Shown in pieces: positions 1 to 64,000 of a stretch of DNA of 64,000 bases (positions are counted from its first letter, which is position 1; the number at the start of each line of letters is the position of its first letter). The notes below the pieces were generated by a model that was not told where the DNA came from, did no database searches, and was given only the letters and a program-made list of their open reading frames with translations. The stretch comes from Pseudanabaena sp. PCC 6802 (GTDB taxonomy: Bacteria; Cyanobacteriota; Cyanobacteriia; Pseudanabaenales; Pseudanabaenaceae), in the NCBI RefSeq assembly GCF_000332175.1, contig NZ_KB235910.1, positions 124,001 through 188,000 on the forward strand, written 5' to 3'. The position numbers were made by a program, and so were the translations under genes.

Positions 1-171
1 CCTCTGGAAAGCGCCGCCACGTTAGGCATATTGCGCGCGTTTAAGCTTTACAAACCCGCACGTCAAAATGCCAATTTCCTAGAAGTTCAACACTTTGGCA
101 ATGTCATGATGCAGAGGCTTCTAAGGGCGGTTGGCATGAATAAATTAGTAGAAGAGGGGAATCCCAATTGA
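1..171 (+). CDS. C-terminal fragment of an unidentified protein
   Basis: An open frame enters from the left edge and stops with TGA at 169-171, giving 56 residues of a C-terminus. It contains LGILRAFKLYKPARQ and ends in KLVEEGNPN, with no stop codon in frame. I do not recognise the family, so no function is given. The start lies outside the window. It is followed by dispersed repeats rather than by a close downstream gene, so it is probably the last gene of its transcript. Confidence 0.55.
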   Translation, partial: PLESAATLGILRAFKLYKPARQNANFLEVQHFGNVMMQRLLRAVGMNKLVEEGNPN

Positions 172-190
172 AGCAAGATTGCCTGACGAC

Positions 191-233
191 TGGAAGTTGC
201 GGCTACACAAATAAAGTCCGCGAAGGCGGACTT
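191..233 (+). repeat. Dispersed repeat with AGTCCGCG..CGGACT hairpin
   Basis: A short palindrome (AGTCCGCGAAGGCGGACT, 215-232) is preceded by a GTTGCGGCTACACAAA-like arm. The reverse complement of the whole unit recurs at 47878-47928, and a more diverged form lies near 43205-43285. It has no coding potential of its own and belongs to a dispersed intergenic repeat family. Confidence 0.6.
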
Positions 234-301
234 CAAACCCTAAGATTGCAACGAGTTACAAACTCACCTTACGCGGAAGATCCCGAAACCCTCACCCCTA
301 G

Positions 302-324
302 CCCCTCTCCCTCAGGGAGAGGGG
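302..324. repeat. Perfect hairpin CCCCTCTCC/GGAGAGGGG
   Basis: Perfect 9-bp arms separate a CTCAG-type loop between the unknown gene fragment and the convergent kinase gene. There is no T-run after it, so it is more likely a short palindromic repeat than an intrinsic terminator, although it could fold in RNA from either strand. Confidence 0.5.
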
Positions 325-416
325 AACAGAACCAGAGCGGGGGCTACGCCCCTGCGACCCTTATTTATAGAGGGTACGTATAGGTTAAAGGAGATAAGGA
401 TTCCGCGTAACATCAG

Positions 417-2762
417 TTACGAACAACCATTACGCTTGTAAAAGCGAGCGGGGTAGAACTGATTTGAACTCAGTTGCTCGTTGCGATAGTCAGCACATTT
501 CAAGATTTCATTTACCCGATTAGCAACTCTACGGAAAGATGTATAATCAGGCTCTTCACCTTGTCCGTATCGAGCTTCCTTCTGGATATCAGCAGGTACT
601 TTCAGTAGCGTTTTTGCAACCAACTCGCGCTCCGGTTGCGACAGGTTTGGTGAAATGTAGACCCCAGCGGGCGGGACTGGGATATCCTCATTCCGGGGTT
701 TAATAATTCTGAATATTGGCTTGCGCTCGCCAGGATTGGGGCTGACAGGAACATCAACATCCGGGGAGGTGGTGCGATCGCCTGAGGCCGTTTCCGATCT
801 ATCCTGCCTTACCTGTGGTGCAGATGAATTGCGACGAAAGATCGAATCTTCCCGACCCACACCTACATCTGCTACACCAGATTTGACCTTATCAGAAATT
901 TCTCTGGGTGAGTTGTCATAGCTTGCTTGTAGGGCTGTGCCGTAGAGATGGAAAAGCGGTATGTAGAAAGCTTGCGGACTGTCAAAGTTGCCAAGTGCAA
1001 TTTTGAGACTGGGATTTTCCACAATGTCATCAAATTTTTGAATGGGACTGTCTGCCCTAACGAAAAAGACTGCTTCAGATGGTTTGCGCTCTGGGTTCGA
1101 TCTGGCTGCATATGTATATCCATTGTCCTGCGCTACAATCGAAAGCGTTGGTAAAAATGTAAATGCGATATCCCATTCTTTGTTGGCAAGCTTCTGCTTG
1201 ACTTCGTTAATTGCTTGCTGTCCGCCTCTAATAGAAACCGTTGAAATTTCGTAACCGACATCATTACCCATCTCATTTTTGAGAAACTGTTCCAAGGCTT
1301 TGTAGTTATCCTTCGTCAAGTTTCTAGTCGTAATTACACCAATCGTGAGCTTGCGATCGCCACCAGCATCAACTAACTTCGTTGCTGCTGGAGTGGGAAG
1401 TATTTGGTTAACGATTGGGAAACCAGCTACTCTTAGCCCAAACACTGTTCCCCCAGCTATGAGCGCAAGGGCTCCAGCCGCGATCGCCAATCGCTTTAAC
1501 CCACGCCGCTGAAGTTTAGCAGGTGATGACAAAGGTTGACTGGGAGGAAATCCCGACTGAGAGACTGGCTGGGAAATGCCTGGCGTAGCTGGCAGTGGCT
1601 GAGCGTTCCCACTGTAATGGATGTTAGCTGGTGGTGTTAAGGGTGATGTGGAGCGATTACTATGACCGGGCGACTGGGCTGTTTTTGCATTAGTAGAATG
1701 TACTGCTGCAGCTTCAGTGGGATCAAAGGCTTGACCAGAAACTATTGTAGATTCAGAAACTATGGTAGGCTCAGAAGTCTGACTGGCAACTACGGTTGGC
1801 TGCGAGATATAATTTTCCGACGGGGATGATGCGGAATATCTAGCATTGGCTGATATCCGCAGGTTAGGCGGTACGGAGTTAGGAGTTTTCAGAGTTGGCT
1901 CTCCAGCAAAAGATGCCTTTGCTCTCACCAGGACAGGAGAAATTTGTTCCAGGGCTTGCAGCACTTCGGTGGCCGATTGATAGCGATCCCTAAAATGAGT
2001 TTTTACCATTTTGGCGAGGATGGCTGATAGCTCGGGACTGACTTTGGCAAAATGCTGCCACACAAATTCTCCAGTTTGTTCGTCCTCTTGAAGTTGGCTG
2101 GGGAGCATTCCTGTCAGTCCTTGAATGCCTACAATACCTAGGGAATAAATATCGCTATTGAGCTTTGGCCTGCCCTGTCCTTGCTCGGCTGCCATATAGC
2201 CAAACGTGCCAATTACATTGGTAGCGGTTACGAGCGGTGCACTTGTTCCAGTTTGCATTTTCAACCGCTTCACGGCTCCAAAGTCAATCAATACTAACTT
2301 GCCATCTGCTTGACGGCGAATAATATTATCGGGTTTGACATCGCGATGAATGACACCTTGGCTGTGGACGAAACTTAAAATTGAGAGAACCTCTTTGAGC
2401 ATCTGAATTACCTGAGGCTCTGTCCAACGATTCCCCAGTGCCATTTCTACTCGTAAGGGATATCCTTCTATGTACTCTCGGACAAGATAAAATTCCCCTT
2501 CCTGCTCAAAGTCATCGATTAGCCGTGGAATCCGGTCGTGATCGCTCAATTGTCTTAAGGCATCGACCTCCCGTTTGAAAAGAGTTCTAAAGGTCGATAT
2601 GCTATTGGGATCTGTATGCATGGGATGCATATGTTTAATTGCATACTTGGGGCTACCTGGTAGGGTCATATCTTCAGCAATATAGGTTAAGCCCATACCG
2701 CCCGTTCCCAGTGCTTTAATAATTCTGTAGCGTTCGTTTAAAATCTGTCCGATCGCGGCCAT
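417..2762 (-). CDS. Ser/Thr protein kinase fused to a PhnD-like substrate-binding domain
   Basis: The 781-residue protein begins with a complete Hanks-type kinase domain: glycine loop GTGGMG at 19-24, ATP lysine K43, catalytic HRDVKPDN from 139 and DFG at 160-162. A Pro/Ser/Thr-rich linker follows (about 290-420), then one hydrophobic segment (about 424-446, AIAAGALALIAGG). The remainder (about 468-775) starts RKLTIGVITTRN and resembles periplasmic binding proteins of phosphate/phosphonate transporters (PhnD-like). A low-complexity insert rich in Arg, Ser and Pro interrupts this second domain. Topology suggests a cytoplasmic kinase with an external sensor domain. The kinase call is secure; the ligand is unknown. 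Confidence 0.9.
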   Translation of the reverse strand: MAAIGQILNERYRIIKALGTGGMGLTYIAEDMTLPGSPKYAIKHMHPMHTDPNSISTFRTLFKREVDALRQLSDHDRIPRLIDDFEQEGEFYLVREYIEGYPLRVEMALGNRWTEPQVIQMLKEVLSILSFVHSQGVIHRDVKPDNIIRRQADGKLVLIDFGAVKRLKMQTGTSAPLVTATNVIGTFGYMAAEQGQGRPKLNSDIYSLGIVGIQGLTGMLPSQLQEDEQTGEFVWQHFAKVSPELSAILAKMVKTHFRDRYQSATEVLQALEQISPVLVRAKASFAGEPTLKTPNSVPPNLRISANARYSASSPSENYISQPTVVASQTSEPTIVSESTIVSGQAFDPTEAAAVHSTNAKTAQSPGHSNRSTSPLTPPANIHYSGNAQPLPATPGISQPVSQSGFPPSQPLSSPAKLQRRGLKRLAIAAGALALIAGGTVFGLRVAGFPIVNQILPTPAATKLVDAGGDRKLTIGVITTRNLTKDNYKALEQFLKNEMGNDVGYEISTVSIRGGQQAINEVKQKLANKEWDIAFTFLPTLSIVAQDNGYTYAARSNPERKPSEAVFFVRADSPIQKFDDIVENPSLKIALGNFDSPQAFYIPLFHLYGTALQASYDNSPREISDKVKSGVADVGVGREDSIFRRNSSAPQVRQDRSETASGDRTTSPDVDVPVSPNPGERKPIFRIIKPRNEDIPVPPAGVYISPNLSQPERELVAKTLLKVPADIQKEARYGQGEEPDYTSFRRVANRVNEILKCADYRNEQLSSNQFYPARFYKRNGCS

Positions 2763-3156
2763 GACTGCACCTCAACTTAATACTCAGGTGTGTATGCAAT
2801 CAAAATTTACGTGTTTGGAACTCGTGGTGCAGTGACAGAAATCCCGTGCAGAATAAGATCTGCATCACACCCCGATCTTAGCAGCTTATTTTCTGGCTGG
2901 AGATTATACCAAATTGCTCGCAAATTTTCTGATAGATAAGGCACAGCAGTTTTGGTCACATCTGCACTAGAGTCAGAATTGTCTAAACCACAACCCCTCA
3001 CAGACAACTCCAGGTGGGGGGGTTTTTTGTACCCTGCTGTGCCACGCAGAGAGTAGCATACTTTTGCAAATTTGCAAATTAATCAAGTTAGATTATCAGA
3101 TTGCCGCGATCGCTGCTAAATCTTAACTAATCTTAACTATCTCAACTAAATTAAAT
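2763..3156. other. Intergenic region between divergent genes
   Basis: This 394-bp stretch separates the kinase (minus) from the PPOX gene (plus) and must hold both promoters. A short palindrome, TTTGCAAATTTGCAAA, lies at about 3063-3078, upstream of the PPOX gene. A C/G-rich run (about 3012-3022) precedes it. No convincing small gene was found. Confidence 0.4.
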
Positions 3157-3711
3157 ATGGCTAAGTTCTATCCCTACTTAACCCCCGAACTGCGAGAGTT
3201 TATCGTGCAGCAGCATATTTTTTTTGTTGCCACCGCACCGCAGCAAGGTCGCATAAACCTTTCTCCTAAGGGGATCGATACTTTGCGCTGCCTGAGCGAT
3301 CACGCTCTTGCGTACCTTGACCTTACGGGTAGCGGCAACGAAACCTCCGCGCACGTGCAGGAAAACGGACGCATAACCATGATGTTTTGTAGTTTCACTG
3401 CACAACCGCTGATTTTGCGCCTCTACGGTCAAGGGCACATTTACAGACCTCGCGATGCCGAATGGCCTCAGATGTACGATCTATTCCCCGCTACACCCGG
3501 TGCCAGGCAGATAATCAGTATTGACATTGAAAGCGTCCAAACCTCCTGCGGTTTTGGCGTACCGCTGTACGACTATGCGGGCGAACGCGAAATGCTGACC
3601 GCATGGGCGCAGGGAAAAGGCGATCTTGGCTTGCAGGAATATTGGAGCAGCAAAAATCAATTCAGTATTGATGGGTTACCGACCAATTTGCTGAAGAATG
3701 GGTCGAATTGA
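3157..3711 (+). CDS. Pyridoxamine 5'-phosphate oxidase-family (PPOX) flavoprotein
   Basis: A 184-residue protein of the split-barrel FMN-binding family. The N-terminus (YPYLTPELREFIVQQHIFFVATAP) and the following INLSPKG match the opening strands of this group, which binds FMN or F420 and includes general stress proteins. The family covers many redox activities, so the substrate cannot be predicted and this should not be read as PdxH itself. The ATG at 3157 gives a full-length protein. It ends 3 bp before the convergent wbuC-like gene. Confidence 0.75.
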   Translation: MAKFYPYLTPELREFIVQQHIFFVATAPQQGRINLSPKGIDTLRCLSDHALAYLDLTGSGNETSAHVQENGRITMMFCSFTAQPLILRLYGQGHIYRPRDAEWPQMYDLFPATPGARQIISIDIESVQTSCGFGVPLYDYAGEREMLTAWAQGKGDLGLQEYWSSKNQFSIDGLPTNLLKNGSN

Positions 3712-3713
3712 CT

Positions 3714-4208
3714 TTATTGTGAGGAGCGATCGCTGAAGTACCCCGTCCAAAGCCGTACTAAGGCTGCTGCCTCTGCCGTACCCTCCAGAGGGAAATGCGG
3801 TAGGAAGTCTTTATCTGAGGCGGCTTCGTAGGGGCCTTCCTTAATTTCTAGAATCGCTGTGTCTGGCTGTAGAGCTACCAGGGTATGATAGACTCCCTCC
3901 GCCAGTTCCAATCCCCACGGATCGCCACCCACGCGGAAATATTCCTCCACATTTCCGGTTTCATCTAGAATCAGCAGCCCTAGCTCTCCTCTGAGCACTG
4001 CAAATAGCTCGAACCCATTTCTGCCTGCTACTCGACGATGACAGTGGGGGCGCACGTAGGTGCCTGGTTGCAGCACGTTGACGAAGCGCTGCACCCGATC
4101 GGTTAGTTGGTGGAGGTTATGGTTTTGGCGCAAGCGCGGATTTAAGCGAGCTTGCTCGCCCGCGCGATCGAGCAGAGATTGGGTTAGGAGTGCGATTGGG
4201 TTTTCCAT
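3714..4208 (-). CDS. WbuC-family cupin protein
   Basis: A 164-residue protein with the WbuC arrangement: an N-terminal Arg/Asn-rich segment (ARLNPRLRQNHNLHQ), then a cupin barrel with the metal-binding type motif PHCHRR at about 54-59 and a strand pair around FAVLRGELGLLILD. WbuC proteins are small metal-binding cupins found near polysaccharide genes in some bacteria; their reaction is unsettled. No sugar-biosynthesis genes adjoin it here. The gene converges on the PPOX gene with a 2-bp gap. Confidence 0.75.
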   Translation of the reverse strand: MENPIALLTQSLLDRAGEQARLNPRLRQNHNLHQLTDRVQRFVNVLQPGTYVRPHCHRRVAGRNGFELFAVLRGELGLLILDETGNVEEYFRVGGDPWGLELAEGVYHTLVALQPDTAILEIKEGPYEAASDKDFLPHFPLEGTAEAAALVRLWTGYFSDRSSQ

Positions 4209-4215
4209 AAGTAGC

Positions 4216-4353
4216 TTAATTTTGCTCCAACCAACTCGATAAATCCTCTGGTGCAGTAAAATCCAACAAGGCTCCTGCGCTGGGTATGAGCCATTGCACG
4301 AATTGACGGGGAGATTGCTCGGCCAGGTACTTGCAGAGGTTATCGACAGGCAT
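4216..4353 (-). pseudogene. Collapsed remnant of a DUF4351/Rpn-like protein
   Basis: A 45-codon open frame with an ATG at 4353 and TAA at 4216. The first part, MPVDNLCKYLAEQSPRQFV, resembles the start of cyanobacterial DUF4351 proteins (Rpn-type nuclease-like). The end, LLDFTAPEDLSSWLEQN, resembles their C-terminal helix. The roughly 200 residues normally between them are absent, which suggests an internal deletion that kept the frame. It lies 7 bp from the wbuC-like gene on the same strand. The family match is from memory of the pattern; a short real protein is possible. Confidence 0.4.
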
Positions 4354-4549
4354 GGTGATACTTTAGCAAAGTTCAGCGCGATCGCAAGGATGAATTATAG
4401 CAGTAAAGAGCTAGTCGTAGCGATCGCCAGTTTTTTGCGGTGTCGCAAGAAGAGTATTTAACCCAAATCCCATCTCACATCCGAAGAAGAACCACTTGCA
4501 ATCTACATTGCTACAATGTTTTTTAAGTATGTGGCGTGAGTAAACAGTT

Positions 4550-6016
4550 ATGTTGTGGCAACCAATAGAAGATTTACCACTAGATTGGCAAAATTTAGCA
4601 AGTTCTGAATTGCCACCTCTTGTAACTGTTTGGGATGAGCAAGCAGATCGTCTGCGTCAATCTGGAGAATTTCGGGCTTTCAATGAGAAGCTACGTAGAG
4701 AAATAGCAATTGAAACTGGGATAATTGAGCGTCTATATACAATAGATCGTGGTATTACTCGCTTACTAATTGAGCAGGGGATTAATGAAGCACTAATTCC
4801 TCATGGAACTACGGATCGTCCGGTTAAGCAAGTGGTTTCCCTTATTAAAGATCAAGAAGCTGCAATTGAAGGATTGTTTGATTTTGTAGGTGGACAGAGG
4901 ACACTATCAACTTCTTATATTAAGCAGTTGCATCAACTGCTAACTCAGAGCCAAGACAGCACAGAAGCCTTAGATCCAATTACAGAGAGGATATTTCGTG
5001 TTTCTTTAATCAAAGGCGACTGGAAACATCAACCCAATAATCCTTTGCGACCAGATGGTTCTGTTCATGAATACTGCCCTCCAGAGCAGGTCACATCCGA
5101 GATGGATACACTAATTGCGTTACATCACCAACATCGCGATCGGAAAGTTCCTCCTGAAATTGAAGCTGCATGGTTACATCATCGCTTTACACAAATTCAC
5201 CCATTTCAAGATGGGAATGGTCGTGTTGCTCGTTGTTTAGCAAGTCTAGTATTTATTCAGGCTAGTTGGTTCCCTTTGATTCTTACTCGTGACGATCGAG
5301 CAGTCTATATAGCGGCTTTGGAAGAAGCAGATCGAGGTAATCTATCTAGTCTGATTAATCTCTTCGCCAAGAGTCAAAAGCAAGCTTTCTTAAAGAGCCT
5401 TGGATTATCGGAGCAAGTCTTATCAGAGGCGCGGCGCACTCAAGTGGTCATTTCCTCCATAGCTGAAAAATTAAAGCGAAATCAATCAGCATCTATTCAG
5501 GAAAGATGTAATAAAGCAGAAAACTTTGCTTCCAGTTTGTTTGATATAGCTCTTGTTCGTCTACAAGAGGTTGCTGATGAAATTAAGCTATCTGTCCAGA
5601 ATTTTGTAGATGATGCCCAAGTTTTTACAGTTTTTGCTGCTGCTGGTGGTACTCACTCATATTACCATCGCTACCAAGTTGTGGAAACAGCTAAGCAGTT
5701 GGGGTACTTTGCCAATCTTCGTAACTACCATTCGTGGATTCAATTAGTTATTGATGTAGAGACATCAACTACGCTTCTTTTTTCGTTTCATGTTCTAGGA
5801 CATGAATATCGAGGATTACTTGTATGCACTGCGTGTGCTTACCATAGAGATGACTCTGAAGAAGGTGAGCGTAATATTAGTGATATTCAGTCTTTGACAG
5901 ATTCTCCATTCCAGTTTTCCTACGCGGATGAAGAAGAGAATTTAGTGGAACGTTTCAAACAATGGTTAGAAGATGTAATTGTGACTGGTTTAGAGTATTG
6001 GAATAAGAGCATTTAA
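4550..6016 (+). CDS. Fic-domain protein (putative AMP-transferase)
   Basis: A 488-residue protein with the complete Fic signature HPFQDGNGRVAR at 217-228. The invariant His is the general base and the Asp/Asn/Arg residues bind nucleotide phosphates. Fic proteins usually transfer AMP from ATP to a protein Ser, Thr or Tyr. The N-terminus includes a segment (IERLYTIDRGITRLLIEQGI) common in long stand-alone Fic proteins. The C-terminal 200 residues are uncharacterised. The gene is relatively AT-rich compared with its neighbours, which may mark acquired DNA. No antitoxin-sized partner lies next to it. Confidence 0.85.
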   Translation: MLWQPIEDLPLDWQNLASSELPPLVTVWDEQADRLRQSGEFRAFNEKLRREIAIETGIIERLYTIDRGITRLLIEQGINEALIPHGTTDRPVKQVVSLIKDQEAAIEGLFDFVGGQRTLSTSYIKQLHQLLTQSQDSTEALDPITERIFRVSLIKGDWKHQPNNPLRPDGSVHEYCPPEQVTSEMDTLIALHHQHRDRKVPPEIEAAWLHHRFTQIHPFQDGNGRVARCLASLVFIQASWFPLILTRDDRAVYIAALEEADRGNLSSLINLFAKSQKQAFLKSLGLSEQVLSEARRTQVVISSIAEKLKRNQSASIQERCNKAENFASSLFDIALVRLQEVADEIKLSVQNFVDDAQVFTVFAAAGGTHSYYHRYQVVETAKQLGYFANLRNYHSWIQLVIDVETSTTLLFSFHVLGHEYRGLLVCTACAYHRDDSEEGERNISDIQSLTDSPFQFSYADEEENLVERFKQWLEDVIVTGLEYWNKSI

Positions 6017-6033
6017 GTGTAGTAGAAAGCTAT

Positions 6034-6136
6034 TATAGCTATAGCCAACAGGCTTAGGACGGGGTGCAGGGGTTCCACCCCTGCGGGGGGGCGCAGCCCC
6101 CACACCCCCTGTCCTAACAGATCTGTCTATGGCTAT
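6034..6136 (+). repeat. Dispersed ~100-bp palindromic element, copy 1
   Basis: The unit begins TATAGCTATAGCCAACAGGC, runs through GC-rich inverted blocks (CAGGGGT..ACCCCTG, TGGGGGC-type..GCCCCCA) and ends ATGGCTATA. Near-identical copies lie at 18758 (inverted), 25570 and 39578, with diverged ones at 26735 and 46492. It lies 17 bp after the Fic gene stop and before the narB stop, between convergent genes. It has no coding capacity and is probably a non-autonomous MITE/REP-like element. Confidence 0.8.
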
Positions 6137-6186
6137 ACATGGGAAACAAGGCAGCACAATTGGGGCGGCGAGTTGTGGCGCGCAAT

Positions 6187-8397
6187 TCAGGATGGAGTTT
6201 TTAAGACAGTTAATTCCATCTGAGAGTCAGTCGATGTGGATTGAACCGCAGCGGTTTTAAGTGGAACAAGCTGTACTGCGCAGGCTTTGAGTTCGGGTTG
6301 TTTGGAATCAGGGCAGGCTTCCGCATGAGTCAGTACGTTAGCTTCAGCATCATCTGCCCACAGCGCACCCCAATGCATGGGCACAAATACAGTGCCTGGT
6401 GCGATGTTTTTGGTCACAACCGCAGGTAAACGTAACTTGCCCCTACGCGATCGCACTTCCACCCATTCTCCATCTGCAATGCCAACTGTTTTAGCATCGC
6501 GGGGATGTACCTCAATAAAAGGGGCTGGATGCATTTTTTGGATTTTGGCAATCCGACCTGTCCGCGTTTGAGTGTGCCAGTGTCCGTACAAACGCCCTAC
6601 AGTAAGCACAAAAGGGTAATTGGGGTCGGGAGGTTCGGCCAATCCCCGCGAATGATACGCCGCAAATCTAGCGCGGCCATCGGGCGTATTAAAGTGGAGA
6701 TCGGTATATAGTCGAGAGGTTTCATCTGGGCTGTGGATGTTTTTGTCAGAACACGGCCACTGGAGGGGGCCTTCTTGACTTAAACGCTCGTAGGTAATTC
6801 CAGTTTGATCGCAAGGGCGATCGCGAGTGAATTCGGTAAATTCAGCAAAAACCTGGGCTGCGTCGGTAAATTTAAACCGATCCGCAAATCCCAAACGGCG
6901 ACCGACCTCAGCAAAAACTTCCCAATCGGGACGAGCTTCGCCGGGAGGTTGCCGAAACTGAGGGCATAACGTGACCCTCCGTTCGGAATTGGTCATCATC
7001 CCTGTTTTTTCACTCCATTGTGCCGCTGGTAACAAGACATGGGCGAATTCTGCTGTCTCAGTAGGATAGTAAGCGTCCTGGTAAACTGTAAATGGAGATC
7101 GCAATAAAGCTGCTTTTGTCCGTTCCAAATCAGGCATGCTCACAACCGGATTGGTAGCTGAAATCCAAACGAAACCTACATCTCCAGTTTCCAATCCTAA
7201 AATCATATCCCAAACGGTAAGTCCGGGTTTAGCTGAAATTCTGCCAGGAGGAAGTCCCCATAGTTCTTCCACCTCAGCACGATGTACGGGATTTTTGACC
7301 AGTCGATAACCGGGCAAAATGTGGGAGAGACCGCCAGCTTCCCGACCGCCCATAGCATTAGGTTGTCCTGTTAGCGAAAATGGCCCAGCCCCAGGTTTAC
7401 CAATTTGGGCGGTCATCAGGTGCAAGTTAATCAGGGTACGTACCTTAGCTGTACCTTCGGAGGACTGATTAATTCCCATCGACCAGAGCGAAAGCACCCT
7501 TTGCGATTTTGCCCAATACTGCGCTGCCTTCTCTAGATCGCTAACGGAAATACCGCATGTCTGCGCCACAATTTCCGGATCGTAGTGCGAGATGACTTGG
7601 GCGTAATCGTTAAACCCTTGAGTACATTCATCCATAAAGAGGGTCTCAATATGTCCATCTCGCATCAGAATATGGGCAATACCATTCAGGAGATCGATAT
7701 CTGTACCTGGTTTGATGGCTAAGTGCAGGTCGGCAACTTGAGCTGTTTCAGTGCAACGCGGATCGACTACAATGAGCTTAACGTTGTGATTTTTCTTGTG
7801 GTTCTTGCGGAAGCGATTGAAAATAATGGGATGACACTCAGCGGTATTGGTGCCAATTAAAAACGCACAGTCAGTGAGGTCTAAGTCTTCGTAGCAGCAG
7901 GGCGGGCCATCTGTGCCAAAGCTTTGAGTATAACCCGCCACAGCAGACGACATGCAAAGTCTGGAGTTGGCATCAAAGTTGTTAGTACCCAAACAGCCTT
8001 TTAAAAGCTTTTGCGCGACATAGTAATCTTGGGTTTGAAATTGTCCCGACCCGTACATGCAAATGGCATCTGCTCCTTGTGTAAATCGCACGGTTTGAAT
8101 GCGTGCCACAATACAATTGAGAGCTTCATCCCAACTGACTTGTCGAAATGGTTCATCTAGGGAATCTCTCATCATGGGATGTAGAAGGCGGCTCTTGTGC
8201 AGAGATTCAGCAATGGTTGCCCCTTTTACGCAAACCATCCCTTCACTAGAGGGGTGAGCGCGATCGCCCCTTACCCGCCAGACTGGCGTTCCTTCTTCAT
8301 CTCGGCTTACTCCCTTACCAGATTCAGCAGGTGGAGATACTTCCAGTCCACACCCAACACCACAATAAGGACACAATGTCTTGAAAGAATCACCCAT
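6187..8397 (-). CDS. narB: Ferredoxin-dependent assimilatory nitrate reductase NarB
   Basis: This 736-residue molybdoenzyme reduces nitrate to nitrite with electrons from ferredoxin in the cytoplasm. The N-terminal [4Fe-4S] site has the pattern CPYCGVGC (C9, C12, C16) plus C56. The rest is the bis-MGD molybdopterin oxidoreductase fold, including GTNTAECHP and a C-terminal molydopterin dinucleotide-binding domain with GRLYGHWHT. Length fits cyanobacterial NarB. It is the last gene of the minus-strand nitrate cluster, 53 bp after nrtC, so it is probably co-transcribed and NtcA-controlled. Confidence 0.96.
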
Positions 8398-8450
8398 CTA
8401 AATATTTTCTCAAGCAATTCAAAAGTTCATGAATTAGGTAGCGACTTATA

Positions 8451-10469
8451 CTATAAAACGCCATTCTCGACTAACTGGGTATTCGCTGCGAACTGAGAGA
8501 ACTTGGCATGAGCTATGGCTTGAACTGGAGCGGTGGGATCGAACGTGCTACCGTCAGCTAATGTAATCGGAGCCATAGAAGCAGGGGCAATGGGAATTTC
8601 CAAGTCCTCAGCAGCCTGTCGATAGACACTGGGTTGCACGACTCTATTGAGTAGCTCTTGATAGCTTTCAGGGAAAGGAGCTATTCCCCAACGAGCCATT
8701 TGAGCAAGTATCCAGGTCTGCTCGTCCATGCGAGGCATGTTATCTAATAAGAATTGATTGAAATTCGTGAGATACAAAGATTTACCTCTACCAGTACGTA
8801 ATGGCCCTGCAAATCCTGGGCGCACAAATAGGGGGTGAAGGTTAAGATATTGAGGCTGGGAAATCACACCCAAAGCCTCATCGCGATTATCCCCAGACTG
8901 GCAGAACTGGCAAGCTTCCAATAAAGCCTTGACTAAGGCTAAGTGCGTGTTGGGGTACTGCTCTGCCCAATCCTCTCTCACTCCCAGTACTTTTTCCGGA
9001 TGGTTCGGCCAAATGTCAAGATCTGTAGCAACTATAAATCCAGCATTTTCTTCCTGAACAGCACGGGAGTTCCACGGCTCTCCTACGCAATAACCCGCAA
9101 TATTACCAGCGATCAAATTTGATACCATCTGCGGTGGTGGGATGACGATAATCTCTACATCCCGGTTAGGATCGATTCCTCCACTCGCTAACCAATGACG
9201 CAACATCAGATTGTGCATTGAAGCTGGGTGCACCATCCCAAATGTTAGTGGTTTTTTGTCTTTATTTCGATCTATGAATTGCTTCAGAGTAGCTAGATCG
9301 CGAACTCCTGCTTCGTAAAGGAACTTGCTGAGAGTAATCGCATTACCGTTACGGCTGAGCGTGAGGGAGGCAATGGTTGGTAATGGTGGCTGATTGCCAA
9401 GCCCCATGGTCAAAGCCAATGGCATACCCGTTACCATTTGAGCTGCATCCAATCGACCTTCTCTAATACCTTCAGCAATACTATTCCAGCTACTTTCCCT
9501 GGTCAGCGCTACTTCAAGACCGTGTTTGGCGAATATGCCCTTTTCCAGCGCGATCGCAAACGGGGCGCAGTCGGTGAGTGGAATAAAACCAATCGCCAGA
9601 TTGGTCTTTTCGATATTGCCGCGCGAAATTGCTGCCACCTGCTGCCGCTTGGTACGCTCGGCTTTGACTTTCTTTTGCCGATCTAAAAATTCCACCACTT
9701 CGCTTCTGATGCGATAGTAGCTGGGATGGTTAACCACATCCATGCGCTGGCGCGGGCGAGGCATATCCACTTCGAGAATCTTGCCGACATTGGCAGATGG
9801 CCCATTAGTCATGAGGACAATGCGATCGCTCAGTAACAACGCTTCATCGACATCGTGGGTAATCATCACCGCCGAGATGCGATACTGGTTGCAAATTTCC
9901 ATCAGCTTCTCTTGCAGGCGACCGCGCGTGAGGGCATCGAGCGCGCCAAACGGTTCGTCGAGCAGCAGCAGCCTGGGACGAAGCGCTAAAGCCCTGGCGA
10001 TCCCTACCCGTTGTTTCATCCCACCCGAAATCTCGCGAGGATATTTGTCGGCGGCATGACTCAGACCCACAATTTGGATATGCTCTTCGACAATGCGGGC
10101 ACGTTCGGGTTTGCGCAGGTGTTTGAAGACGCGATTAACGCCGAGGGCAATATTCTGGCGTACCGTTAGCCAGGGCAAAAGGGAATGGTTCTGAAATACC
10201 ACCATCCGATCCGGGCCGGGATCGTGTACTTCTTTCCCATCCAGTACGATACCACCCGCAGAGGCGCGATCCAAACCCGCCAGAATATTCAAAATCGTAG
10301 ATTTACCGCAGCCGGAGTGCCCGACGATACAAACAAACTCACCCTCTTCAACTTTGAGGTACACATCTTTAATGGCGATGTAATCTCCTTGTTTGGTGGG
10401 AAATACGCGATCGATGTGATCGATCTCCAGAAATGTGGGCTTAGTAGGAAGAGCGCAAGAGGGATTCAT
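8451..10469 (-). CDS. nrtC: Nitrate ABC transporter ATPase with NrtA-like regulatory domain, NrtC
   Basis: The 672-residue protein has an ABC ATPase in its first ~270 residues: Walker A GHSGCGKST at 50-58, signature ISGGMKQR near 145 and Walker B LLLLDEP near 166. From about 290 onward (LAIGFIPLTDCAPFAIALEKG) it resembles the NrtA substrate-binding protein. In the characterised Synechococcus transporter this NrtC domain mediates ammonium-promoted inhibition of nitrate uptake. Here nrtC follows nrtD rather than preceding it, and a palindromic repeat lies between them. Confidence 0.95.
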   Translation of the reverse strand: MNPSCALPTKPTFLEIDHIDRVFPTKQGDYIAIKDVYLKVEEGEFVCIVGHSGCGKSTILNILAGLDRASAGGIVLDGKEVHDPGPDRMVVFQNHSLLPWLTVRQNIALGVNRVFKHLRKPERARIVEEHIQIVGLSHAADKYPREISGGMKQRVGIARALALRPRLLLLDEPFGALDALTRGRLQEKLMEICNQYRISAVMITHDVDEALLLSDRIVLMTNGPSANVGKILEVDMPRPRQRMDVVNHPSYYRIRSEVVEFLDRQKKVKAERTKRQQVAAISRGNIEKTNLAIGFIPLTDCAPFAIALEKGIFAKHGLEVALTRESSWNSIAEGIREGRLDAAQMVTGMPLALTMGLGNQPPLPTIASLTLSRNGNAITLSKFLYEAGVRDLATLKQFIDRNKDKKPLTFGMVHPASMHNLMLRHWLASGGIDPNRDVEIIVIPPPQMVSNLIAGNIAGYCVGEPWNSRAVQEENAGFIVATDLDIWPNHPEKVLGVREDWAEQYPNTHLALVKALLEACQFCQSGDNRDEALGVISQPQYLNLHPLFVRPGFAGPLRTGRGKSLYLTNFNQFLLDNMPRMDEQTWILAQMARWGIAPFPESYQELLNRVVQPSVYRQAAEDLEIPIAPASMAPITLADGSTFDPTAPVQAIAHAKFSQFAANTQLVENGVL

Positions 10470-10518
10470 AGGATTCTTTATCTATATGAATGATTCTGAA
10501 AAAAGCTGACCGCTGAAA

Positions 10519-10634
10519 GCTATAGCAGCTTTCACTTGAGAACGGGTTTTATTTTTGGGGTGAAGGGGTGGAACCCCGACCTGGGGGCAACGCCCCCAAA
10601 CCCCCTACTCTTTCCGATCTGAAAACCGCTATAC
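10519..10634 (-). repeat. Dispersed palindromic element (variant type) inside the nrt cluster
   Basis: The element starts GCTATAGCAGC and ends at ACCGCTATACC, directly against the nrtD stop codon. Its interior carries GGGGTGAAGGGGTGGAACC and a GGGGGC..GCCCCC stem. A longer relative lies at 37649-37808 and a truncated one at 61357-61426. In RNA it could form a strong hairpin between the nrtD and nrtC coding regions, with possible effects on relative expression or message decay. Confidence 0.75.
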
Positions 10635-11471
10635 CTAATCAGCTTCGTCGTCAAGGGCAAAACGATGATAGAGGAAGTCAAGAATATAGTTTCTGAGGGT
10701 ATAGAAGCGAGGATCGTCCATGATGGCTTTGCGATCGCGCGGACGCGCAAAGGGCACCTCTAATACCTCTCCCAATGTTGCGGCAGGGCCATTGGTCATC
10801 ATCACGATGCGATCGGCGAGAAAGAGCGCTTCGTCAATTTCATGGGTAATCATCAGTGCCGTCACGCGATGTTCTTGCCAAATTTTGAGTAACTCTTCTT
10901 GCAGTTCTTCGCGGGTGATGGGGTCGAGCGCGCCAAATGGTTCGTCTAAAATCAGAACTTCCGGTCGGATGGAAAGGGCGCGAGCGATCGAGACTCTTTG
11001 CTTCATCCCACCCGACAGTTGTTTGGGCTTCTTATTCATTGCCTCCGTCAATCCGACCATTTCCAAGTTCTGCTTGGCAATCTGCATTTTTTCCTGCCTG
11101 GACTTGCGGGGGTAAACCTTTTTCACGGCAAGGTAAACGTTTTCCAGCGCAGTTAACCAGGGTAGCAAAGAGTAGTTTTGAAAAACGACCATGCGATCGG
11201 GGCCTGGCCTGGTGATGGGCTTGGATTTTAAGCAGATTTCACCTGTCGTTGGTTTATTAAATCCAGCGACCATGTTGAGTAAAGTAGTTTTACCGCAGCC
11301 AGAGTGACCGATCACGCAGATAAATTCACCCTCATAAATTGTGAGATTGATATCTTGCAAGACCGGGTAAGGACCTTTGGGTGTCGGGTAAATTTTGGAA
11401 ACACCATCAATAGCGAGGAAAGGATCTCGGTTCTTTCTCTGAGTGCGATTGGCCAGATTGAGAGTTTGCAT
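10635..11471 (-). CDS. nrtD: Nitrate ABC transporter ATPase NrtD
   Basis: A 278-residue single-domain ABC ATPase of the nitrate/sulfonate/taurine class: Walker A GHSGCGKTT at 55-63, signature LSGGMKQRVSIARAL, Walker B LILDEPFGALD and switch histidine in MITHEIDEA. Length and sequence match NrtD, which pairs with NrtC on the NrtB permease to energise nitrate/nitrite import. Genes flanking it are nrtB (114 bp upstream) and nrtC. The order nrtB-nrtD-nrtC differs from the nrtABCD order of the well-studied Synechococcus operon. Confidence 0.93.
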   Translation of the reverse strand: MQTLNLANRTQRKNRDPFLAIDGVSKIYPTPKGPYPVLQDINLTIYEGEFICVIGHSGCGKTTLLNMVAGFNKPTTGEICLKSKPITRPGPDRMVVFQNYSLLPWLTALENVYLAVKKVYPRKSRQEKMQIAKQNLEMVGLTEAMNKKPKQLSGGMKQRVSIARALSIRPEVLILDEPFGALDPITREELQEELLKIWQEHRVTALMITHEIDEALFLADRIVMMTNGPAATLGEVLEVPFARPRDRKAIMDDPRFYTLRNYILDFLYHRFALDDEAD

Positions 11472-11585
11472 AGTGTAAAAATAAAAATGCCTATAGATGC
11501 CAAAAATCTAGAATTTGAATAGATGGGATTGGTTGGGCGATCGCTGTTGTAAAGTGAAGCCTGCCCGCCCTATCTATGGAGTCTC

Positions 11586-12476
11586 TTAGCTATCTGATTG
11601 AACTGCAAACTTGCTGACATAAAAAATCAGTTTATCAAGTAGGAAGCCAACAATACCAATGTATCCCAGGGCTAGAATCAGTTCGCTAAACTTGCCACTG
11701 TTATAACTATCCCAGATAAAGAAGCCAATTCCTACACCACCCGTTAACATTTCTGCCGCTACAATTGCCAACCAGGAAAGACCCACAGCAATCCGCAACC
11801 CTGTGAATATATAGGGCGCAGCGGAAGGTACCAAAATCGTGAAGAAATACTCGATCTTTGATAAACGCAATACCTTGGAAACGTTGCGGTAGTCCTGCGG
11901 TACTTGCTGCACGCCGATCGCCGTGTTCATCAAAATCGGCCAGACAGACGTAATAAAGATGACGAAAATGGCAGCGGCCTCGCTAACCTCTACTCCGATG
12001 GCTTTAAGCTGTTCGGTCAGAGCTTGAAACCCTGCTAGAGCGATCGGCAACCATGCCAGCGGCGGGATCGTGCGGAGTACCTGGAAAATCGGGTCGAAAG
12101 CACGATACAGCAATTTGCTAGTGCCAATGACAATTCCCAAGCCGACTCCAGCTACAACCGCAGCGGAGTACCCAAACCCCACGCGCCTGAGACTGTTTAA
12201 AACCAGCCATCCCATGCCTTTATCAATCTCTAGTCCCTCCACCTTGTTAACTTTACTGTCAAAAAAGGGATAAATAATTAATAGGTATGTATCGGCAATT
12301 ACTTTTGATGGTGGAGGTAGGGGTGGTTTGGGGCCAGAACAGAGAGCCTGCCAAATAAACAAAAGAACCGCAAATGCGATCGCTGGCGGAATAATAAACC
12401 CTGCTTTATCTTGAAGCCATTCCTTAACTTCTTTTGTAAGCAGAGTTTTTTTGGAAGTCAGGCTTCCTGTTGCCAT
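11586..12476 (-). CDS. nrtB: Nitrate ABC transporter permease NrtB
   Basis: A 296-residue inner-membrane permease with about six hydrophobic segments. The cytoplasmic loop (VLRTIPPLAWLPIALAGFQ) fits the EAA-loop region of binding-protein-dependent permeases of the NitT/TauT class. It forms the membrane pore of the nitrate/nitrite importer with NrtA, NrtC and NrtD. It lies 107 bp after nrtA on the same strand. Confidence 0.94.
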   Translation of the reverse strand: MATGSLTSKKTLLTKEVKEWLQDKAGFIIPPAIAFAVLLFIWQALCSGPKPPLPPPSKVIADTYLLIIYPFFDSKVNKVEGLEIDKGMGWLVLNSLRRVGFGYSAAVVAGVGLGIVIGTSKLLYRAFDPIFQVLRTIPPLAWLPIALAGFQALTEQLKAIGVEVSEAAAIFVIFITSVWPILMNTAIGVQQVPQDYRNVSKVLRLSKIEYFFTILVPSAAPYIFTGLRIAVGLSWLAIVAAEMLTGGVGIGFFIWDSYNSGKFSELILALGYIGIVGFLLDKLIFYVSKFAVQSDS

Positions 12477-12583
12477 ATGATGTCTCTCCTGTTGTGGATG
12501 TTTAATTAGTGGTAGTAACCAGTCAATGAGGGAAGTCAGGATTTCCGCCAGGTTATACTCTAGTGGAAATCCTGCTGCGAAAT

Positions 12584-13936
12584 CTAAGCCTTTTTGATCT
12601 TGAGTCCCTTTAGATATTCATCGGGTTTCTCAGGATCGAACTTCACGCCATCAAAGAAAGTCTCAACACCACGGGAGGTACTCTTGGGAATGTCTGCTTC
12701 CAGCTTCAGTGCCTTAGCAGCAGCTTGCCATATGTCTTCGCGGTTGACAGCATCCACCAGTTTCTTGGCATCGGTATTCGCAGGGAAATATCCCCAACGC
12801 ATATCCTCGACCACAAACCACAGATCGTGGCTCTTAAATGGATAGGAGGCATTATCCCTCCAGAACTTCATGGAAATGTCTGGAATTTCTGCGGTTCTAC
12901 CATCGCCGTAATCCACTTTGCCTTGCAGGCGACCGAGGATTTCGGCGGGCGGCACCTTCAGCCACTTGTCCGCTCCGACGATCTTGCACATTTCTTCTTT
13001 GTTCTCTGGCTTATCACACCAAACCTGGGCTTCCATCACAGCCATGAGTAAAGCTTGCGCAGCTTTGGGATTTTTATCCACCCAGTCTGCTCGCAACGCA
13101 AGCGATTTTTCGGGGTGATCTTTCCACAGTTCGCCAGTTACCAGCGCCGTATAGCCAGATTGCTGTGCGACTAAGCGCGCGTTCCAAGGCTCGCCCACAC
13201 AGAAAGCCTGCATGTTACCAGCTTTCATGTTCGCCACCATCTGAGGCGGTGGTACTACTATTGTAGAAACATCTACATCGGGGTTAATACCATTCGCAGC
13301 TAGCCAGTAGCGCATCCAGAGGTCGTGCGTACCGCCTGGGAAAGTGACGGCACACTTTACATCCTTCCCACCGGCTTTGACCTTAGCAAATACTTCCTTA
13401 AGTTTGTCATTCTTGAGGCCGATCTTCGCCTCTTTGAAGTCGTTTGCGACTGAAATCCCTTGCCCATTGATATTGAGGCGAGCCAGGATATACATAGGCA
13501 CCTTTTTCCCATTGGTGACCTTACCCTCAGAGATCAGATAAGGCATGGGGGTGAGGATGTGCGCGCCATCAATGCCGCCGCCCTCAGAACCAAGCACGAT
13601 ATTATCGCGAGTAGTGCCCCAGGATGCTTGCTTGACAACTTGCACGTCCTTCATGCCGTACTTCTCAAAGAAACCTTTTTCTTTCGCAATAATCAGCGGA
13701 GAGGCATCAGTAAGAGCAATAAACCCTAGCTTTGCGGTTGTGACTTCAGGAGTAATAGCAGTACTCGTTGTTGTTGTCGTCGAGGAGGTAGCGGTAGTAT
13801 CTGACTTGGGGGAGGGGGAAGTCGCCGAACTAGTAGATTCAGTCGCAGATGGCCCTGCACATCCGTGAATCGCAACCGTACTTAATGCCGTCACACCAGC
13901 CGTAGCAATAAATTTCCGTCTTGAGAGCTTGCTCAT
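12584..13936 (-). CDS. nrtA: Nitrate/nitrite-binding lipoprotein NrtA
   Basis: The 450-residue substrate-binding protein has an N-terminal SRRKFIA twin-arginine-like segment, a hydrophobic stretch and a lipobox ending in C26 (AIHGC), followed by a Ser/Thr-rich tether to about residue 65. The mature part (KLGFIALTDASPLIIAKEKGFF) matches NrtA. It captures nitrate and nitrite in the periplasm and delivers them to NrtB. An AGAAGGA ribosome-binding site precedes the ATG. It lies 123 bp after nirA. Confidence 0.95.
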   Translation of the reverse strand: MSKLSRRKFIATAGVTALSTVAIHGCAGPSATESTSSATSPSPKSDTTATSSTTTTTSTAITPEVTTAKLGFIALTDASPLIIAKEKGFFEKYGMKDVQVVKQASWGTTRDNIVLGSEGGGIDGAHILTPMPYLISEGKVTNGKKVPMYILARLNINGQGISVANDFKEAKIGLKNDKLKEVFAKVKAGGKDVKCAVTFPGGTHDLWMRYWLAANGINPDVDVSTIVVPPPQMVANMKAGNMQAFCVGEPWNARLVAQQSGYTALVTGELWKDHPEKSLALRADWVDKNPKAAQALLMAVMEAQVWCDKPENKEEMCKIVGADKWLKVPPAEILGRLQGKVDYGDGRTAEIPDISMKFWRDNASYPFKSHDLWFVVEDMRWGYFPANTDAKKLVDAVNREDIWQAAAKALKLEADIPKSTSRGVETFFDGVKFDPEKPDEYLKGLKIKKA

Positions 13937-14059
13937 TCTTTATTTAGTCCTTCTAATTTCGATGTTCTTCATCTGGGTTTGGAGATTCTATAATTCCTAG
14001 CTTAAGAACTATAGGGATAATACTTTCGTGGCGAGTCTAGGGGGCTGAAAGTATTGGTG

Positions 14060-15634
14060 TTAGGTAATACCAGCTAACTGGAGGTTCGCATTCGATCGCT
14101 CATCTGCCCCTTGCTTTGGCGAGGCACCAAAGTTATCTATGAGAAGCTTACCAACTACTTCTCTGAGATCTTCACACGGCACCTTCTCCATCACGCACTC
14201 ACCGAGATGGGCACCTTTCCCGACCTTACCACCCATGTAGATGTCAACTCCATCTACAACTTTACCATCTTTCTTGGTCTTGCATCCAGAAAAGCCAATG
14301 TCAGCAACCTGAGGCTGGCCGCAGGAATTGGGGCAACCGCTCCAATGAATTCGCACTGACTTGGGTACGTTTAAATCTGCTTCTAGCTGCTCGATTAACT
14401 CCAAGGCGCGATTCTTGGTTTCGATAATTGCCACGGGGCAAAACTGATTGCCCGTGCAGGATACCAGCGATCGCCGCAGATTGGTAGGTGCAACTGAGAA
14501 TTTTTGCAGGAGCGGCTCGCTCAAGAAAGCATCCAGTTTGGCATCGGGGATGTAGGGGATAATCAGATTTTGTTCGACCGTGAGGCGAATTTCGCTCTTG
14601 CCATATTCATCGGCTAAGCGGGCAAACTCGTACATGTCAGGCGCGTAGATGCGACCAACGGGTACTTGCAGGCCGACGTAGTTAAATCCCACCTGCTGTT
14701 GCTTGTGAACGCCGATATGATCTCGCTTTTCCCAAACAATTTCATCCTTGGGAGCAGCAGGGGAAAGAGAATGCCCTAATTGTTTTTCCACTTCGGTGCG
14801 AAATCTCTCTAAACCCCATTCATCGATCAAATACATGAGCCGACTTTGCTGGCGGTTTTGTCTGGAGCCGTTATCCCGAAACACGATCAGAATGGCTTGA
14901 CAAAGATCGACCACTTCTTCCGGTGTAACCCAGACATTCATCGGCACTGCTTCGGCAACGCGCTTGGAGGAGAAAAATCCACCCACCAGGACATTGAAGC
15001 CAAAGTTACGCTCGCCCGTTTCCAGCGATTCCATAAACGCAGGAATGAAGGCGATATCGTTGATTTCGGCATGGGTGGAGTTATCTTTGCATCCCGCGAT
15101 CGCGATATTGAACTTACGAGGCAGATTCGTAAATTCTGGATTCCCTTCACCGTTGTTAGTAATCGCGGCTTGCACCTGTCGAGCTAGTTCTCTGGTGTCG
15201 TACAGTTCGTCCGCGTCGATGCCTGCTACGGGAGAACCAGTAATATTGCGCACGTTGTCCATACCGGACTGTACGCTGGTGAGACCGACGATGCGGAACC
15301 TCTCAAAAATATCAACTATGTCTTCAATGCGAATGCCGCGCATCTGAATATTCTGGCGCGTCGTAATATCGGCGACACCGTCCTCACCGCAGCGCTCTAC
15401 CACACTAGCTAGCGTCCGCATTTGCGCGCTCGTCAAAACACCGTTGGGTATGCGCATCCGCAGCATGAACTTGCCAGGCGTAGTTTTGCGAAAGAACACA
15501 CCTACCCACTTCAGGCGATGCTCTAGATCGTCTTTGTCGATCGCCTCCCAACCAATCTTGGCAAAGTGCTCTAGTTCCGCTTTCACGGCTAGACCATCTT
15601 TGGTCGCCTTCATATCTTCAAACTTGTTTGCCAT
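14060..15634 (-). CDS. nirA: Ferredoxin-nitrite reductase NirA
   Basis: The 524-residue enzyme reduces nitrite to ammonium with six electrons from ferredoxin. The siroheme/[4Fe-4S] cysteines appear as SCTGNQFC near 390 and GCPNSCG near 435. Two nitrite/sulfite reductase ferredoxin-like half-domains and two siroheme domains are in the usual order. NirA usually lacks the Tyr-Cys link of sulfite reductases, and the gene context settles the assignment. It is the first gene of the cluster and lies behind the NtcA-type promoter. Confidence 0.96.
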   Translation of the reverse strand: MANKFEDMKATKDGLAVKAELEHFAKIGWEAIDKDDLEHRLKWVGVFFRKTTPGKFMLRMRIPNGVLTSAQMRTLASVVERCGEDGVADITTRQNIQMRGIRIEDIVDIFERFRIVGLTSVQSGMDNVRNITGSPVAGIDADELYDTRELARQVQAAITNNGEGNPEFTNLPRKFNIAIAGCKDNSTHAEINDIAFIPAFMESLETGERNFGFNVLVGGFFSSKRVAEAVPMNVWVTPEEVVDLCQAILIVFRDNGSRQNRQQSRLMYLIDEWGLERFRTEVEKQLGHSLSPAAPKDEIVWEKRDHIGVHKQQQVGFNYVGLQVPVGRIYAPDMYEFARLADEYGKSEIRLTVEQNLIIPYIPDAKLDAFLSEPLLQKFSVAPTNLRRSLVSCTGNQFCPVAIIETKNRALELIEQLEADLNVPKSVRIHWSGCPNSCGQPQVADIGFSGCKTKKDGKVVDGVDIYMGGKVGKGAHLGECVMEKVPCEDLREVVGKLLIDNFGASPKQGADERSNANLQLAGIT

Positions 15635-15757
15635 TTAGGGTATATATATTTCCTAGACAAAAAACTCAATGAGCGCGATACAGTGCTTGCATCTCCAAGC
15701 CCAGATTCAGGTCTTGCTAAGTACTGAACCTGGTTTGAAAAACTTTTCACATATGCC

Positions 15758-15799
15758 AAGTTACCGATCGTCGGCATGGGAATTAGTATTTATTGTTAC
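15758..15799 (-). promoter_or_regulatory. NtcA-activated promoter of the nirA-nrt-narB cluster
   Basis: On the minus strand an exact NtcA box GTAACAATAAATAC (GTA-N8-TAC, 15786-15799) is followed after 22 bp by TAACTT (15758-15763), a TAN3T -10 element. The spacing is that of class II NtcA-activated promoters, in which the NtcA site replaces the -35. Transcription would start about 115 bp upstream of the nirA ATG. Box and spacing are read directly; NtcA control is inferred from the known regulon. Confidence 0.85.
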
Positions 15800-15837
15800 A
15801 AAACATTACGCAATATGTAAAAAGATCGTAAAAATAA

Positions 15838-15850
15838 TGCAGTTATTGCA
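15838..15850. promoter_or_regulatory. NtcB-like LysR-type site
   Basis: The palindrome TGCAGTTATTGCA (TGCA-N5-TGCA, a T-N11-A LysR motif) lies 38 bp upstream of the NtcA box relative to nirA transcription. Similar TGCA-N5-TGCA sites upstream of the NtcA box are reported for nitrite-responsive NtcB activation of the Synechococcus nirA operon. No ntcB gene is in the window, so NtcB would have to act from elsewhere. Confidence 0.6.
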
Positions 15851-16022
15851 ATTAATTTGATAGGGCAATTTTGACTGACTCCCAAAACCAATAGCTTCGG
15901 GGATTTGCGAGCGATCGCCCTTTTACGCAACCCCTAAAAATTACTCGATATTAGGAGCTAGCCTACCTGTAAACTTTTGTGTCATTTATCTTGGGATCGT
16001 TAACTAGCAATTCAGGTATCGC

Positions 16023-16424
16023 ATGGAAATTGACTATATAGCCCTCTTTGTTTCAGATGTGGCGCGATCGGTTGCATTTTATCGAGATATTTTGGGGTTT
16101 GAGTTTAAAAAGCTGCCCAAAGATAGCGGCTGCGAAGGGCGCAGTGGCTGCTTAAAAATTGGCATCTACGATCGCACCTGGTTAAACGAATTATTTGGCG
16201 ATCGCACCCAACAACCAGTTGGTGGCACCCCCTTCCTCCTCTCCATGACCGTAAGCGATCTAGATGCGGTCTACCAAGACCTGATGGCAAAGCACGTCAA
16301 AATAATCAAACCACCAACCCAAATGCCCTGGGGACAAAGGATCGTATTTTTGACAGACCCCGATAATAACCTCCTCGAAATCGTCCAAAAATCTTCAACC
16401 CCTACGATGGTGACGAACGGATAG
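16023..16424 (+). CDS. VOC-family (glyoxalase/dioxygenase-fold) protein
   Basis: A 133-residue protein of one vicinal-oxygen-chelate domain with paired beta-alpha-beta-beta-beta modules: MEIDYIALFVSDVARSVAFY at the start and IVFLTDPDNNLLEIVQK near the end, which carries the usual DPDGN-like turn and metal Glu. Substrate is unknown. The last codons (MVTNG, stop) lie inside the first unit of an 18-bp tandem repeat, so the C-terminus has been rewritten by the repeat. Confidence 0.8.
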   Translation: MEIDYIALFVSDVARSVAFYRDILGFEFKKLPKDSGCEGRSGCLKIGIYDRTWLNELFGDRTQQPVGGTPFLLSMTVSDLDAVYQDLMAKHVKIIKPPTQMPWGQRIVFLTDPDNNLLEIVQKSSTPTMVTNG

Positions 16425-16498
16425 GCGGTGACGAACGGGTAGACGGTGACGAACGGGTAGGCGGTGACGAACGGGTAGGCGGTGACGAACGGGTAAGG
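16409..16498 (+). repeat. 18-bp tandem repeat, five copies
   Basis: Five head-to-tail units of GGTGACGAACGGGTAGGC, with one- or two-base changes in units 1, 2 and 5. The first unit supplies the stop codon of the VOC gene, and every unit keeps a TAG in that frame (Val-Thr-Asn-Gly-stop). The unit length is a multiple of three, so the opposite strand reads as PYPFVTA repeats. No unique spacers separate units, so it is not a CRISPR array. Confidence 0.9.
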
Positions 16499-16560
16499 GT
16501 TTAGCATTTGTCCGACAGCCTTAGCATCAAATGCAAAAATGCATGACAAATGCTAAACCC
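16497..16560. repeat. Inverted-repeat element GGGTTTAGCATTTGTC..GACAAATGCTAAACCC
   Basis: Imperfect 16-bp terminal arms flank a 30-bp centre. A homologous element sits at 54657-54719, where it has entered a protein-coding gene. A C-rich tract of CCCAACGCCTAACCCC type follows it here, matching the G-rich tracts beside the other copy. Confidence 0.75.
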
Positions 16561-17104
16561 CTGCGTCAACGCCCAACGCCTAACCCCTAACCCCACCCCC
16601 CCATACACCTCCAATAAAAAACAAAGGCACTGCGGGTGGAAGCAGAACCTTTGCACGAGGAATCTTTGCCTATGAGCTGTATTAGGTAATTGGCATAACA
16701 ACTAGTTAATAATTGCTAACCCTACCCAGAGGAAGCTTAATGGCTTAACTTAGCTTTTGACACGACTATATTGCAATGCTTGGCCGCAAACGTAAACTTG
16801 AGAAGTTGCAATTTCATCAGCATAAAAGTGCAAGTTTTACAGTGATTTTTAGCATCCATCCCGTCACATATGAGCACCAGACTATCTCTAATTCACATCA
16901 AATCCGATCTCTATTGTTGGGGTAAGAGGTTAACCCGAGCAGCACTTTTGGTTAAGACAATTTAAGACAAATCTAGACAATTTGAGATAATTTGAGACAA
17001 TTTATCTCAATTATTCGTTGTAGTATCGGTTAGGGGCAATTGCTTTGTTTTTTCTCAAAATTATTTAGTAACTGCCCCTCAAGTCGATAATTAAAGGCAG
17101 TAAT
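16561..17104. other. Intergenic region upstream of the channel gene
   Basis: About 540 bp without a convincing gene. It includes the C-rich tract (16561-16611), an AT-rich stretch and, at 16954-17012, a run of imperfect direct repeats around GACAATTTGAGA. This run ends about 90 bp before the channel ATG and may overlap its promoter. No tRNA or known RNA gene was recognised. Confidence 0.4.
16954..17012 (+). repeat. Short imperfect direct repeats (AGACAATTT)
   Basis: Four to five phased copies of an AGACAATTT/AGATAATTT word at about 12-15-bp spacing lie directly upstream of the mechanosensitive channel gene, followed by the inverted form ATCTCAATT. Regular spacing just before a promoter could be a multi-site operator, or simple slippage expansion. 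No regulator is known for this pattern to me. Confidence 0.5.
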
Positions 17105-18757
17105 ATGAGTGAAACTTTGCAGAGTGCGGCACGGGTATTCTGGTCTATGTCGATTTTGCCAGATATCCAGGCACAAAAAAATCTCCCAATCCTGGTAGCA
17201 CAAGCTACACCTCCTCCAGATTTTCTCAGTCAATTTGGTCTCAGTCCTAATAATCCAGTTCTGACTATTATCCTGGCAGTAATAACACTAGTTGTTGGTT
17301 GGATATTTGCTTTGATCGCTAGCAGCATTACCAGCAACTTGTTGAAGCGTACCAGTGCCGATAACCAAATTGCTGGATGGGTTTCTGGTGGTGACCCTAA
17401 CGCTCGACCATTACCAGTCGAGAAATGGGCGGCATCATTTGTCTTTTGGGTGGTGATGGTCTTTGTCCTCGTCGCCTTTTTGCAGATTCTGGGCTTGTCA
17501 GCGGTTGCGACTCCAATCAATCGATTTCTAGAGCAGATTCTCACCTTCCTACCCAAACTAGGTGGGGCAATTCTCTTGCTAGGGATTGCCTGGATATTGG
17601 CGACGGTAAGTAAATCGTTACTAATTCGTTCTTTAAGATCGCTGCAATTAGAAGAACGCTTAAACGAACAATTTGGCACGACAAATAATGCTCGGACTAA
17701 TTTGAGTGAAACCCTTGCCAGTGTTCTGTACTGGCTGATCTTTTTGTTGTTTTTGCCGCTAATTCTAGAAGCTTTGGAACTGCGGCAAACACTCGCACCC
17801 TTGAATAACTTAACCGATCAGTTTCTCAAGGCTATACCAAAGATTATTCAGGCGATCGCAGTTGGTGGCATCGGTTGGCTAATTGCTGTAGTGGTACGTC
17901 GCCTGGTGACCAATTTACTATCAGCATCAGGTATAGATAGCCTTGGCAGCAGGTTCGGATTGTCTCAAACTGCTGGCTCATCAGCCCCTTCTAGTGTAAT
18001 TGGCACCATTGCTTACGTCCTCATTCTTATTCCTGTAGCTATTTCTGCCCTGGAAGCTTTGGAACTTAGGGCAGTTTCCGCCCCAGCATCAGATATGTTG
18101 GGTCAAGCCCTCAGAACCTTGCCACAAATTTTCATGGCTGGGGTTGTGTTGGTAATTGCCTATTTTGCAGGACGGTTTATCGATCGAACGATCGCCAATA
18201 TTCTGACTGGCCTTGGGTTTAATAACGTTTTACCAGCGTTGGGTTTCCCACAGCTTACCGGAACCGCTCAGACCACTGACTCGACTCCTGAATCTGAAGG
18301 TTCGACCATCCAGCAGACACCGTCTGAAATAGTTGGGATTGTAGCATTTATTGGCATCATGCTATTTGCTGCGATTACTGCCACCAATATTCTGGGGATT
18401 CCAGCATTAACATCCTTACTACGCGGCATCATCGATACCTCGGGGCAAATTTTAGGCGGTCTGATCGTATTTGCGATCGGTTTGTATCTAGCCAACCTGG
18501 CCTTCAATCTGGTTAATGCTGCCGGTACGCGCCAGTCTCGCATTTTAGGGCATACGGCACGGATATCGATTATTGCCTTTTCTGGAGCCTTAGGTTTACA
18601 GCAAATGGGCATCGCTACCAATATCGTTCAACTCGCATTTGGATTATTGTTGGGCGCGATCGCCGTAGCCATTGCGATCGCCTTTGGTCTTGGCGGTCGC
18701 GATATCGCAGCCGAGCAAATTCGCGAATGGTTAGCATCGCTAAAGCGAAATGACTAA
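17105..18757 (+). CDS. Mechanosensitive ion channel-family membrane protein (conserved TM helix repeats)
   Basis: The 550-residue protein contains about ten hydrophobic segments in repeated blocks of the form LPKLGGAILLLGIAWILA, LPQIFMAGVVLVIAYFAG and LGGLIVFAIGLYLA. These are the conserved TM-helix repeats (PF05552 type) of small-conductance MscS-related proteins common in cyanobacteria. The end (GLLLGAIAVAIAIAFGLGGRDIAAEQIREWL) matches this group. The classical MscS beta domain is absent, so gating by membrane tension is a family inference. A dispersed repeat begins immediately after the stop codon. Confidence 0.82.
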   Translation: MSETLQSAARVFWSMSILPDIQAQKNLPILVAQATPPPDFLSQFGLSPNNPVLTIILAVITLVVGWIFALIASSITSNLLKRTSADNQIAGWVSGGDPNARPLPVEKWAASFVFWVVMVFVLVAFLQILGLSAVATPINRFLEQILTFLPKLGGAILLLGIAWILATVSKSLLIRSLRSLQLEERLNEQFGTTNNARTNLSETLASVLYWLIFLLFLPLILEALELRQTLAPLNNLTDQFLKAIPKIIQAIAVGGIGWLIAVVVRRLVTNLLSASGIDSLGSRFGLSQTAGSSAPSSVIGTIAYVLILIPVAISALEALELRAVSAPASDMLGQALRTLPQIFMAGVVLVIAYFAGRFIDRTIANILTGLGFNNVLPALGFPQLTGTAQTTDSTPESEGSTIQQTPSEIVGIVAFIGIMLFAAITATNILGIPALTSLLRGIIDTSGQILGGLIVFAIGLYLANLAFNLVNAAGTRQSRILGHTARISIIAFSGALGLQQMGIATNIVQLAFGLLLGAIAVAIAIAFGLGGRDIAAEQIREWLASLKRND

Positions 18758-18868
18758 AGCTATAGCCATAGACAGATCTGTTAGGACAGGGGGTGTGGGG
18801 GCTGCGCCCCCACGCAGGGGTGAAACCCCTGCACCCCGTCCTAAGTCTGTTGACTATAGCTATATTTA
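18758..18868 (-). repeat. Dispersed ~100-bp palindromic element, copy 2 (inverted)
   Basis: The element is the reverse complement of the copy at 6034: it begins AGCTATAGCCATAGACAGAT and ends GACTATAGCTATA. It starts on the base after the channel gene stop codon, so insertion has left no native 3' spacer. A separate terminator follows. Confidence 0.8.
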
Positions 18869-18871
18869 AAG

Positions 18872-18905
18872 AAATGCCCTAAATTCAGTTTCTCAGGGCA
18901 TTTTT
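18872..18905. terminator. Bidirectional intrinsic terminator
   Basis: The arms AAATGCCCT and AGGGCATTT surround a 14-base loop, with a T-run after the stem on the plus strand. It lies between convergent genes and overlaps the stop codon of the minus-strand lipoprotein gene, so it can serve both. Confidence 0.75.
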
Positions 18906-19329
18906 ATGGTGCGGCACAGTATTGGTTGATTTCACCAATCAGCTTACCTTCGCGATCGCCGTTTGCTTTCGTCTCCTTGGTAATCCGATCGAGTTCGGAT
19001 TGCTTGTTCGCGCTGGAGGCTTTGCCGATTTCCCTAGCGGCTTGAGCAGATTCTGAATATACGCTAGCCAGCCGCGATCTGAAATCTTGAAGCTTAGGAT
19101 CTTCCAGTTTTAGAGCTTGCATTTCCTCACTGAGGTTTGCTATGTCATCGGCGATGCGCTCGAACTCCTTAGCATTTTTAGGCGGAGTTATATTTTTGGT
19201 CTTATTAGCAACTTTATTCAGCTTATGGCACTGAGCAATACGGCTCTCGCCGCACCCATAGAAAGAAAAGGTAATAAAAGCAGCGATCGCGATCGATAAT
19301 CTACGATATGTAAACCAGGACAACATCAA
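18904..19329 (-). CDS. Putative small lipoprotein of unknown function
   Basis: A 141-residue protein starting with a signal sequence and a lipobox ending FYGC (Cys at about 26). The mature part is charged and mostly helical (AKEFERIADDIANLSEEMQALKLED), consistent with a coiled coil, and ends in a Cys-containing tail. I do not recognise a named family. Lipidation and envelope location are inferred from the leader. Confidence 0.65.
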   Translation of the reverse strand: MMLSWFTYRRLSIAIAAFITFSFYGCGESRIAQCHKLNKVANKTKNITPPKNAKEFERIADDIANLSEEMQALKLEDPKLQDFRSRLASVYSESAQAAREIGKASSANKQSELDRITKETKANGDREGKLIGEINQYCAAP

Positions 19330-19486
19330 AAAATTTCGAGACAGTTATTAAGTTAGTGCTGATCCACGATAACAGTGTTTATGCTCCGCATTTTTATTTT
19401 TACTCCTGGTGGTAAAACAACAATTTATGAATATGCTAGAAGAAGTATGTAATTAAGACTTAGACACTGAAGTTAGATTTTTAGAT

Positions 19487-21064
19487 ATGTTTTGGGCTGA
19501 TAAAATAGCGTCGGAAATTCAAGAATACCAGGTTGTCAATGACTCTAAAACCCCATCCGGTCGGGTTCACGTCGGTTCGCTGCGCGGCGTAGTCATTCAT
19601 GACGTTATCTACAAAGCCCTCAAACACGCAAATAAACCAGTTAAGTTTATCTATGGTGTCGATGATTACGATGCATTGGACACGGTGCCCGGCTACCTGG
19701 ATAAAACTAAGTTTTCCCCCTATTTAGGCTACCCTCTTTGCAATGTCCCCTCACCTGGCGATCGCGCTTCCGACTATGCCAAATACTTCATGGGCGAGTT
19801 TTTAGAAGTATTCGAGCATCTGGGCGTGCGCCCTGAGATCTACTACTTGCGGGATCTCTATCGCTCGGGACAGTTAAATCGTTATATCGATCTGTTTTTG
19901 CAAAATGCCCATCTCGTGCGGGAGTCCTATCTAGAAATCAGCAAAGCCAAGCGTCCCGAAAATTGGTATCCTTTCAACCCGATTTGCGAAAACTGCGGCA
20001 AAATCGCTACCACTGTAGTCACCGACTATAACGGCAAGGAAGTGTTCTATACCTGCGAACCCAAAGCCATGACCTATGTGGAGGGATGCGGTCACTCTGG
20101 CTGGGTATCGCCCTTCGACGGTAACGGTAAGTTGCCCTGGAAAGTAGAGTGGGTGGCAAAATGGGATCTGCTCGGCGTAACCATTGAAATGGCAGGCAAA
20201 GATCACTCGCAAAAAGGCGGATCGCGCGATGTCGCCAACTCAATTTGCCGCAAAGTCTTGAAGAAGCAACCTCCATTCCATTCTCCCTACGAATTTATCT
20301 TAGTGGGAGGCTCGAAGATGAGTTCCTCTAAGGGAGTAGGCTCTAGCGCTAAGGAGGTGGCAGATTTCCTCCCACCGGAACTATTACGCTATTTGATGCT
20401 GCGCACGCAGCCCAAGACCGTAATTGATTTTGTCCCTAACTATGAAACAATTACGAGACTATTCCGCGATTATGATACCTTAGTAGAGAAGTTTAAATCT
20501 CAAGCTGGGACAGAAACTGACGAGTTCACTCCACTAGAATATTCGCAAGTTGGCGATCGGATTCTGCCCTATCAGGTGTTCGATTTCAGTACTTTGATTT
20601 CGCTGCTGCAAATCCCACATTTGGATATCGAAGCAGAGGTGGAAAAGCGCAGTGCGGCTCCGCTGAGCGATCGCGACTGGCAAGTAATTCGAGAGCGCAT
20701 AACCGTTGCCCAGAAATGGCTCCAGGACTATGCCGACGAGGAAGAGAAGCTAGTTTTATATCTAGATACCCTGCCTGAGCGCATCAGTGAAGTTACGCCA
20801 ACTCAATTTACCTATCTGGCAAAACTAAAAGAAAATCTGGAAGTATCTGAAGCATGGGACGGTGAGGCACTGCAAACCATCTTATTTGCCACATCAAAGG
20901 AAGTCGGAATTCCCCAAAAAGATGCCTTTGCTTCTGTCTATCTGTCTTTTCTCGGTAAAGAGCGCGGTCCCAAAGCGGGTAGCTTGCTTTCCTATTTAGA
21001 TAAACCCTTTGTAATTGCTCGCTTACAGGAAGTAGGAGGATTGAATTCTGCCGCGATCGCCTGA
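19487..21064 (+). CDS. lysS: Class I lysyl-tRNA synthetase
   Basis: A 525-residue enzyme that charges tRNA-Lys. The class I signatures are clear: HVGS at 28-31 (the HIGH motif) and KMSSSKG at 277-283 (the KMSKS loop). A Cys-containing insert (FNPICENCGK) suggests a small metal-binding knuckle. This is the LysRS-1 type, unrelated to class II LysS. LysRS-1 is known mainly from archaea, alphaproteobacteria and spirochaetes, whereas model cyanobacteria have class II, so its presence here is unusual. Base and codon use show no obvious difference from neighbours. Confidence 0.93.
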   Translation: MFWADKIASEIQEYQVVNDSKTPSGRVHVGSLRGVVIHDVIYKALKHANKPVKFIYGVDDYDALDTVPGYLDKTKFSPYLGYPLCNVPSPGDRASDYAKYFMGEFLEVFEHLGVRPEIYYLRDLYRSGQLNRYIDLFLQNAHLVRESYLEISKAKRPENWYPFNPICENCGKIATTVVTDYNGKEVFYTCEPKAMTYVEGCGHSGWVSPFDGNGKLPWKVEWVAKWDLLGVTIEMAGKDHSQKGGSRDVANSICRKVLKKQPPFHSPYEFILVGGSKMSSSKGVGSSAKEVADFLPPELLRYLMLRTQPKTVIDFVPNYETITRLFRDYDTLVEKFKSQAGTETDEFTPLEYSQVGDRILPYQVFDFSTLISLLQIPHLDIEAEVEKRSAAPLSDRDWQVIRERITVAQKWLQDYADEEEKLVLYLDTLPERISEVTPTQFTYLAKLKENLEVSEAWDGEALQTILFATSKEVGIPQKDAFASVYLSFLGKERGPKAGSLLSYLDKPFVIARLQEVGGLNSAAIA

Positions 21065-21122
21065 GATTCACGAACTTGGAATCGTTTCTATTTACCTAAT
21101 TACCCAGTCAACGAGGTGTCAT

Positions 21123-21719
21123 ATGGTTCAAACTCTACCTAATCCTACAGCAGCCGATCGCGATCGACATCTCATATGTTCCGATATTACTTGGCAACAG
21201 TTTAAGCTGATCCAAGCTGGTTTTGCCGAATCCAAAAGAGTACGGCTATTTTATGACAACAATACTATCGAAATTTTTATGCCTGGACTCGCCCATGAAT
21301 TCTTTAAAACCGTCATTGGGATGTTGCTGGAGTTGTTTTGTCTGGAAAATAACATAGAGTATATACCAATGGGATCTACGACCCAAGAACTTGAAGGGGA
21401 GGTTTCGGTTGAACCTGATGAATCTTATTGTTTTGGTACTGCCAAGTCTACCCCTGATTTAGCGGTTGAAGTTATATTTACCAGTGGTAGCCCTCGCAAA
21501 TTAGAACGATATCGAATTCTCAAGACTCCCGAAGTTTGGTTGTGGCAAGATGGCGTATTTACTCTGTATCACCTGTATGAGGACGGTTACAAGCAAATTA
21601 CCAGCAGCGAAATTCCTGAATTAGCAAACCTGGATATAGAGTTACTAACTCGATGTGTTTTGATGGCAAAAACCTCTCGCCTGGAAGCGGCGAATACTTT
21701 TCGCAATGCGAAGAAATAA
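21123..21719 (+). CDS. Uma2-family (DUF820) putative nuclease
   Basis: A 198-residue member of the Uma2 family, a restriction-endonuclease-like fold greatly expanded in cyanobacteria. Typical landmarks are the N-terminal ITWQQFKLIQ segment, the EPDESYCFG strand and PDLAVEVIF (PD..E core), then EVWLWQDG. The biological role of the family is unsettled. The ATG at 21123 follows an AGGTGT-like site. It ends 11 bp before the methyltransferase start. Confidence 0.85.
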   Translation: MVQTLPNPTAADRDRHLICSDITWQQFKLIQAGFAESKRVRLFYDNNTIEIFMPGLAHEFFKTVIGMLLELFCLENNIEYIPMGSTTQELEGEVSVEPDESYCFGTAKSTPDLAVEVIFTSGSPRKLERYRILKTPEVWLWQDGVFTLYHLYEDGYKQITSSEIPELANLDIELLTRCVLMAKTSRLEAANTFRNAKK

Positions 21720-21730
21720 CAGGGAAGGAC

Positions 21731-22360
21731 ATGGCAACCATACTAAGAGAATGGAGCTATCGCTATCAGTGGTTGTACGATACGGTATCGGCACTGGCAG
21801 CCTTGAGTGTAGGCGGTAATGCCAGGTTCCGTCGCCTATTTTTGCGGGACTTGAAGATCGCTCCTGAAATGACAGTTTTGGATATGTGTTGTGGCAGCGG
21901 TCAGGCAACCGAGATTCTCGTGCAATATTCCCAGCACGTCATTGGTCTGGATGCTTCTCCATTTGCGATCGCTCGTGCCCAAAACAATGTTCCTCAAGCC
22001 GAATATGTAGTTGCCTTTGCGGAAAAAATGCCATTCTCCAACGGGCAATTCGATCTAGTAGTCACCAGTACGGCTCTGCACGAGATGCAGCCAGAACAGC
22101 TTCGGCAAATTTTGCAAGAAGTGCAGCGCGTCCTCAAACCAGGTGGATGTTTCTGCGCGATCGACTTTCACACTCCTTCTAACTGGCTGTTTTGGCCGCC
22201 TCTAGCCTTATTCCTCTGGCTGTTTGAGACCGAAACGGCATGGCAATTGCTCAAAACCGATCTTAACGCCCTCCTGAATGAGGTTGGATTATCCGCGCGC
22301 AGCGTCCACCTATACGCAGGTGATAGCCTTCAGGTCGTACAGTCGATTAAACGCTCGTAA
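21731..22360 (+). CDS. Class I SAM-dependent methyltransferase
   Basis: A 209-residue methyltransferase with the Rossmann motif I VLDMCCGSGQATE, motif II region VIGLDASP, and motif V/VI RVLKPGGCF. It resembles the UbiE/menG-like methyltransferase group but the substrate cannot be told. The start is placed at the ATG at 21731, preceded by AGGGAAGGA; an upstream in-frame ATG (21653) would overlap the Uma2 gene by 67 bp and add non-homologous residues. Confidence 0.85.
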   Translation: MATILREWSYRYQWLYDTVSALAALSVGGNARFRRLFLRDLKIAPEMTVLDMCCGSGQATEILVQYSQHVIGLDASPFAIARAQNNVPQAEYVVAFAEKMPFSNGQFDLVVTSTALHEMQPEQLRQILQEVQRVLKPGGCFCAIDFHTPSNWLFWPPLALFLWLFETETAWQLLKTDLNALLNEVGLSARSVHLYAGDSLQVVQSIKRS

Positions 22361-22499
22361 GGAATATTGCGATCGGCAATGACGTGTCTCGCGTGGGGTT
22401 TTGTAGTTGAAGTCTGCGGCGAAAAAGCGATCGCGCCGCGCACCCCTCAAACGCTAAACTAGATGCACTTGTAGTAACAAAATCGAGTAACGCACAGTT

Positions 22500-24065
22500 A
22501 TGACTGCAAATTTGCCGCCTTTAATTCAGCAAATGCTATCTCCTGACTTTTATCCCCATGCAGTCACGCAGGAGATCGAACTAATCCAAACGCATATATC
22601 GTTCGTGTTACTAACGGGAGAATATGCCTACAAGGTGAAAAAGCCAATGAATTTTGGCTTTCTGGATTTTTCGACGCTGGAAAAACGTCTCTTTTTCTGC
22701 CAAGAAGAAATTAGACTAAATCGTCGCCTCGCGCCCGAATTGTATTTGCAGGTCTTGCCCATTGTCGAGCAAAATGGCAAATTTACGTTTTCCACAGAGA
22801 AAGAACCCGCTGTGGAATATTGCATCCAGATGCGCCAGTTTCCTCAATCGGATTTGCTGATTAATGTCTTCGATCGCGGCGAGCTAACTCCCGCCCATGT
22901 GGAGGATATTGCCAAACAGCTAGCCAAATTCCATGCCACTGCGGACACAAACGAGCATATCGCCAGTTTTGGTACCAGGGAAGCTGTTAAAGCCGTTGCC
23001 GACGATAATTACCAACACACGGTGAAATATATTGGATTGGCGCAGACCCAGGCGCAGTTTGACCAAACCAAAGCATTCAGCGACAAATTTTTCTCAGACT
23101 ATGCCGATCTATTTGCCGATCGCGTTGCCCAAGGCAAGGTGAAAGAATGCCATGGCGACGTGCATTTAAAGAATATTTGCCTTTATCAAAGGAAGGTGCA
23201 AATCTTTGACTGTATTGAGTTTAACGAACCATTTCGCAATAGCGATACCCTCTACGATGCGGCCTTTTTGTTGATGGATTTACAGTATCGCGATCGCCGC
23301 GATCTGGCTAACGTCTTCCTCAATACATACCTCGAACAAACTGGCGACTACGATGGAGTACCCCTTTTGCCGCTCTATAGCAGCATGCGTGCTTATATCC
23401 GTGCCAAGGTCACCTCATTTTTGTTGGACGATCCTGGCATCCCGCAGCCAGTTAAAGAGCAAGCGCAAGCAGAAGCAGCCGCCTACTACAAACTGGCGTG
23501 GCAATATACGCAATCTACGCAGGGCAAAATTACGATCGTGTCGGGGCTGTCTGGTTCGGGGAAAAGCACGACTGCCCGAGGTCTAGCGGCGCGTTTAGAA
23601 GCACTTCATATCCGTTCCGATGCGATTCGCAAACACCTGGCAGGGATAGATTTGATGCAGCGCGGCGATGATGCGCTCTATACACCGGAGATGACGGCTA
23701 AAACCTACGCTAGACTGGCAGAAATCGGGATGATGCTTGCTAGTAAAGGCTTTAACGTTATTCTGGATGCCAAGTACGATCGCATCAACCTGCGAGCCGA
23801 TATTATCGAGCGAGCAGAAGCGCAGGGCATACCCTGGCAGATTCTCTATTGCCATGCCGATATGACATTACTGAAGCAACGGCTGAGCGATCGCGTTGGT
23901 GATGTCGCAGATGCCACTGCCGATCTGGTGGATAGCCAAGTGCAACAATTTGAGACATTTACAGCGATGGAGTCGGTAAATTTAATGCAATTGGATACTA
24001 CTAATACTGTAGATTTTGTCAGTTTGGCGAGTAATATCAATTCTCCAAAATCTAACCACGCCTGA
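22500..24065 (+). CDS. Aminoglycoside phosphotransferase-like/P-loop kinase fusion
   Basis: The 521-residue protein has an APH-like kinase half (HGDVHLKN near 217, FDCIEFN near 238) and a C-terminal P-loop kinase with Walker A GLSGSGKST near 349. The second domain resembles gluconate/shikimate-type small-molecule kinases. This two-domain design is a widespread, poorly characterised family (annotated as bifunctional APH/ATP-binding protein). The name does not imply antibiotic resistance. A hairpin follows the stop codon. Confidence 0.85.
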   Translation: MTANLPPLIQQMLSPDFYPHAVTQEIELIQTHISFVLLTGEYAYKVKKPMNFGFLDFSTLEKRLFFCQEEIRLNRRLAPELYLQVLPIVEQNGKFTFSTEKEPAVEYCIQMRQFPQSDLLINVFDRGELTPAHVEDIAKQLAKFHATADTNEHIASFGTREAVKAVADDNYQHTVKYIGLAQTQAQFDQTKAFSDKFFSDYADLFADRVAQGKVKECHGDVHLKNICLYQRKVQIFDCIEFNEPFRNSDTLYDAAFLLMDLQYRDRRDLANVFLNTYLEQTGDYDGVPLLPLYSSMRAYIRAKVTSFLLDDPGIPQPVKEQAQAEAAAYYKLAWQYTQSTQGKITIVSGLSGSGKSTTARGLAARLEALHIRSDAIRKHLAGIDLMQRGDDALYTPEMTAKTYARLAEIGMMLASKGFNVILDAKYDRINLRADIIERAEAQGIPWQILYCHADMTLLKQRLSDRVGDVADATADLVDSQVQQFETFTAMESVNLMQLDTTNTVDFVSLASNINSPKSNHA

Positions 24066-24073
24066 ATTTTGTG

Positions 24074-24098
24074 TAAGGGCGAACACCGTTCGCCCTTA
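24074..24098. terminator. Palindromic repeat, likely terminator
   Basis: The arms AAGGGCGAAC and GTTCGCCCTT form a strong stem between the kinase-fusion and Fic genes, which converge. A close relative with the same arms lies at 50554-50581. A short AATTT tract follows, so it can act as a terminator, but its recurrence marks it as a dispersed repeat. Confidence 0.65.
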
Positions 24099-24111
24099 AT
24101 TTAGAGAAAGG

Positions 24112-25458
24112 TCAGATTTGTAGTCTTGTTTTTAAGTTAGCTGGAGCGAGATAGAGGACTGTTTTGCCGCTTTTAGGTTTAGCCTGCACTAACAAGTCTT
24201 TTTCGACTAACTTATTTAGATAACTACGTGCAGTATTTTCGGTTACGCCAAAATCGATCGCTACTTGTCTGGCAGTAAATTCTCTGCCAGGCGCTCTTAG
24301 TGCTGCTTTTAATATTTCTAAATGCCCTCGTTTTAATGTTTTCGCCACAGGGCTTCGATCTATCCACTCCATAAATTCATAGAATTCCCGTCTTTTTCTA
24401 TCCATGTATTCATACAAGGATTTCACAGCTTTTTCTATGGTATCGGTTTGATTGTAGAGAAAATAGGTAAGATCGAAATCGTCAGTTTCCGTGTAGATGA
24501 AAGCTCGATCGTACTCTCCACGTTTTTCCTGGATGAATTTGCTAATAGAAACATATTCAAACAGCCAGTAACCCGATCTGAGAATGCTCCAATAGAAAAT
24601 AGCTCTAGCGGTTCTGCCATTGCCATCACCGAAAGGATGGATATATGCGATCGCAAAATGCAGGACGATCGCCTTGATAATTGGATGGATGAAATTGTCG
24701 CTCTGACTGCGATCGCTATTTGCGAAATCGCACAGGTTGGTCAGTCTCTCTCTTAGGGTTTGCCAGTCAGGTGGATGGAAAGCGTTCTCGCCGTAGGCAT
24801 CCGCAATAAAAATATTATTCTCGTTTCTCAATTCGCCTGGTCTTGCCTGATTCTCGATGGCCTTGTGCGTGGCAATTCTATGCAGTTCTAATATAAATTC
24901 GAGAGATAATTCCTCATCTTGACTCTCAACCGCTTTTTGCATCAATAAATAATTATTGAGAATCATCTGCTGAGACTTATCTTTTGGGGTGAGATTCTTT
25001 TCCAGCATTTCCTTTGCAACTTCACGAGTTGTGGAAGCACCCTCAAGCTGAGATGAAGTAATGGCTTCTTCCTGGATCGGGTTTTTAATAAGATAATGAC
25101 TTCTTTCGTAGGAAGATACTGGAACACTAGCTCCGATCTCTCGACTGCCACCTGTCAGCTTATCGATCGCATGTAGTTTTGCCAACAAAGATTCAGGTAC
25201 GCAATAACTAAAGCAGCGATCGCCTTCGGCTTGTAATAATGGTAATTCCTTAGCGATCGATCTTCGCGCCAGTTTAGTAGCCCCCCATGCCGCCAACTCG
25301 TCGTCCCCTGATTCAACCCTCCATTTAAAATCGTTCCAGTGCAAATATCTTCCTTGGGCATCAGTTGCTTTGTATTTCCCAAGCAACCGCAAGAATTTCT
25401 CAGGTTTAACCTCTTGCATTAGTTTTTCAAGAGGTGCGGGCACTCTAACTCTTCCCAT
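24112..25458 (-). CDS. Fic-family protein with self-inhibitory helix and C-terminal winged helix
   Basis: The 448-residue protein carries the Fic motif HPFGDGNGRTAR at 274-285. An N-terminal SSQLEG (135-140) matches the (S/T)xxxE(G/N) inhibitory helix of class II Fic proteins, in which the Glu blocks productive ATP binding. The end (RGHLEILKAALRAPGREFTARQVAIDFGVTENTARSYLNKL) is a winged helix-turn-helix. The architecture suggests self-restrained AMP transfer with a DNA- or protein-binding tail. It differs in layout from the Fic protein at 4550. Confidence 0.87.
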   Translation of the reverse strand: MGRVRVPAPLEKLMQEVKPEKFLRLLGKYKATDAQGRYLHWNDFKWRVESGDDELAAWGATKLARRSIAKELPLLQAEGDRCFSYCVPESLLAKLHAIDKLTGGSREIGASVPVSSYERSHYLIKNPIQEEAITSSQLEGASTTREVAKEMLEKNLTPKDKSQQMILNNYLLMQKAVESQDEELSLEFILELHRIATHKAIENQARPGELRNENNIFIADAYGENAFHPPDWQTLRERLTNLCDFANSDRSQSDNFIHPIIKAIVLHFAIAYIHPFGDGNGRTARAIFYWSILRSGYWLFEYVSISKFIQEKRGEYDRAFIYTETDDFDLTYFLYNQTDTIEKAVKSLYEYMDRKRREFYEFMEWIDRSPVAKTLKRGHLEILKAALRAPGREFTARQVAIDFGVTENTARSYLNKLVEKDLLVQAKPKSGKTVLYLAPANLKTRLQI

Positions 25459-25569
25459 AGAGGTTATTTGAACTTATATCTGTTTTTAGTTTATGCGATC
25501 CTAAAGGTAGATAAACGTAATTTCTTAATTTTGCGTTTTCGCTATGGACAGGAGTAAAAAATCCATTGA

Positions 25570-25675
25570 TATAGCTATAGCCAACAGGCTTAGGACGGGG
25601 TGCAGGGGTTCTACCCCTGCGTGGGGGCGCAGCCCCCACACACCCTGTCCTAACAGATCTGCATACGGCTATATA
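25570..25675 (+). repeat. Dispersed ~100-bp palindromic element, copy 3
   Basis: Closely similar to the copy at 6034: ATAGCTATAGCCAACAGGC at the left, GGGGGCGCAGCCCCC in the middle and ACGGCTATAT at the right. It lies between the Fic gene (minus) and ribokinase (minus). Confidence 0.8.
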
Positions 25676-25676
25676 A

Positions 25677-25736
25677 GGGCAGGTTTGGCTAAATGTTGTT
25701 GATTTTTAGCAATAACGCTCTGGCCAAACCTGCCCC
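25677..25736. repeat. Inverted repeat GGGCAGGTTTGGC..GCCAAACCTGCCC
   Basis: Perfect 13-bp arms flank a 33-bp centre. Related sequences lie at 53410-53477 and, more diverged, at 45670-45745. It abuts the preceding element, so two repeat families are stacked downstream of ribokinase; it may also act as a terminator for that gene. Confidence 0.7.
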
Positions 25737-25761
25737 TACATGTAGGGTCTCAACGAAAACC

Positions 25762-26709
25762 TTACGGGGAGAGATTTTCTGGCACAATATGGCGATGCTG
25801 CTCTAAAAAACTCGTTAGCTCATCTAGAGTAGGCATAGCCGCTTGAGCGCCCGATTTGGTCGCGCAGAGCGCTCCTGCCGCCGCACCCCAGACTAGGGCT
25901 TGTTTGAGAGTTAAACCAGCCGCGATCGCGGCTGCCATTGCCCCATTAAACGCATCGCCTGCCGCCACCATATCTACAGGTCGGATTGGGAAGGCTGGCA
26001 TAAAGAAAGTTTCATCGGCGGTAGCGCATACGGCACCTTGCCCGCCCAGTTTCACGATCGCCGTCCCCGCACCCATCTGCACCAGAGCTAAGGCGGCTTC
26101 GATGGCGGTTTCGCGATCGTGCACTGGAAAGCGTAACAGTTGACTCGCCTCGATTTCGTTGGGGGTAATTATGTCGATACAAGCAAAAAGCCATGCGGGG
26201 ATGTCAGTAGGTGCGGGTGCAGGATCGAGAATTACTGGTATGTCGTTGGCACGAGCTAGCCGTCCTGCCAGTTCCACCGTATTCAGGGGGATCTCTAACT
26301 GCATCAGTAAAACCTTAGCGTAGGGTAGTAACTCAATCATGTTCTCCACATCAGACTGACCCACATTGCCATTTGCTCCTGCCACAATCGCAATTTGATT
26401 CTCTCCAAGGCGATCGACCATAATCATGGCTGTACCCGATGGAGATCGCTCGTCTACCGATACATGTGCGATCTGCACGCCTTGAGATTGGAGGCCGTCG
26501 CATAACTCAGGACCAAAGCGATCGCGCCCCACACGCCCCACCATATGTGTTTGAGCGCCTAGGCGCGCCGCCGCTACCGCCTGATTTGCACCTTTACCAC
26601 CTGCTGCAGTCAGGAGATCGTAGCCATCGATCGTCTCGCCTGCGATCGGGAGACGGTTCACTTTCACGACGAAGTCAGTATTGATACTACCCAAAACAAT
26701 TACAGACAT
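25762..26709 (-). CDS. rbsK: Ribokinase
   Basis: The 315-residue PfkB-family kinase phosphorylates D-ribose at C5 using ATP. It has the N-terminal GSINTDFVVKV strand, the sugar-binding GGKGANQAVAAARLGA signature and the C-terminal catalytic VAAGDAFNGA, whose Asp is the base. Length is normal for RbsK. No ribose transporter or repressor genes adjoin it, so substrate assignment rests on sequence alone; another pentose or nucleoside substrate is possible. Confidence 0.88.
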   Translation of the reverse strand: MSVIVLGSINTDFVVKVNRLPIAGETIDGYDLLTAAGGKGANQAVAAARLGAQTHMVGRVGRDRFGPELCDGLQSQGVQIAHVSVDERSPSGTAMIMVDRLGENQIAIVAGANGNVGQSDVENMIELLPYAKVLLMQLEIPLNTVELAGRLARANDIPVILDPAPAPTDIPAWLFACIDIITPNEIEASQLLRFPVHDRETAIEAALALVQMGAGTAIVKLGGQGAVCATADETFFMPAFPIRPVDMVAAGDAFNGAMAAAIAAGLTLKQALVWGAAAGALCATKSGAQAAMPTLDELTSFLEQHRHIVPENLSP

Positions 26710-26734
26710 AGTTTTTTAAGCAAAGGTAATTAAG

Positions 26735-26832
26735 TATAGCTGCAGCCAACCGAGTTGGGAAGGGGTGAAACCCCTGCGTGGGGGCTGCCCCCCACATCCT
26801 CTGTACTAAAATATCTGCCTACGGCTACATAT
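26735..26832 (+). repeat. Dispersed palindromic element, diverged copy 4
   Basis: It starts TATAGCTGCAGCCAACCGAG, carries GGGGTGAAACCCCTGCGTG and ends ACGGCTACATATA. It is clearly related to copies 1-3 but has point changes throughout and lacks part of the left GC block. It lies between divergent ribokinase and antiporter genes, in the promoter interval. Confidence 0.7.
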
Positions 26833-26935
26833 AAGGATCGACTTCGTTCGTAGTAATCGGGCGCACTACCGTTGTCACGACATCTAGGCTAAAGTGTTGA
26901 GGACGATACGTCCGATCGGGCAGCATGAAAGATCG

Positions 26936-29146
26936 ATGAAAATAGCCATTTTAGTGTTAATTGAAGTTCTAGTCGTGATCGGTCTGTCACGCCTGGTAGG
27001 GTTGGCATTCCGCTACATCAAGCAACCCTTGGTAATTGGCGAAATTGTGGCAGGAATTATGCTGGGGCCTTCTTTATTAGGACTAGTGGCTCCCGATGTG
27101 GCAGGGTGGTTATTTCCCCCCACTGCAATTCCATTTTTAGAGGTATTGGCGGAAGTGGGGTTAATCTTTTTTATGTTCCTGATTGGATTGGAACTGAATC
27201 CTAAGTATCTCAAGGGACAGTTAAACGTCGCAATTTTGACTTCCCATGTCAGCATTGTAGTGCCTTTTTCGTTGGGCACGCTGGCGGCACTACTGCTTTA
27301 TCCACAGCTTTCCAATGGGAGCGTCTCCTTTACTGCCTTTGCCCTATTCTTGGGTTCGGCAATGTCAATTACTGCTTTCCCCGTACTCGCCAGAATTATC
27401 ACTGAGAAGAATCTCCAAAATACGCGGATTGGGAGCCTAGCGCTAACTTGCGCGGCGGTTGACGATGTTACGGCCTGGTGTCTGCTGGCAGTGGCGATCG
27501 CCGTTGCTAAAACGAACAGAATGGTAGATGCGATCCCAACCGTTTTATTGGCAGCGCTGTACATCATTTTGATGCTGACCGTAGGGGCAAAGTTTATGCA
27601 ACGCCTCGCCAAATACTACGATCGCACCAAGCGACTGAATCAGTTTGTTTTAGCGATGCTGTTCTCAGGGGTGCTAGCATCTGCTCTGATTACCGAATTA
27701 ATTGGCATTCACCTGATTTTTGGAGCGTTTCTGGTGGGTGTAATTATGCCCAAGGATGCTGGATTCACAAAGGAAATCGCAATCAGGCTGGAGGAATTTA
27801 TCCTGATCTTCATGCTGCCTGTATTCTTTGCCTACAGTGGTTTGCGCACTCAAATCGGTCTGCTGAACCGCCCGGAATTGTGGCTGCTCTGTGGATTAGT
27901 AGTCGCTGTGGCGATCGCGGGGAAATACGTGGGCACCTATGTGGCGGCGACTTTTAGCGGGATTAATAAGCAGGATGCTTCAGCCCTGGGCTGGTTGATG
28001 AATACGCGCGGCCTCACCGAACTAATTGTGTTGAATATTGGTTTGGACTTGAACGTGATATCGCCACTACTATTTACGATGCTGGTGATTATGGCCTTAG
28101 TGACCACCTTTATGACTTCGCCCTTAATAGAGGCAATTTATCAGAAGAAACCCAGTAAAGTTGAACCTCTGACCGTGGCTGCCCCCCATGCAGAACTCTC
28201 TACAGATATCAGTCAATCTGCGCCCGCATATACCGTTTTGGTTCCTGTCGCCAATCCCAGTACGCAGCAGGGATTGGTCAAACTGGCTTTAGCGATCGCC
28301 TACGGACAAGTTCCCATAACTTTTAAGGATAATGGAGAGAAACAGTACGTGTCTGTCTTTCCACTCAGTCTTTTGCAGCTAGAAGTGGAGTATCTCTATG
28401 AGAGTCTGCCGGAAGCCGCAGAGATAGCTATAGAAAAGCGACGCAATCACCTGCAAGAATCGCTGACAAACCTGGAGCCAGCCGCAGCAAGAGAATTTAT
28501 CCATCCGATCGTGCGCGTCTGTGGTGATATCGCTCGCACAACTACGCAAATTGCTGAAACCGAACGCGCTAACCTGATTATTTTGGGATGGCACCATCCC
28601 ATATTCACGAACAATCGCTTGGGTGGTGCCGTAGGGCAAATCTTGAATACCGCCACGACTGATACCAGTATTTTCTTTGAATCGCGCCAAAAAGATGGCA
28701 ATGGCGATCGCTTCGAGCCAATCTTCAATAACTTACTGGTTCCCTATGCAGGCAGCATTCACGATTTCTTAGCATTAGAGATAGCTATTCGCCTGTTACT
28801 AAATCACCCCGAGTCAAACTTACACATTCTGCGCGTTAGCAAGGATAGCCAGCCGTCAGTTCCACCAGGCCGCAGTTTTACACAAACCTTAGAGCTACTT
28901 CCATCTCAGGTCAGCGATCGCATTAAGATTTCTCTGGTTGCGGATAAGGAGATCGATGCGGTGGTAGAAGCAAGCAGTTCTGTAGATCTGACGATCGCAG
29001 GTGTAAGTCGCGAATGGGGTTTAGAGCGCCGCACCTTTGGGAAATATACCGATCGACTGGCAACGCGGTGTCAGTCAGCATTGCTGGTTACCCGTAAATA
29101 TAAGCTGGCACCTTCCCATCTAGTTGGGATTTTGCAGATCGCTTAA
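26936..29146 (+). CDS. KefB-type cation:proton antiporter with C-terminal stress-protein-like domain
   Basis: The 736-residue protein has about twelve membrane segments of the CPA2 antiporter family (ligand-gate motif GEIVAGIMLGPSLLGL; HLIFGAFLVGVIMPKDAGF; LMNTRGLTELIVLNIGLDL). From about residue 430 the soluble part (AYTVLVPVANPSTQQGLVKLALAIA) contains universal-stress-protein-like folds instead of the RCK domain of KefB/KefC. It probably exchanges K+ or Na+ for protons. I chose the ATG at 26936; a GTG at 26894 would add 14 residues lacking family resemblance. Confidence 0.85.
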   Translation: MKIAILVLIEVLVVIGLSRLVGLAFRYIKQPLVIGEIVAGIMLGPSLLGLVAPDVAGWLFPPTAIPFLEVLAEVGLIFFMFLIGLELNPKYLKGQLNVAILTSHVSIVVPFSLGTLAALLLYPQLSNGSVSFTAFALFLGSAMSITAFPVLARIITEKNLQNTRIGSLALTCAAVDDVTAWCLLAVAIAVAKTNRMVDAIPTVLLAALYIILMLTVGAKFMQRLAKYYDRTKRLNQFVLAMLFSGVLASALITELIGIHLIFGAFLVGVIMPKDAGFTKEIAIRLEEFILIFMLPVFFAYSGLRTQIGLLNRPELWLLCGLVVAVAIAGKYVGTYVAATFSGINKQDASALGWLMNTRGLTELIVLNIGLDLNVISPLLFTMLVIMALVTTFMTSPLIEAIYQKKPSKVEPLTVAAPHAELSTDISQSAPAYTVLVPVANPSTQQGLVKLALAIAYGQVPITFKDNGEKQYVSVFPLSLLQLEVEYLYESLPEAAEIAIEKRRNHLQESLTNLEPAAAREFIHPIVRVCGDIARTTTQIAETERANLIILGWHHPIFTNNRLGGAVGQILNTATTDTSIFFESRQKDGNGDRFEPIFNNLLVPYAGSIHDFLALEIAIRLLLNHPESNLHILRVSKDSQPSVPPGRSFTQTLELLPSQVSDRIKISLVADKEIDAVVEASSSVDLTIAGVSREWGLERRTFGKYTDRLATRCQSALLVTRKYKLAPSHLVGILQIA

Positions 29147-29161
29147 AGATTGCCAAATCAC

Positions 29162-29809
29162 CTAATCTTCTCTATAGGCAAGCACTGCATAAAATGGGTC
29201 GCTACCACCCATCCCTAAAAATGATAATAAGTTATAGGATTGAGTCTGGTTTACGATCGCTTCGGGCTTGCCAAACCCCGGTACTGCTTGCAAATAGCGT
29301 CCCACCAGATGCAAGCGACTCGCCTCCGAACCATCGCGCCACGCCTGAATCGCCTTCTGATAAAACATGCGATTGGAGAAGCTGATAATCACTACACCAC
29401 CAGGTTTGAGAATGCGATGGATCTCAGCAAAAATAGCTTCGGGATACTGGAGGTATTGCACCGATACCGCAATTAAGACCGCATCAAATTCGCGATCGCT
29501 GAATGGCAGTTGCAAATTCTCATTCAGATTCTGGACAAAATAGCGATCGAGACGCGGATTGCGAGCTAATTCTTCCGCATTTAAACCGTGCCCCTCCACG
29601 TGCGCGAATTCCATTTCATCCGGCAAATGGGATACCCAGCTACTCATCAAGTCCAGAATGCGCGTTTGGGGCTTCAGGCGATCGCGATACAAATCCGTGA
29701 GTTGCTGGATAAACCCATCGTCAACATGGGTGACAAATCGAGGATAATCGTAGAAGAGGAGATCGTTAGTTTGGTCGAGCTTAGCGCGTTGTTCGGGTGA
29801 TAAGAGCAT
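29162..29809 (-). CDS. SAM-dependent methyltransferase-like protein
   Basis: A 215-residue protein with a methyltransferase fold: motif I region RILDLMSSWVSHLPDE (a degenerate glycine loop), LPFSDREFDAVLIAVSVQYL and RILKPGGVVIISFSNR. The C-terminal part, with FYQKAIQAWRDG, is typical of a group found in plants and cyanobacteria. Substrate unknown. The start at 29809 (MLLSPEQRAK) is preferred over one five codons upstream. Confidence 0.78.
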   Translation of the reverse strand: MLLSPEQRAKLDQTNDLLFYDYPRFVTHVDDGFIQQLTDLYRDRLKPQTRILDLMSSWVSHLPDEMEFAHVEGHGLNAEELARNPRLDRYFVQNLNENLQLPFSDREFDAVLIAVSVQYLQYPEAIFAEIHRILKPGGVVIISFSNRMFYQKAIQAWRDGSEASRLHLVGRYLQAVPGFGKPEAIVNQTQSYNLLSFLGMGGSDPFYAVLAYRED

Positions 29810-29896
29810 GTTTAAGAAGCACAAATGTTAATGTCTTCCTTAATAATACTTAATAATTTCCGGGATTACCAGATGATTTAAATCCGCATATTGTAA

Positions 29897-30607
29897 TCAT
29901 TCTTTTGTCTGGGTAACATCCCCAAATTTGTAGAGATTATTACATACTAGACAAACCTTCTCAAATTGAAATATAAAATCGCAAGATTGAATAAGGTCTT
30001 GGATGACTTTCCATTTCTTCCGATCGTGACGAACAGCAAGAACCGAGATACAAAAGTCGGACATACAGACCCAAGTTGCCCAACTTACTGGCATTGCGAG
30101 AGAATTCATGCAGTATGAAATATCAATAATATTCTTCTCGGACGAACCCAGATCGTCAATTAATTTGTTCTCAAGACAACTCAGAGCAGTATAGAAGTCT
30201 GGAAAGACAGATATTTGCGGTTGTTGCTCGGTGGGATAATGTGGAGATATAGGAAACTGAATTTGATTTTGTAAATTAATAAATAGATTTTTATCAAGCT
30301 GCTGCTTTACTATAAAGTAGCTATGGTGTAAGACTCTTTTAAGAAACTTGGTATTAATGCTGCGCCCAAGATACGTTTTAAACTCCTTGACAGAAAGTAC
30401 ATGCCTAACAGCTTCCTGAGGACTACTGTAAAATAAGATCTCAGGTTTAGGGTAACTACTTTCAGCATAAGCTGCTTCAATTATCTCTATAACTTTTTCC
30501 TTATCAAGTAATTTTGTAGATACTGCGATGTTTTGCCACTTTACTCTATAGACAGCAAGTATCTCCTTTTGTCCATCCGTTAGTTCGGTAATGATGTGTT
30601 GAGACAT
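29897..30607 (-). CDS. Uncharacterised protein resembling the DUF6745 N-terminus
   Basis: A 236-residue protein beginning ITELTDGQKEILAVYRVKWQ, followed by STKLLDKEKVIEIIEAAYAE and PEILFYSSPQEAVRHVL. This succession is like the N-terminal part of DUF6745 proteins, which are often longer and contain repeats. The present protein seems short for that group and has a Cys-rich end (CDFIFQFEKVCLVCNNLYKFG). AT-rich codon use sets it apart from neighbours. No function can be given. Confidence 0.6.
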   Translation of the reverse strand: MSQHIITELTDGQKEILAVYRVKWQNIAVSTKLLDKEKVIEIIEAAYAESSYPKPEILFYSSPQEAVRHVLSVKEFKTYLGRSINTKFLKRVLHHSYFIVKQQLDKNLFINLQNQIQFPISPHYPTEQQPQISVFPDFYTALSCLENKLIDDLGSSEKNIIDISYCMNSLAMPVSWATWVCMSDFCISVLAVRHDRKKWKVIQDLIQSCDFIFQFEKVCLVCNNLYKFGDVTQTKE

Positions 30608-30722
30608 ATCGTATGGAATCTAGCAGGTATCCTAATTTTTTACCATTCTCTGTTCGATCGCATTGAGCAGTCACTCTAACTCCTGGTTGAGAACTGCATA
30701 CGCCTGTTCGTTTACATGTAGT

Positions 30723-31367
30723 TCATCTCAAGCTCCGACAAAACTGCCTGACCGATCGCACCACCGTTAAATCCGTCCCAGTTTTTCGTAAATCCAACCA
30801 TTGTTGTAGCTGTTCCACGCTCGCAATAGGAAATGCTCTACTGGTCGTCGAATCAGTGTAAACTCCATTCTCTAAAATTAGAATCTTAAGGCGATCGCTC
30901 TGATATAACCATATCTCTGGTACGGCGATTGCCTGGTAGATAGCTAGTTTATTGTCAGAGCGGCGAGCAATATCTACTTCTATGGCGAGATCGGGTGGTA
31001 AATCAGCGATCGCTGTTTGCAAGCCTTGACCTGCTCGAGCATTTTGAATGTAGAAGCAACTATCTGGTTCCAAACCTCGATTTAACTGAGGGCGGTTGAT
31101 GGTCATGGCACCCAGGTCATTGAACTCATAACCCAGTTCCTCTGCCAAAGTTAAAGCGATCGCTGCTAAAACTCGATTGCTGACCTCGTGTCTTTGGCTT
31201 GGCATTCTGATTTCTAAAACTCCATTGGCAAAGGCAACCCGAGTCGAGCGATTATCCCCCAACTCTTGCAGGAGCGCCATATAGTTCTCCCACGTTAACC
31301 CAGCGATCTGGATGGCACTGCCAGGGGTAATCTCAATTTGGCTGATGGGTGTGGCGATCGCAGTCAT
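30723..31367 (-). CDS. Uma2-family (DUF820) putative nuclease, second copy
   Basis: A 214-residue Uma2 protein with LTWENYMALLQELGDN, RLE-type strand VLEIRMPSQRHE, GLEPDSCFYI and the core PDLAIEVDIARRS, then EIWLYQSD. Only distantly similar to the copy at 21123, so it is not a recent local duplication. Start chosen at ATG 31367 (MTAIATPIS); an ATG five codons upstream is also open. Confidence 0.83.
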   Translation of the reverse strand: MTAIATPISQIEITPGSAIQIAGLTWENYMALLQELGDNRSTRVAFANGVLEIRMPSQRHEVSNRVLAAIALTLAEELGYEFNDLGAMTINRPQLNRGLEPDSCFYIQNARAGQGLQTAIADLPPDLAIEVDIARRSDNKLAIYQAIAVPEIWLYQSDRLKILILENGVYTDSTTSRAFPIASVEQLQQWLDLRKTGTDLTVVRSVRQFCRSLR

Positions 31368-31450
31368 AATTTTGTCGCCCAAGAGGTTTTATCGATATTA
31401 TAGGCACTACAAAGATGCAAATTTATAGATAGGCTGCTTAATTTTTCTTT

Positions 31451-33301
31451 ATGTTTAACGATCGCAACATTGCAGGTATTGCCGTAACACCAACTGGAAC
31501 ATCTTTGCTTCAGCGTCTAATTGAAATCGAAATCCAGATCGTCGATACCGACCTAAAATCTCATCTTGCCACCATATGGACAAAATATGATGGGTTTGTG
31601 TTTTGCTTAGCCACAGGAGCCGTAGTGCGCCTGATCGCACCGTTATTACAAAATAAAGCTACCGATCCAGCAGTAGTGGTGGTGGATGAAGCCGGGAAAT
31701 TTGCAATTAGCCTGTGCGGAGGGCATCTGGGTGGGGGCGATCGCCTGACTCGCACGATCGCCGCTCAGTTAGGAGCGGAAGCAGTAATTACCAGCGCTTC
31801 TGAGAGTGTGCGGCTACCCGCGATCGATACATTGGGCGAGCCGTTTGGCTGGCAGCGCGGCACGGGCGATTGGAATGGAGTGGCAGGTGCGATCGCTCGC
31901 CAGGAATCTATTCAGATAATTCAGGAAGCAGGTTCGACATTATGGCAAACGGCTTTACCGCCAGGACATCCCTTTCAATTTGGCTGGACTGAATCGCACG
32001 AGCATACTTCTGCAAATTCTCCAGCAGCAAGAGTATGGATTAGCCCCACGCAAAGGCGATTCTCATCCGATGCCGATGTCCCTAAAGTGCAGTGGCATCC
32101 CCGCATCCTATGGATAGGGATTGGTTGCGAACGCGGTACACCTCGTACTCTAATCGAACGGGCGATTCAGCAGACCTGCCAGGCAAACCATCTAGCAGAA
32201 GCCGCGATCGCTGGAATTGCCACGATCGATCTCAAAGCTGATGAAGTAGGCTTATTGGAGTTCTGTCAATCGCGCAATTTGTCGCTGCGATGTTTCAGTA
32301 GCGAATCTTTGCGCGCCGTTGACGTGCCCAATCCCAGCATCGTGGTCGCCGCCGAGGTGGGTACGCCTAGCGTGGCAGAGGCAGCCGCAATTCTGGCAGC
32401 CAGGATGCAGGATGCGAGTAATTTATCAGAGCTAGAGTCAAATTCCGCATTGCATTCTCATCTGCTGGTGCCCAAACAAATATTTCGGCGCAGCGAACAG
32501 TCGGGAGCGGCAACCGTAGCGATCGCCGTGAGCCAAATGGAATTGACAGGGAGGCAGGGCAGGCTTTTGCTGGTGGGAATTGGGCCAGGCGCGTTAGATC
32601 AGATTACACCGGCGGCGCGGGTAGCATTGACGCAGGCAGATGCGATCGTTGGCTATCATCTCTACGCTCAATTAATCGAACCTTTGCTGCATCCCGGACA
32701 GATTGTCGAAACTTCACCAATTACCCAGGAACGCCAGCGGGCAAAGCGAGCGGTGGATCTGGCACAGTGGGGTTTGAGCGTCGCGATGATTTCTTCTGGG
32801 GATTGCGGGATATATGGCATGGCGGGGTTAGTGATGGAAGAATTAGAGGCTCGGGCATGGGATGGTGTCGCACCCAGCGTTGAGATATATCCAGGGATTA
32901 CGGCGTTGCAAGCAGCGGCAGCGAGAGTCGGCACGCCGCTCATGCACGATTTCTGTGCCATTAGTCTCAGCGATCTGCTCACGCCGTTAGAAACGATTCG
33001 ACAGCGCCTCGTCGCGGCGGCACAGGCAGGTTTTGTCACGGCATTTTACAATCCCCGTTCAGCCACCAGAACCGAACCAATGGCGATCGCGCACCGCATA
33101 TTTCTAGAGCACCGCCATCTCGATACCCCAGTGGCATTGGTGCGATCGGCCTATCGTCCCGACGAACAGATTACCCTGACTACCTTAGGAGATTTGGATA
33201 TTAACCAAATCGATATGTTTACCACTGTGTTGATTGGTAATGCAACAACCAGATTTTATCAAGGCAAGTTAATTACGTCCCGTGCTTATAAAAATTCGTG
33301 A
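31451..33301 (+). CDS. cobJ: CbiG-CobJ fusion of cobalamin synthesis
   Basis: The 616-residue protein joins two steps of corrin-ring contraction. Residues 1-320 match CbiG (KYDGFVFCLATGAVVRLIAPLL; SLCGGHLGGGDRL; ILWIGIGCERGTP), the lactone-opening enzyme of the cobalt-early route. Residues 373-612 match CobJ/CbiH, the precorrin-3B/cobalt-factor III C17-methyltransferase (GRLLLVGIGPGALDQIT, SSGDCGIYGMA, FYNPRS). CbiG-CobJ fusions are known in cyanobacteria. No other cob genes are in the window. It is 42 bp upstream of a kinase gene, probably a separate unit. Confidence 0.92.
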   Translation: MFNDRNIAGIAVTPTGTSLLQRLIEIEIQIVDTDLKSHLATIWTKYDGFVFCLATGAVVRLIAPLLQNKATDPAVVVVDEAGKFAISLCGGHLGGGDRLTRTIAAQLGAEAVITSASESVRLPAIDTLGEPFGWQRGTGDWNGVAGAIARQESIQIIQEAGSTLWQTALPPGHPFQFGWTESHEHTSANSPAARVWISPTQRRFSSDADVPKVQWHPRILWIGIGCERGTPRTLIERAIQQTCQANHLAEAAIAGIATIDLKADEVGLLEFCQSRNLSLRCFSSESLRAVDVPNPSIVVAAEVGTPSVAEAAAILAARMQDASNLSELESNSALHSHLLVPKQIFRRSEQSGAATVAIAVSQMELTGRQGRLLLVGIGPGALDQITPAARVALTQADAIVGYHLYAQLIEPLLHPGQIVETSPITQERQRAKRAVDLAQWGLSVAMISSGDCGIYGMAGLVMEELEARAWDGVAPSVEIYPGITALQAAAARVGTPLMHDFCAISLSDLLTPLETIRQRLVAAAQAGFVTAFYNPRSATRTEPMAIAHRIFLEHRHLDTPVALVRSAYRPDEQITLTTLGDLDINQIDMFTTVLIGNATTRFYQGKLITSRAYKNS

Positions 33302-33343
33302 CTTGGGTATACTGACGCAAGCTAGCTATGTTGAACAATTCCG

Positions 33344-35347
33344 ATGCTGGGAAAAATACTTGTTAATCGGTTCAAGATTACTAAACGACTGAGTCAGGGT
33401 GGCTTTGGCGAGACCTTTATTGCCGAAGATATGCATTTGCCAGATCGCCCCAAATGCGTCATCAAGCAACTCAAACCGATAGATAAACGCCCGTTTGTTT
33501 TGGCAGCAGCCAAGAAATTATTCGATCGCGAAGCTCAAACCCTGTACAAACTTGGCAAACACGACCAGATCCCATCCCTATTAGCCCACTTTGAAGAAGG
33601 CACGGAATTTTATTTAGCTTTAGAATTTGTTGAAGGTCAAGTACTGAGTGACGAGATCTTCCCCGGACATCCCATGGGCCAGTCCTACGTAATGCATTTG
33701 CTGCGAGACTTGTTGAGCATTCTGGATTTCGTGCACAAGCAGGGCGTGATCCATCGCGATATTAAGCCAGGCAACTTAATCCGACGCTTTTCCGACCACC
33801 GCTTAGTTCTCATTGACTTCGGTGCGGTCAAAGAAGCCGGCCTACAGCAACCCGACCCACAGGGGCATACTAGCTCGACCGTTGCTGTTGGGACATTTGG
33901 CTATATGCCGGACGAGCAAGCTAATGGTAGACCCAAGTTTACCAGCGATGTCTTTGCGGCTGGAATGCTGGCCATCCAAGCTTTGACGGGCATCTCGCCA
34001 AATCAATTACCAGAAGACCTGGCTACTGGCGAAGTGGTCTGGCGCGATCGCATCCCATTCATTGACCCCGAGCTAGCGGCAGTGCTGGACAAAATGGTGA
34101 AATCGCACTTTACGCAACGATACCAATCTGCGTCAGAAGCGTTAGAAGCCTTGGGAAAAGTAGCGGAGCCAGCCACAATAGTCTCAGTCCCTCCCACTAT
34201 TCTGTCTCCTCAACCATCCACGCCAAATATTCCCCAACCTGGGTTACCCACCACAAAATCCGAGTTGCCACAAGCACCAGGCCAAACAACCATCGTAACG
34301 GCAGAAGCTGGCACAACCGCAGAAACTGACATAACCGCAGAAACTAAAGTAGACGCGGGAACGATCTCTAATCCCACCAAACCACAAAACGCTACTAAAC
34401 CGCAGGTCAAGCTCCCAAATTCTCGAATTCCAACAACTCTATATAAACAAAAGTCTAGAAGTAATGGAAAACTAATATGGTTGGGAGTTGGAAGTATTGC
34501 AGTTGCGGGCGCGATCGCTAGCTACTTCTTTGTCCAATCTGAAGGCGATAAACGCCTCCTGGCAAGGCTAGAAGAAGCAAAAACCTTTAAAACCGCTGAA
34601 AACTATTCGCAATGTCTTGAGATGGCGAGATCGATTCCTTTTGGCACTCGCTATGACAAGGAGGCGAAGGCGCTTCTAGAAGATTGTCAAATTGGCCAAG
34701 CGAAACCCATCCTGGCTCAAGCGCAGCGACTCGCAAAGGAGAATAAGCTAGAAGTAGCGATCGCGATAGCCAATAAAATTCCCTCTACAAGCGCTGCGTA
34801 TCCAGAGGTGCAGAAGCAAGTAGAGCAATGGGCGGAGAACTTATTGCAAATCGCCGCCAAACAATTCGAGCAAGGGAAATTAAAAGAGGCGATCGCCTTG
34901 ATTAAGTCCATTCCACCAGACTCTCCCACTGGGAAGAAAGCCCAGGAATTAGCTGAGCAATTGCGAGCCCAATGGATTGCAGACGAAGCTGCCTTTAAAG
35001 CTGCCGATAAAGCTGCAAAAGAGGGGAAATGGAGCGACGCGATCGCTGCTTCGGCGCAAGTTAAAACCACCTTTTGGCAGAAGCAAACATATCCAATTAT
35101 TGAGAAGGCAAATGCCGCGCTAACACCTGCGACTGCTCCTCCCACCCCCGAGCCCGTTCAAACAACCGTCCAACCAGCACAGACCGTCCAAACAACCGTC
35201 CAAACAGCCCAACCAGTGCAGCCTACTCCAACCCCTGTGGTGCAGCAAGCTCCGCCACCGCCACCGCCACCACCACCGCCACCACCGCCACCACCACCGC
35301 CGCCACCGCCACCACCGCCGCCACCGCCACCACCACCAGTAAGGTAA
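33344..35347 (+). CDS. Ser/Thr protein kinase with polyproline tail
   Basis: The 667-residue protein has a Hanks-type kinase domain (glycine loop SQGGFG, K41, HRD at 137-139, DFG at 158-160), a Pro/Thr-rich linker, one membrane span near 375-396, then a helical repeat region (about 405-600) with units such as QLAKENKLEVAIAIANKIP and QFEQGKLKEAIALIKSIPP. It ends in PEPVQTT-type repeats and 29 consecutive prolines (637-665). The kinase faces the cytoplasm and the helical and proline parts the other side. It is a tandem paralogue of the gene at 35528. Confidence 0.9.
   Translation: MLGKILVNRFKITKRLSQGGFGETFIAEDMHLPDRPKCVIKQLKPIDKRPFVLAAAKKLFDREAQTLYKLGKHDQIPSLLAHFEEGTEFYLALEFVEGQVLSDEIFPGHPMGQSYVMHLLRDLLSILDFVHKQGVIHRDIKPGNLIRRFSDHRLVLIDFGAVKEAGLQQPDPQGHTSSTVAVGTFGYMPDEQANGRPKFTSDVFAAGMLAIQALTGISPNQLPEDLATGEVVWRDRIPFIDPELAAVLDKMVKSHFTQRYQSASEALEALGKVAEPATIVSVPPTILSPQPSTPNIPQPGLPTTKSELPQAPGQTTIVTAEAGTTAETDITAETKVDAGTISNPTKPQNATKPQVKLPNSRIPTTLYKQKSRSNGKLIWLGVGSIAVAGAIASYFFVQSEGDKRLLARLEEAKTFKTAENYSQCLEMARSIPFGTRYDKEAKALLEDCQIGQAKPILAQAQRLAKENKLEVAIAIANKIPSTSAAYPEVQKQVEQWAENLLQIAAKQFEQGKLKEAIALIKSIPPDSPTGKKAQELAEQLRAQWIADEAAFKAADKAAKEGKWSDAIAASAQVKTTFWQKQTYPIIEKANAALTPATAPPTPEPVQTTVQPAQTVQTTVQTAQPVQPTPTPVVQQAPPPPPPPPPPPPPPPPPPPPPPPPPPPPPVR
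35252..35338 (+). repeat. CCACCG microsatellite encoding 29 prolines
   Basis: An uninterrupted run of CCA and CCG codons, mostly in CCACCG or CCACCACCG order, ends three codons before the kinase stop. The paralogous gene at 35528 has only short proline patches at the same point, so the run is a lineage- or strain-specific expansion. Length may vary by slippage without shifting the frame. Confidence 0.95.
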
Positions 35348-35527
35348 CCCAACGTAGTTGACTCATGCATAGCAGGCGATCGCTGAGTATAGGCACGATT
35401 ACCTCAATATTGATGTGGTAAGGCCACAACCAGATGCGATCCGGCAAGCTAATTACGCCCCGCTCTTACGAAAATTTGAGACAGGCGATAAACTAAAAGT
35501 AAGCTAGCTAAAATTAAACGATCGCCA

Positions 35528-37549
35528 ATGCTGGGAACAACCCTTGTCAATCGTTACAAAATCACCAGAGAACTAAGTCACGGTGGCTTTGGACAGACAT
35601 TTATTGCTGAAGATTTGCATTTGCCCGGGCATCCTAAGTGCGCGATCAAGCAGCTAAAACCAATGGACACCCGTCCGGTGGTTTTGGAAGCTGCCAAGAA
35701 ATTATTCGATCGCGAAGCAGAAACCCTGTACAAACTAGGCAAACACGACCAGATCCCGTCGCTATTAGCCCACTTTGAGGAAGGTGCGGAATTTTACTTA
35801 GCGCAAGAGTTTATCGAAGGTAAGGTCTTGAGTGACGAGATTCTACCCGGTCAGCCCTTGAGTCAGCCGTACGTGGTGCAATTAATGCAGGATATCCTGC
35901 ATATTCTAGATTTCGTGCACAAACAGGGTGTAATTCACCGCGATATTAAGCCAGCTAATTTAATTCGCCGCTTTTCAGACAATCGCTTAGTCCTGATCGA
36001 CTTTGGCGCGGTTAAGGAAGCTAGTTTACAGCGGCTTGACCCACAGGGGCACACTAGCTCCACTATGGCTGTGGGAACCTACGGCTACATGCCCGACGAA
36101 CAAGCCAATGGTAGGCCCAAATTTGCCAGCGATATCTATGCAGTTGGGATGTTGGGCATTCAGGCTTTGACTGGTGTCTTACCCAATCAACTGCCGGAAG
36201 ATTTTGCCACAGGCGAGGTGGTCTGGCGCAACATGGTTCCATCGCTTTCCCCTGAGCTAGCAGAGGTGCTGGACAAAATGGCGCGATCGCATTTCACTCA
36301 ACGCTATCAATCTGCTTCGGAAGCAATAGAAGCACTACAAAAAGTACCAGAACCAGTCGCAGCAATGGCAGGCGTGGCTCCTACTGTTTTACCCGCGCAA
36401 TTCAATCCTCCCAGTATTGCACCACCCCCAGCTATCCAACCTTTCGTATCGCCTGTAGTACCTGCTACAGAAACTTCGAAACCTACGGAAGTGCCTCAAG
36501 TAGGTCTTCCCATTCAAACACCTGCACTAGAAACAGCAGTCCAGCCAGGTGCGATCGCAAATCCGACAACACCTCAGAATGGATTACCTCAAACCACTAC
36601 TCCACAATCCAATAATCCTCCTGGAATTCCAATTTCTACAACTCCGCACAAGCAGAATTCAGGGATTAAGCTCAACAAACAACTGGTCTGGATCGGAGTT
36701 GGCAGTATTGCCGCTGCGGGCGCGATCGCCAGCTACTTTGTCGTCCAGGGAGAAGGGGATAAACGTCTCCTGGCAAGATTGGAAGAGGCAAGAACTTCTA
36801 AAGCAGCAGGAAATTATTCGCAGTGTATCGAGCGCGTAAAATCAATTCCCTCCGGCTCTCGCTATGAGGGAGAAGCTAAAGCACTTGGGGAAGAATGTCA
36901 AACTGCCCAAATCAATTCCCAAGCAAAAACTATTCTCGCAGAAGCGCAGCAACTCGCAAAGGATAACAAACTGGAAGCAGCGATTGCTGCTGCTAATAAG
37001 ATTCCCTCCACCAGTTCATCCTACCCAGAAGTGCAGAAATCGATCGCGCAATGGTCTGAGAGCTTACTAAAAATTGCCACCAGACAATTCGAGCAAGGTA
37101 AATTAAAAGAGGCGATCGCCCTGACTAGATCCATCCCACCAGGTTCTCCCACTGGGAAGAAAGCCCAGCAATTAGTAACGCAATGGCAAGCACAATGGAA
37201 TGCAGACGAGGCTGCCTTCAAAGCCGCAGATAAAGCTGTTAAAGAAGGGAAATGGAGGGATGCGATCGCGTCTTCGCAGAAGGTAAAAACCGCTTTTTGG
37301 AAAAAGCAAACCGATCCGATTGTTGCAAAGGCGAATGCAGCGCTGACACCCGCACCCGCACCCGCACCGGAGCCAGTCCAGGCAACGCAACCCGTCCAGA
37401 CGCGAGAAACCTACGTGGAACCTGCGCCTGTCTACGAGGCTCCAGCCCCTGTCAGACCGGCACCACCACCGGAACCCGCCTACGTGCCACCCCCACCAGC
37501 ACGGGAACCCAGCTTAGACAGCTTACCCGCACCTAGCAAGGGTAATTGA
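35528..37549 (+). CDS. Ser/Thr protein kinase, tandem paralogue
   Basis: The 673-residue protein is collinear with the preceding kinase: same glycine loop region (SHGGFGQTF), HRDIKPANL, LIDFGAVKEA, linker, membrane span near 385-406 and helical repeats (QLAKDNKLEAAIAAANKIP; QFEQGKLKEAIALTRSIPP). The tail is proline-rich (EPAYVPPPPAREPS) without a long homopolymer. The two genes diverge most in the linker and tail, and little in the kinase domain, which is the pattern of a tandem duplication with purifying selection on the catalytic part. The substrates are unknown. Confidence 0.9.
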   Translation: MLGTTLVNRYKITRELSHGGFGQTFIAEDLHLPGHPKCAIKQLKPMDTRPVVLEAAKKLFDREAETLYKLGKHDQIPSLLAHFEEGAEFYLAQEFIEGKVLSDEILPGQPLSQPYVVQLMQDILHILDFVHKQGVIHRDIKPANLIRRFSDNRLVLIDFGAVKEASLQRLDPQGHTSSTMAVGTYGYMPDEQANGRPKFASDIYAVGMLGIQALTGVLPNQLPEDFATGEVVWRNMVPSLSPELAEVLDKMARSHFTQRYQSASEAIEALQKVPEPVAAMAGVAPTVLPAQFNPPSIAPPPAIQPFVSPVVPATETSKPTEVPQVGLPIQTPALETAVQPGAIANPTTPQNGLPQTTTPQSNNPPGIPISTTPHKQNSGIKLNKQLVWIGVGSIAAAGAIASYFVVQGEGDKRLLARLEEARTSKAAGNYSQCIERVKSIPSGSRYEGEAKALGEECQTAQINSQAKTILAEAQQLAKDNKLEAAIAAANKIPSTSSSYPEVQKSIAQWSESLLKIATRQFEQGKLKEAIALTRSIPPGSPTGKKAQQLVTQWQAQWNADEAAFKAADKAVKEGKWRDAIASSQKVKTAFWKKQTDPIVAKANAALTPAPAPAPEPVQATQPVQTRETYVEPAPVYEAPAPVRPAPPPEPAYVPPPPAREPSLDSLPAPSKGN

Positions 37550-37977
37550 ACAAAAACTATTTCTCGGTGAACCTGCTTTAGCTGGCGATCGCCCGCGCAG
37601 TAAATCTACTTCAACCTAGTTGGTAGAACTCCCGATTATTGTGAATTTCTATAGCGGTTTTCAGATCGGAAAGAGTAGGGGGTTTGGGGGCGTTGCCCCC
37701 AAGAAGGGGAGGCAAGGCGGTCTTGGGGGTTCCCCGCTAGAGCCACTGCCGTGTGGAACCCCTTCACCCCAAAAATAAAACCCGTTCTCAACTGAAAAGC
37801 GCTATACCTAATTTGAGGCTTGAGGATCGGACAATGGCTCAGTCTAGTAAAGTGGAATGATGGTTGTTAAACATGAATGCGATCGCTCCTCAATCTATCT
37901 ATATTTAACAACTCCTCGATCTAACACCCTATATCAAAGCCATTAGTCAACTGGATGAGCAATTTCAGTAATGTGTT
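37550..37977. other. Intergenic region between convergent genes
   Basis: It holds a long copy of the variant palindromic element (37649-37808) and otherwise AT-rich DNA. No promoter is needed here, because the genes on both sides end in it. No further gene was seen. Confidence 0.4.
37649..37808 (+). repeat. Dispersed palindromic element (variant type, with insert)
   Basis: The ends CTATAGCGGTTTTCAGATCGG and AAAGCGCTATACCTAAT match the element beside nrtD at 10519-10634 in inverted order. The middle has about 45 extra bases (GGGAGGCAAGGCGG and CTAGAGCCACTGCCGTG). Part of this extra segment recurs in the truncated copy at 61357, so two sub-types of the element exist. Confidence 0.75.
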
Positions 37978-38277
37978 CTAGTTTTTCTCGCCTTTTCTTA
38001 AGCGATCGCTGGCATTCTTAAATCCAAGTACGATGAGAATATTGGCGATCGTCAGCAAAGACTCGGCTCCCCCATGTAAAAAATCCACATTGGCCAGAGA
38101 TTCTTTGTAAACCAACTTGGCATAAATGCCAACGGGAATGGTCACGGCCACAAATACGAGCGTACCATAAAAACCCCAGAGGGCTAGTTTGGGCATTTTC
38201 CCCGATCTGGTAATAAACCAAAGAAATGCTAAGTAGGGAAATAACGAAAGTGCGAAGAGGGCATCTTTTGTCAACAT
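37978..38277 (-). CDS. DUF3593-like small membrane protein
   Basis: A 99-residue protein with three hydrophobic segments (ALFALSLFPYLAFLWF, WGFYGTLVFVAVTIPVGIYA, LLTIANILIVLGF). The pattern matches DUF3593, a family restricted to oxygenic phototrophs and of unknown function. Start is the ATG at 38277. It is divergent from aroB, 101 bp away. Confidence 0.7.
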   Translation of the reverse strand: MLTKDALFALSLFPYLAFLWFITRSGKMPKLALWGFYGTLVFVAVTIPVGIYAKLVYKESLANVDFLHGGAESLLTIANILIVLGFKNASDRLRKGEKN

Positions 38278-38378
38278 GATGATTTCGTTAAAAACTTTGC
38301 CGTTGGTAATTTGTACGGCTCTCTACATAAGATAATTAGTATCTTTGAATATAGCAATCTCGATTTACAACTAAACAC

Positions 38379-39512
38379 ATGTCCAGTCCTGCCACCACCA
38401 TTACCGTTGATTTCAGCCATGCCAAACTAGCATCCAGGAATTATGAGATTGCGATCGCACCCCAAAGCTTGCCATACCTGGGCAAAAAAATGATGGAGCT
38501 GGAAATAGGCAAGAAAAGTAAAAAGGTTTTAGTGGTTTCTAATCCAGTCATATTCAAACATTATGGTACCACCGTTACCACATCGCTCCAGTCAGTTGGG
38601 TATGAAGTTGCCGATCTGATCTTGCCGGCTGGCGAACGTTACAAAAATGCTAACTCCCTGCAAAAAATCTACGATGCCGCACTTGCGCATCGGCTAGAGC
38701 GCGGCTCGACCATTGTGGCATTAGGTGGCGGCGTGATTGGCGATATGGCTGGCTATGCCGCTGCCACCTGGTTGCGGGGTATTAGTCTCGTCCAGGTGCC
38801 AACCACTTTGCTGGCTATGGTCGATTCCGCAATTGGCGGTAAGACGGGAATCAACCACCCCCAAGGCAAAAACCTGATTGGTGCTTTTCACCAGCCTCGT
38901 CTGGTTTGGGTCGATCCCGACGTGCTGCGTACCCTACCAGCACGCGAGTTCCGCACTGCTATGGCTGAGGTAATCAAATACGGCGTAATTTGGGACGCAG
39001 AATTATTCGAACAGATGCTGCAAAGCAAACGCCTCGACCAATTGCGCTATATCAAGCCAGATCTGCTGTTTGCCATCTTATCTCGCTGTGCCCGAGCCAA
39101 AGCGGAAATTGTTTCCCAAGATGAAAAGGAAGGTAATATTCGCGCTATTCTCAACTACGGTCACACGATCGGTCACGCGATCGAGGCGGTTACTAACTAT
39201 CGCCTCTTCAATCATGGCGAAGCGGTCGGATTGGGTATGATTGCTGCTGGTGCGATCGCTGCCTCATTAAACTTCTGGACAGAGGCAGAGCGCGCAAAAC
39301 AACAAATCTTAATCGAAAAGGCTGGCTTGCCACAGCAGCTACCAACCGACATAGATTTGCACGAGATTGTAGCGGCTCTATCTAAAGATAAAAAGGTTAC
39401 AGATGGTAAAGTACAGTTTGTTGTACCAACTACTATTGGGAAAGCTATGGTTACAGACCAGGTGACAGCGGATACAGTCAGCAAAGTTTTGACGCAAAAC
39501 TTGACACCCTGA
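38379..39512 (+). CDS. aroB: 3-dehydroquinate synthase
   Basis: The 377-residue enzyme converts DAHP to 3-dehydroquinate, the second step of the shikimate pathway, using NAD+ and a divalent metal. Signatures include the nucleotide-binding [19 protein letters not shown], the catalytic [20 protein letters not shown] and the metal histidines in [11 protein letters not shown] and FNHGEAV. The length is that of bacterial AroB. It stands alone, with no other aro genes near. Confidence 0.95.
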
Positions 39513-39577
39513 AATTGAAATGTTTACTATAATGACACCAATATGTCAAGCAGTAAATTCTGCTTAGCATCAACAAT

Positions 39578-39680
39578 TATAGCTATAGCCAACAGGCTTA
39601 GGACGGGTTGCAGGGGTTCCACCCCTGCGTGGGGGCGCAGCCCCCACCCCCCTGCACTAACCGATCTGTCTACGGCTATA
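39578..39680 (+). repeat. Dispersed ~100-bp palindromic element, copy 5
   Basis: The element begins TATAGCTATAGCCAACAGGC and ends TACGGCTATA, like copies 1 and 3. It separates aroB from infC and ends about 50 bp before the infC start, inside the likely infC promoter or leader region. Confidence 0.8.
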
Positions 39681-39728
39681 GGTTAAAAATTAAAACAACA
39701 ATATCGGAGTAAACTTAACAGATTTTTC

Positions 39729-40250
39729 ATGAAGAAACCCAATCGAGACCTTCCTGCAATTAATGAGCGAATTAGATTTCCTAAGATTAGAGTAATCGAT
39801 GCCGATGGCGGACAACTGGGGATAATGACTCCCAAGGAGGCTCTTAAAGTAGCGGAAGAAAAAGAACTCGATTTAGTACTTGTCAGCGATAAAGCCGATC
39901 CTCCTGTCTGCCGTGTCATGGACTATGGCAAGTTTAAGTTCGAGCAGGAGAAAAAAGCGCGCGAGGCTCGCAAAAAACAACACACTGCTGATGTCAAAGA
40001 AGTTAAGATGCGCTACAAAATTGAGGAACACGACTACCAAGTGCGCATTAACCACGCCGAGCGCTTTCTCAAGGATGGGGACAAAGTCAAAGCAACCGTT
40101 ATGTTTAGGGGGCGCGAGATTCAGCATGTCGATCTAGCTGAAGAACTATTAAATCGGATGGCAGTTGACCTGGGCGAAGTAGCAGAAATCCAGCAAGCAC
40201 CAAAGCGCGAGGGGCGTAATATCACAATGCTCATGGCACCTAAAAAATAG
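39729..40250 (+). CDS. infC: Translation initiation factor IF-3
   Basis: The 173-residue protein binds the 30S subunit, prevents premature 50S joining and checks start-codon pairing. The N-domain ([23 protein letters not shown]) and the linker/C-domain ([42 protein letters not shown]) match cyanobacterial IF-3. The chosen start is ATG, whereas many bacteria use AUU in infC for autoregulation; the ribosome-binding site is weak (GGAG, 25 bp upstream). A terminator follows. Confidence 0.94.
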
Positions 40251-40275
40251 ATCGAGCGAGATAGTAATAAATCGC

Positions 40276-40312
40276 AAAATGCCCCAGCCTATTCCAGGTT
40301 GGGGCATTTTGA
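40276..40312. terminator. Intrinsic terminator downstream of infC
   Basis: The arms AAAATGCCCCA and TGGGGCATTTT surround a short loop, giving a symmetrical stem with A- and T-tracts at both sides. It can stop infC transcription, and psbB-psbT transcription from the other strand. Confidence 0.8.
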
Positions 40313-40320
40313 TTAATCTA

Positions 40321-40348
40321 GTAAGGTGGGCAGTATGCCCCACCTTAC
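40321..40348. repeat. Palindrome GTAAGGTGGGC..GCCCCACCTTAC
   Basis: A second hairpin directly beside the infC terminator. It is related to the perfect palindrome at 45641-45665 (GTAGGGTGGGC..GCCCACCCTAC). The shared GGTGGGCA..TGCCCACC core identifies a small dispersed palindrome family. Confidence 0.65.
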
Positions 40349-40368
40349 TAATTACTGATAGACCATTT

Positions 40369-40467
40369 TTACTTTTTAGTGACCTTGGGCGGTTCGCGGA
40401 AGAAAATCGCGAAAAAGAACAGACCGATAATGCAAGCAAAAATTAATACGTATGCAATACTTTCCAT
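40369..40467 (-). CDS. psbT: Photosystem II protein T
   Basis: A 32-residue single-span membrane protein: MESIAYVLIFACIIGLFFFA then a basic tail FREPPKVTKK. This is the standard PsbT sequence and length. It lies 13 bp downstream of psbB on the same strand, the usual cyanobacterial and chloroplast psbB-psbT arrangement. PsbT sits at the PSII dimer interface and aids recovery after photoinhibition. Confidence 0.95.
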   Translation of the reverse strand: MESIAYVLIFACIIGLFFFAIFFREPPKVTKK

Positions 40468-40480
40468 ATATGTCTATACC

Positions 40481-42007
40481 TTAAACGCTTACACGAGTAG
40501 ACTTGTCGCCCACCTTTTGGAAGGCACCCCATTCGACTTGTTCTTCTTCGAGGTCGGGATCGATACCCGCAAACACATCGCGGAATAGCGTACGCGCACC
40601 ATGCCAAATGTGACCGAAGAAAAACAGCAGTGCAAAGACGGCATGACCGAAGGTGAACCAACCGCGAGGGCTAGTCCGGAATACACCGTCTGAATTAAGG
40701 GTTTCCGAGTCAAAATTAAAGGCTTCGCCGAGTTGAGCCTGACGAGCTAATTTTTTCACAGTGGGCGGATCGGTAAATGTTTTACCATCTAAAGCGCCAC
40801 CGTAGACTGTAGCCGTGACTCCAGCTTGCTCAAAGCTATATTTGGATTCAGCCCGACGGAAAGGAATGTCAGCACGGACAATGCCTTCGCTATCCTGTAG
40901 TACTACGGGGAAAGTTTCAAAGAAGTTGGGCATGCGACGGACACTCAACTCATGACCTGCCTTATCAGTGAAGACAGTGTGCCCCAACCAACTTTTCGCA
41001 ATACCATCGCCATTGTTCATGGGACCAGCGCGGAACAGGCCACCCTTAGCAGGGCTGTTACCAACGTAATCGTAGAACGCTAGCTTTTCCGGAATAGATC
41101 CCCAAGCCTCGCTGCGAGAAATGCCATTAGCAATTCCCGTTTCGACGCGACGCTCGATTTCTTGCTGGAAGTAGTTGTTATCCCACTGATAGCGGGTGGG
41201 ACCGTATAATTCAATTGGTGTAGCGGCAGCACCATACCACATCGTACCTGCCACTACGAAAGCAGCAAAGAATACGGCGGCAATACTGCTAGATAGTACG
41301 GTTTCGATGTTGCCCATCCGCAGAGCCTTATAGAGACGTTCTGGAGGACGGACGGTCAGGTGGAACAAACCAGCAATGATGCCAACAATACCAGCAGCAA
41401 TGTGGTGGGCGACGATACCACCGGGGTTGAATGGGTTAAACCCATCCGGCCCCCATTCTGGTGCCACGGCTTGAACGTGTCCCGTTAAACCATAGGGGTC
41501 GGAAACCCACATGCCAGGGCCGTACAGGCCGCTGAGGTGGAAAGCACCAAAACCAAAACAAAGTAATCCGGACAAAAATAAATGAATACCAAACATTTTG
41601 GGCAAATCTAAAGCAGGTTCGCCCGTACGCGGATCTCTAAATAGTTCTAGATCCCAATTCACCCAGTGCCAGATGGCAGCAAGGAAGAGCATCCCTGCCA
41701 GCACAATGTGGGCAACAGCCGTACCTTCAAAAGTCCAAAAACCAGGGTTAGTTGCTGTTTCACCTGTAATGCTCCAGCCGCCCCAGGAATCGGTGATGCC
41801 CAGGCGAGCCATAAATGGCAGCACGAACATGCCTTGTCGCCACATTGGGTTAAAAACGGGGTCGCTAGGATCGAAGGTGGCAGTCTCATAGAGAGCCATT
41901 GACCCTGCCCAGCCTGCCACTAGGGCAGTATGCATAAGGTGTGTTGCAATCAGCCTTCCTGGATCGTTCAGGAGAACTGTATGCACTCGATACCAGGGTA
42001 ATCCCAT
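40481..42007 (-). CDS. psbB: Photosystem II CP47 chlorophyll apoprotein
   Basis: The 508-residue inner antenna protein starts [19 protein letters not shown], the conserved CP47 N-terminus. It has six membrane spans with chlorophyll-ligating histidines (for example in [15 protein letters not shown] and [20 protein letters not shown]) and the large lumenal loop between helices V and VI. CP47 transfers excitation energy to the PSII reaction centre. It leads the psbB-psbT unit; a 513-bp spacer lies upstream. Confidence 0.98.
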
Positions 42008-42520
42008 TTGCTATTAATCCTCTATCGATGATGATCTTAATGATTCTTTATCTTAAATGATAAGAGACCGCTGAACCGAGCGATCGCTCGATCGTGAGTC
42101 ACTGCTTATCCAAAAATTTTATTGGTATTTCCCATACATATGACATATATATGACGTATATAGGGGAAATTTTTGCTATTCAGGAATTTCATAGAATCAG
42201 CCTAGATGGCAAGCTTCCACGATCCAGTTAGCAAGCTATATAGATAGTTAGTATTCTACTAGTACTAGCTGCTAAAGCATTGTTTTGACTGCAACTATGG
42301 CTAGTCTGACTTATATCTTATTACAACATGGGCTTTCATGCGGCAACTGCTTTAGTACTGCTTTAGTTGCCAATGCAATTAGCTGTATGCTACCGATTGC
42401 ATTCAATTCCAGTATGCTGAAGCAACCTACTAACCAGTTTTTTGTTAATGGTATTAATGCTAGATTATTAAATCTAGAGGATAAACATATCTCGATTGGT
42501 TGAATCCTAGATAAAGACTC
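42008..42520. other. psbB upstream region
   Basis: This 513-bp stretch separates divergent psbB and the DUF3318 gene. It contains AT-rich alternating tracts (ATATGACATATATATGACG near 42136-42160) likely to lie at the psbB promoter. A 72-codon open frame on the plus strand (42285-42503) has no recognisable features and is not called. No known RNA element was recognised. Confidence 0.4.
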
Positions 42521-43159
42521 ATGCCTTCCCCAAATTCTTCATTAAAAAACACGTTCTCTAGAACTGAGATCAGGCGACTAGAAGATCTACTGCCCCCAGA
42601 GCTGCAAGCATGGGTAAAGGTGATCCCTGCGGACGGCATTCGTCCCAAATTAATTACCTGCGAAGAGGCAGGTGGCGATGAGGTTGTGGTCATTATAGAT
42701 ATGTTGAAGTGGGAAAGGCTGGCACAGGATCAGCGCAACCTCTTGTTTTGGCACGAAGTCGCGCGCATTCAAAATGACACCATTCCTAAAGATGGTTGGG
42801 AGGTGGCTGCTCTAGCTATTGGTTTAGGTGGTGCGGTTGGCGAGCTATGGGTACAAAACGGCTTGCTGTTTGTCCTGGCGCTAGCTATCTGTGGTGTTGC
42901 CGGGTTCCAACTATGGCGGCGCGGCAGCACTAAAAAAGACATTAAGACTCTGATTGAAGCAGATCGAGGCGCGATCAAGCTAGCAGTCCGCAATGGCTAC
43001 GCCCTACCTGCTGCCTATAAAAGTTTGGGTAGTGCGCTGAAGCTATTGGTAAATGAAGCTGAGGGCGGTAGGCAAAGGAACAACATGGATAAAAGACTTG
43101 AAGCACTAAGGGCCGAAGCTGCCAAAGCTCGACGCAGCTACGAGGGCGCTGGCGAATAA
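42521..43159 (+). CDS. DUF3318 membrane protein
   Basis: A 212-residue protein with an N-terminal soluble part (EIRRLEDLLPPELQAWVKVIPA), a central pair of hydrophobic segments (VAALAIGLGGAVGELWV and LLFVLALAICGVAGFQLW) and a charged helical C-terminus (DKRLEALRAEAAKARRSYEGA). It matches DUF3318, a cyanobacterial family of unknown function. A hairpin repeat follows the stop codon. Confidence 0.78.
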   Translation: MPSPNSSLKNTFSRTEIRRLEDLLPPELQAWVKVIPADGIRPKLITCEEAGGDEVVVIIDMLKWERLAQDQRNLLFWHEVARIQNDTIPKDGWEVAALAIGLGGAVGELWVQNGLLFVLALAICGVAGFQLWRRGSTKKDIKTLIEADRGAIKLAVRNGYALPAAYKSLGSALKLLVNEAEGGRQRNNMDKRLEALRAEAAKARRSYEGAGE

Positions 43160-43173
43160 ATTCGCGCCTATAC

Positions 43174-43203
43174 GAACCCAGTCTGCGGAGGCAGACTGGG
43201 TTC
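43174..43203. terminator. Hairpin after the DUF3318 gene
   Basis: The arms AACCCAGTCTGC and GCAGACTGGGTT form a near-perfect stem with a tight loop 15 bp after the DUF3318 stop codon. It lacks a clear T-run. Diverged copies of the AGTCCGCG-type repeat follow directly (about 43205-43285), so it may belong to that repeat cluster. Confidence 0.55.
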
Positions 43204-43412
43204 TGACAATCTGCGCAGGCGGATTTTGTTTTTGTAGGTGCAGTTACTCTTCGAGAAGCCGCTTCGTGTCTACAGCCGCCAAGCACAAGGTTTTGTCAGT
43301 CAAACAGGCCAAAAGCTAATTTTTGCAGTCTTGCGGTTGATGCCGACTCAGTTTCGCGCGCTGTAAAATAGAGATAAACTAAGCCCGTGAGATTTCGAGT
43401 TGAGAGCTTTAT

Positions 43413-44369
43413 ATGTCAAGCTTTAGTCAAAAATTTATGAAACGCTTTAAAACGATCGCGCGATCGCTGGTAGCTATCTGTCTGGTGGCTCTCGTATTTT
43501 TTAGTCACGCTGGCAATGCCCTGGCCCGTAGAGGTGGTGGGCGCATTGGCGGTGGGTCCTTTAGAGCCCCAACTCGTTCAATTCCTAGCCCCAGTCGATC
43601 TGGTGGTAACTACTACCCTGGCGGCTACTATCCTGGTGGCAGCAGTTTCTTTTTGTTACCGTTTTTCTTTGGTGGTGGCGGCGGCGGTTTGTTCAGCATG
43701 TTGATCTTGCTTGCGATCGCTGGGGCCGTGCTGCAAGCATTTCGCGGTAACTCTGACTCCGAAGCAGGTATAACTAGCGACACCAGCAAAGTTACCCTGG
43801 CTAAGCTCCAGGTAGGGTTACTGTCATCGGCGCGGGAGTTGCAAACCGACCTGAGCCGTTTAGCCCTGGAAGCGAATACGGGTTCTGCGGAAGGTTTAGC
43901 ATCGATTTTGCGGGAAACTACGCTGTCCCTACTACGCCATCCCGAATACTGGGTTTACGTAAGTAGTGGCAAAGAGATCGCTCAGTTTGCCCTCGCGGAA
44001 CAGAAATTTAATAGTATGGCGATGTCCGAACGCAGCAAGCTTACCGAAGAAGTAATCTCTAATGTTAACAGTCGCCTGTACCAGGCTCCTACTGCGTCTA
44101 AATCTCTGTCAGCGGCAGGTGAAATTGCGCTCGAACATCCTAGCGAGTTTGTGGTAGTGACTTTAATAGCAGCGATCGCGGGTGAGTCGTTAGGGAACCT
44201 CGCAAAAGTGCGATCGGCAAGCGAATTGAAGCAGGCTTTAAACGCGATTGGTTCAATTCCAGCAGATCGCCTCCTTGCTCTAGAAGTTCTGTGGGAGCCT
44301 CAGTCCGAGGAGTTTACCCTTACTTCTGAAGAAGTACTAACGGTATATCCAGAGTTAGTGCGAATTTAA
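43413..44369 (+). CDS. DUF1517 membrane protein
   Basis: A 318-residue protein with a signal/membrane segment (LVAICLVALVFFSHAG), an Arg/Gly/Ser-rich segment (ARRGGGRIGGGSFRAP), a Tyr/Gly stretch (YYPGGYYPGG) and a second hydrophobic segment next to poly-Gly (FFFGGGGGGLFSMLILLAIAG). The rest is DUF1517. The family is found in cyanobacteria and chloroplasts, has no known activity and probably resides in the thylakoid or plasma membrane. A strong terminator follows. Confidence 0.8.
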   Translation: MSSFSQKFMKRFKTIARSLVAICLVALVFFSHAGNALARRGGGRIGGGSFRAPTRSIPSPSRSGGNYYPGGYYPGGSSFFLLPFFFGGGGGGLFSMLILLAIAGAVLQAFRGNSDSEAGITSDTSKVTLAKLQVGLLSSARELQTDLSRLALEANTGSAEGLASILRETTLSLLRHPEYWVYVSSGKEIAQFALAEQKFNSMAMSERSKLTEEVISNVNSRLYQAPTASKSLSAAGEIALEHPSEFVVVTLIAAIAGESLGNLAKVRSASELKQALNAIGSIPADRLLALEVLWEPQSEEFTLTSEEVLTVYPELVRI

Positions 44370-44390
44370 TAGATCGTCAATGGAGAGTTC

Positions 44391-44428
44391 AAAAAATTCC
44401 TCGCCGACAATAGGCGAGGAATTTTTTG
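44391..44428 (+). terminator. Intrinsic terminator after the DUF1517 gene
   Basis: The arms AAAAAATTCCTCGCC and GGCGAGGAATTTTTT enclose a 6-8 base loop with a T-run at the end, 22 bp after the stop codon. This is a textbook rho-independent terminator. Confidence 0.9.
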
Positions 44429-44583
44429 ATCGGACTTCAGTAGGATTCCTTAAGTAGTGTATAGAAAGAGGTGCGATCGCCCCCAAGGTGTAGCTTAAGA
44501 AAAGCTTTATAGATCAACGATCCCAGCCTGGCGCTTTTAGACTTAAGTACGACTGCTTACAAACAAAGCGAATGAATTTATAG

Positions 44584-45621
<1,038 letters not shown>

Positions 45622-45640
45622 GGATAATCGCCAGGAATTT

Positions 45641-45665
45641 GTAGGGTGGGCATTGCCCACCCTAC
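45641..45665. repeat. Perfect palindrome GTAGGGTGGGC..GCCCACCCTAC
   Basis: A 25-bp near-perfect palindrome 19 bp after the gap1 stop codon, related to that at 40321. It is followed by a degenerate piece of the GGGCAGG..CCTGCCC repeat (about 45670-45745). It could serve as a gap1 terminator in the absence of a better hairpin. Confidence 0.7.
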
Positions 45666-45795
45666 ACGAGAAATTCATGTTGGAGTAGGTTTAGCAAGAG
45701 GTTTGAACTTTGCCAATATAGCTTGGACAAAACCTGCCCCTAACAATGAACTTTTTATAGTAGTCCTGAACGGCTTACCCTATCAGCTAAACAGC

Positions 45796-46491
45796 ATGTC
45801 TACACTGATTCTAATTCGTCACGGTCAGAGCATCTGGAATGCCGCCAATAAATTTACCGGATGGGTAGATGTGCCGCTCAGTAAAAGGGGGCGGGCAGAA
45901 GCTGTCTGTGCCGCCTTTAAGATCGGCGCGTACGAAATCGATGTCTGCTTCACCAGCTTGCTGATTCGGGCGATCGAGACAGCGGTGATTTGCCTAACCG
46001 AATGCGAAGGAGTTTGCATGGGTAAAAGCCCCATCCTCAAGCATGGCAAGGACGATCCCCAGTGGCATGACTGGGATCGCTACGAAGGCGATCGCGCTCA
46101 GGAATTGCCAATATTCCCCAGTGCCGCCCTCGACGAGCGCTATTACGGCGATCTCCAGGGTTTAGATAAAGCTGAGACGGCGGCTAAATTTGGCGAGGCT
46201 CGGGTGGCAGCATGGCGGCGTTCCTTTAGCGATCGCCCGCCCCACGGCGAAAGCCTCGAAGATACGATGCGGCGCACCCTGCCATTTTTTCGCGATCGCA
46301 TTTTTCAGCATCTGTTACAAGGTGATAACGTTTTGGTTGCCGCCCACGGCAACTCATTGCGCTCGATTATCATGGAGTTAGATAATCTAAGCGCTGCCGA
46401 AGTTCCCAATCTGGAACTAGCGACGGGCGTTCCGATCGCCTACGAAATCGATCGCACAGGTCAAGTCACCCACAAACAGATCTTGAGTTGA
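45796..46491 (+). CDS. gpmA: 2,3-bisphosphoglycerate-dependent phosphoglycerate mutase
   Basis: The 231-residue enzyme interconverts 3- and 2-phosphoglycerate. The phosphohistidine motif is LIRHGQS (H9), with DERYYGDLQGLDK and VAAHGNSLR containing the second catalytic His. Length matches dPGM. The start at 45796 (MSTLILIRHGQ) is chosen; the frame is open upstream to 45646, but that part is repeat DNA. The central region has a slightly long insert (GVCMGKSPILKHGKDD) relative to E. coli GpmA. Confidence 0.85.
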   Translation: MSTLILIRHGQSIWNAANKFTGWVDVPLSKRGRAEAVCAAFKIGAYEIDVCFTSLLIRAIETAVICLTECEGVCMGKSPILKHGKDDPQWHDWDRYEGDRAQELPIFPSAALDERYYGDLQGLDKAETAAKFGEARVAAWRRSFSDRPPHGESLEDTMRRTLPFFRDRIFQHLLQGDNVLVAAHGNSLRSIIMELDNLSAAEVPNLELATGVPIAYEIDRTGQVTHKQILS

Positions 46492-46580
46492 TGGCTATAA
46501 CGTTAACAAAACTGGTTTGAGATGGGGTGTGAGGTGCTGCCCAGCGCATGGGTTCCACCCCTGCACCCCGCTCTAGATTA
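46492..46580 (+). repeat. Degenerate copy of the ~100-bp palindromic element
   Basis: TGGCTATAACG at the left and GGGTTCCACCCCTGCACCCC in the middle identify it as an eroded relative of the elements at 6034 and 25570. The outer palindrome is partly lost. It fills the gap between phosphoglycerate mutase and transaldolase. Confidence 0.6.
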
Positions 46581-46618
46581 AGCACTATTAAGCAATAGAT
46601 TGACAAAGGAGCAAAAAC

Positions 46619-47797
46619 ATGGGCCAAAATCTACTAGAACAACTAAAAGAAATGACTGTCGTGGTGGCAGACACTGGCGATATCAACGCGATCGAAGCTT
46701 TTACCCCACAGGATGCTACTACTAACCCCTCCCTGATTACCGCTGCCGCCCAGATGCCGCAATATCAGGAAATTGTAGACCGCACGCTCAAACAAGCAAA
46801 GCAAGACGCAGGTGAAGGGGCGACATCAGACCAAATTGTCTCCCTGGCATTCGATCGCCTCGCCGTTGCCTTTGGCCTGCGCATCCTCAAAATTATTCCA
46901 GGTCGCGTGTCTACGGAAGTCGATGCCCGCTTGTCCTACGATACAGAAGCAACAGTTGCCAAAGCTCGCCAGTTAATCGCACAGTACGAAGCGGTTGGTG
47001 TTTCGCGCGATCGCATTCTCATCAAAATCGCCTCTACTTGGGAAGGAATTCGTGCCGCCGAAATCCTGGAGAAGGAAGGCATTCACTGTAACTTAACATT
47101 GCTATTTGGCTTGCATCAAGCGATCGCCTGCGCCGAAGCAGGCGTGACTTTGATTTCCCCCTTTGTCGGGCGCATCCTTGACTGGTACAAAAAAGAAACT
47201 GGGCGAGACAGCTATCCGCCTGCCGAGGATCCGGGCGTGCTCTCCGTCACCAACATCTACAACTATTTCAAGAAATTCGGCTATAAAACCGAAGTAATGG
47301 GAGCCAGCTTCCGCAATGCCGCAGAGATTACCGAATTGGCAGGCTGCGATCTGCTCACCATTTCCCCAGCGTTACTGGCAGAGTTGCAAGAGACAGTGGC
47401 TGAACTGCCGCGCAAGCTCGATCCAGACAAAGCCGCTCAGTCGGAGATTACCAAACTGCATATCGATAAGGAAACTTTCGATCGCATGCACGAGAGCGAT
47501 CGCATGGCATCGGACAAGCTGACGGAAGGCATTCATGGCTTTACCAATGCCTTAATTGCTTTAGAGAAATTACTCGCCGATCGCCTCAAGCTGCTCGAAG
47601 GCAATGAAACGCTCAGCCATGCAGCGGAGGATGTATTCCGCGTCTACGATCTCGATGGGGATGGCTTTATTACCCGCGAGGAGTGGTCGGGTACCGATGC
47701 CGTCTTTGATGCCCTCGACATCAATAAAGATGGCAAAATTACGCCGGAAGAGATGGCAAGTGGGATTGGTGCAGCCTTTTATTTAGCCAGCGTTTAG
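46619..47797 (+). CDS. tal: Transaldolase with C-terminal EF-hand pair
   Basis: The 392-residue protein has a class 1 transaldolase domain (residues 1-320) with the Schiff-base lysine in [11 protein letters not shown] near 136 and the NPSLI/TNP signature near the start. It moves a dihydroxyacetone unit in the pentose-phosphate pathway. The last ~60 residues hold two EF-hand loops ([12 protein letters not shown] and [12 protein letters not shown]), suggesting Ca2+ binding. EF-hand transaldolases occur in some cyanobacteria. An AAGGAG site precedes the ATG by 9 bp. Confidence 0.93.
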
Positions 47798-47877
47798 GAT
47801 CTCGTTCGCAAATCAAACCTCTGTAGGAGTAATTCTCTCGCGGTTGCTCCAATTCGGTTTCAGTTACCCCTTTACTT

Positions 47878-47928
47878 GAAGTCCGCGCAGGCGGACTTTG
47901 TTCGTGCAGCCGCGACTTTTAGTTGCCA
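47878..47928 (-). repeat. AGTCCGCG-type dispersed repeat, inverted copy
   Basis: GAAGTCCGCGCAGGCGGACTTT, then TCGTGCAGCCGCGACTT, matches the reverse complement of the unit at 191-233. It lies between transaldolase and the histidine-phosphatase gene, in the leader of the latter. Confidence 0.65.
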
Positions 47929-47962
47929 GGGCAATATTCTCTAGAGAAAAGAGACATCTCAT

Positions 47963-48601
47963 ATGAGCCTCAAGTTATACTTTCTGCGGCATGGGCAAAC
48001 AGAATTTAGCCATGCCAATGCCTATTGTGGCGATCTAGACCCAGAGTTGACCCCAGAGGGATTGCAGATGGCAAAAGCGTTTGGTGTAACTTACAAAACA
48101 ACACCCTGGGTGGCGGTTTTTGTCAGTCCCATGCGACGCACGATCGCCACCGCCAAGCCCCTATGCGATGCTATCGGCATCGAGATGCAATTGCGCGGCG
48201 GTCTGAAGGAGATATCCTATGGTAAATGGGAGGGTATGTCGCCGGAACAAGTTAATCGCGATTTTCACGACGACTACATTCGCTGGCTCGCAGAGCCAGG
48301 ATGGTACTCCCCCACTGGTGGCGAAACTGGCGTTTGCATCCAGCGTCGAGCTGCGCGGGTACTCGAAGAGATTGAGGAAACTTACAAAACGGGCAACGTG
48401 CTCGTTGTTTCTCACAAAGCCACAATCAGAATTATGCTCTGCGAACTGATGGGAATTGATGTCGGTCGTTTCCGCGATCGCATTGGTATGCCCGTCGCCT
48501 CCGTCAGTATTGTGGAAATGGCAATGCACGGGCCTTTATTGCACGTCATGGGCGATCGCACTCACCTCAGCGAGTACCTGCGCAATCTGGAAGGGACGTA
48601 A
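47963..48601 (+). CDS. Histidine phosphatase superfamily protein
   Basis: A 212-residue protein of the phosphoglycerate mutase-like superfamily: LRHGQTEF (H10 phospho-acceptor), the second arginine in SPMRRTIATA, GLKEISYGKWEG and VVSHKATIR with the second His. The group includes small-molecule phosphatases such as CobC, and the substrate is not evident. It is distinct from the dPGM gene 2 kb upstream and shorter in the central region. Confidence 0.83.
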   Translation: MSLKLYFLRHGQTEFSHANAYCGDLDPELTPEGLQMAKAFGVTYKTTPWVAVFVSPMRRTIATAKPLCDAIGIEMQLRGGLKEISYGKWEGMSPEQVNRDFHDDYIRWLAEPGWYSPTGGETGVCIQRRAARVLEEIEETYKTGNVLVVSHKATIRIMLCELMGIDVGRFRDRIGMPVASVSIVEMAMHGPLLHVMGDRTHLSEYLRNLEGT

Positions 48602-48644
48602 TCGCAATATCCTGTGGTTTAGTCAAACATTTATATACAGCACC

Positions 48645-50006
48645 ATGTCACTACCAGAAACCCTGCGCGATCGCCGCCAAAAACTCGCCAACTTATGCCC
48701 GCATCCAGTAATTCTGTGGTCGGGACAAAGCCATGCCCGCAACTTTCCCCATAACACCTATCCGTTCCGCGCCAGCAGTCACTTCCTCTACTTTGCCGGA
48801 CTACCCATCGAAAATGCGGCAATTCGCTTAGCATCCGGCAAACTGGAACTCTTTATCGACGAAAGCAGCCCTGACAGCGCCCTGTGGCATGGGGAGATGC
48901 CGCTGCGTTCGGAAATTGCCGAGGCGATCGGAGCCGATGCCGCCTTCCCTTTGTCTGAACTTGCTACAAAAACAGACTCCGCTGCCACGATCGCCGTGCA
49001 GGATAGTTCCACATATACCGAGCAGACCCAACTGCTCCATCGCGAAATCCATCCCCAAACTGCGCCTACAGGTATCGATCTAGATTTAGCATCAGCAATT
49101 GTGGCGCTCCGGCTCGCTCACGATGCTGGAGCGATCGCAGAGTTACGCAAAGCCTCAGAAGTTACAGTTGCAGCCCACAGCGCTGGTATGACCGCTACCG
49201 CCACCGCCAAGCGCGAATCGGATATTCGTGCCGCGATGGAAAGTGCCATTATGGCAGCAAATATGGCCTGCTCTTACCAAAGTATCGTCACCGTGCATGG
49301 AGAAGTGCTGCATAATAATCGCTACCACCATGTCCTCAACTCTGGCGATCTGCTCTTAGCTGATGTGGGTGCGGAAACTGAGACTGGTTGGGCAGGCGAC
49401 GTTACCCGCACCTGGCCAGTATCGGGACGATTTTCCCACAGCCAGCGAGAGATTTACGATATTGTCCTTGCCGCCCACGACACCTGTATTGCCAATGTCA
49501 AACCCGGAGTGGAATATCAGGATATCCATCTCTTAGCATGTCGCACGATCGCCTCTGGACTGGAAGATATCGGCATTCTGAAGGGCAAAATCGACGACCT
49601 CGTCGATATGGATGCCCATGCTCTATTCTTCCCACATGGCGTGGGTCATCTCCTCGGTTTGGACGTGCATGATATGGAAGATTTAGGCGACCTGGCTGGT
49701 TATGCGGCGGGGCGAGTCAGGAGCGATCGCTTTGGCCTATGTTACCTGCGCTTAAATCGCCCCTTGCAGGCAGGGATGCTGGTCACGATCGAACCCGGCT
49801 TTTATCAGGTGCCCGCCATTTTAGAAGATCGAGAGCGGCGCGATCGCTACAAGGATGTCGTTAATTGGGAGCGTCTAGCCCAATTTGCTGACGTGCGCGG
49901 CATTCGCATTGAGGACGACGTACTGGTAACCGACACTGACTGCGAAGTCCTGACCGTAGCGTTGCCAACCGATCCAGATCTCATCGAGCAAAAATTGGCA
50001 GCTTAA
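48645..50006 (+). CDS. Xaa-Pro aminopeptidase (aminopeptidase P family, M24B)
   Basis: A 453-residue metallopeptidase that removes N-terminal residues preceding proline. The N-terminal creatinase-like domain ends near residue 160. The pita-bread domain carries the dimetal ligands: Asp in LLADVGAETETG and GDVTRTWPV, His in HGVGHLLGLDVHD, Glu in VTIEPGFY and IRIEDDVLVT. The start at 48645 (MSLPETLRDRR) is chosen; upstream in-frame codons run into the preceding gene. Confidence 0.9.
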   Translation: MSLPETLRDRRQKLANLCPHPVILWSGQSHARNFPHNTYPFRASSHFLYFAGLPIENAAIRLASGKLELFIDESSPDSALWHGEMPLRSEIAEAIGADAAFPLSELATKTDSAATIAVQDSSTYTEQTQLLHREIHPQTAPTGIDLDLASAIVALRLAHDAGAIAELRKASEVTVAAHSAGMTATATAKRESDIRAAMESAIMAANMACSYQSIVTVHGEVLHNNRYHHVLNSGDLLLADVGAETETGWAGDVTRTWPVSGRFSHSQREIYDIVLAAHDTCIANVKPGVEYQDIHLLACRTIASGLEDIGILKGKIDDLVDMDAHALFFPHGVGHLLGLDVHDMEDLGDLAGYAAGRVRSDRFGLCYLRLNRPLQAGMLVTIEPGFYQVPAILEDRERRDRYKDVVNWERLAQFADVRGIRIEDDVLVTDTDCEVLTVALPTDPDLIEQKLAA

Positions 50007-50100
50007 ATTGGCAGGTTCGCTAAAGTTCGAGTACAATTAGTGCGAGCTTATGGTACAAAATTAACCAATTGAGCCATGTCTATGCTAAGGAGTTGAAATT

Positions 50101-50508
50101 ATGTGTGTAGGATGCCTTATTACATCAGCAATTTTAGCGTTTAGCCCCGTGCAAACTGGTACAGCCCCCCAGCAACCCCAGGCTAACCTGACGCAACAAA
50201 GACAGATCGCGATCGCGCGGGTAATTAAGCAACTCCCAGCATCAAACGATGTCAAGCTGCTACGCGAAGGTTTGGAGTCAATTCAAGGGCAATTATCCGT
50301 CGCGATCGACGACAACGAAGCCCAGCAAATCCTCAAAACTGAGGTTGCAAGCCTCTCGCAAAGAATTACAGCCGATTCCAATGGCAAATTCATGTTTGAG
50401 ACCCTGGATCGAATCATCACCGAAGACGACACTCCATCCCTGTGGCAGCAGAAATCACTATCAAACCAGAAAGCCCCGAGCTTTCAATGGGGTTGGCTAA
50501 AACATTAA
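50101..50508 (+). CDS. Small secreted-type protein of unknown function
   Basis: A 135-residue protein with a short hydrophobic N-terminus (CLITSAILAFSPVQ) and a Gln-rich beginning (APQQPQANLTQQRQ), then a helical region. It is GC-matched to neighbours and has a plausible AAGGAG site 8 bp before the ATG. I know no family for it. Secretion is possible but the leader is weak. Confidence 0.5.
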   Translation: MCVGCLITSAILAFSPVQTGTAPQQPQANLTQQRQIAIARVIKQLPASNDVKLLREGLESIQGQLSVAIDDNEAQQILKTEVASLSQRITADSNGKFMFETLDRIITEDDTPSLWQQKSLSNQKAPSFQWGWLKH

Positions 50509-50553
50509 GGGATCCGCAATTAAATAACCTACCACGATCGGGAATGCGCCTCT

Positions 50554-50581
50554 GTAAGGGCGAACGGCCGTTCGCCCTTAC
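50554..50581. repeat. Palindrome GTAAGGGCGAAC..GTTCGCCCTTAC
   Basis: A perfect palindrome of 14-bp arms meeting at CGGCCG, related to the hairpin at 24074. It lies between converging genes and may double as a terminator. Confidence 0.75.
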
Positions 50582-50610
50582 GATTGTTATCCTATCAACC
50601 TGCAACTCCC

Positions 50611-51426
50611 TTAAGGGATTTCTCCTCTCTCAGACAGATGGCGCTTGGCAGCTTGCCACAGGCTTTCCATTTCTGCCAGCGTATGCTCGCTCAGAGGTTT
50701 GTTAGCAAAACTTTCCATATGTTCGATGCGAGCAATAAATCTCTGGTTCGTACTGTGTAACGCCTCAGTAGGATCGAGATCGTACCACCGTGCAATGTTA
50801 ATTATGGTGAACAGGAGATCGCCCAATTCGGCTTGCTGCCGTGCTTTATCCTCATACGATAGAGCATGACGAAACTCGCCCAGTTCTTCCTGAAATTTAT
50901 CCCAAACTCCATCGATATTATCCCACTCAAATCCCTGCGCTGCCGCCTTTTGGGAGATTTTCATCCCTGCCATCAGCGGCGGTAAACTGCGCCCGTAGCG
51001 GTTCAGCTTCCGACTCAACTTCTGCGCTTCGGCTGGATCTTCTCCCTTTTCGGCTGCTTTAATCCGTTCCCAATTGCGATGGACTTCATCCATATTTTCT
51101 ACGTTCAGATCGCCAAAGACGTGAGGATGCCGACGAACCAGCTTCTGCGCGATACCTTCAGCTACCTCCGCGATCGTAAACTGGCCGCGATCGCTGGCTA
51201 CTTGAGACTGCAACACTACCTGCAAAAGCAAATCGCCTAATTCTTCTGCGATCGCGCTGGTATTGCCGCTGCGAATGGCAGCCACAGTCTCGTAGGCTTC
51301 TTCAATGATATAAGGAATCAACGTTTCGGGTGTCTGTGCCAGATCCCAAGGGCATCCGCCTTCAGGCGATCTCAGCTTTGCCACCACATCCAGCAAATGT
51401 TGCAGAGCAGATAATTTGTCGTCCAT
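50611..51426 (-). CDS. mazG: Nucleoside triphosphate pyrophosphohydrolase MazG
   Basis: The 271-residue enzyme hydrolyses NTPs to NMP and pyrophosphate. Two MazG repeats carry the metal-binding Glu/Asp clusters: EEAYETVAAIRSG with EELGDLLLQVV, and QEELGEFRHAL with AELGDLLFTIINI. The length is usual for the two-domain type and the order is complete. It stands alone between convergent and divergent neighbours. Confidence 0.93.
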   Translation of the reverse strand: MDDKLSALQHLLDVVAKLRSPEGGCPWDLAQTPETLIPYIIEEAYETVAAIRSGNTSAIAEELGDLLLQVVLQSQVASDRGQFTIAEVAEGIAQKLVRRHPHVFGDLNVENMDEVHRNWERIKAAEKGEDPAEAQKLSRKLNRYGRSLPPLMAGMKISQKAAAQGFEWDNIDGVWDKFQEELGEFRHALSYEDKARQQAELGDLLFTIINIARWYDLDPTEALHSTNQRFIARIEHMESFANKPLSEHTLAEMESLWQAAKRHLSERGEIP

Positions 51427-51582
51427 GAGTGAATGGCACTTAAATAAGCAAAGGACATAGATAAAAAGTCTTCAAAGCCCGATCTAGATAGCTCGAAAGC
51501 TTAAAGACCCCAAAATCTATGACTAATCATAAGCCCAACTAGATGGAAATGCTCAAACAAAAATTTGAGCAGACTATTAGGA

Positions 51583-52701
51583 CTACTCTCTTAAATCTCT
51601 GGGGCGGTTATCAACTGGCCAATAGCGTAAATAACCTCGCCCAACGATATTCTCTGCAGGTAAAAAGCCCCAAATATGAGAGTCAAGGCTATTGTTGCGA
51701 TTATCGCCCATCACCCAGTAGCGATCTGGCGGCACGGTAAAGCTGGGTTTACCACTAACCTGGACAATCTGCTCCGGCTGAAAGCATTGCACGCAGTCAT
51801 TTGAACCTTTCGTAGGTAGATTGTAGTTTGTCGGTTCCTTAACGTATGGTTCGCTCAGTGCTTGCCCGTTGATAAATACCTTCCCATCTTGAATGCTAAG
51901 GCGATCGCCCGGCATCCCAATTATTCGTTTTACAAAGACCGTTTTAGGGTCACTTGTCACAGGGTTAGCAGGTGGATTAAATGCTATTATTTCAGTCCGC
52001 AATGGTTTTCGCAGGCGATATGAGATCTTATCAATTAGAAGGCGATCGTCTGCCTGCAATGTTGGCTCCATCGAACTAGCAGGTATGTATCGAGGTTCAA
52101 CAACAAACGCTCTAGTAGCTGCACTCAGTAGTGTAAATGCGAGCAGTACTATCAAATAGACACTTAGGAAAATTAAAATTAATTTTTTCGATGATTCTCG
52201 GCGAGTGGGTGCAGATATGTAGGCATGATAGGAAACGACAGTACCAAATACGATTTCAAGTAATCCTACAAAAAAATCTGACGAACTCAATAGAACAATC
52301 CATAGAGCAATTAATCCAGCTCCAACAACCCACTGCCGCAAATAGATATGCCCAATTCCAGGAATAATTCTAGACAGGAAAGCTGCTAACCAGGGATCTT
52401 TATTACTGCGTCTAAGTTGCTCGAAATCAGTATCGTTGCTCTCCCTAGCAGATTTGTGGGCATCAAACAAATTCCAAATACTAAAGCCTATAGAGAGCAA
52501 CCCTAAATTGAGCGCCAGGATGGAATTACCCTGAGGACTCAGTAAAGCCCAAAAAGCTGATATAAGCAGTGCCAGTGCCAGACCTATAAAAATCCATCCC
52601 TTAAGTGCTTTGCCTGCATATATTTGCCCGATACCCGGAAAAATTCCCGATAGGCTTACCACAAGCCAGGGTTCTTTGCTAGTAGGTAGGTCGGTATTCA
52701 T
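51583..52701 (-). CDS. lepB: Signal peptidase I with an N-terminal multi-span extension
   Basis: The 372-residue protein has a C-terminal LepB domain with catalytic S210 (PASSMEPTL) and K258 (VFVKRIIGMPGD), cleaving signal peptides on the outer face. Residues 1-180 are an unusual extension with about five hydrophobic segments and two internal repeats, GIFPGIGQIYAG (19-30) and RIIPGIGHIYLR (111-122). The PGxGQ-type motif recalls DUF5683/TM2-like modules. Ordinary LepB has only one or two spans. This type occurs in some cyanobacteria. Confidence 0.9.
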   Translation of the reverse strand: MNTDLPTSKEPWLVVSLSGIFPGIGQIYAGKALKGWIFIGLALALLISAFWALLSPQGNSILALNLGLLSIGFSIWNLFDAHKSARESNDTDFEQLRRSNKDPWLAAFLSRIIPGIGHIYLRQWVVGAGLIALWIVLLSSSDFFVGLLEIVFGTVVSYHAYISAPTRRESSKKLILIFLSVYLIVLLAFTLLSAATRAFVVEPRYIPASSMEPTLQADDRLLIDKISYRLRKPLRTEIIAFNPPANPVTSDPKTVFVKRIIGMPGDRLSIQDGKVFINGQALSEPYVKEPTNYNLPTKGSNDCVQCFQPEQIVQVSGKPSFTVPPDRYWVMGDNRNNSLDSHIWGFLPAENIVGRGYLRYWPVDNRPRDLRE

Positions 52702-52740
52702 AATAGGTGGAAGATTTTGCGCTTCAACGAACGTCCGAAT

Positions 52741-52863
52741 TCACTGACGACGGCGATCGCGGCGCGTTAAGTAAGTCAGATAGCCAACTCCAACTGTAAC
52801 AGAAACGAGAAGAACGAAGGCTATCCATGTAATAGCTGTAATGGTAATGTCGTATCCTGACAT
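52741..52863 (-). CDS. 40-residue single-span membrane protein next to petN
   Basis: An open frame from ATG (52863) to TGA (52741) with a clear membrane span (ITWIAFVLLVSVTVGVGYLTYL) and a strongly basic tail ending RRDRRRQ. It is 32 bp downstream of petN on the same strand, and such size and tail resemble small subunits of photosynthetic complexes. The pattern is reminiscent of NdhP, a small NDH-1 subunit, but I cannot confirm this. Other candidates are uncharacterised PSII or b6f-associated peptides. Confidence 0.6.
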   Translation of the reverse strand: MSGYDITITAITWIAFVLLVSVTVGVGYLTYLTRRDRRRQ

Positions 52864-52895
52864 TTTTCTTAGTTTTTTACTTAACTATGTCAATA

Positions 52896-52985
52896 CTACA
52901 AACCGTTACGTCCCCACACCACAAAGGCGATCGACAGCGTAAACATGCCTAGTAATGCCACCCAACCAAATGTCAAAATATCCAT
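52896..52985 (-). CDS. petN: Cytochrome b6f complex subunit PetN
   Basis: A 29-residue single-span protein: [20 protein letters not shown] then FVVWGRNGL. The VVWGRNG ending is diagnostic of PetN (Ycf6), essential for assembly of the b6f complex. The frame runs from ATG at 52985 to TAG at 52896. It is followed by a small basic membrane protein gene. Confidence 0.95.
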
Positions 52986-53074
52986 ATGCTACGTTTTACA
53001 AAAATTGATTAATTTCCATAAATAATAATACGACACTATATACCTACCTAATACGCCGTCTACCTAATCGACCC

Positions 53075-53398
53075 ATGCCGCTTAAAATTATTGACAGCTA
53101 TGACGCTAGTTTTGAGCTAGATCCGGATGCCAAAACTGCCCTTTTTGCTCTATTAACAGGCACGGCTTTTTTGAGCCAGATCGCCGAGCAGTTGCAGTGT
53201 GCCAAAGTCGAATTTATGGAATTGGTGTTTCAGCCGGTGCCCTACACCACATCTGCACCCAAGGGGATGCCGCCGGAGTTCGAGCAGTATCATGACTCCC
53301 CTCACCATGCCATTATCAACGTGCCGCCTAATTTTATGTTCAAGGCTAAGGTGTTTAAACCCAGCCGCCTCTGCGCTATATATCGCAAGATCTTTTAG
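53075..53398 (+). CDS. Conserved-looking protein of unknown function
   Basis: A 107-residue soluble protein beginning MPLKIIDSYDASFELDPDAK. No catalytic motif or membrane segment is evident. It contains several Pro-rich turns (FQPVPYTTSAPKGMPPEFEQYHDSPHH). The frame is clean and divergent from petN, with a dispersed repeat following the stop. The family is not recognised. Confidence 0.6.
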   Translation: MPLKIIDSYDASFELDPDAKTALFALLTGTAFLSQIAEQLQCAKVEFMELVFQPVPYTTSAPKGMPPEFEQYHDSPHHAIINVPPNFMFKAKVFKPSRLCAIYRKIF

Positions 53399-53409
53399 CC
53401 AAAATCTCT

Positions 53410-53477
53410 GTAGGGGGCAGGTTTTGCCAAAGTCTATTGGCAAGAACTGATTAAACCTCATCCAAACCTGCCTCTAC
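53410..53477 (+). repeat. GGGGCAGGTTTTGCC..CCAAACCTGCC inverted repeat
   Basis: Related to the 25677-25736 repeat by its terminal arms GGGGCAGGTTTTGCC and CCAAACCTGCC, with a different centre. It lies between the 107-residue gene and the membrane-protein gene. Confidence 0.6.
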
Positions 53478-53543
53478 CTCAGAAAATTACATCTTATTTT
53501 CAAGAACGATCCTTTATAGTTCGTTTAACATGCAGGTAATTTA

Positions 53544-55424
53544 ATGCTCAAACGGATTCAGCAATATCGCGAGGTTTGGTTGCCGGTTGTTTTTTGCCTA
53601 GCGATTTTCCCAGCCTGCCTATTGGGGTTTCTGATTGTCAAATACAGCGTTAACGTCCCGTTTCAAGATCAGTGGGCGATCGCGAGATTATTACCGAAAT
53701 GGGTCGAGGGTACTCTTTCCTTTAGCGACCTGATTGCCCAACATAACGAGAGCCGCAAGTTTTTTCCGCGCCTGATTTTTCTCACCCTGGCGCAGTTTAC
53801 CCACTGGGACTCGCGCTACGAGATGCTGGTTTCGTTTCTCCTGGCTTGTCTGGTGGCGGTTAATATTTATCGTCTCAATCGACTCACTATTGGTGGTAGT
53901 GCCGTACAAGGATTGTTGCTAGCAGCGATCGCTAATCTAATCATTTTCTCGCCCGTGCAATGGGATAACTGGTTGTGGGGCATTCAGGTAGTGGTATTTA
54001 TGCCCATTGCCTGTATCACCACCGCCATTTCGGTTTGCTATTCCCAACTCAAACTCAACACCAAATTTGGCATTTGCCTGGGTTTAGCCATTGTCAGCAT
54101 GTACTCCTATGCCAATGGCATCCTGTACTGGTTGGTAGTGTTTCCCGTTCTCTTCCCAACATGGCGCGATTGGCTTGCCCATCGGCGATTGGTCGTAGTC
54201 TGGTGGATCGGTTTTGCGATCGCCTGCGCGATCTATTTCTACAATTACCAAAAGCCAGCCCAAACCCCCAGTTTTGCCTATGCTTTGACACATCCCATCG
54301 CAGCGGTCCATTATTTCCTCGCCTTCCTCGGCAATCCATTAGGATATGGTGGTGTTTTACCACTGGTTCTGCAATCGTCCATTGTTGGATTATTGCTACT
54401 ATTGTTAGCTGGGGGCATCTGCCTGTATTTCACCAAACATCCCAAGTTAATCTATCCCAACCGTGGCTGGTTGAGCTTGGGAGCCTATTCATTACTGAGC
54501 GCCTCGATTACTACGCTCGGTCGAGTTGGTTTTGGCATCGAGCAGGCTACGTCATCGCGATACACGACCTTTTCGTTGTATTTCTTGGTGGCATTGATAC
54601 ATTTGGGTTGGGGGGCAGGGGTTGGAGGTTGGAGGTTGGGCGGGGGATCCCGCAGGAGTTTAGCATTTGTCTGTCAATCTCCTCATCAAACGCAAGAATT
54701 CCTGACAAACGCTAAACCCTTACTGGACGGGAGTGGGGGCGGTTGGGAGTGGGGGCGGTTGGGAGATTGGCGGCGATTTTCGAAGGTGGCGATCTCGGCT
54801 GGAATAAGCATTCTCTTACTTCTGCATAGTCAAACTTTCATCTATTCCGTGCAGATGATGGGATACACCAGAACCAGCCGCTTGCAAGGGAAAGCGTGCT
54901 TGCTTTTAATTAACAATTTCGTGCAAGAGGATTGTCTCAGAGAGAAAGTGAGTCCCCGCCTATCTGTGGTGCAGGAGCGCGTACACCAGATCGATAAATA
55001 TGGATTCTTGAAACCACCTTTACTCACTACAAAAGTTGCAGAGGATATCAGTGGAGATAGTTCTGAGAATGCAAATAAATACGGCTACTTTGACAGTCTG
55101 CATCGAAACTCAGATGGGAGCTATACGGCGATCGGTTGGGCGATATTACCGCAAAAGCGATCGCCAGCAGATGCCTTAATTCTGACCTACACGGATGCAA
55201 ATAACAAATCGATTATGTTTGCTGTGGCAGATAACCAATTCCCCAGGGATGACATAGCTAAAGCCTATGGCAACTCTGACTACCGCAATTCTGGCTGGTT
55301 AGGAAAGATTGCGAAAGATAAATTACCAACAGGAAAAGTGCAGATTAGCGCCTGGGCATTTGATACGGATACGGGCAAAGCATTCCGACTCAGCGGCGAT
55401 CAATATGCGATACGCCTGCCCTAA
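53544..55424 (+). CDS. Polytopic membrane protein with in-frame repeat insertion
   Basis: The 626-residue protein has about ten membrane spans in residues 1-355 (for example VFCLAIFPACLLGFLIV and WWIGFAIACAIYF), in the style of glycosyltransferase-type or polymerase-like membrane proteins, and a soluble C-terminal domain (from about 440). I do not recognise the family. Between the last two spans a Gly/Trp/Arg-rich segment (about residues 353-410) is encoded by repeat DNA: G-rich tandem tracts around a copy of the element at 16497. The frame is maintained, so the protein may be intact but altered. Confidence 0.7.
   Translation: MLKRIQQYREVWLPVVFCLAIFPACLLGFLIVKYSVNVPFQDQWAIARLLPKWVEGTLSFSDLIAQHNESRKFFPRLIFLTLAQFTHWDSRYEMLVSFLLACLVAVNIYRLNRLTIGGSAVQGLLLAAIANLIIFSPVQWDNWLWGIQVVVFMPIACITTAISVCYSQLKLNTKFGICLGLAIVSMYSYANGILYWLVVFPVLFPTWRDWLAHRRLVVVWWIGFAIACAIYFYNYQKPAQTPSFAYALTHPIAAVHYFLAFLGNPLGYGGVLPLVLQSSIVGLLLLLLAGGICLYFTKHPKLIYPNRGWLSLGAYSLLSASITTLGRVGFGIEQATSSRYTTFSLYFLVALIHLGWGAGVGGWRLGGGSRRSLAFVCQSPHQTQEFLTNAKPLLDGSGGGWEWGRLGDWRRFSKVAISAGISILLLLHSQTFIYSVQMMGYTRTSRLQGKACLLLINNFVQEDCLREKVSPRLSVVQERVHQIDKYGFLKPPLLTTKVAEDISGDSSENANKYGYFDSLHRNSDGSYTAIGWAILPQKRSPADALILTYTDANNKSIMFAVADNQFPRDDIAKAYGNSDYRNSGWLGKIAKDKLPTGKVQISAWAFDTDTGKAFRLSGDQYAIRLP
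54657..54719. repeat. Inverted-repeat element inside a coding sequence
   Basis: Arms GTTTAGCATTTGTCTG and CTGACAAACGCTAAACCC match those of the intergenic element at 16497-16560. It is flanked on both sides by G-rich tracts, including GGTTGGAGGTTGGAGG before it and two copies of GGGAGTGGGGGCGGTT after it (54730-54762). The whole insert keeps the host gene reading frame. Confidence 0.8.
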
Positions 55425-55431
55425 CCAGGAT

Positions 55432-56754
55432 CTAAGCCATAAATTCCCGTGGATCGGTGACGTAACCTGTCAGAGCTGAAGCTGCCGCCGTGTAGGGGGA
55501 AGCTAGATAAATTTGCGCTTGCTTATTACCCATACGACCGGGGAAGTTGCGATTCGTGGTCGAGACGCATACCTCGGGTTCGTTCAATCTGCCGAATGTA
55601 TCCTGAGGGCCACCCAAGCAGGCCGCACAGGAAGGCGCGGCAGGCTCGATGCAGCCAGCCTGTAGGAAGATTTCCGACAGAGTCATGCCATCGATTTTTT
55701 GGGTAAACAGATCCTCGTACACTCTTTGCGTGGCAGGGACGAGATAGGTGGGGACTTTTACCTGCTGGCCTTTGAGGAGTTGAGCCGCATTGATAAAATC
55801 AGTGATTTTGCCGCCCGTGCAGGAGCCAATATAGACGCGATCGATCTTGACATCTTTGCATTCGCTGACAAGGGCGCGATTATCGGGCGAGTGGGGCTTA
55901 GCGACAACTGGCTCTAGTTGGGAAACATCGTAATGTTTGCAGTAGTAGTACTGCGCGTCGTCGTCTGCATACAAAGGATTGAAAGATTTATCTGTGCGTG
56001 CCCGAACGTAATCAAATGTGGTTTGGTCAGGGGCAATTACACCATTTTTACCGCCTGCCTCGATCGCCATATTACAGAGGGTCATGCGCTCCTCCATCGT
56101 CATGCGAGCGATCGTATCGCCTTCAATCTGCAAAGCGCGATAGTTGGCACCGCTTACGCCAATGTCGCCAATTACTTGCAAAATCAAGTCTTTAGCCAAT
56201 AAATAGGGGGGCATTTCACCGTTAAATACGAACCGCATCGAAGCAGGCACCTTGAGCAAAAGCTTACCCGTCCCCATCACAAACGCCGCGTCGGTATTGC
56301 CAATACCAGTGGCAAACTCGCCGAATGCACCCGCATTGCAGGTATGGGAATCGGTGCCAAATAAGACTTCTCCTGGGCGTGTATGACCTTCTTGAGCTAG
56401 GGCAACGTGGCAAACGCCCTTGTAGTCGGGGTTAGCTTTAAAGTTAGATAAATCGGTAATGTCGTAGAAATATTTAATTCCCTGTTCTCGCGCAAATTCG
56501 CGCAAAATATCGACATTGCGGTTGGCGCGGGCATCTTTAGTAAAGATGTAGTGATCGGGGATCAAAACGATTTTTTCAGCATCCCAAACCTTCGCATCGG
56601 CACCAAACTCTTTCTTAAAGACACCAATGGTACCGGGGCCGCAAACATCATGGGTCATCAGCAGGTCGGCATTCACCCAAATATTTTCGCCAGGGCTGAC
56701 GCTGGCACGTCCTGCTGCTCTTGCCAAAATTTTTTCGGTGAGTGTCATTCCCAT
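55432..56754 (-). CDS. leuC: 3-isopropylmalate dehydratase large subunit (LeuC, short archaeal-type)
   Basis: The 440-residue aconitase-family protein has the Fe-S cysteines in SCTGGK (near 310) and CAACLGG (near 370) and substrate-binding motifs GTDSHTCNAGA and NRNFPGRMG. It isomerises 2- to 3-isopropylmalate with a LeuD partner. At 440 residues it resembles the short LeuC2/homoaconitase-like type rather than the ~470-residue proteobacterial LeuC. No leuD or leuB is adjacent, so the partner is elsewhere and a methylmalate or homoaconitate substrate is not excluded. Confidence 0.85.
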   Translation of the reverse strand: MGMTLTEKILARAAGRASVSPGENIWVNADLLMTHDVCGPGTIGVFKKEFGADAKVWDAEKIVLIPDHYIFTKDARANRNVDILREFAREQGIKYFYDITDLSNFKANPDYKGVCHVALAQEGHTRPGEVLFGTDSHTCNAGAFGEFATGIGNTDAAFVMGTGKLLLKVPASMRFVFNGEMPPYLLAKDLILQVIGDIGVSGANYRALQIEGDTIARMTMEERMTLCNMAIEAGGKNGVIAPDQTTFDYVRARTDKSFNPLYADDDAQYYYCKHYDVSQLEPVVAKPHSPDNRALVSECKDVKIDRVYIGSCTGGKITDFINAAQLLKGQQVKVPTYLVPATQRVYEDLFTQKIDGMTLSEIFLQAGCIEPAAPSCAACLGGPQDTFGRLNEPEVCVSTTNRNFPGRMGNKQAQIYLASPYTAAASALTGYVTDPREFMA

Positions 56755-56931
56755 AGTTTGCGATCCCGTTGGTTAATTTAAAAAACTGAAGTAAGGTTTA
56801 AGTACTAATTGTACATAGTACGACTCAAAAGTAGTGCTCTATCAGACGCATTAGCACGCTCGTATCAGATGATGTCACAGAGCCAATCGCTTATGAATAT
56901 CAATATCTTCATCGGCGATCGCACCAAAAAT

Positions 56932-57339
56932 TTATAGGGCAGCTAACTTTTCCGGTGTCCAGGTTTCACCATATTTCTCTTGTAAAGACATCCACGCTTC
57001 AATTTGCCCCGGTGCGTACTCGCCTGGTTTACCCCATTGCAAAAAGATGCTTAATTGCGACTCATCAGAGTGGTTGAGCAGTCTGATCGCGTAGGTGGTA
57101 AAGTTACCGCGTTTGGCTTCTCCCGTTTCAAACCGCACCCGTACGATTTCATCCATGTTGAGGTGAAATTCAAATAGTTCCGAGTGCATGTTGGCATACT
57201 TGCCCTTGGGCAATTCAGCGTAGAACAGTTTTTCCAGTTTGCCTTTAACTTCTAAAACCGCACCGCCATTGGTCACAATTAAACGTACCAATCCCAGAGC
57301 GTCGCATTCTTCTAGAAAATCTTTTAAAGTAGCAGTCAT
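56932..57339 (-). CDS. Uncharacterised protein, possibly HutX-like fold
   Basis: A 135-residue soluble protein starting MTATLKDFLEECDALG. The segment PKGKYANMHSELFEFHLNMDEIVRVRFE resembles the central region of heme-utilisation HutX/ChuX proteins, which is only a weak pattern match. There are no heme transport genes nearby. It sits between leuC and the DUF1824 gene on the same strand. Confidence 0.6.
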   Translation of the reverse strand: MTATLKDFLEECDALGLVRLIVTNGGAVLEVKGKLEKLFYAELPKGKYANMHSELFEFHLNMDEIVRVRFETGEAKRGNFTTYAIRLLNHSDESQLSIFLQWGKPGEYAPGQIEAWMSLQEKYGETWTPEKLAAL

Positions 57340-57408
57340 GCGAACTATGTCCTCAAAAATTTACAAGTTATTAGACTGTTAACATTAGCACTTTTAGAAA
57401 ACCTGCTT

Positions 57409-57843
57409 CTAAACCGATGAATTCTTTACGTTGAATAAATCTAATGGGAAGTGTCCGTAGGTAGCGTTATGCCCGTCGCTGTAATCTGATTGGTAAGAGA
57501 CTAAAACACCTTTATACTCGCCTGAATAGGATGAAGCATGGAATAGATTGCGATTGGGATTAAATTTGATATACACGGAACCGTCGCGATCGCTGTCAAT
57601 AGGAGGAAGATTATAGGCAAATGCCTGCGCGTACTCTTCTAAGGCAGTGGTACCTTGTACCAAAGAGTCAGCGCAAACACCAAAAATCTGATAATCGGTA
57701 TGTGCTTTCAGGAATAACAAAGCCTTGCGCAGGCTCTCTTTCTGTTCTTCTGAGCAAACAGGTTTATTGCCCAGATCGCTGAGCGCAACCAAAATGTCAT
57801 GAGCGTCAGAGATAGTTAATTCATCGCGATCGATAGGTGACAT
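57409..57843 (-). CDS. DUF1824 protein
   Basis: A 144-residue protein with ALLFLKAHTDYQIFGVCADS followed by GVLVSYQSDYSDGHNATYGHFPLDLF, the pattern of DUF1824, a cyanobacteria-limited family of unknown function. Soluble, no signal sequence. It precedes the HutX-like gene on the same strand with a 69-bp gap. Confidence 0.75.
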   Translation of the reverse strand: MSPIDRDELTISDAHDILVALSDLGNKPVCSEEQKESLRKALLFLKAHTDYQIFGVCADSLVQGTTALEEYAQAFAYNLPPIDSDRDGSVYIKFNPNRNLFHASSYSGEYKGVLVSYQSDYSDGHNATYGHFPLDLFNVKNSSV

Positions 57844-57920
57844 AGTCTTTAGATTATTTAGGTGCCGGACAGAGTCGTAAAATTATTAAAATTAAATATG
57901 CGATCTAATCATAATTTTGC

Positions 57921-58376
57921 ATGGAACGTGGACTTCTGTGGTTGCCTTTATTAACTTTATTTATTTGGCTTGCCTGGGCAGGCTGGAATGAATATCAAAA
58001 AATAGAAGCTTATCGACGATGGGCAAAAGATTTCGATCGCCATAAATACGATATATACGCCATACTCGGACAGTCAGGCGATCGCCTGGTATGGTGCAAG
58101 CCAGCACGCCAACAGCCCATAGAACAAGGGAGTATTAACTTTGGCGAGCTAAAGCAAGTTTGTATCAGGATTGACGATCGCGCATTTTCCGACCTCACTA
58201 ATTTGCCTGAGACAATTGCCAGCATCAAACACATTAAGACAGTAGCGCTCGAATTAATTCCCAAGACCAGCACGCCGCTATACAGCATTCCCTTTACCGA
58301 CGTGGCGATCGCGCTGAACTGGTTTCTCTATTTGTCGAAGCAACTAGACGAACGACAAGCCCAAACGCAAAAATAA
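57921..58376 (+). CDS. Single-span membrane protein of unknown function
   Basis: A 151-residue protein with one N-terminal span (LLWLPLLTLFIWLAWAGW) followed by a soluble domain with GQSGDRLVWCKPAR. The C-terminal region is helical. The N-terminus is probably anchored in the membrane. No family is recognised. The frame has good HIP1-rich, neighbour-like composition. Confidence 0.65.
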   Translation: MERGLLWLPLLTLFIWLAWAGWNEYQKIEAYRRWAKDFDRHKYDIYAILGQSGDRLVWCKPARQQPIEQGSINFGELKQVCIRIDDRAFSDLTNLPETIASIKHIKTVALELIPKTSTPLYSIPFTDVAIALNWFLYLSKQLDERQAQTQK

Positions 58377-58466
58377 TCTGCCCCCAGAATAGAACTAGCG
58401 GGCAGACGGCAATTTCTTTTCCAGATTTAAATTAACCCAATGTAGGTCAAAGATCGGCAATTCAGA

Positions 58467-59231
58467 CTACATTTCTGTGGAATAGTCAACAACTTGGCTG
58501 AGACCGACTTGTTCTAGCAACAGACGACGCATAGTCAAAATTTCTGGGTCTTGGGGTTTAGCTTTCCGAGCAGTGTCGATCGCAGAGAGGGCATCATACC
58601 AAAAACCCGATTGAGCGTAGGTAATTGTCCGCTCGTAGTCTGTTTTAGCAGATGCGAGCTTTGTCGCTAAATCTGAGGGTGGCAGCGATCGCTCGATCCA
58701 ACTTTGAGCGTAGATGGAGCTAGAGCGTTGTTTAGGATTGCATATCAGGCTTACGGACCAGCGATAAGCTTTACCAGGCTCTAGCTGAGGTAAGTGACCG
58801 GGCAGAGTCACCTTCATTATTTCGGTCTTGCGGACAAACTTTTGAGTAACATATATGGGCTGAGCTACTTTAGGCTCGACGATCGCAAACTCCATCGGTA
58901 AGCCGACTCCCCCTGAAACAAACCAAAAGAAGGTGGGATGGCCTTGCATAGTTTGCCCCACATGATTGTCGGGTACTAGGAGACGAAGAGAGGCAGGGAT
59001 CGACTCTTCACACCCTCGGGAACCAGATGAACCTTGGGTTGTACGAGGTGCAGCTTGAACGGGTGGTATGTATATTCTTTGTCCTCTCGCGCTCTGGGGC
59101 GATCGGTTTGTAGAGCTGTGCTCTAGCTTCAGTGGATTAGCACCAACTTGACCAGGGTAAAGAGACAGTAGCAATAAATAAATAGAAGATGCCCCAGCCA
59201 AAGATGCTTGAAATTGACGGGGAGTAACCAT
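58467..59231 (-). CDS. DUF928 secreted protein
   Basis: A 254-residue protein with a leader sequence (ASLAGASSIYLLLLSLYPGQVGA), then the DUF928 pattern: RLLVPDNHVGQTMQGHPTFFWFVS, GKAYRWSVSLICNPKQRSS and a C-terminal helical region with AQSGFWYDALSAI. The family is cyanobacterial, probably periplasmic or outer-membrane associated, and functionally unassigned. The two cysteines (one near 93, another near 183) may pair. Confidence 0.82.
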   Translation of the reverse strand: MVTPRQFQASLAGASSIYLLLLSLYPGQVGANPLKLEHSSTNRSPQSARGQRIYIPPVQAAPRTTQGSSGSRGCEESIPASLRLLVPDNHVGQTMQGHPTFFWFVSGGVGLPMEFAIVEPKVAQPIYVTQKFVRKTEIMKVTLPGHLPQLEPGKAYRWSVSLICNPKQRSSSIYAQSWIERSLPPSDLATKLASAKTDYERTITYAQSGFWYDALSAIDTARKAKPQDPEILTMRRLLLEQVGLSQVVDYSTEM

Positions 59232-59308
59232 AACCTGTAATTTTCGGTAAATGAGCTTACCCTAATTCTATAGCTACCACTTCTAGTTTTTCCCTGCGAT
59301 CGAGAGTG

Positions 59309-59548
59309 CTAGCGATCTTCTAGCTCAACTAGTGTAAAGCACTCCCACAGGGATCTTTTTCCCTCAAGCTGAAAGTTCACAACTTCCTTGATTTTCTTTC
59401 CTTCGTATTCCTTACCTGGCAGTGAGTTTAACCAACTAACAATTTCATCCGGCACACTGCGCCTTAAACTACTAAGCTGTCCGCCACTCTCCCGCTTTAA
59501 CTGTTCGGCATAGTCGCGGCTGTTCATATATATAACTATACGGGCCAT
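59309..59548 (-). CDS. Small protein of unknown function
   Basis: A 79-residue soluble protein starting MARIVIYMNSRDYAEQ and ending WECFTLVELEDR. It has no known motif. The open frame, moderate codon bias and position between genes on the minus strand support a real gene, but homology would be needed to be sure. Confidence 0.5.
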   Translation of the reverse strand: MARIVIYMNSRDYAEQLKRESGGQLSSLRRSVPDEIVSWLNSLPGKEYEGKKIKEVVNFQLEGKRSLWECFTLVELEDR

Positions 59549-59782
59549 AAACTTATAATTTCAAAAGTAACTGTTACTAAAATTTAAAATTTAAGGAAGT
59601 TGCGTATTATTAAGTAAAAATACTGATACCAAATTAGCCTGGTTGTAATGATTTGATAACTTTTGTTAAGGAAATTTTCAGATTTGCTCGACGGGATGCT
59701 AGTCCTGAAGAGGGATAGAAGCCTCTCCGCATCAGTCTGGGGAAATATCCTGTCAAAGATTTTTAACAATTACCTAAAAAAA

Positions 59783-60574
59783 TTGAAACAGCGTTTAGAT
59801 ACATTACTAGTTGAACTGGGGCTGATCCCATCGCGAGAGCAGGCGCAAAGGCTGATTCGCTCTGGAGCGGTACAGGTAGAGCATGCTGTAGTTGATAAGC
59901 CTGGAACCGAAGTTTTGACAACAGCAGCAATTCAAATTAAAGAGCGATCGCCGTTTGTATCTAGAGGTGGCGAAAAACTAGCTGGAGCATTAGCAGTATT
60001 TGAACTCGATCTGAGCGATCGCATCGGTCTTGATGGTGGCATTTCCACTGGAGGATTCACCGACTGTTTGCTCAAACACGGTGCCGCCCGTATTTATGGT
60101 GTCGATGTGGGATACGGGCAAGTAGCTTGGGAAGTACGCAAAGACCCGCGCGTCGTCCTGAAGGAACGCACGAATTTGCGCTATCTCACACCAGAAGACC
60201 TATACCCACCGGATGCCCCACGCCCCGACTTTGCCGTGCTGGATCTATCTTTCATTTCCCTGACAAAGGTAATGCCAGCACTGTGGGAATTGCTCCTGCC
60301 GCCGCGCGAAGTACTCATGCTGGTCAAACCGCAGTTTGAGGCGGGGAAGCAACAAGTAGGCAAACATGGCATTGTCAAAGACCCCAAAATCCGTGCCGAG
60401 GCATTTCATCGCGTCATGACTGCCGCGATCGCTCAGGGGTGGTACTTTCATGGTATGACGCGATCGCCAATTCAAGGCAAAACTGGCAACCATGAATACT
60501 GGCTCTGGCTGCGGGATAGTGGCTCGGGTAACTTACCAACTATAGATGAAATTAACGTAATGACTGGGGGGTAG
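59783..60574 (+). CDS. tlyA: TlyA-family rRNA 2'-O-methyltransferase / hemolysin-like
   Basis: The protein has an S4 RNA-binding domain at the start (KQRLDTLLVELGLIPSREQAQRLIRSGAVQV) and a FtsJ-like methyltransferase domain (GLDGGISTGGFTDCLLKHGA, FAVLDLSFISLTKVMP, KPQFEAG). TlyA methylates 16S and 23S rRNA in mycobacteria. In cyanobacteria the target is inferred. I chose the TTG at 59783, giving 263 residues, the family norm; an earlier TTG at 59663 would add 40 residues without homology. The usual Gly loop reads GGISTGGF, conserved. Confidence 0.85.
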   Translation: MKQRLDTLLVELGLIPSREQAQRLIRSGAVQVEHAVVDKPGTEVLTTAAIQIKERSPFVSRGGEKLAGALAVFELDLSDRIGLDGGISTGGFTDCLLKHGAARIYGVDVGYGQVAWEVRKDPRVVLKERTNLRYLTPEDLYPPDAPRPDFAVLDLSFISLTKVMPALWELLLPPREVLMLVKPQFEAGKQQVGKHGIVKDPKIRAEAFHRVMTAAIAQGWYFHGMTRSPIQGKTGNHEYWLWLRDSGSGNLPTIDEINVMTGG

Positions 60575-60585
60575 GGGTTGGGGAT

Positions 60586-61317
60586 TTAAACGTAGGCAAA
60601 ATACCTGGCGTTAAGGCTCAAGCCTTCCGTACCGTTAACGATCGCGATGAGGTCATCTTGACCGCCGATCGCAGACAAACCATCTTTATCCAGGTAAATG
60701 GCCGTCCCCGTACCGAAGCCCGCAGGCGGAGATGCGGCAGTATAACTGCCTTTTAGGGAAAGCTGGATGCTGTCTTCGCTCAGATTAAAGTCTGTAATTA
60801 TTGCCATACCAAAAGCTGCCGTATTGCCATCGTCGTAAAATGACTTGCTGGCATCGCCAAGTACGAATATATCCGCGCCCGTACCACCAGTAAGCGTGTC
60901 CGTTTCGCCTAAACCAGGGCTGGCATCCGCTGAGTTAACACCGACTAGAGAATCGTTGCCGCGATCGCCGCTTAACGCATCGCTACTGCTACCACCCGTT
61001 ATGCTATCGTTCCCCCTACCACCGAATAGGGAATCGATACCGTCGCCGCCGCGAACTAGATCGGCACCGATGTTACCGCTAATAAAGTCATTGCCGCCAC
61101 GGCCAGCTATGGCATCATTATCCTTACCGCCAAGGATGAAGTCGTCACCATCGCCGCCGTCAATGCTGTCATTACCTAGATTACCGCTGATGGTATCTGC
61201 GGCATCCAGCCCAAAAATGGTGTCGTCTCCACCGAAACCAAATATGAGAGATGGATCGCCCACAGGGGAAGCCAGCACTTCAGAAGCGTCTGTACCTATA
61301 AAAACTGTCATTGTCAC
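60586..61317 (-). CDS. RTX-type calcium-binding protein
   Basis: A 243-residue protein with about eight nonapeptide GGxGxD-type repeats (for example GGDGDDFILGGKDND and GGRGNDSITGGSSSD), which form Ca2+-binding parallel beta-rolls. The last 90 residues (DIFVLGDAS, ADLIVNG-type) look like the C-terminal secretion domain of type I substrates. There is no N-terminal signal peptide, consistent with type I export. No transporter genes are near. No enzymatic domain is present, so its role is structural or unknown. Confidence 0.88.
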   Translation of the reverse strand: MTMTVFIGTDASEVLASPVGDPSLIFGFGGDDTIFGLDAADTISGNLGNDSIDGGDGDDFILGGKDNDAIAGRGGNDFISGNIGADLVRGGDGIDSLFGGRGNDSITGGSSSDALSGDRGNDSLVGVNSADASPGLGETDTLTGGTGADIFVLGDASKSFYDDGNTAAFGMAIITDFNLSEDSIQLSLKGSYTAASPPAGFGTGTAIYLDKDGLSAIGGQDDLIAIVNGTEGLSLNARYFAYV

Positions 61318-61356
61318 TCCAATTAATTTTTAATTTGTCTAAACTTTTAATTACGG

Positions 61357-61426
61357 TATAGCGTTTTTCAACTGAGAACAGGTTTTATTGACGGGGTAAA
61401 GGGGTGGAACACAGCAGTGGCTCTAG
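61357..61426 (+). repeat. Truncated copy of the variant palindromic element
   Basis: TATAGCGTTTTTCAACTGAG and the following GGGGTAAAGGGGTGG match, in inverse order, the right end of the 37649 element, and ACAGCAGTGGCTCTAG matches its extra segment. The other half is missing. It lies in the spacer between the RTX gene and thyX. Confidence 0.6.
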
Positions 61427-61605
61427 TCTGGATTATTCATGAGGAATACAAAATGTGGAGACAAAGGAGCTTGAAACAGTTTAGGATCTAGCTCTCTAAA
61501 GCTTTTAATGTCACCATTGTGCCATGACAGAGTGTAAATCAGAAATTCGGTTGCCCCACAGTATACTAGATACCCTGGTTAGTCAATGAATCTGGAGGAA
61601 ACATT

Positions 61606-62307
61606 TTGAACTGGATCGATCCCTTAGGAGATGGCAAAAGCAGAATTGAGTTGATCGGCTCGATGGGCAGCGATCTTGATGTAGTCAACGATGCCAGAGC
61701 TTCGTTTGAGAAATCATCCCAAACACTGAACGAAAAGGATGTCAAATTGATTAATTATTTGATCGAGCACGAGCATACCTCTCCCTTTCGTGGCGTTGTG
61801 TTTAAGTTCAAAGTTAAAGCTCCCTTATATGTATGCAGACAGTGGTGGAAACATGTAATTGCTAGCAATCACAATGACGAGCAGTTGGGATGGAATGAGA
61901 AAAGCTTTCGCTATGTCGCGATCGATGATAGTAATGAATTCTTCGTGCCATCGGTATTTCGCCAGCAGTCTGCCAATAATAAACAAGCAACGGAAGGCGC
62001 GCTTTCAGAGGAAGCCAACCGACAAGCTAGGGAAACTTATGCGGCTCAATGCCAAGCCAGCTACGAAGCTTATCAGAAACTTTTAGAATTAGGTGTTGGT
62101 AGAGAACAGGCGCGAGGCGTGCTGGTGCCATCCGTCTATACCTCGTGGGTTTGGACGGTTTCCCTACAAGCTGTACTCAACTTTATTGGGCTGCGGCTAG
62201 GAGCGGGCGCTCAAAATGAAATTGCCAGTTATGCCGATGCTATTCTGCAACTGATCCAGCCCATAGTGCCTGTTTCGATCGCCGCATGGAAAACCCACAA
62301 AGGATAG
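61606..62307 (+). CDS. thyX: FAD-dependent thymidylate synthase ThyX, divergent signature
   Basis: The 233-residue flavoprotein makes dTMP from dUMP using methylenetetrahydrofolate and NADPH. HEHTSPFRGVVFKFKVKAP and the C-terminal LGAGAQNEIASYA match the family. The ThyX motif (RHRxxSxNxxSxR) is altered: residues 78-103 read RQWWKHVIASNH, then NDEQLGWNEKSFRY, so the second Arg of RHR is Val84 and there is an insert before the NE.S..R part. TTG start with GGAGG 7 bp upstream. Activity with the altered motif is plausible but unproven. Confidence 0.88.
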   Translation: MNWIDPLGDGKSRIELIGSMGSDLDVVNDARASFEKSSQTLNEKDVKLINYLIEHEHTSPFRGVVFKFKVKAPLYVCRQWWKHVIASNHNDEQLGWNEKSFRYVAIDDSNEFFVPSVFRQQSANNKQATEGALSEEANRQARETYAAQCQASYEAYQKLLELGVGREQARGVLVPSVYTSWVWTVSLQAVLNFIGLRLGAGAQNEIASYADAILQLIQPIVPVSIAAWKTHKG

Positions 62308-62335
62308 CATTAGCCAACCGCTATAAAATAACACT

Positions 62336-63373
62336 ATGAGTAATGTTCTAATTATTGGCGGCGGTATAATTGGGCTGGCGATCGCGGTGGAGCTATCTCT
62401 GCGTGGTGCGTCTGTCATCATTGTGGAACGCGATACGTGTGCTCGGGGGGCAACCTGGGCTGCCGCTGGCATGTTAGCACCGGAGGCAGAACAATTGGAA
62501 GGCTCGCTGCGCGAACTGGGTATTCGCAGCCGCGACCTATATGCAGAATGGATTAGGAAGCTAATGCACCTTACTGGTCAGGACTGCGGCTACTGGTGCT
62601 GCGGTATTCTTGCGCCTACTTTAGAGCCGCGTCCAGAATACCCTCAATACATCGATCGCGCGCAACTCGATAAGCGACAATCTGGTCTGAGCGCTACTGT
62701 CGCGGGAGCCTTGTGGTTTTGGGAGGATGGGCAGGTAGATAATCGCCTGTTGGCAAAGGCTCTGATCGTTGCTGCGCGATCGCTGGGCGTGCAGATCTTA
62801 GAAGGCACAAATGTCTACCAAATCGCCACCAGTGGCGATCGCGTTACGCACCTCGACACCAGCCAGGGCAAGATGCAGGCAGATCGATACCTGCTTGCTA
62901 CGGGTGCGTGGACGCGAGAGTTGATGCCTCTGCCCGTAACGCCACGCAAAGGTCAAATGCTATCCGTATTCGATCGCGATCGCCGCTTGCAGCGCGTCTT
63001 ATTTGGCACCAATACATATATAGTGCCGCGTCAGGATGGCCAAATTATTATCGGAGCTACGGTTGAAGATGTAGGGTTTGCAGTGGGTAACACGGCCTCA
63101 GGCGTAATGCAGCTTCTGAGTAATGCGATCGCCATCTATCCAGCGATCGCGGATATGACAATTGAATCTACCTGGTGGGGATTTCGCCCCTTCGCGCCCA
63201 ATGAGATGCCGATCTTAGGAGCGAGTTGCTATGAGAATCTCTGCTTGGCAACGGGGCACTATCGCAACGGCATTCTGCTCGCTCCCATTACCGCACAGTT
63301 TATGTCAGACTGGATTGAAGGTAAATCTGCAGATCCGCTGATAGAGAAGTTCAATTTCCCTTCAATTGAGTGA
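62336..63373 (+). CDS. thiO: Glycine oxidase ThiO
   Basis: The 345-residue FAD-dependent oxidase converts glycine to iminoglycine for the thiazole ring of thiamine. The dinucleotide fold (VLIIGGGIIGLAIAVELSLRG) and the FAD-contacting ARGATWAAAGMLAP are clear, as are TPRKGQML and the C-terminal ATGHYRNGILLAPI. In many cyanobacteria ThiO is fused to ThiG, and here it stands alone. It is 28 bp after thyX and may be co-transcribed with it. Confidence 0.9.
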   Translation: MSNVLIIGGGIIGLAIAVELSLRGASVIIVERDTCARGATWAAAGMLAPEAEQLEGSLRELGIRSRDLYAEWIRKLMHLTGQDCGYWCCGILAPTLEPRPEYPQYIDRAQLDKRQSGLSATVAGALWFWEDGQVDNRLLAKALIVAARSLGVQILEGTNVYQIATSGDRVTHLDTSQGKMQADRYLLATGAWTRELMPLPVTPRKGQMLSVFDRDRRLQRVLFGTNTYIVPRQDGQIIIGATVEDVGFAVGNTASGVMQLLSNAIAIYPAIADMTIESTWWGFRPFAPNEMPILGASCYENLCLATGHYRNGILLAPITAQFMSDWIEGKSADPLIEKFNFPSIE

Positions 63374-63512
63374 GTCAGCTAATTCTTCGGTTTCCCTACC
63401 AAGCTAACTGACTCGTTTGATATTCGGATGCAGTCACCCGCATCGCTGGGACTGAGTTTGGACTCTCTGGGTGCGCCCGATGAAATCCCTTTCACCAGTT
63501 CTGACTGTAGAG
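63374..63512. other. Spacer between thiO and the DGR template repeat
   Basis: A stem (GAGTCAG..CTGACTC, about 63372-63412) follows the thiO stop codon and may terminate thiO. The rest shows no gene. There is no room for a reverse transcriptase here, although downstream of the template repeat is where many DGRs carry it. Confidence 0.4.
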
Positions 63513-63641
63513 AGTACTCACAGGGAAGAAACCAAGACCACACGAAAACCAACATTGTTGTTGATATCGCGCGCGTTGTTCCTGTTGCGGTTAGACGAAC
63601 GACAGTTCCTGGCATTGTTGTTCCACGAACCGCCGCGCATC
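63513..63641 (-). repeat. DGR template repeat (TR)
   Basis: Read on the minus strand, this 129-bp repeat would encode MRGGSWNNNARNCR then SSNRNRNNARDINNN, with 11 AAC/AAT codons, and then VGFRVVLVSSL and a stop. It aligns without gaps, at an offset of 359 bp, to the variable repeat at 63872-64000. Asn-codon (AAY) richness with adenine-only divergence is the template hallmark of diversity-generating retroelements. The three other mismatches in the 63513-63628 span (at 63516, 63528 and 63628) lie outside the mutated core; the first two fall at the 3' initiation side, as expected for IMH/IMH* differences. The window shows no reverse transcriptase. Confidence 0.9.
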
Positions 63642-63871
63642 AGCTTGGAACTCAACCCCAACCGATGTGCCATCAAGAAAGATCGACAAAGATCGGCAGG
63701 CTCAGTATGACATAAATTCTCGCTTTTTGTCTTGGCGACTTTGGATCGGAGATCGACTACCTGCAAAAGCTAAAAGAGCTAGAAATCGAAAAAAATTCGA
63801 GGCGCTTCGCGCCAAGGGTAAAGAGAAAGAAGGGCAGAGAGTAAAAGGGCTAAAGGGAAAAGGGAAAGGAG
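63642..63871. other. TR-VR spacer
   Basis: 230 bp between the two repeats. It contains a purine-rich tract on the plus strand (about 63806-63870; GGGTAAAGAGAAAGAAGG) and no convincing gene. It is transcribed as a pyrimidine-rich strand if TR is co-expressed with the target gene. A small accessory Avd gene would not fit here. Confidence 0.4.
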
Positions 63872-64000
63872 AGTCCTCACAGGGAACAAACCAAGACCAC
63901 ACGAAAACCAACACCGTCGCCGATATCGCGCGCGTCGCTCCTGACGCGGAAAGACGAACGACAGTACCTGGCATCGAGGCCCCACGCACCGCCGCGCAAC
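63872..64000 (-). repeat. DGR variable repeat (VR)
   Basis: The variable copy of the template at 63513-63641. Against the template core (63531-63627), 17 differences are seen, and each falls on a minus-strand template adenine: 11 A-to-G, 5 A-to-T and 1 A-to-C. Four other adenines and all C, G and T positions are unchanged. The 5' end of the repeat continues beyond the window. A further adenine change (63640/63999) lies at the edge. Confidence 0.9.
63877..64000 (-). CDS. Target protein of a DGR, C-terminus (FGE/C-type-lectin fold)
   Basis: The frame ends at TGA (63877-63879), and 40 codons are inside the window. They read LRGGAWGLDARYCRSS, FRVRSDARDIGDG and VGFRVVLVCSL, the C-terminus of a formylglycine-generating-enzyme/sulfatase-modifying-type C-type lectin fold (RGGSW and GFRVV landmarks). 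In known DGRs this surface is the ligand-binding site. The Asn-rich sites of the template read here as G-L-D, Y, F, V, S-D and G-D-G. Start, signal sequence and domain partners lie beyond the right edge. Confidence 0.85.
   Translation of the reverse strand, partial: LRGGAWGLDARYCRSSFRVRSDARDIGDGVGFRVVLVCSL

Follow-up and report, generated by a model that had tools for sequence, protein, structure and literature searches.

A small palindromic repeat of Pseudanabaena sp. PCC 6802 found between genes and in frame within unrelated protein genes

Introduction

Rickettsia palindromic elements (RPE) are short palindromic repeats that have been described both between genes and in frame inside unrelated protein genes (PMC2229807, PMC10969869). 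According to the published accounts, RPE occur in 19 protein reading frames, and an RPE-bearing guanylate kinase is active with a changed substrate affinity (PMC2229807); in R. conorii, 44 integrations are reported, nearly half of which are in open reading frames (ORFs) (PMC10969869). In-frame inserts have been reported from Rickettsia, Wolbachia and Methanocaldococcus, typically in non-structured segments (PMC2996958). Two other groups of small repeats are also relevant. Bacterial MITEs (Correia/NEMIS, ERIC, RU) are small, have terminal inverted repeats and lack a transposase of their own, and some are reported to be fused in frame to ORFs (PMC2229807). GTAG REP sequences and REPINs are repeated palindromes or inverted doublets that form hairpins, and GTAG repeats have been reported from cyanobacteria (PMC3733652). 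REP sequences of this kind form a stem-loop of 20-40 bp that carries GTAG (or GYAG, GYRG, GTRG, GTMG) at one end, and a REPIN joins two inverted REPs through a spacer in a genome that has a RAYT gene. In the cyanobacterium Nostoc, small dispersed mobile repeats were reportedly described by Elhai et al. in 2008, which the element reported below resembles by description.

Here, we describe a palindromic element of Pseudanabaena sp. PCC 6802, first recognized in a window of 64,000 nt (positions 124,001 to 188,000 of contig NZ_KB235910.1, assembly GCF_000332175.1). By analogy, it is best read as a protein-coding palindromic repeat working like RPE, that is, a small non-autonomous palindromic repeat that has probably multiplied in this genome and is tolerated in frame in loops and linkers (rough probability 0.85). 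Many copies lie both between and inside genes, and in-frame insertions occur in conserved genes that have insert-free relatives (CobB, CobN, DUF5682, GcvP and ChlH-type). The likeness is one of behaviour, and no membership of an RPE sequence family is claimed. RPE measure 105-146 bp or approximately 150 bp in the Rickettsia accounts, whereas the element is 58-73 nt long and belongs to a cyanobacterium, and 9 of its 53 copies read are well inside long ORFs compared with nearly half reported for R. conorii (PMC10969869). The preliminary description of the window regarded the creation of coding sequence from an intergenic repeat as uncommon, which it is, but it is already known in Rickettsia, Wolbachia and other microbes. 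In our literature search, no title or abstract opening among the matches listed reports the element or in-frame palindromes in Pseudanabaena; protein-coding palindromic repeats are known as a kind, and among these matches the cyanobacterial lineage is what appears to be new.

An in-frame palindrome in a membrane-protein gene

The features of the window gene and of the related copies discussed below are collected in Table 1.

Table 1. Location of the palindromic element and associated features (window coordinates unless a locus is named)
Feature	Position	Strand	Description
Host gene	53544..55424	+	626-aa multi-span membrane protein; ORF open throughout; no family match
G-rich tract, left of palindrome	54603..54650	+	Codes approximately GWGAGVGGWRLGGGS; gap in 12/12 aligned homologues
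Complete palindromic element	54651..54723	+	CGCAGGAG-58 nt-CCCTTAC; ends in the opposite order to those of the majority form (GTAAGGG-58-CCCCTGCG); from flank conservation in 44 copies
Left arm	54659..54671	+	TTTAGCATTTGTC; from sequence
32-nt core	54672..54703	+	Codes approximately CQSPHQTQEFL
Right arm (inverted partner)	54704..54716	+	GACAAACGCTAAA; from sequence
G-rich tract, right of palindrome	54729..54775	+	GGGAGTGGGGGCGGTT twice (54729-54744, 54745-54760); codes approximately GSGGGWEWGRLGDWRR
Second window copy	16493..16565	+	Intergenic; GTAAGGG-58-CCCCTGCG; tandem and C-rich tracts on both sides
Frames holding altered-arm copies (TTAAGC/GCTTAA)	L200 876-3998 and L201 2-3232 (minus strand)		GcvP, ChlH-type subunit; DIPDIPDI-coding repeats alongside

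The palindrome within the gene (58 nt with 13-nt arms, 54659-54716) codes for approximately 20 residues, LAFVCQSPHQTQEFLTNAKP. The preliminary description had proposed that a repeat lies in frame inside a membrane-protein gene and that the same element occurs between genes near 16497. Both proposals hold: the host ORF is uninterrupted, the palindrome is present in none of 12 aligned homologues (12 proteins from 9 genomes, with matches to the C-terminal part alone excluded), and an intergenic copy with two perfect arms is found at 16500-16557. An ordinary conserved domain, to which the segment would belong if all orthologues had it with conserved residues, is rejected, the aligned relatives being without it. 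The host protein had no match in Pfam or NCBIfam and was matched in 11 of the 77 genomes searched, its own genome counted. These sequence comparisons support the view that a mostly intergenic interspersed repeat became in-frame coding sequence.

Other proposals were borne out in part. The interval had been said to add about 55 Gly/Trp/Arg-rich residues to a loop; it does encode residues 354-411, but the net gain over the two closest homologues, which are shorter at the insert, is 38-40 residues, and the Gly/Trp/Arg-richness belongs to the G-rich tracts on both sides and not to the palindrome itself. The loop holding the insert measures 66 residues versus 15-56 in the homologues (26 and 28 in the two closest), and in two of the 12 homologues an independent long loop occupies the site (56 residues versus 66); judging from this alignment, the site varies in length anyway. 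As for the suggested position between the last two membrane spans, hydropathy places a span at 415-433, C-terminal to the insert, but the hydrophobic stretch at approximately 340-355, just N-terminal to it, is below the span threshold used, and the candidate span preceding the insert is 271-289. The tandem G-rich tracts are as reported (GGGAGTGGGGGCGGTT twice at 54729-54760), and possible quadruplex folding agrees, by score only, with G4Hunter peaks of 2.24 (cluster 54595-54649) and 2.28 (cluster 54721-54775).

Elsewhere in the window, Rfam gave no match at gathering thresholds. Two diverged direct-repeat pairs (81% and 79% alike, spaced by about 2.2 kb) at 33341-37218 are perhaps a tandem gene duplication.

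Copy number, anatomy and flanking tracts

With the window copy as query, BLAST found 51 matches in the Pseudanabaena sp. PCC 6802 genome, some of which are a single place on both strands. A total of 53 palindrome copies were read: 44 first-type copies of 58 nt, from the reading of 43 genomic stretches, and nine more that either differ in length or come from seven additional stretches. Of these nine, two measure 59 nt and two 57 nt, and the remaining five measure 58 nt and have TTAAGC/GCTTAA as arms. The complete palindrome with at most three arm mismatches was found at 38 places in the genome versus none for a reversed control pattern. Single arms with at most two mismatches number 50 forward and 54 reverse genome-wide, which hints at a few copies beyond the 53; within the window there are eight (four of them in the two copies) against 2.49 expected, and none of 100 shuffles reaches eight.

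Conservation beyond the palindrome covers 7 nt on the left (GTAAGGG) and 8 nt on the right (CCCCTGCG) and falls off outside these ends, which gives a unit of approximately 73 nt. Of the 13 arm positions, the first 12 are Watson-Crick paired in 38-44 of the 44 first-type copies, and position 13 is paired in 17. The orientation of the core agrees with the GTAAGGG...CCCCTGCG ends in 29 of the 44 copies and is reversed in 15, including the copy inside the window gene; ten of these calls are weak, and the 34 firm ones divide into 24 agreeing and 10 reversed. The sequence outside the ends (approximately 52 nt on each side) is C-richer in 27 of the 29 agreeing copies and G-richer in all 15 reversed copies (Fisher p 6e-10), that is, the strand bias of the flanks follows the ends and not the core. 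In addition, two copies (L085 at 2489 and L088 at 2526) have identical 58-nt cores placed in opposite ways relative to the conserved ends, both with firm calls. From these orientations, the core appears to be able to flip or move separately from the ends. In one further copy (L068 at 2424), an 8-nt loop is enclosed by 25 perfect pairs in a row, which gives the impression that one half was copied onto the other.

The C/G-rich tracts are a frequent companion of the element and not special to the window gene. A 25-nt window with an absolute G4Hunter score of at least 1.5 lies within 100 nt of 31 of the 44 copies, whereas the share among random positions is 5% overall and 17.5% outside ORFs. These tracts may travel with the element, mark the sites that it enters or expand later. 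Next to the palindrome in host genes, they contribute residues rich in Pro or Gly, and in the window gene they supply the Gly/Trp/Arg residues and the quadruplex-like runs.

Possible mobility and comparison with other small repeats

Six Y1 transposase matches are present in the genome, and their 3.3-kb loci hold only single arm matches with three mismatches. No element-flanked transposase was found in these loci, and mobilisation by a RAYT was not supported, none of the six having the element in its locus. A TnpB-like ORF, named by eye, stands beside the Y1 match in two of them (L107 and L103). No target duplication of fixed length was detected in the 44 copies over many offsets and lengths, the boundaries being blurred by C-rich tracts; the best signal was a 2-nt match in 16 of the 44 (shuffled mean 9.4, maximum 15), and a few others exceeded their shuffled maximum by one. 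Transposition is therefore suggested by the copy number and the distribution of the copies.

Like bacterial MITEs, the element is small, with terminal inverted repeats (the arms described above) and no transposase of its own; no fixed-length target duplication was seen across its blurred boundaries, and no parent insertion sequence was identified. With regard to GTAG REP sequences, its ends are GTAAGGG and CGCAGGGG, of which GCAG fits GYAG but GTAA does not, the palindrome is longer than 20-40 bp, and no hairpin is seen by eye within a single arm. The arms and spacer would fit a REPIN, but a Y1 transposase with an adjoining element was not found in the six loci. The related Pseudanabaena elements described below often have a GTAGGGG or CCCCTAC end, a feature shared with this group.

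Related palindromes in other genomes and the question of a selected structure

When the 58-nt form was used as a DNA query, only one of 77 genomes matched, that of Pseudanabaena sp. PCC 6802 itself. A related 60-nt form with TTTAGCATTTG arms was detected in 22 of the 77 genomes, 21 of them in one genus, with 1-5 copies each and 41 places in all; the reversed control of this pattern matched one genome, once per strand. Many of these copies, including those in Pseudanabaena records, have a GTAGGGG or CCCCTAC end. In the 20 loci of the 60-nt form that were read, one copy lies in a frame of at least 120 codons, at its very start. Several copies (L180, L186, L197 and others) have a further conserved stretch to the left of the palindrome (GCAGGGACAATTTATCGGTGA and similar), the sequence of which suggests a longer composite repeat. 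Two of 18 exact-match stretches in named genomes fell outside cyanobacteria (Flavobacterium, in a 257-codon frame, and Desulfobacteraceae) and were set aside as chance because they lack GTAG-like ends and, by eye, similar cores. An origin from phage was likewise discarded, with no exact match in viral contigs.

Among the 41 listed places of the 60-nt form, all 17 with two arm mismatches have paired changes (TTGAGC with GCTCAA, CTTAGC with GCTAAG), and five have a single unpaired arm change. Such paired changes point to hairpin maintenance or to the copying of one arm from the other. The first of these options could be extended to a selected DNA or RNA structure, a hairpin or a G-quadruplex acting for example as a pause or processing site, with coding being incidental. 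It would account for the paired changes in relatives and for TTAAGC with GCTTAA in the Pseudanabaena sp. PCC 6802 genome, for the G4-like tracts near 31 of the 44 copies, and for the stable hairpin predicted at 54652-54723 (DNA -10.1 kcal/mol, z -3.75; RNA -18.1 kcal/mol, z -4.40). However, a mobile palindrome needs paired arms for its own spread or gains them by arm copying, which would also give the copy with 25 consecutive perfect pairs, and the aligned relatives of the host genes manage without the element. We consider selection for such a structure improbable.

Copies inside genes

Nine of the 53 copies lie well inside long ORFs that remain open. Seven of these are first-type copies, all in the same frame and core orientation, and their hosts are the window gene, CobN, CobB, an Orn/Lys/Arg decarboxylase, a DUF5682 protein, a CHAT-TPR protein and a 187-codon ORF without family match; CobN and CobB exceeded the cut-offs of their own NCBIfam families, and the decarboxylase and DUF5682 those of Pfam. 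The peptides are similar but not identical, approximating GLAFVxxSxHQTQEFxTNAKP (LAFVCQSPHQTQEFLTNAKP in the window gene versus LAFARSSSHQTQEFMTNAKP in CobB). The other two are among the five altered-arm copies and lie in another frame inside GcvP (1041 aa) and a ChlH-type subunit, where they code for a different peptide, VKHL..QMLNP; the usual arm GTT TAG reads GTT AAG in the altered arm, so a stop in this second frame is removed. The decarboxylase copy differs at 1 of 58 nt from a copy outside any frame of at least 90 codons, and this insertion is therefore considered recent.

Several classes of copies were excluded from this count: seven under frames of 91-131 codons (L070, L072, L073, L076, L083 twice and L087); 11 overlapping the end of a stop-to-stop frame of at least 200 codons (L066, L073, L076, L079, L084, L087, L091, L093, L094, L095 and L102), three of which are also in the former list; and, among the extra copies, two located right where a long frame begins (L202, 256 codons; L205, 392 codons) and those under short or opposite-strand frames over L200, L201, L203 and L204. 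In L102 (1499-2518, plus strand), a 340-codon frame stops within the palindrome copy (..GVGGWGLASVR, then stop), and judging from this reading the C-terminal end of the protein and its stop codon may be provided by the element.

That seven unrelated ORFs carry similar peptides, always in the same orientation and frame, might indicate a selected functional module, such as a localisation or interaction tag, that spread for its usefulness, and the third codon positions are slightly more variable over the 58 nt (0.60 bits versus 0.52 and 0.50). However, 24 of the 44 first-type copies are open in the usual frame (30 of 264 copy-frames across all six frames), and with one frame usually open a uniform frame is expected from stop avoidance alone. 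Moreover, 17 of the other 37 first-type copies are open, a share close to what independent columns predict (43%) and lower than what random substitutions of the consensus would give (70%); within the core, the third positions are the least variable (0.68 bits versus 0.77 and 0.75); and the two altered-arm copies code from another frame altogether. Given the open fraction and the mixed third-position variability, coding selection on all copies is not supported overall, and a useful module is very improbable.

The ratio of in-gene to other first-type copies is 7 to 37, or approximately 0.19. About 84% of the window is covered by ATG ORFs of at least 100 aa in any frame, a value that overstates true coding. 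If insertion were random and frame-breaking copies were lost, a ratio of approximately 0.6 would be expected, or 0.2 if the added length were a multiple of three one time in three; these are rough estimates from small numbers. On these values, no special targeting of genes is needed.

Absence of the element from relatives of the host proteins

Homologous proteins were compared at the loci fetched, which do not include every match: 13 each for CobN (43 of 44 genomes match, its own included), CobB (38 of 44) and the decarboxylase (42 of 44), and all nine others for DUF5682 (10 of 44); L064 and L098 were left out. All 13 CobB relatives are shorter by exactly 29 residues. For CobN, nine of 13 are shorter by exactly 33, and the other four, in which the site is filled by different sequence, are shorter by 1-25. 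DUF5682 gave five of nine relatives shorter by exactly 33, three shorter by 7-22 and one remote homologue that is 2 residues longer, these last four again having different sequence at the site. For the decarboxylase, all 13 relatives fall short by 3-11 residues, and the linker concerned is variable throughout the set. In nine (L156, L158-L165), the linker before a PREAYFAK-like motif holds a different repeated peptide (ITNYQLPITNYQ, ITNYELRVTNYQ and similar), which, by its sequence, resembles an in-frame reading of some other intergenic simple repeat; such insertions may commonly land in this linker.

The relatives with solved structures also lack the insert. The CobN relative 9uk9 has 8 residues where the insert-bearing CobN has 44, the GcvP relative 4lgl is about 24 residues shorter across the insert-holding stretch, and 4zhj, a relative of ChlH, is about 45 residues shorter than the ChlH-type protein; no match to CobB was found among solved structures. 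Apart from copies of the element, CobB and the decarboxylase have no second match in their own genome. Two more distant frames of 1342 and 1357 codons (30 and 33% identity) were among the matches listed for the CobN query, and because the 1357-codon frame is the insert-bearing ChlH-type gene (L201), a second ChlH-type frame exists in the genome.

That the ORFs bearing inserts result from gene damage or from errors of assembly is the least credible explanation and highly improbable: one of the nine, L098, is without family match and is perhaps no gene at all, but conserved sequence continues in frame on both sides of the insert in CobN, CobB, GcvP, DUF5682, the decarboxylase and the ChlH-type protein, and the outcome is alike from one host to the next.

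Proposed history and significance

Taking RPE as the working model, we propose that a small palindrome (a 58-nt unit, approximately 73 nt with its ends) would have multiplied in the genome, usually outside genes and beside C/G-rich simple repeats. New copies would arrive by transposition of hairpin-forming DNA, and the C/G-rich repeats would grow beside the element, with or after its arrival. Insertions within genes would survive only with the usually stop-free frame, an added length that is a multiple of three, and a site in a loop or linker, the peptide being passive cargo tolerated by the host protein without forming a functional domain. Transposition, tolerance of the peptide and flipping of the core are steps that we infer. 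A bolder version, that the palindrome is actively spreading and evolving to live in genes, would combine movement or flipping of the 58-nt unit apart from its 7-8 nt ends with the paired arm change (TTTAGC/GCTAAA to TTAAGC/GCTTAA) that opens the second frame used in GcvP and the ChlH-type subunit; we regard it as unlikely.

In the accounts cited, most descriptions of in-frame palindromic elements concern intracellular bacteria (PMC2229807, PMC10969869, PMC2996958), for which relaxed selection is an easy explanation. The element described here has nine in-frame copies in a presumably free-living photosynthetic lineage, including copies in enzymes of cobalamin, tetrapyrrole and glycine cleavage metabolism. 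It would offer a second system for studying the movement of such elements and the amount of foreign peptide that an enzyme can accommodate, for which CobB, with an insert of exactly 29 residues, would be a convenient test protein.
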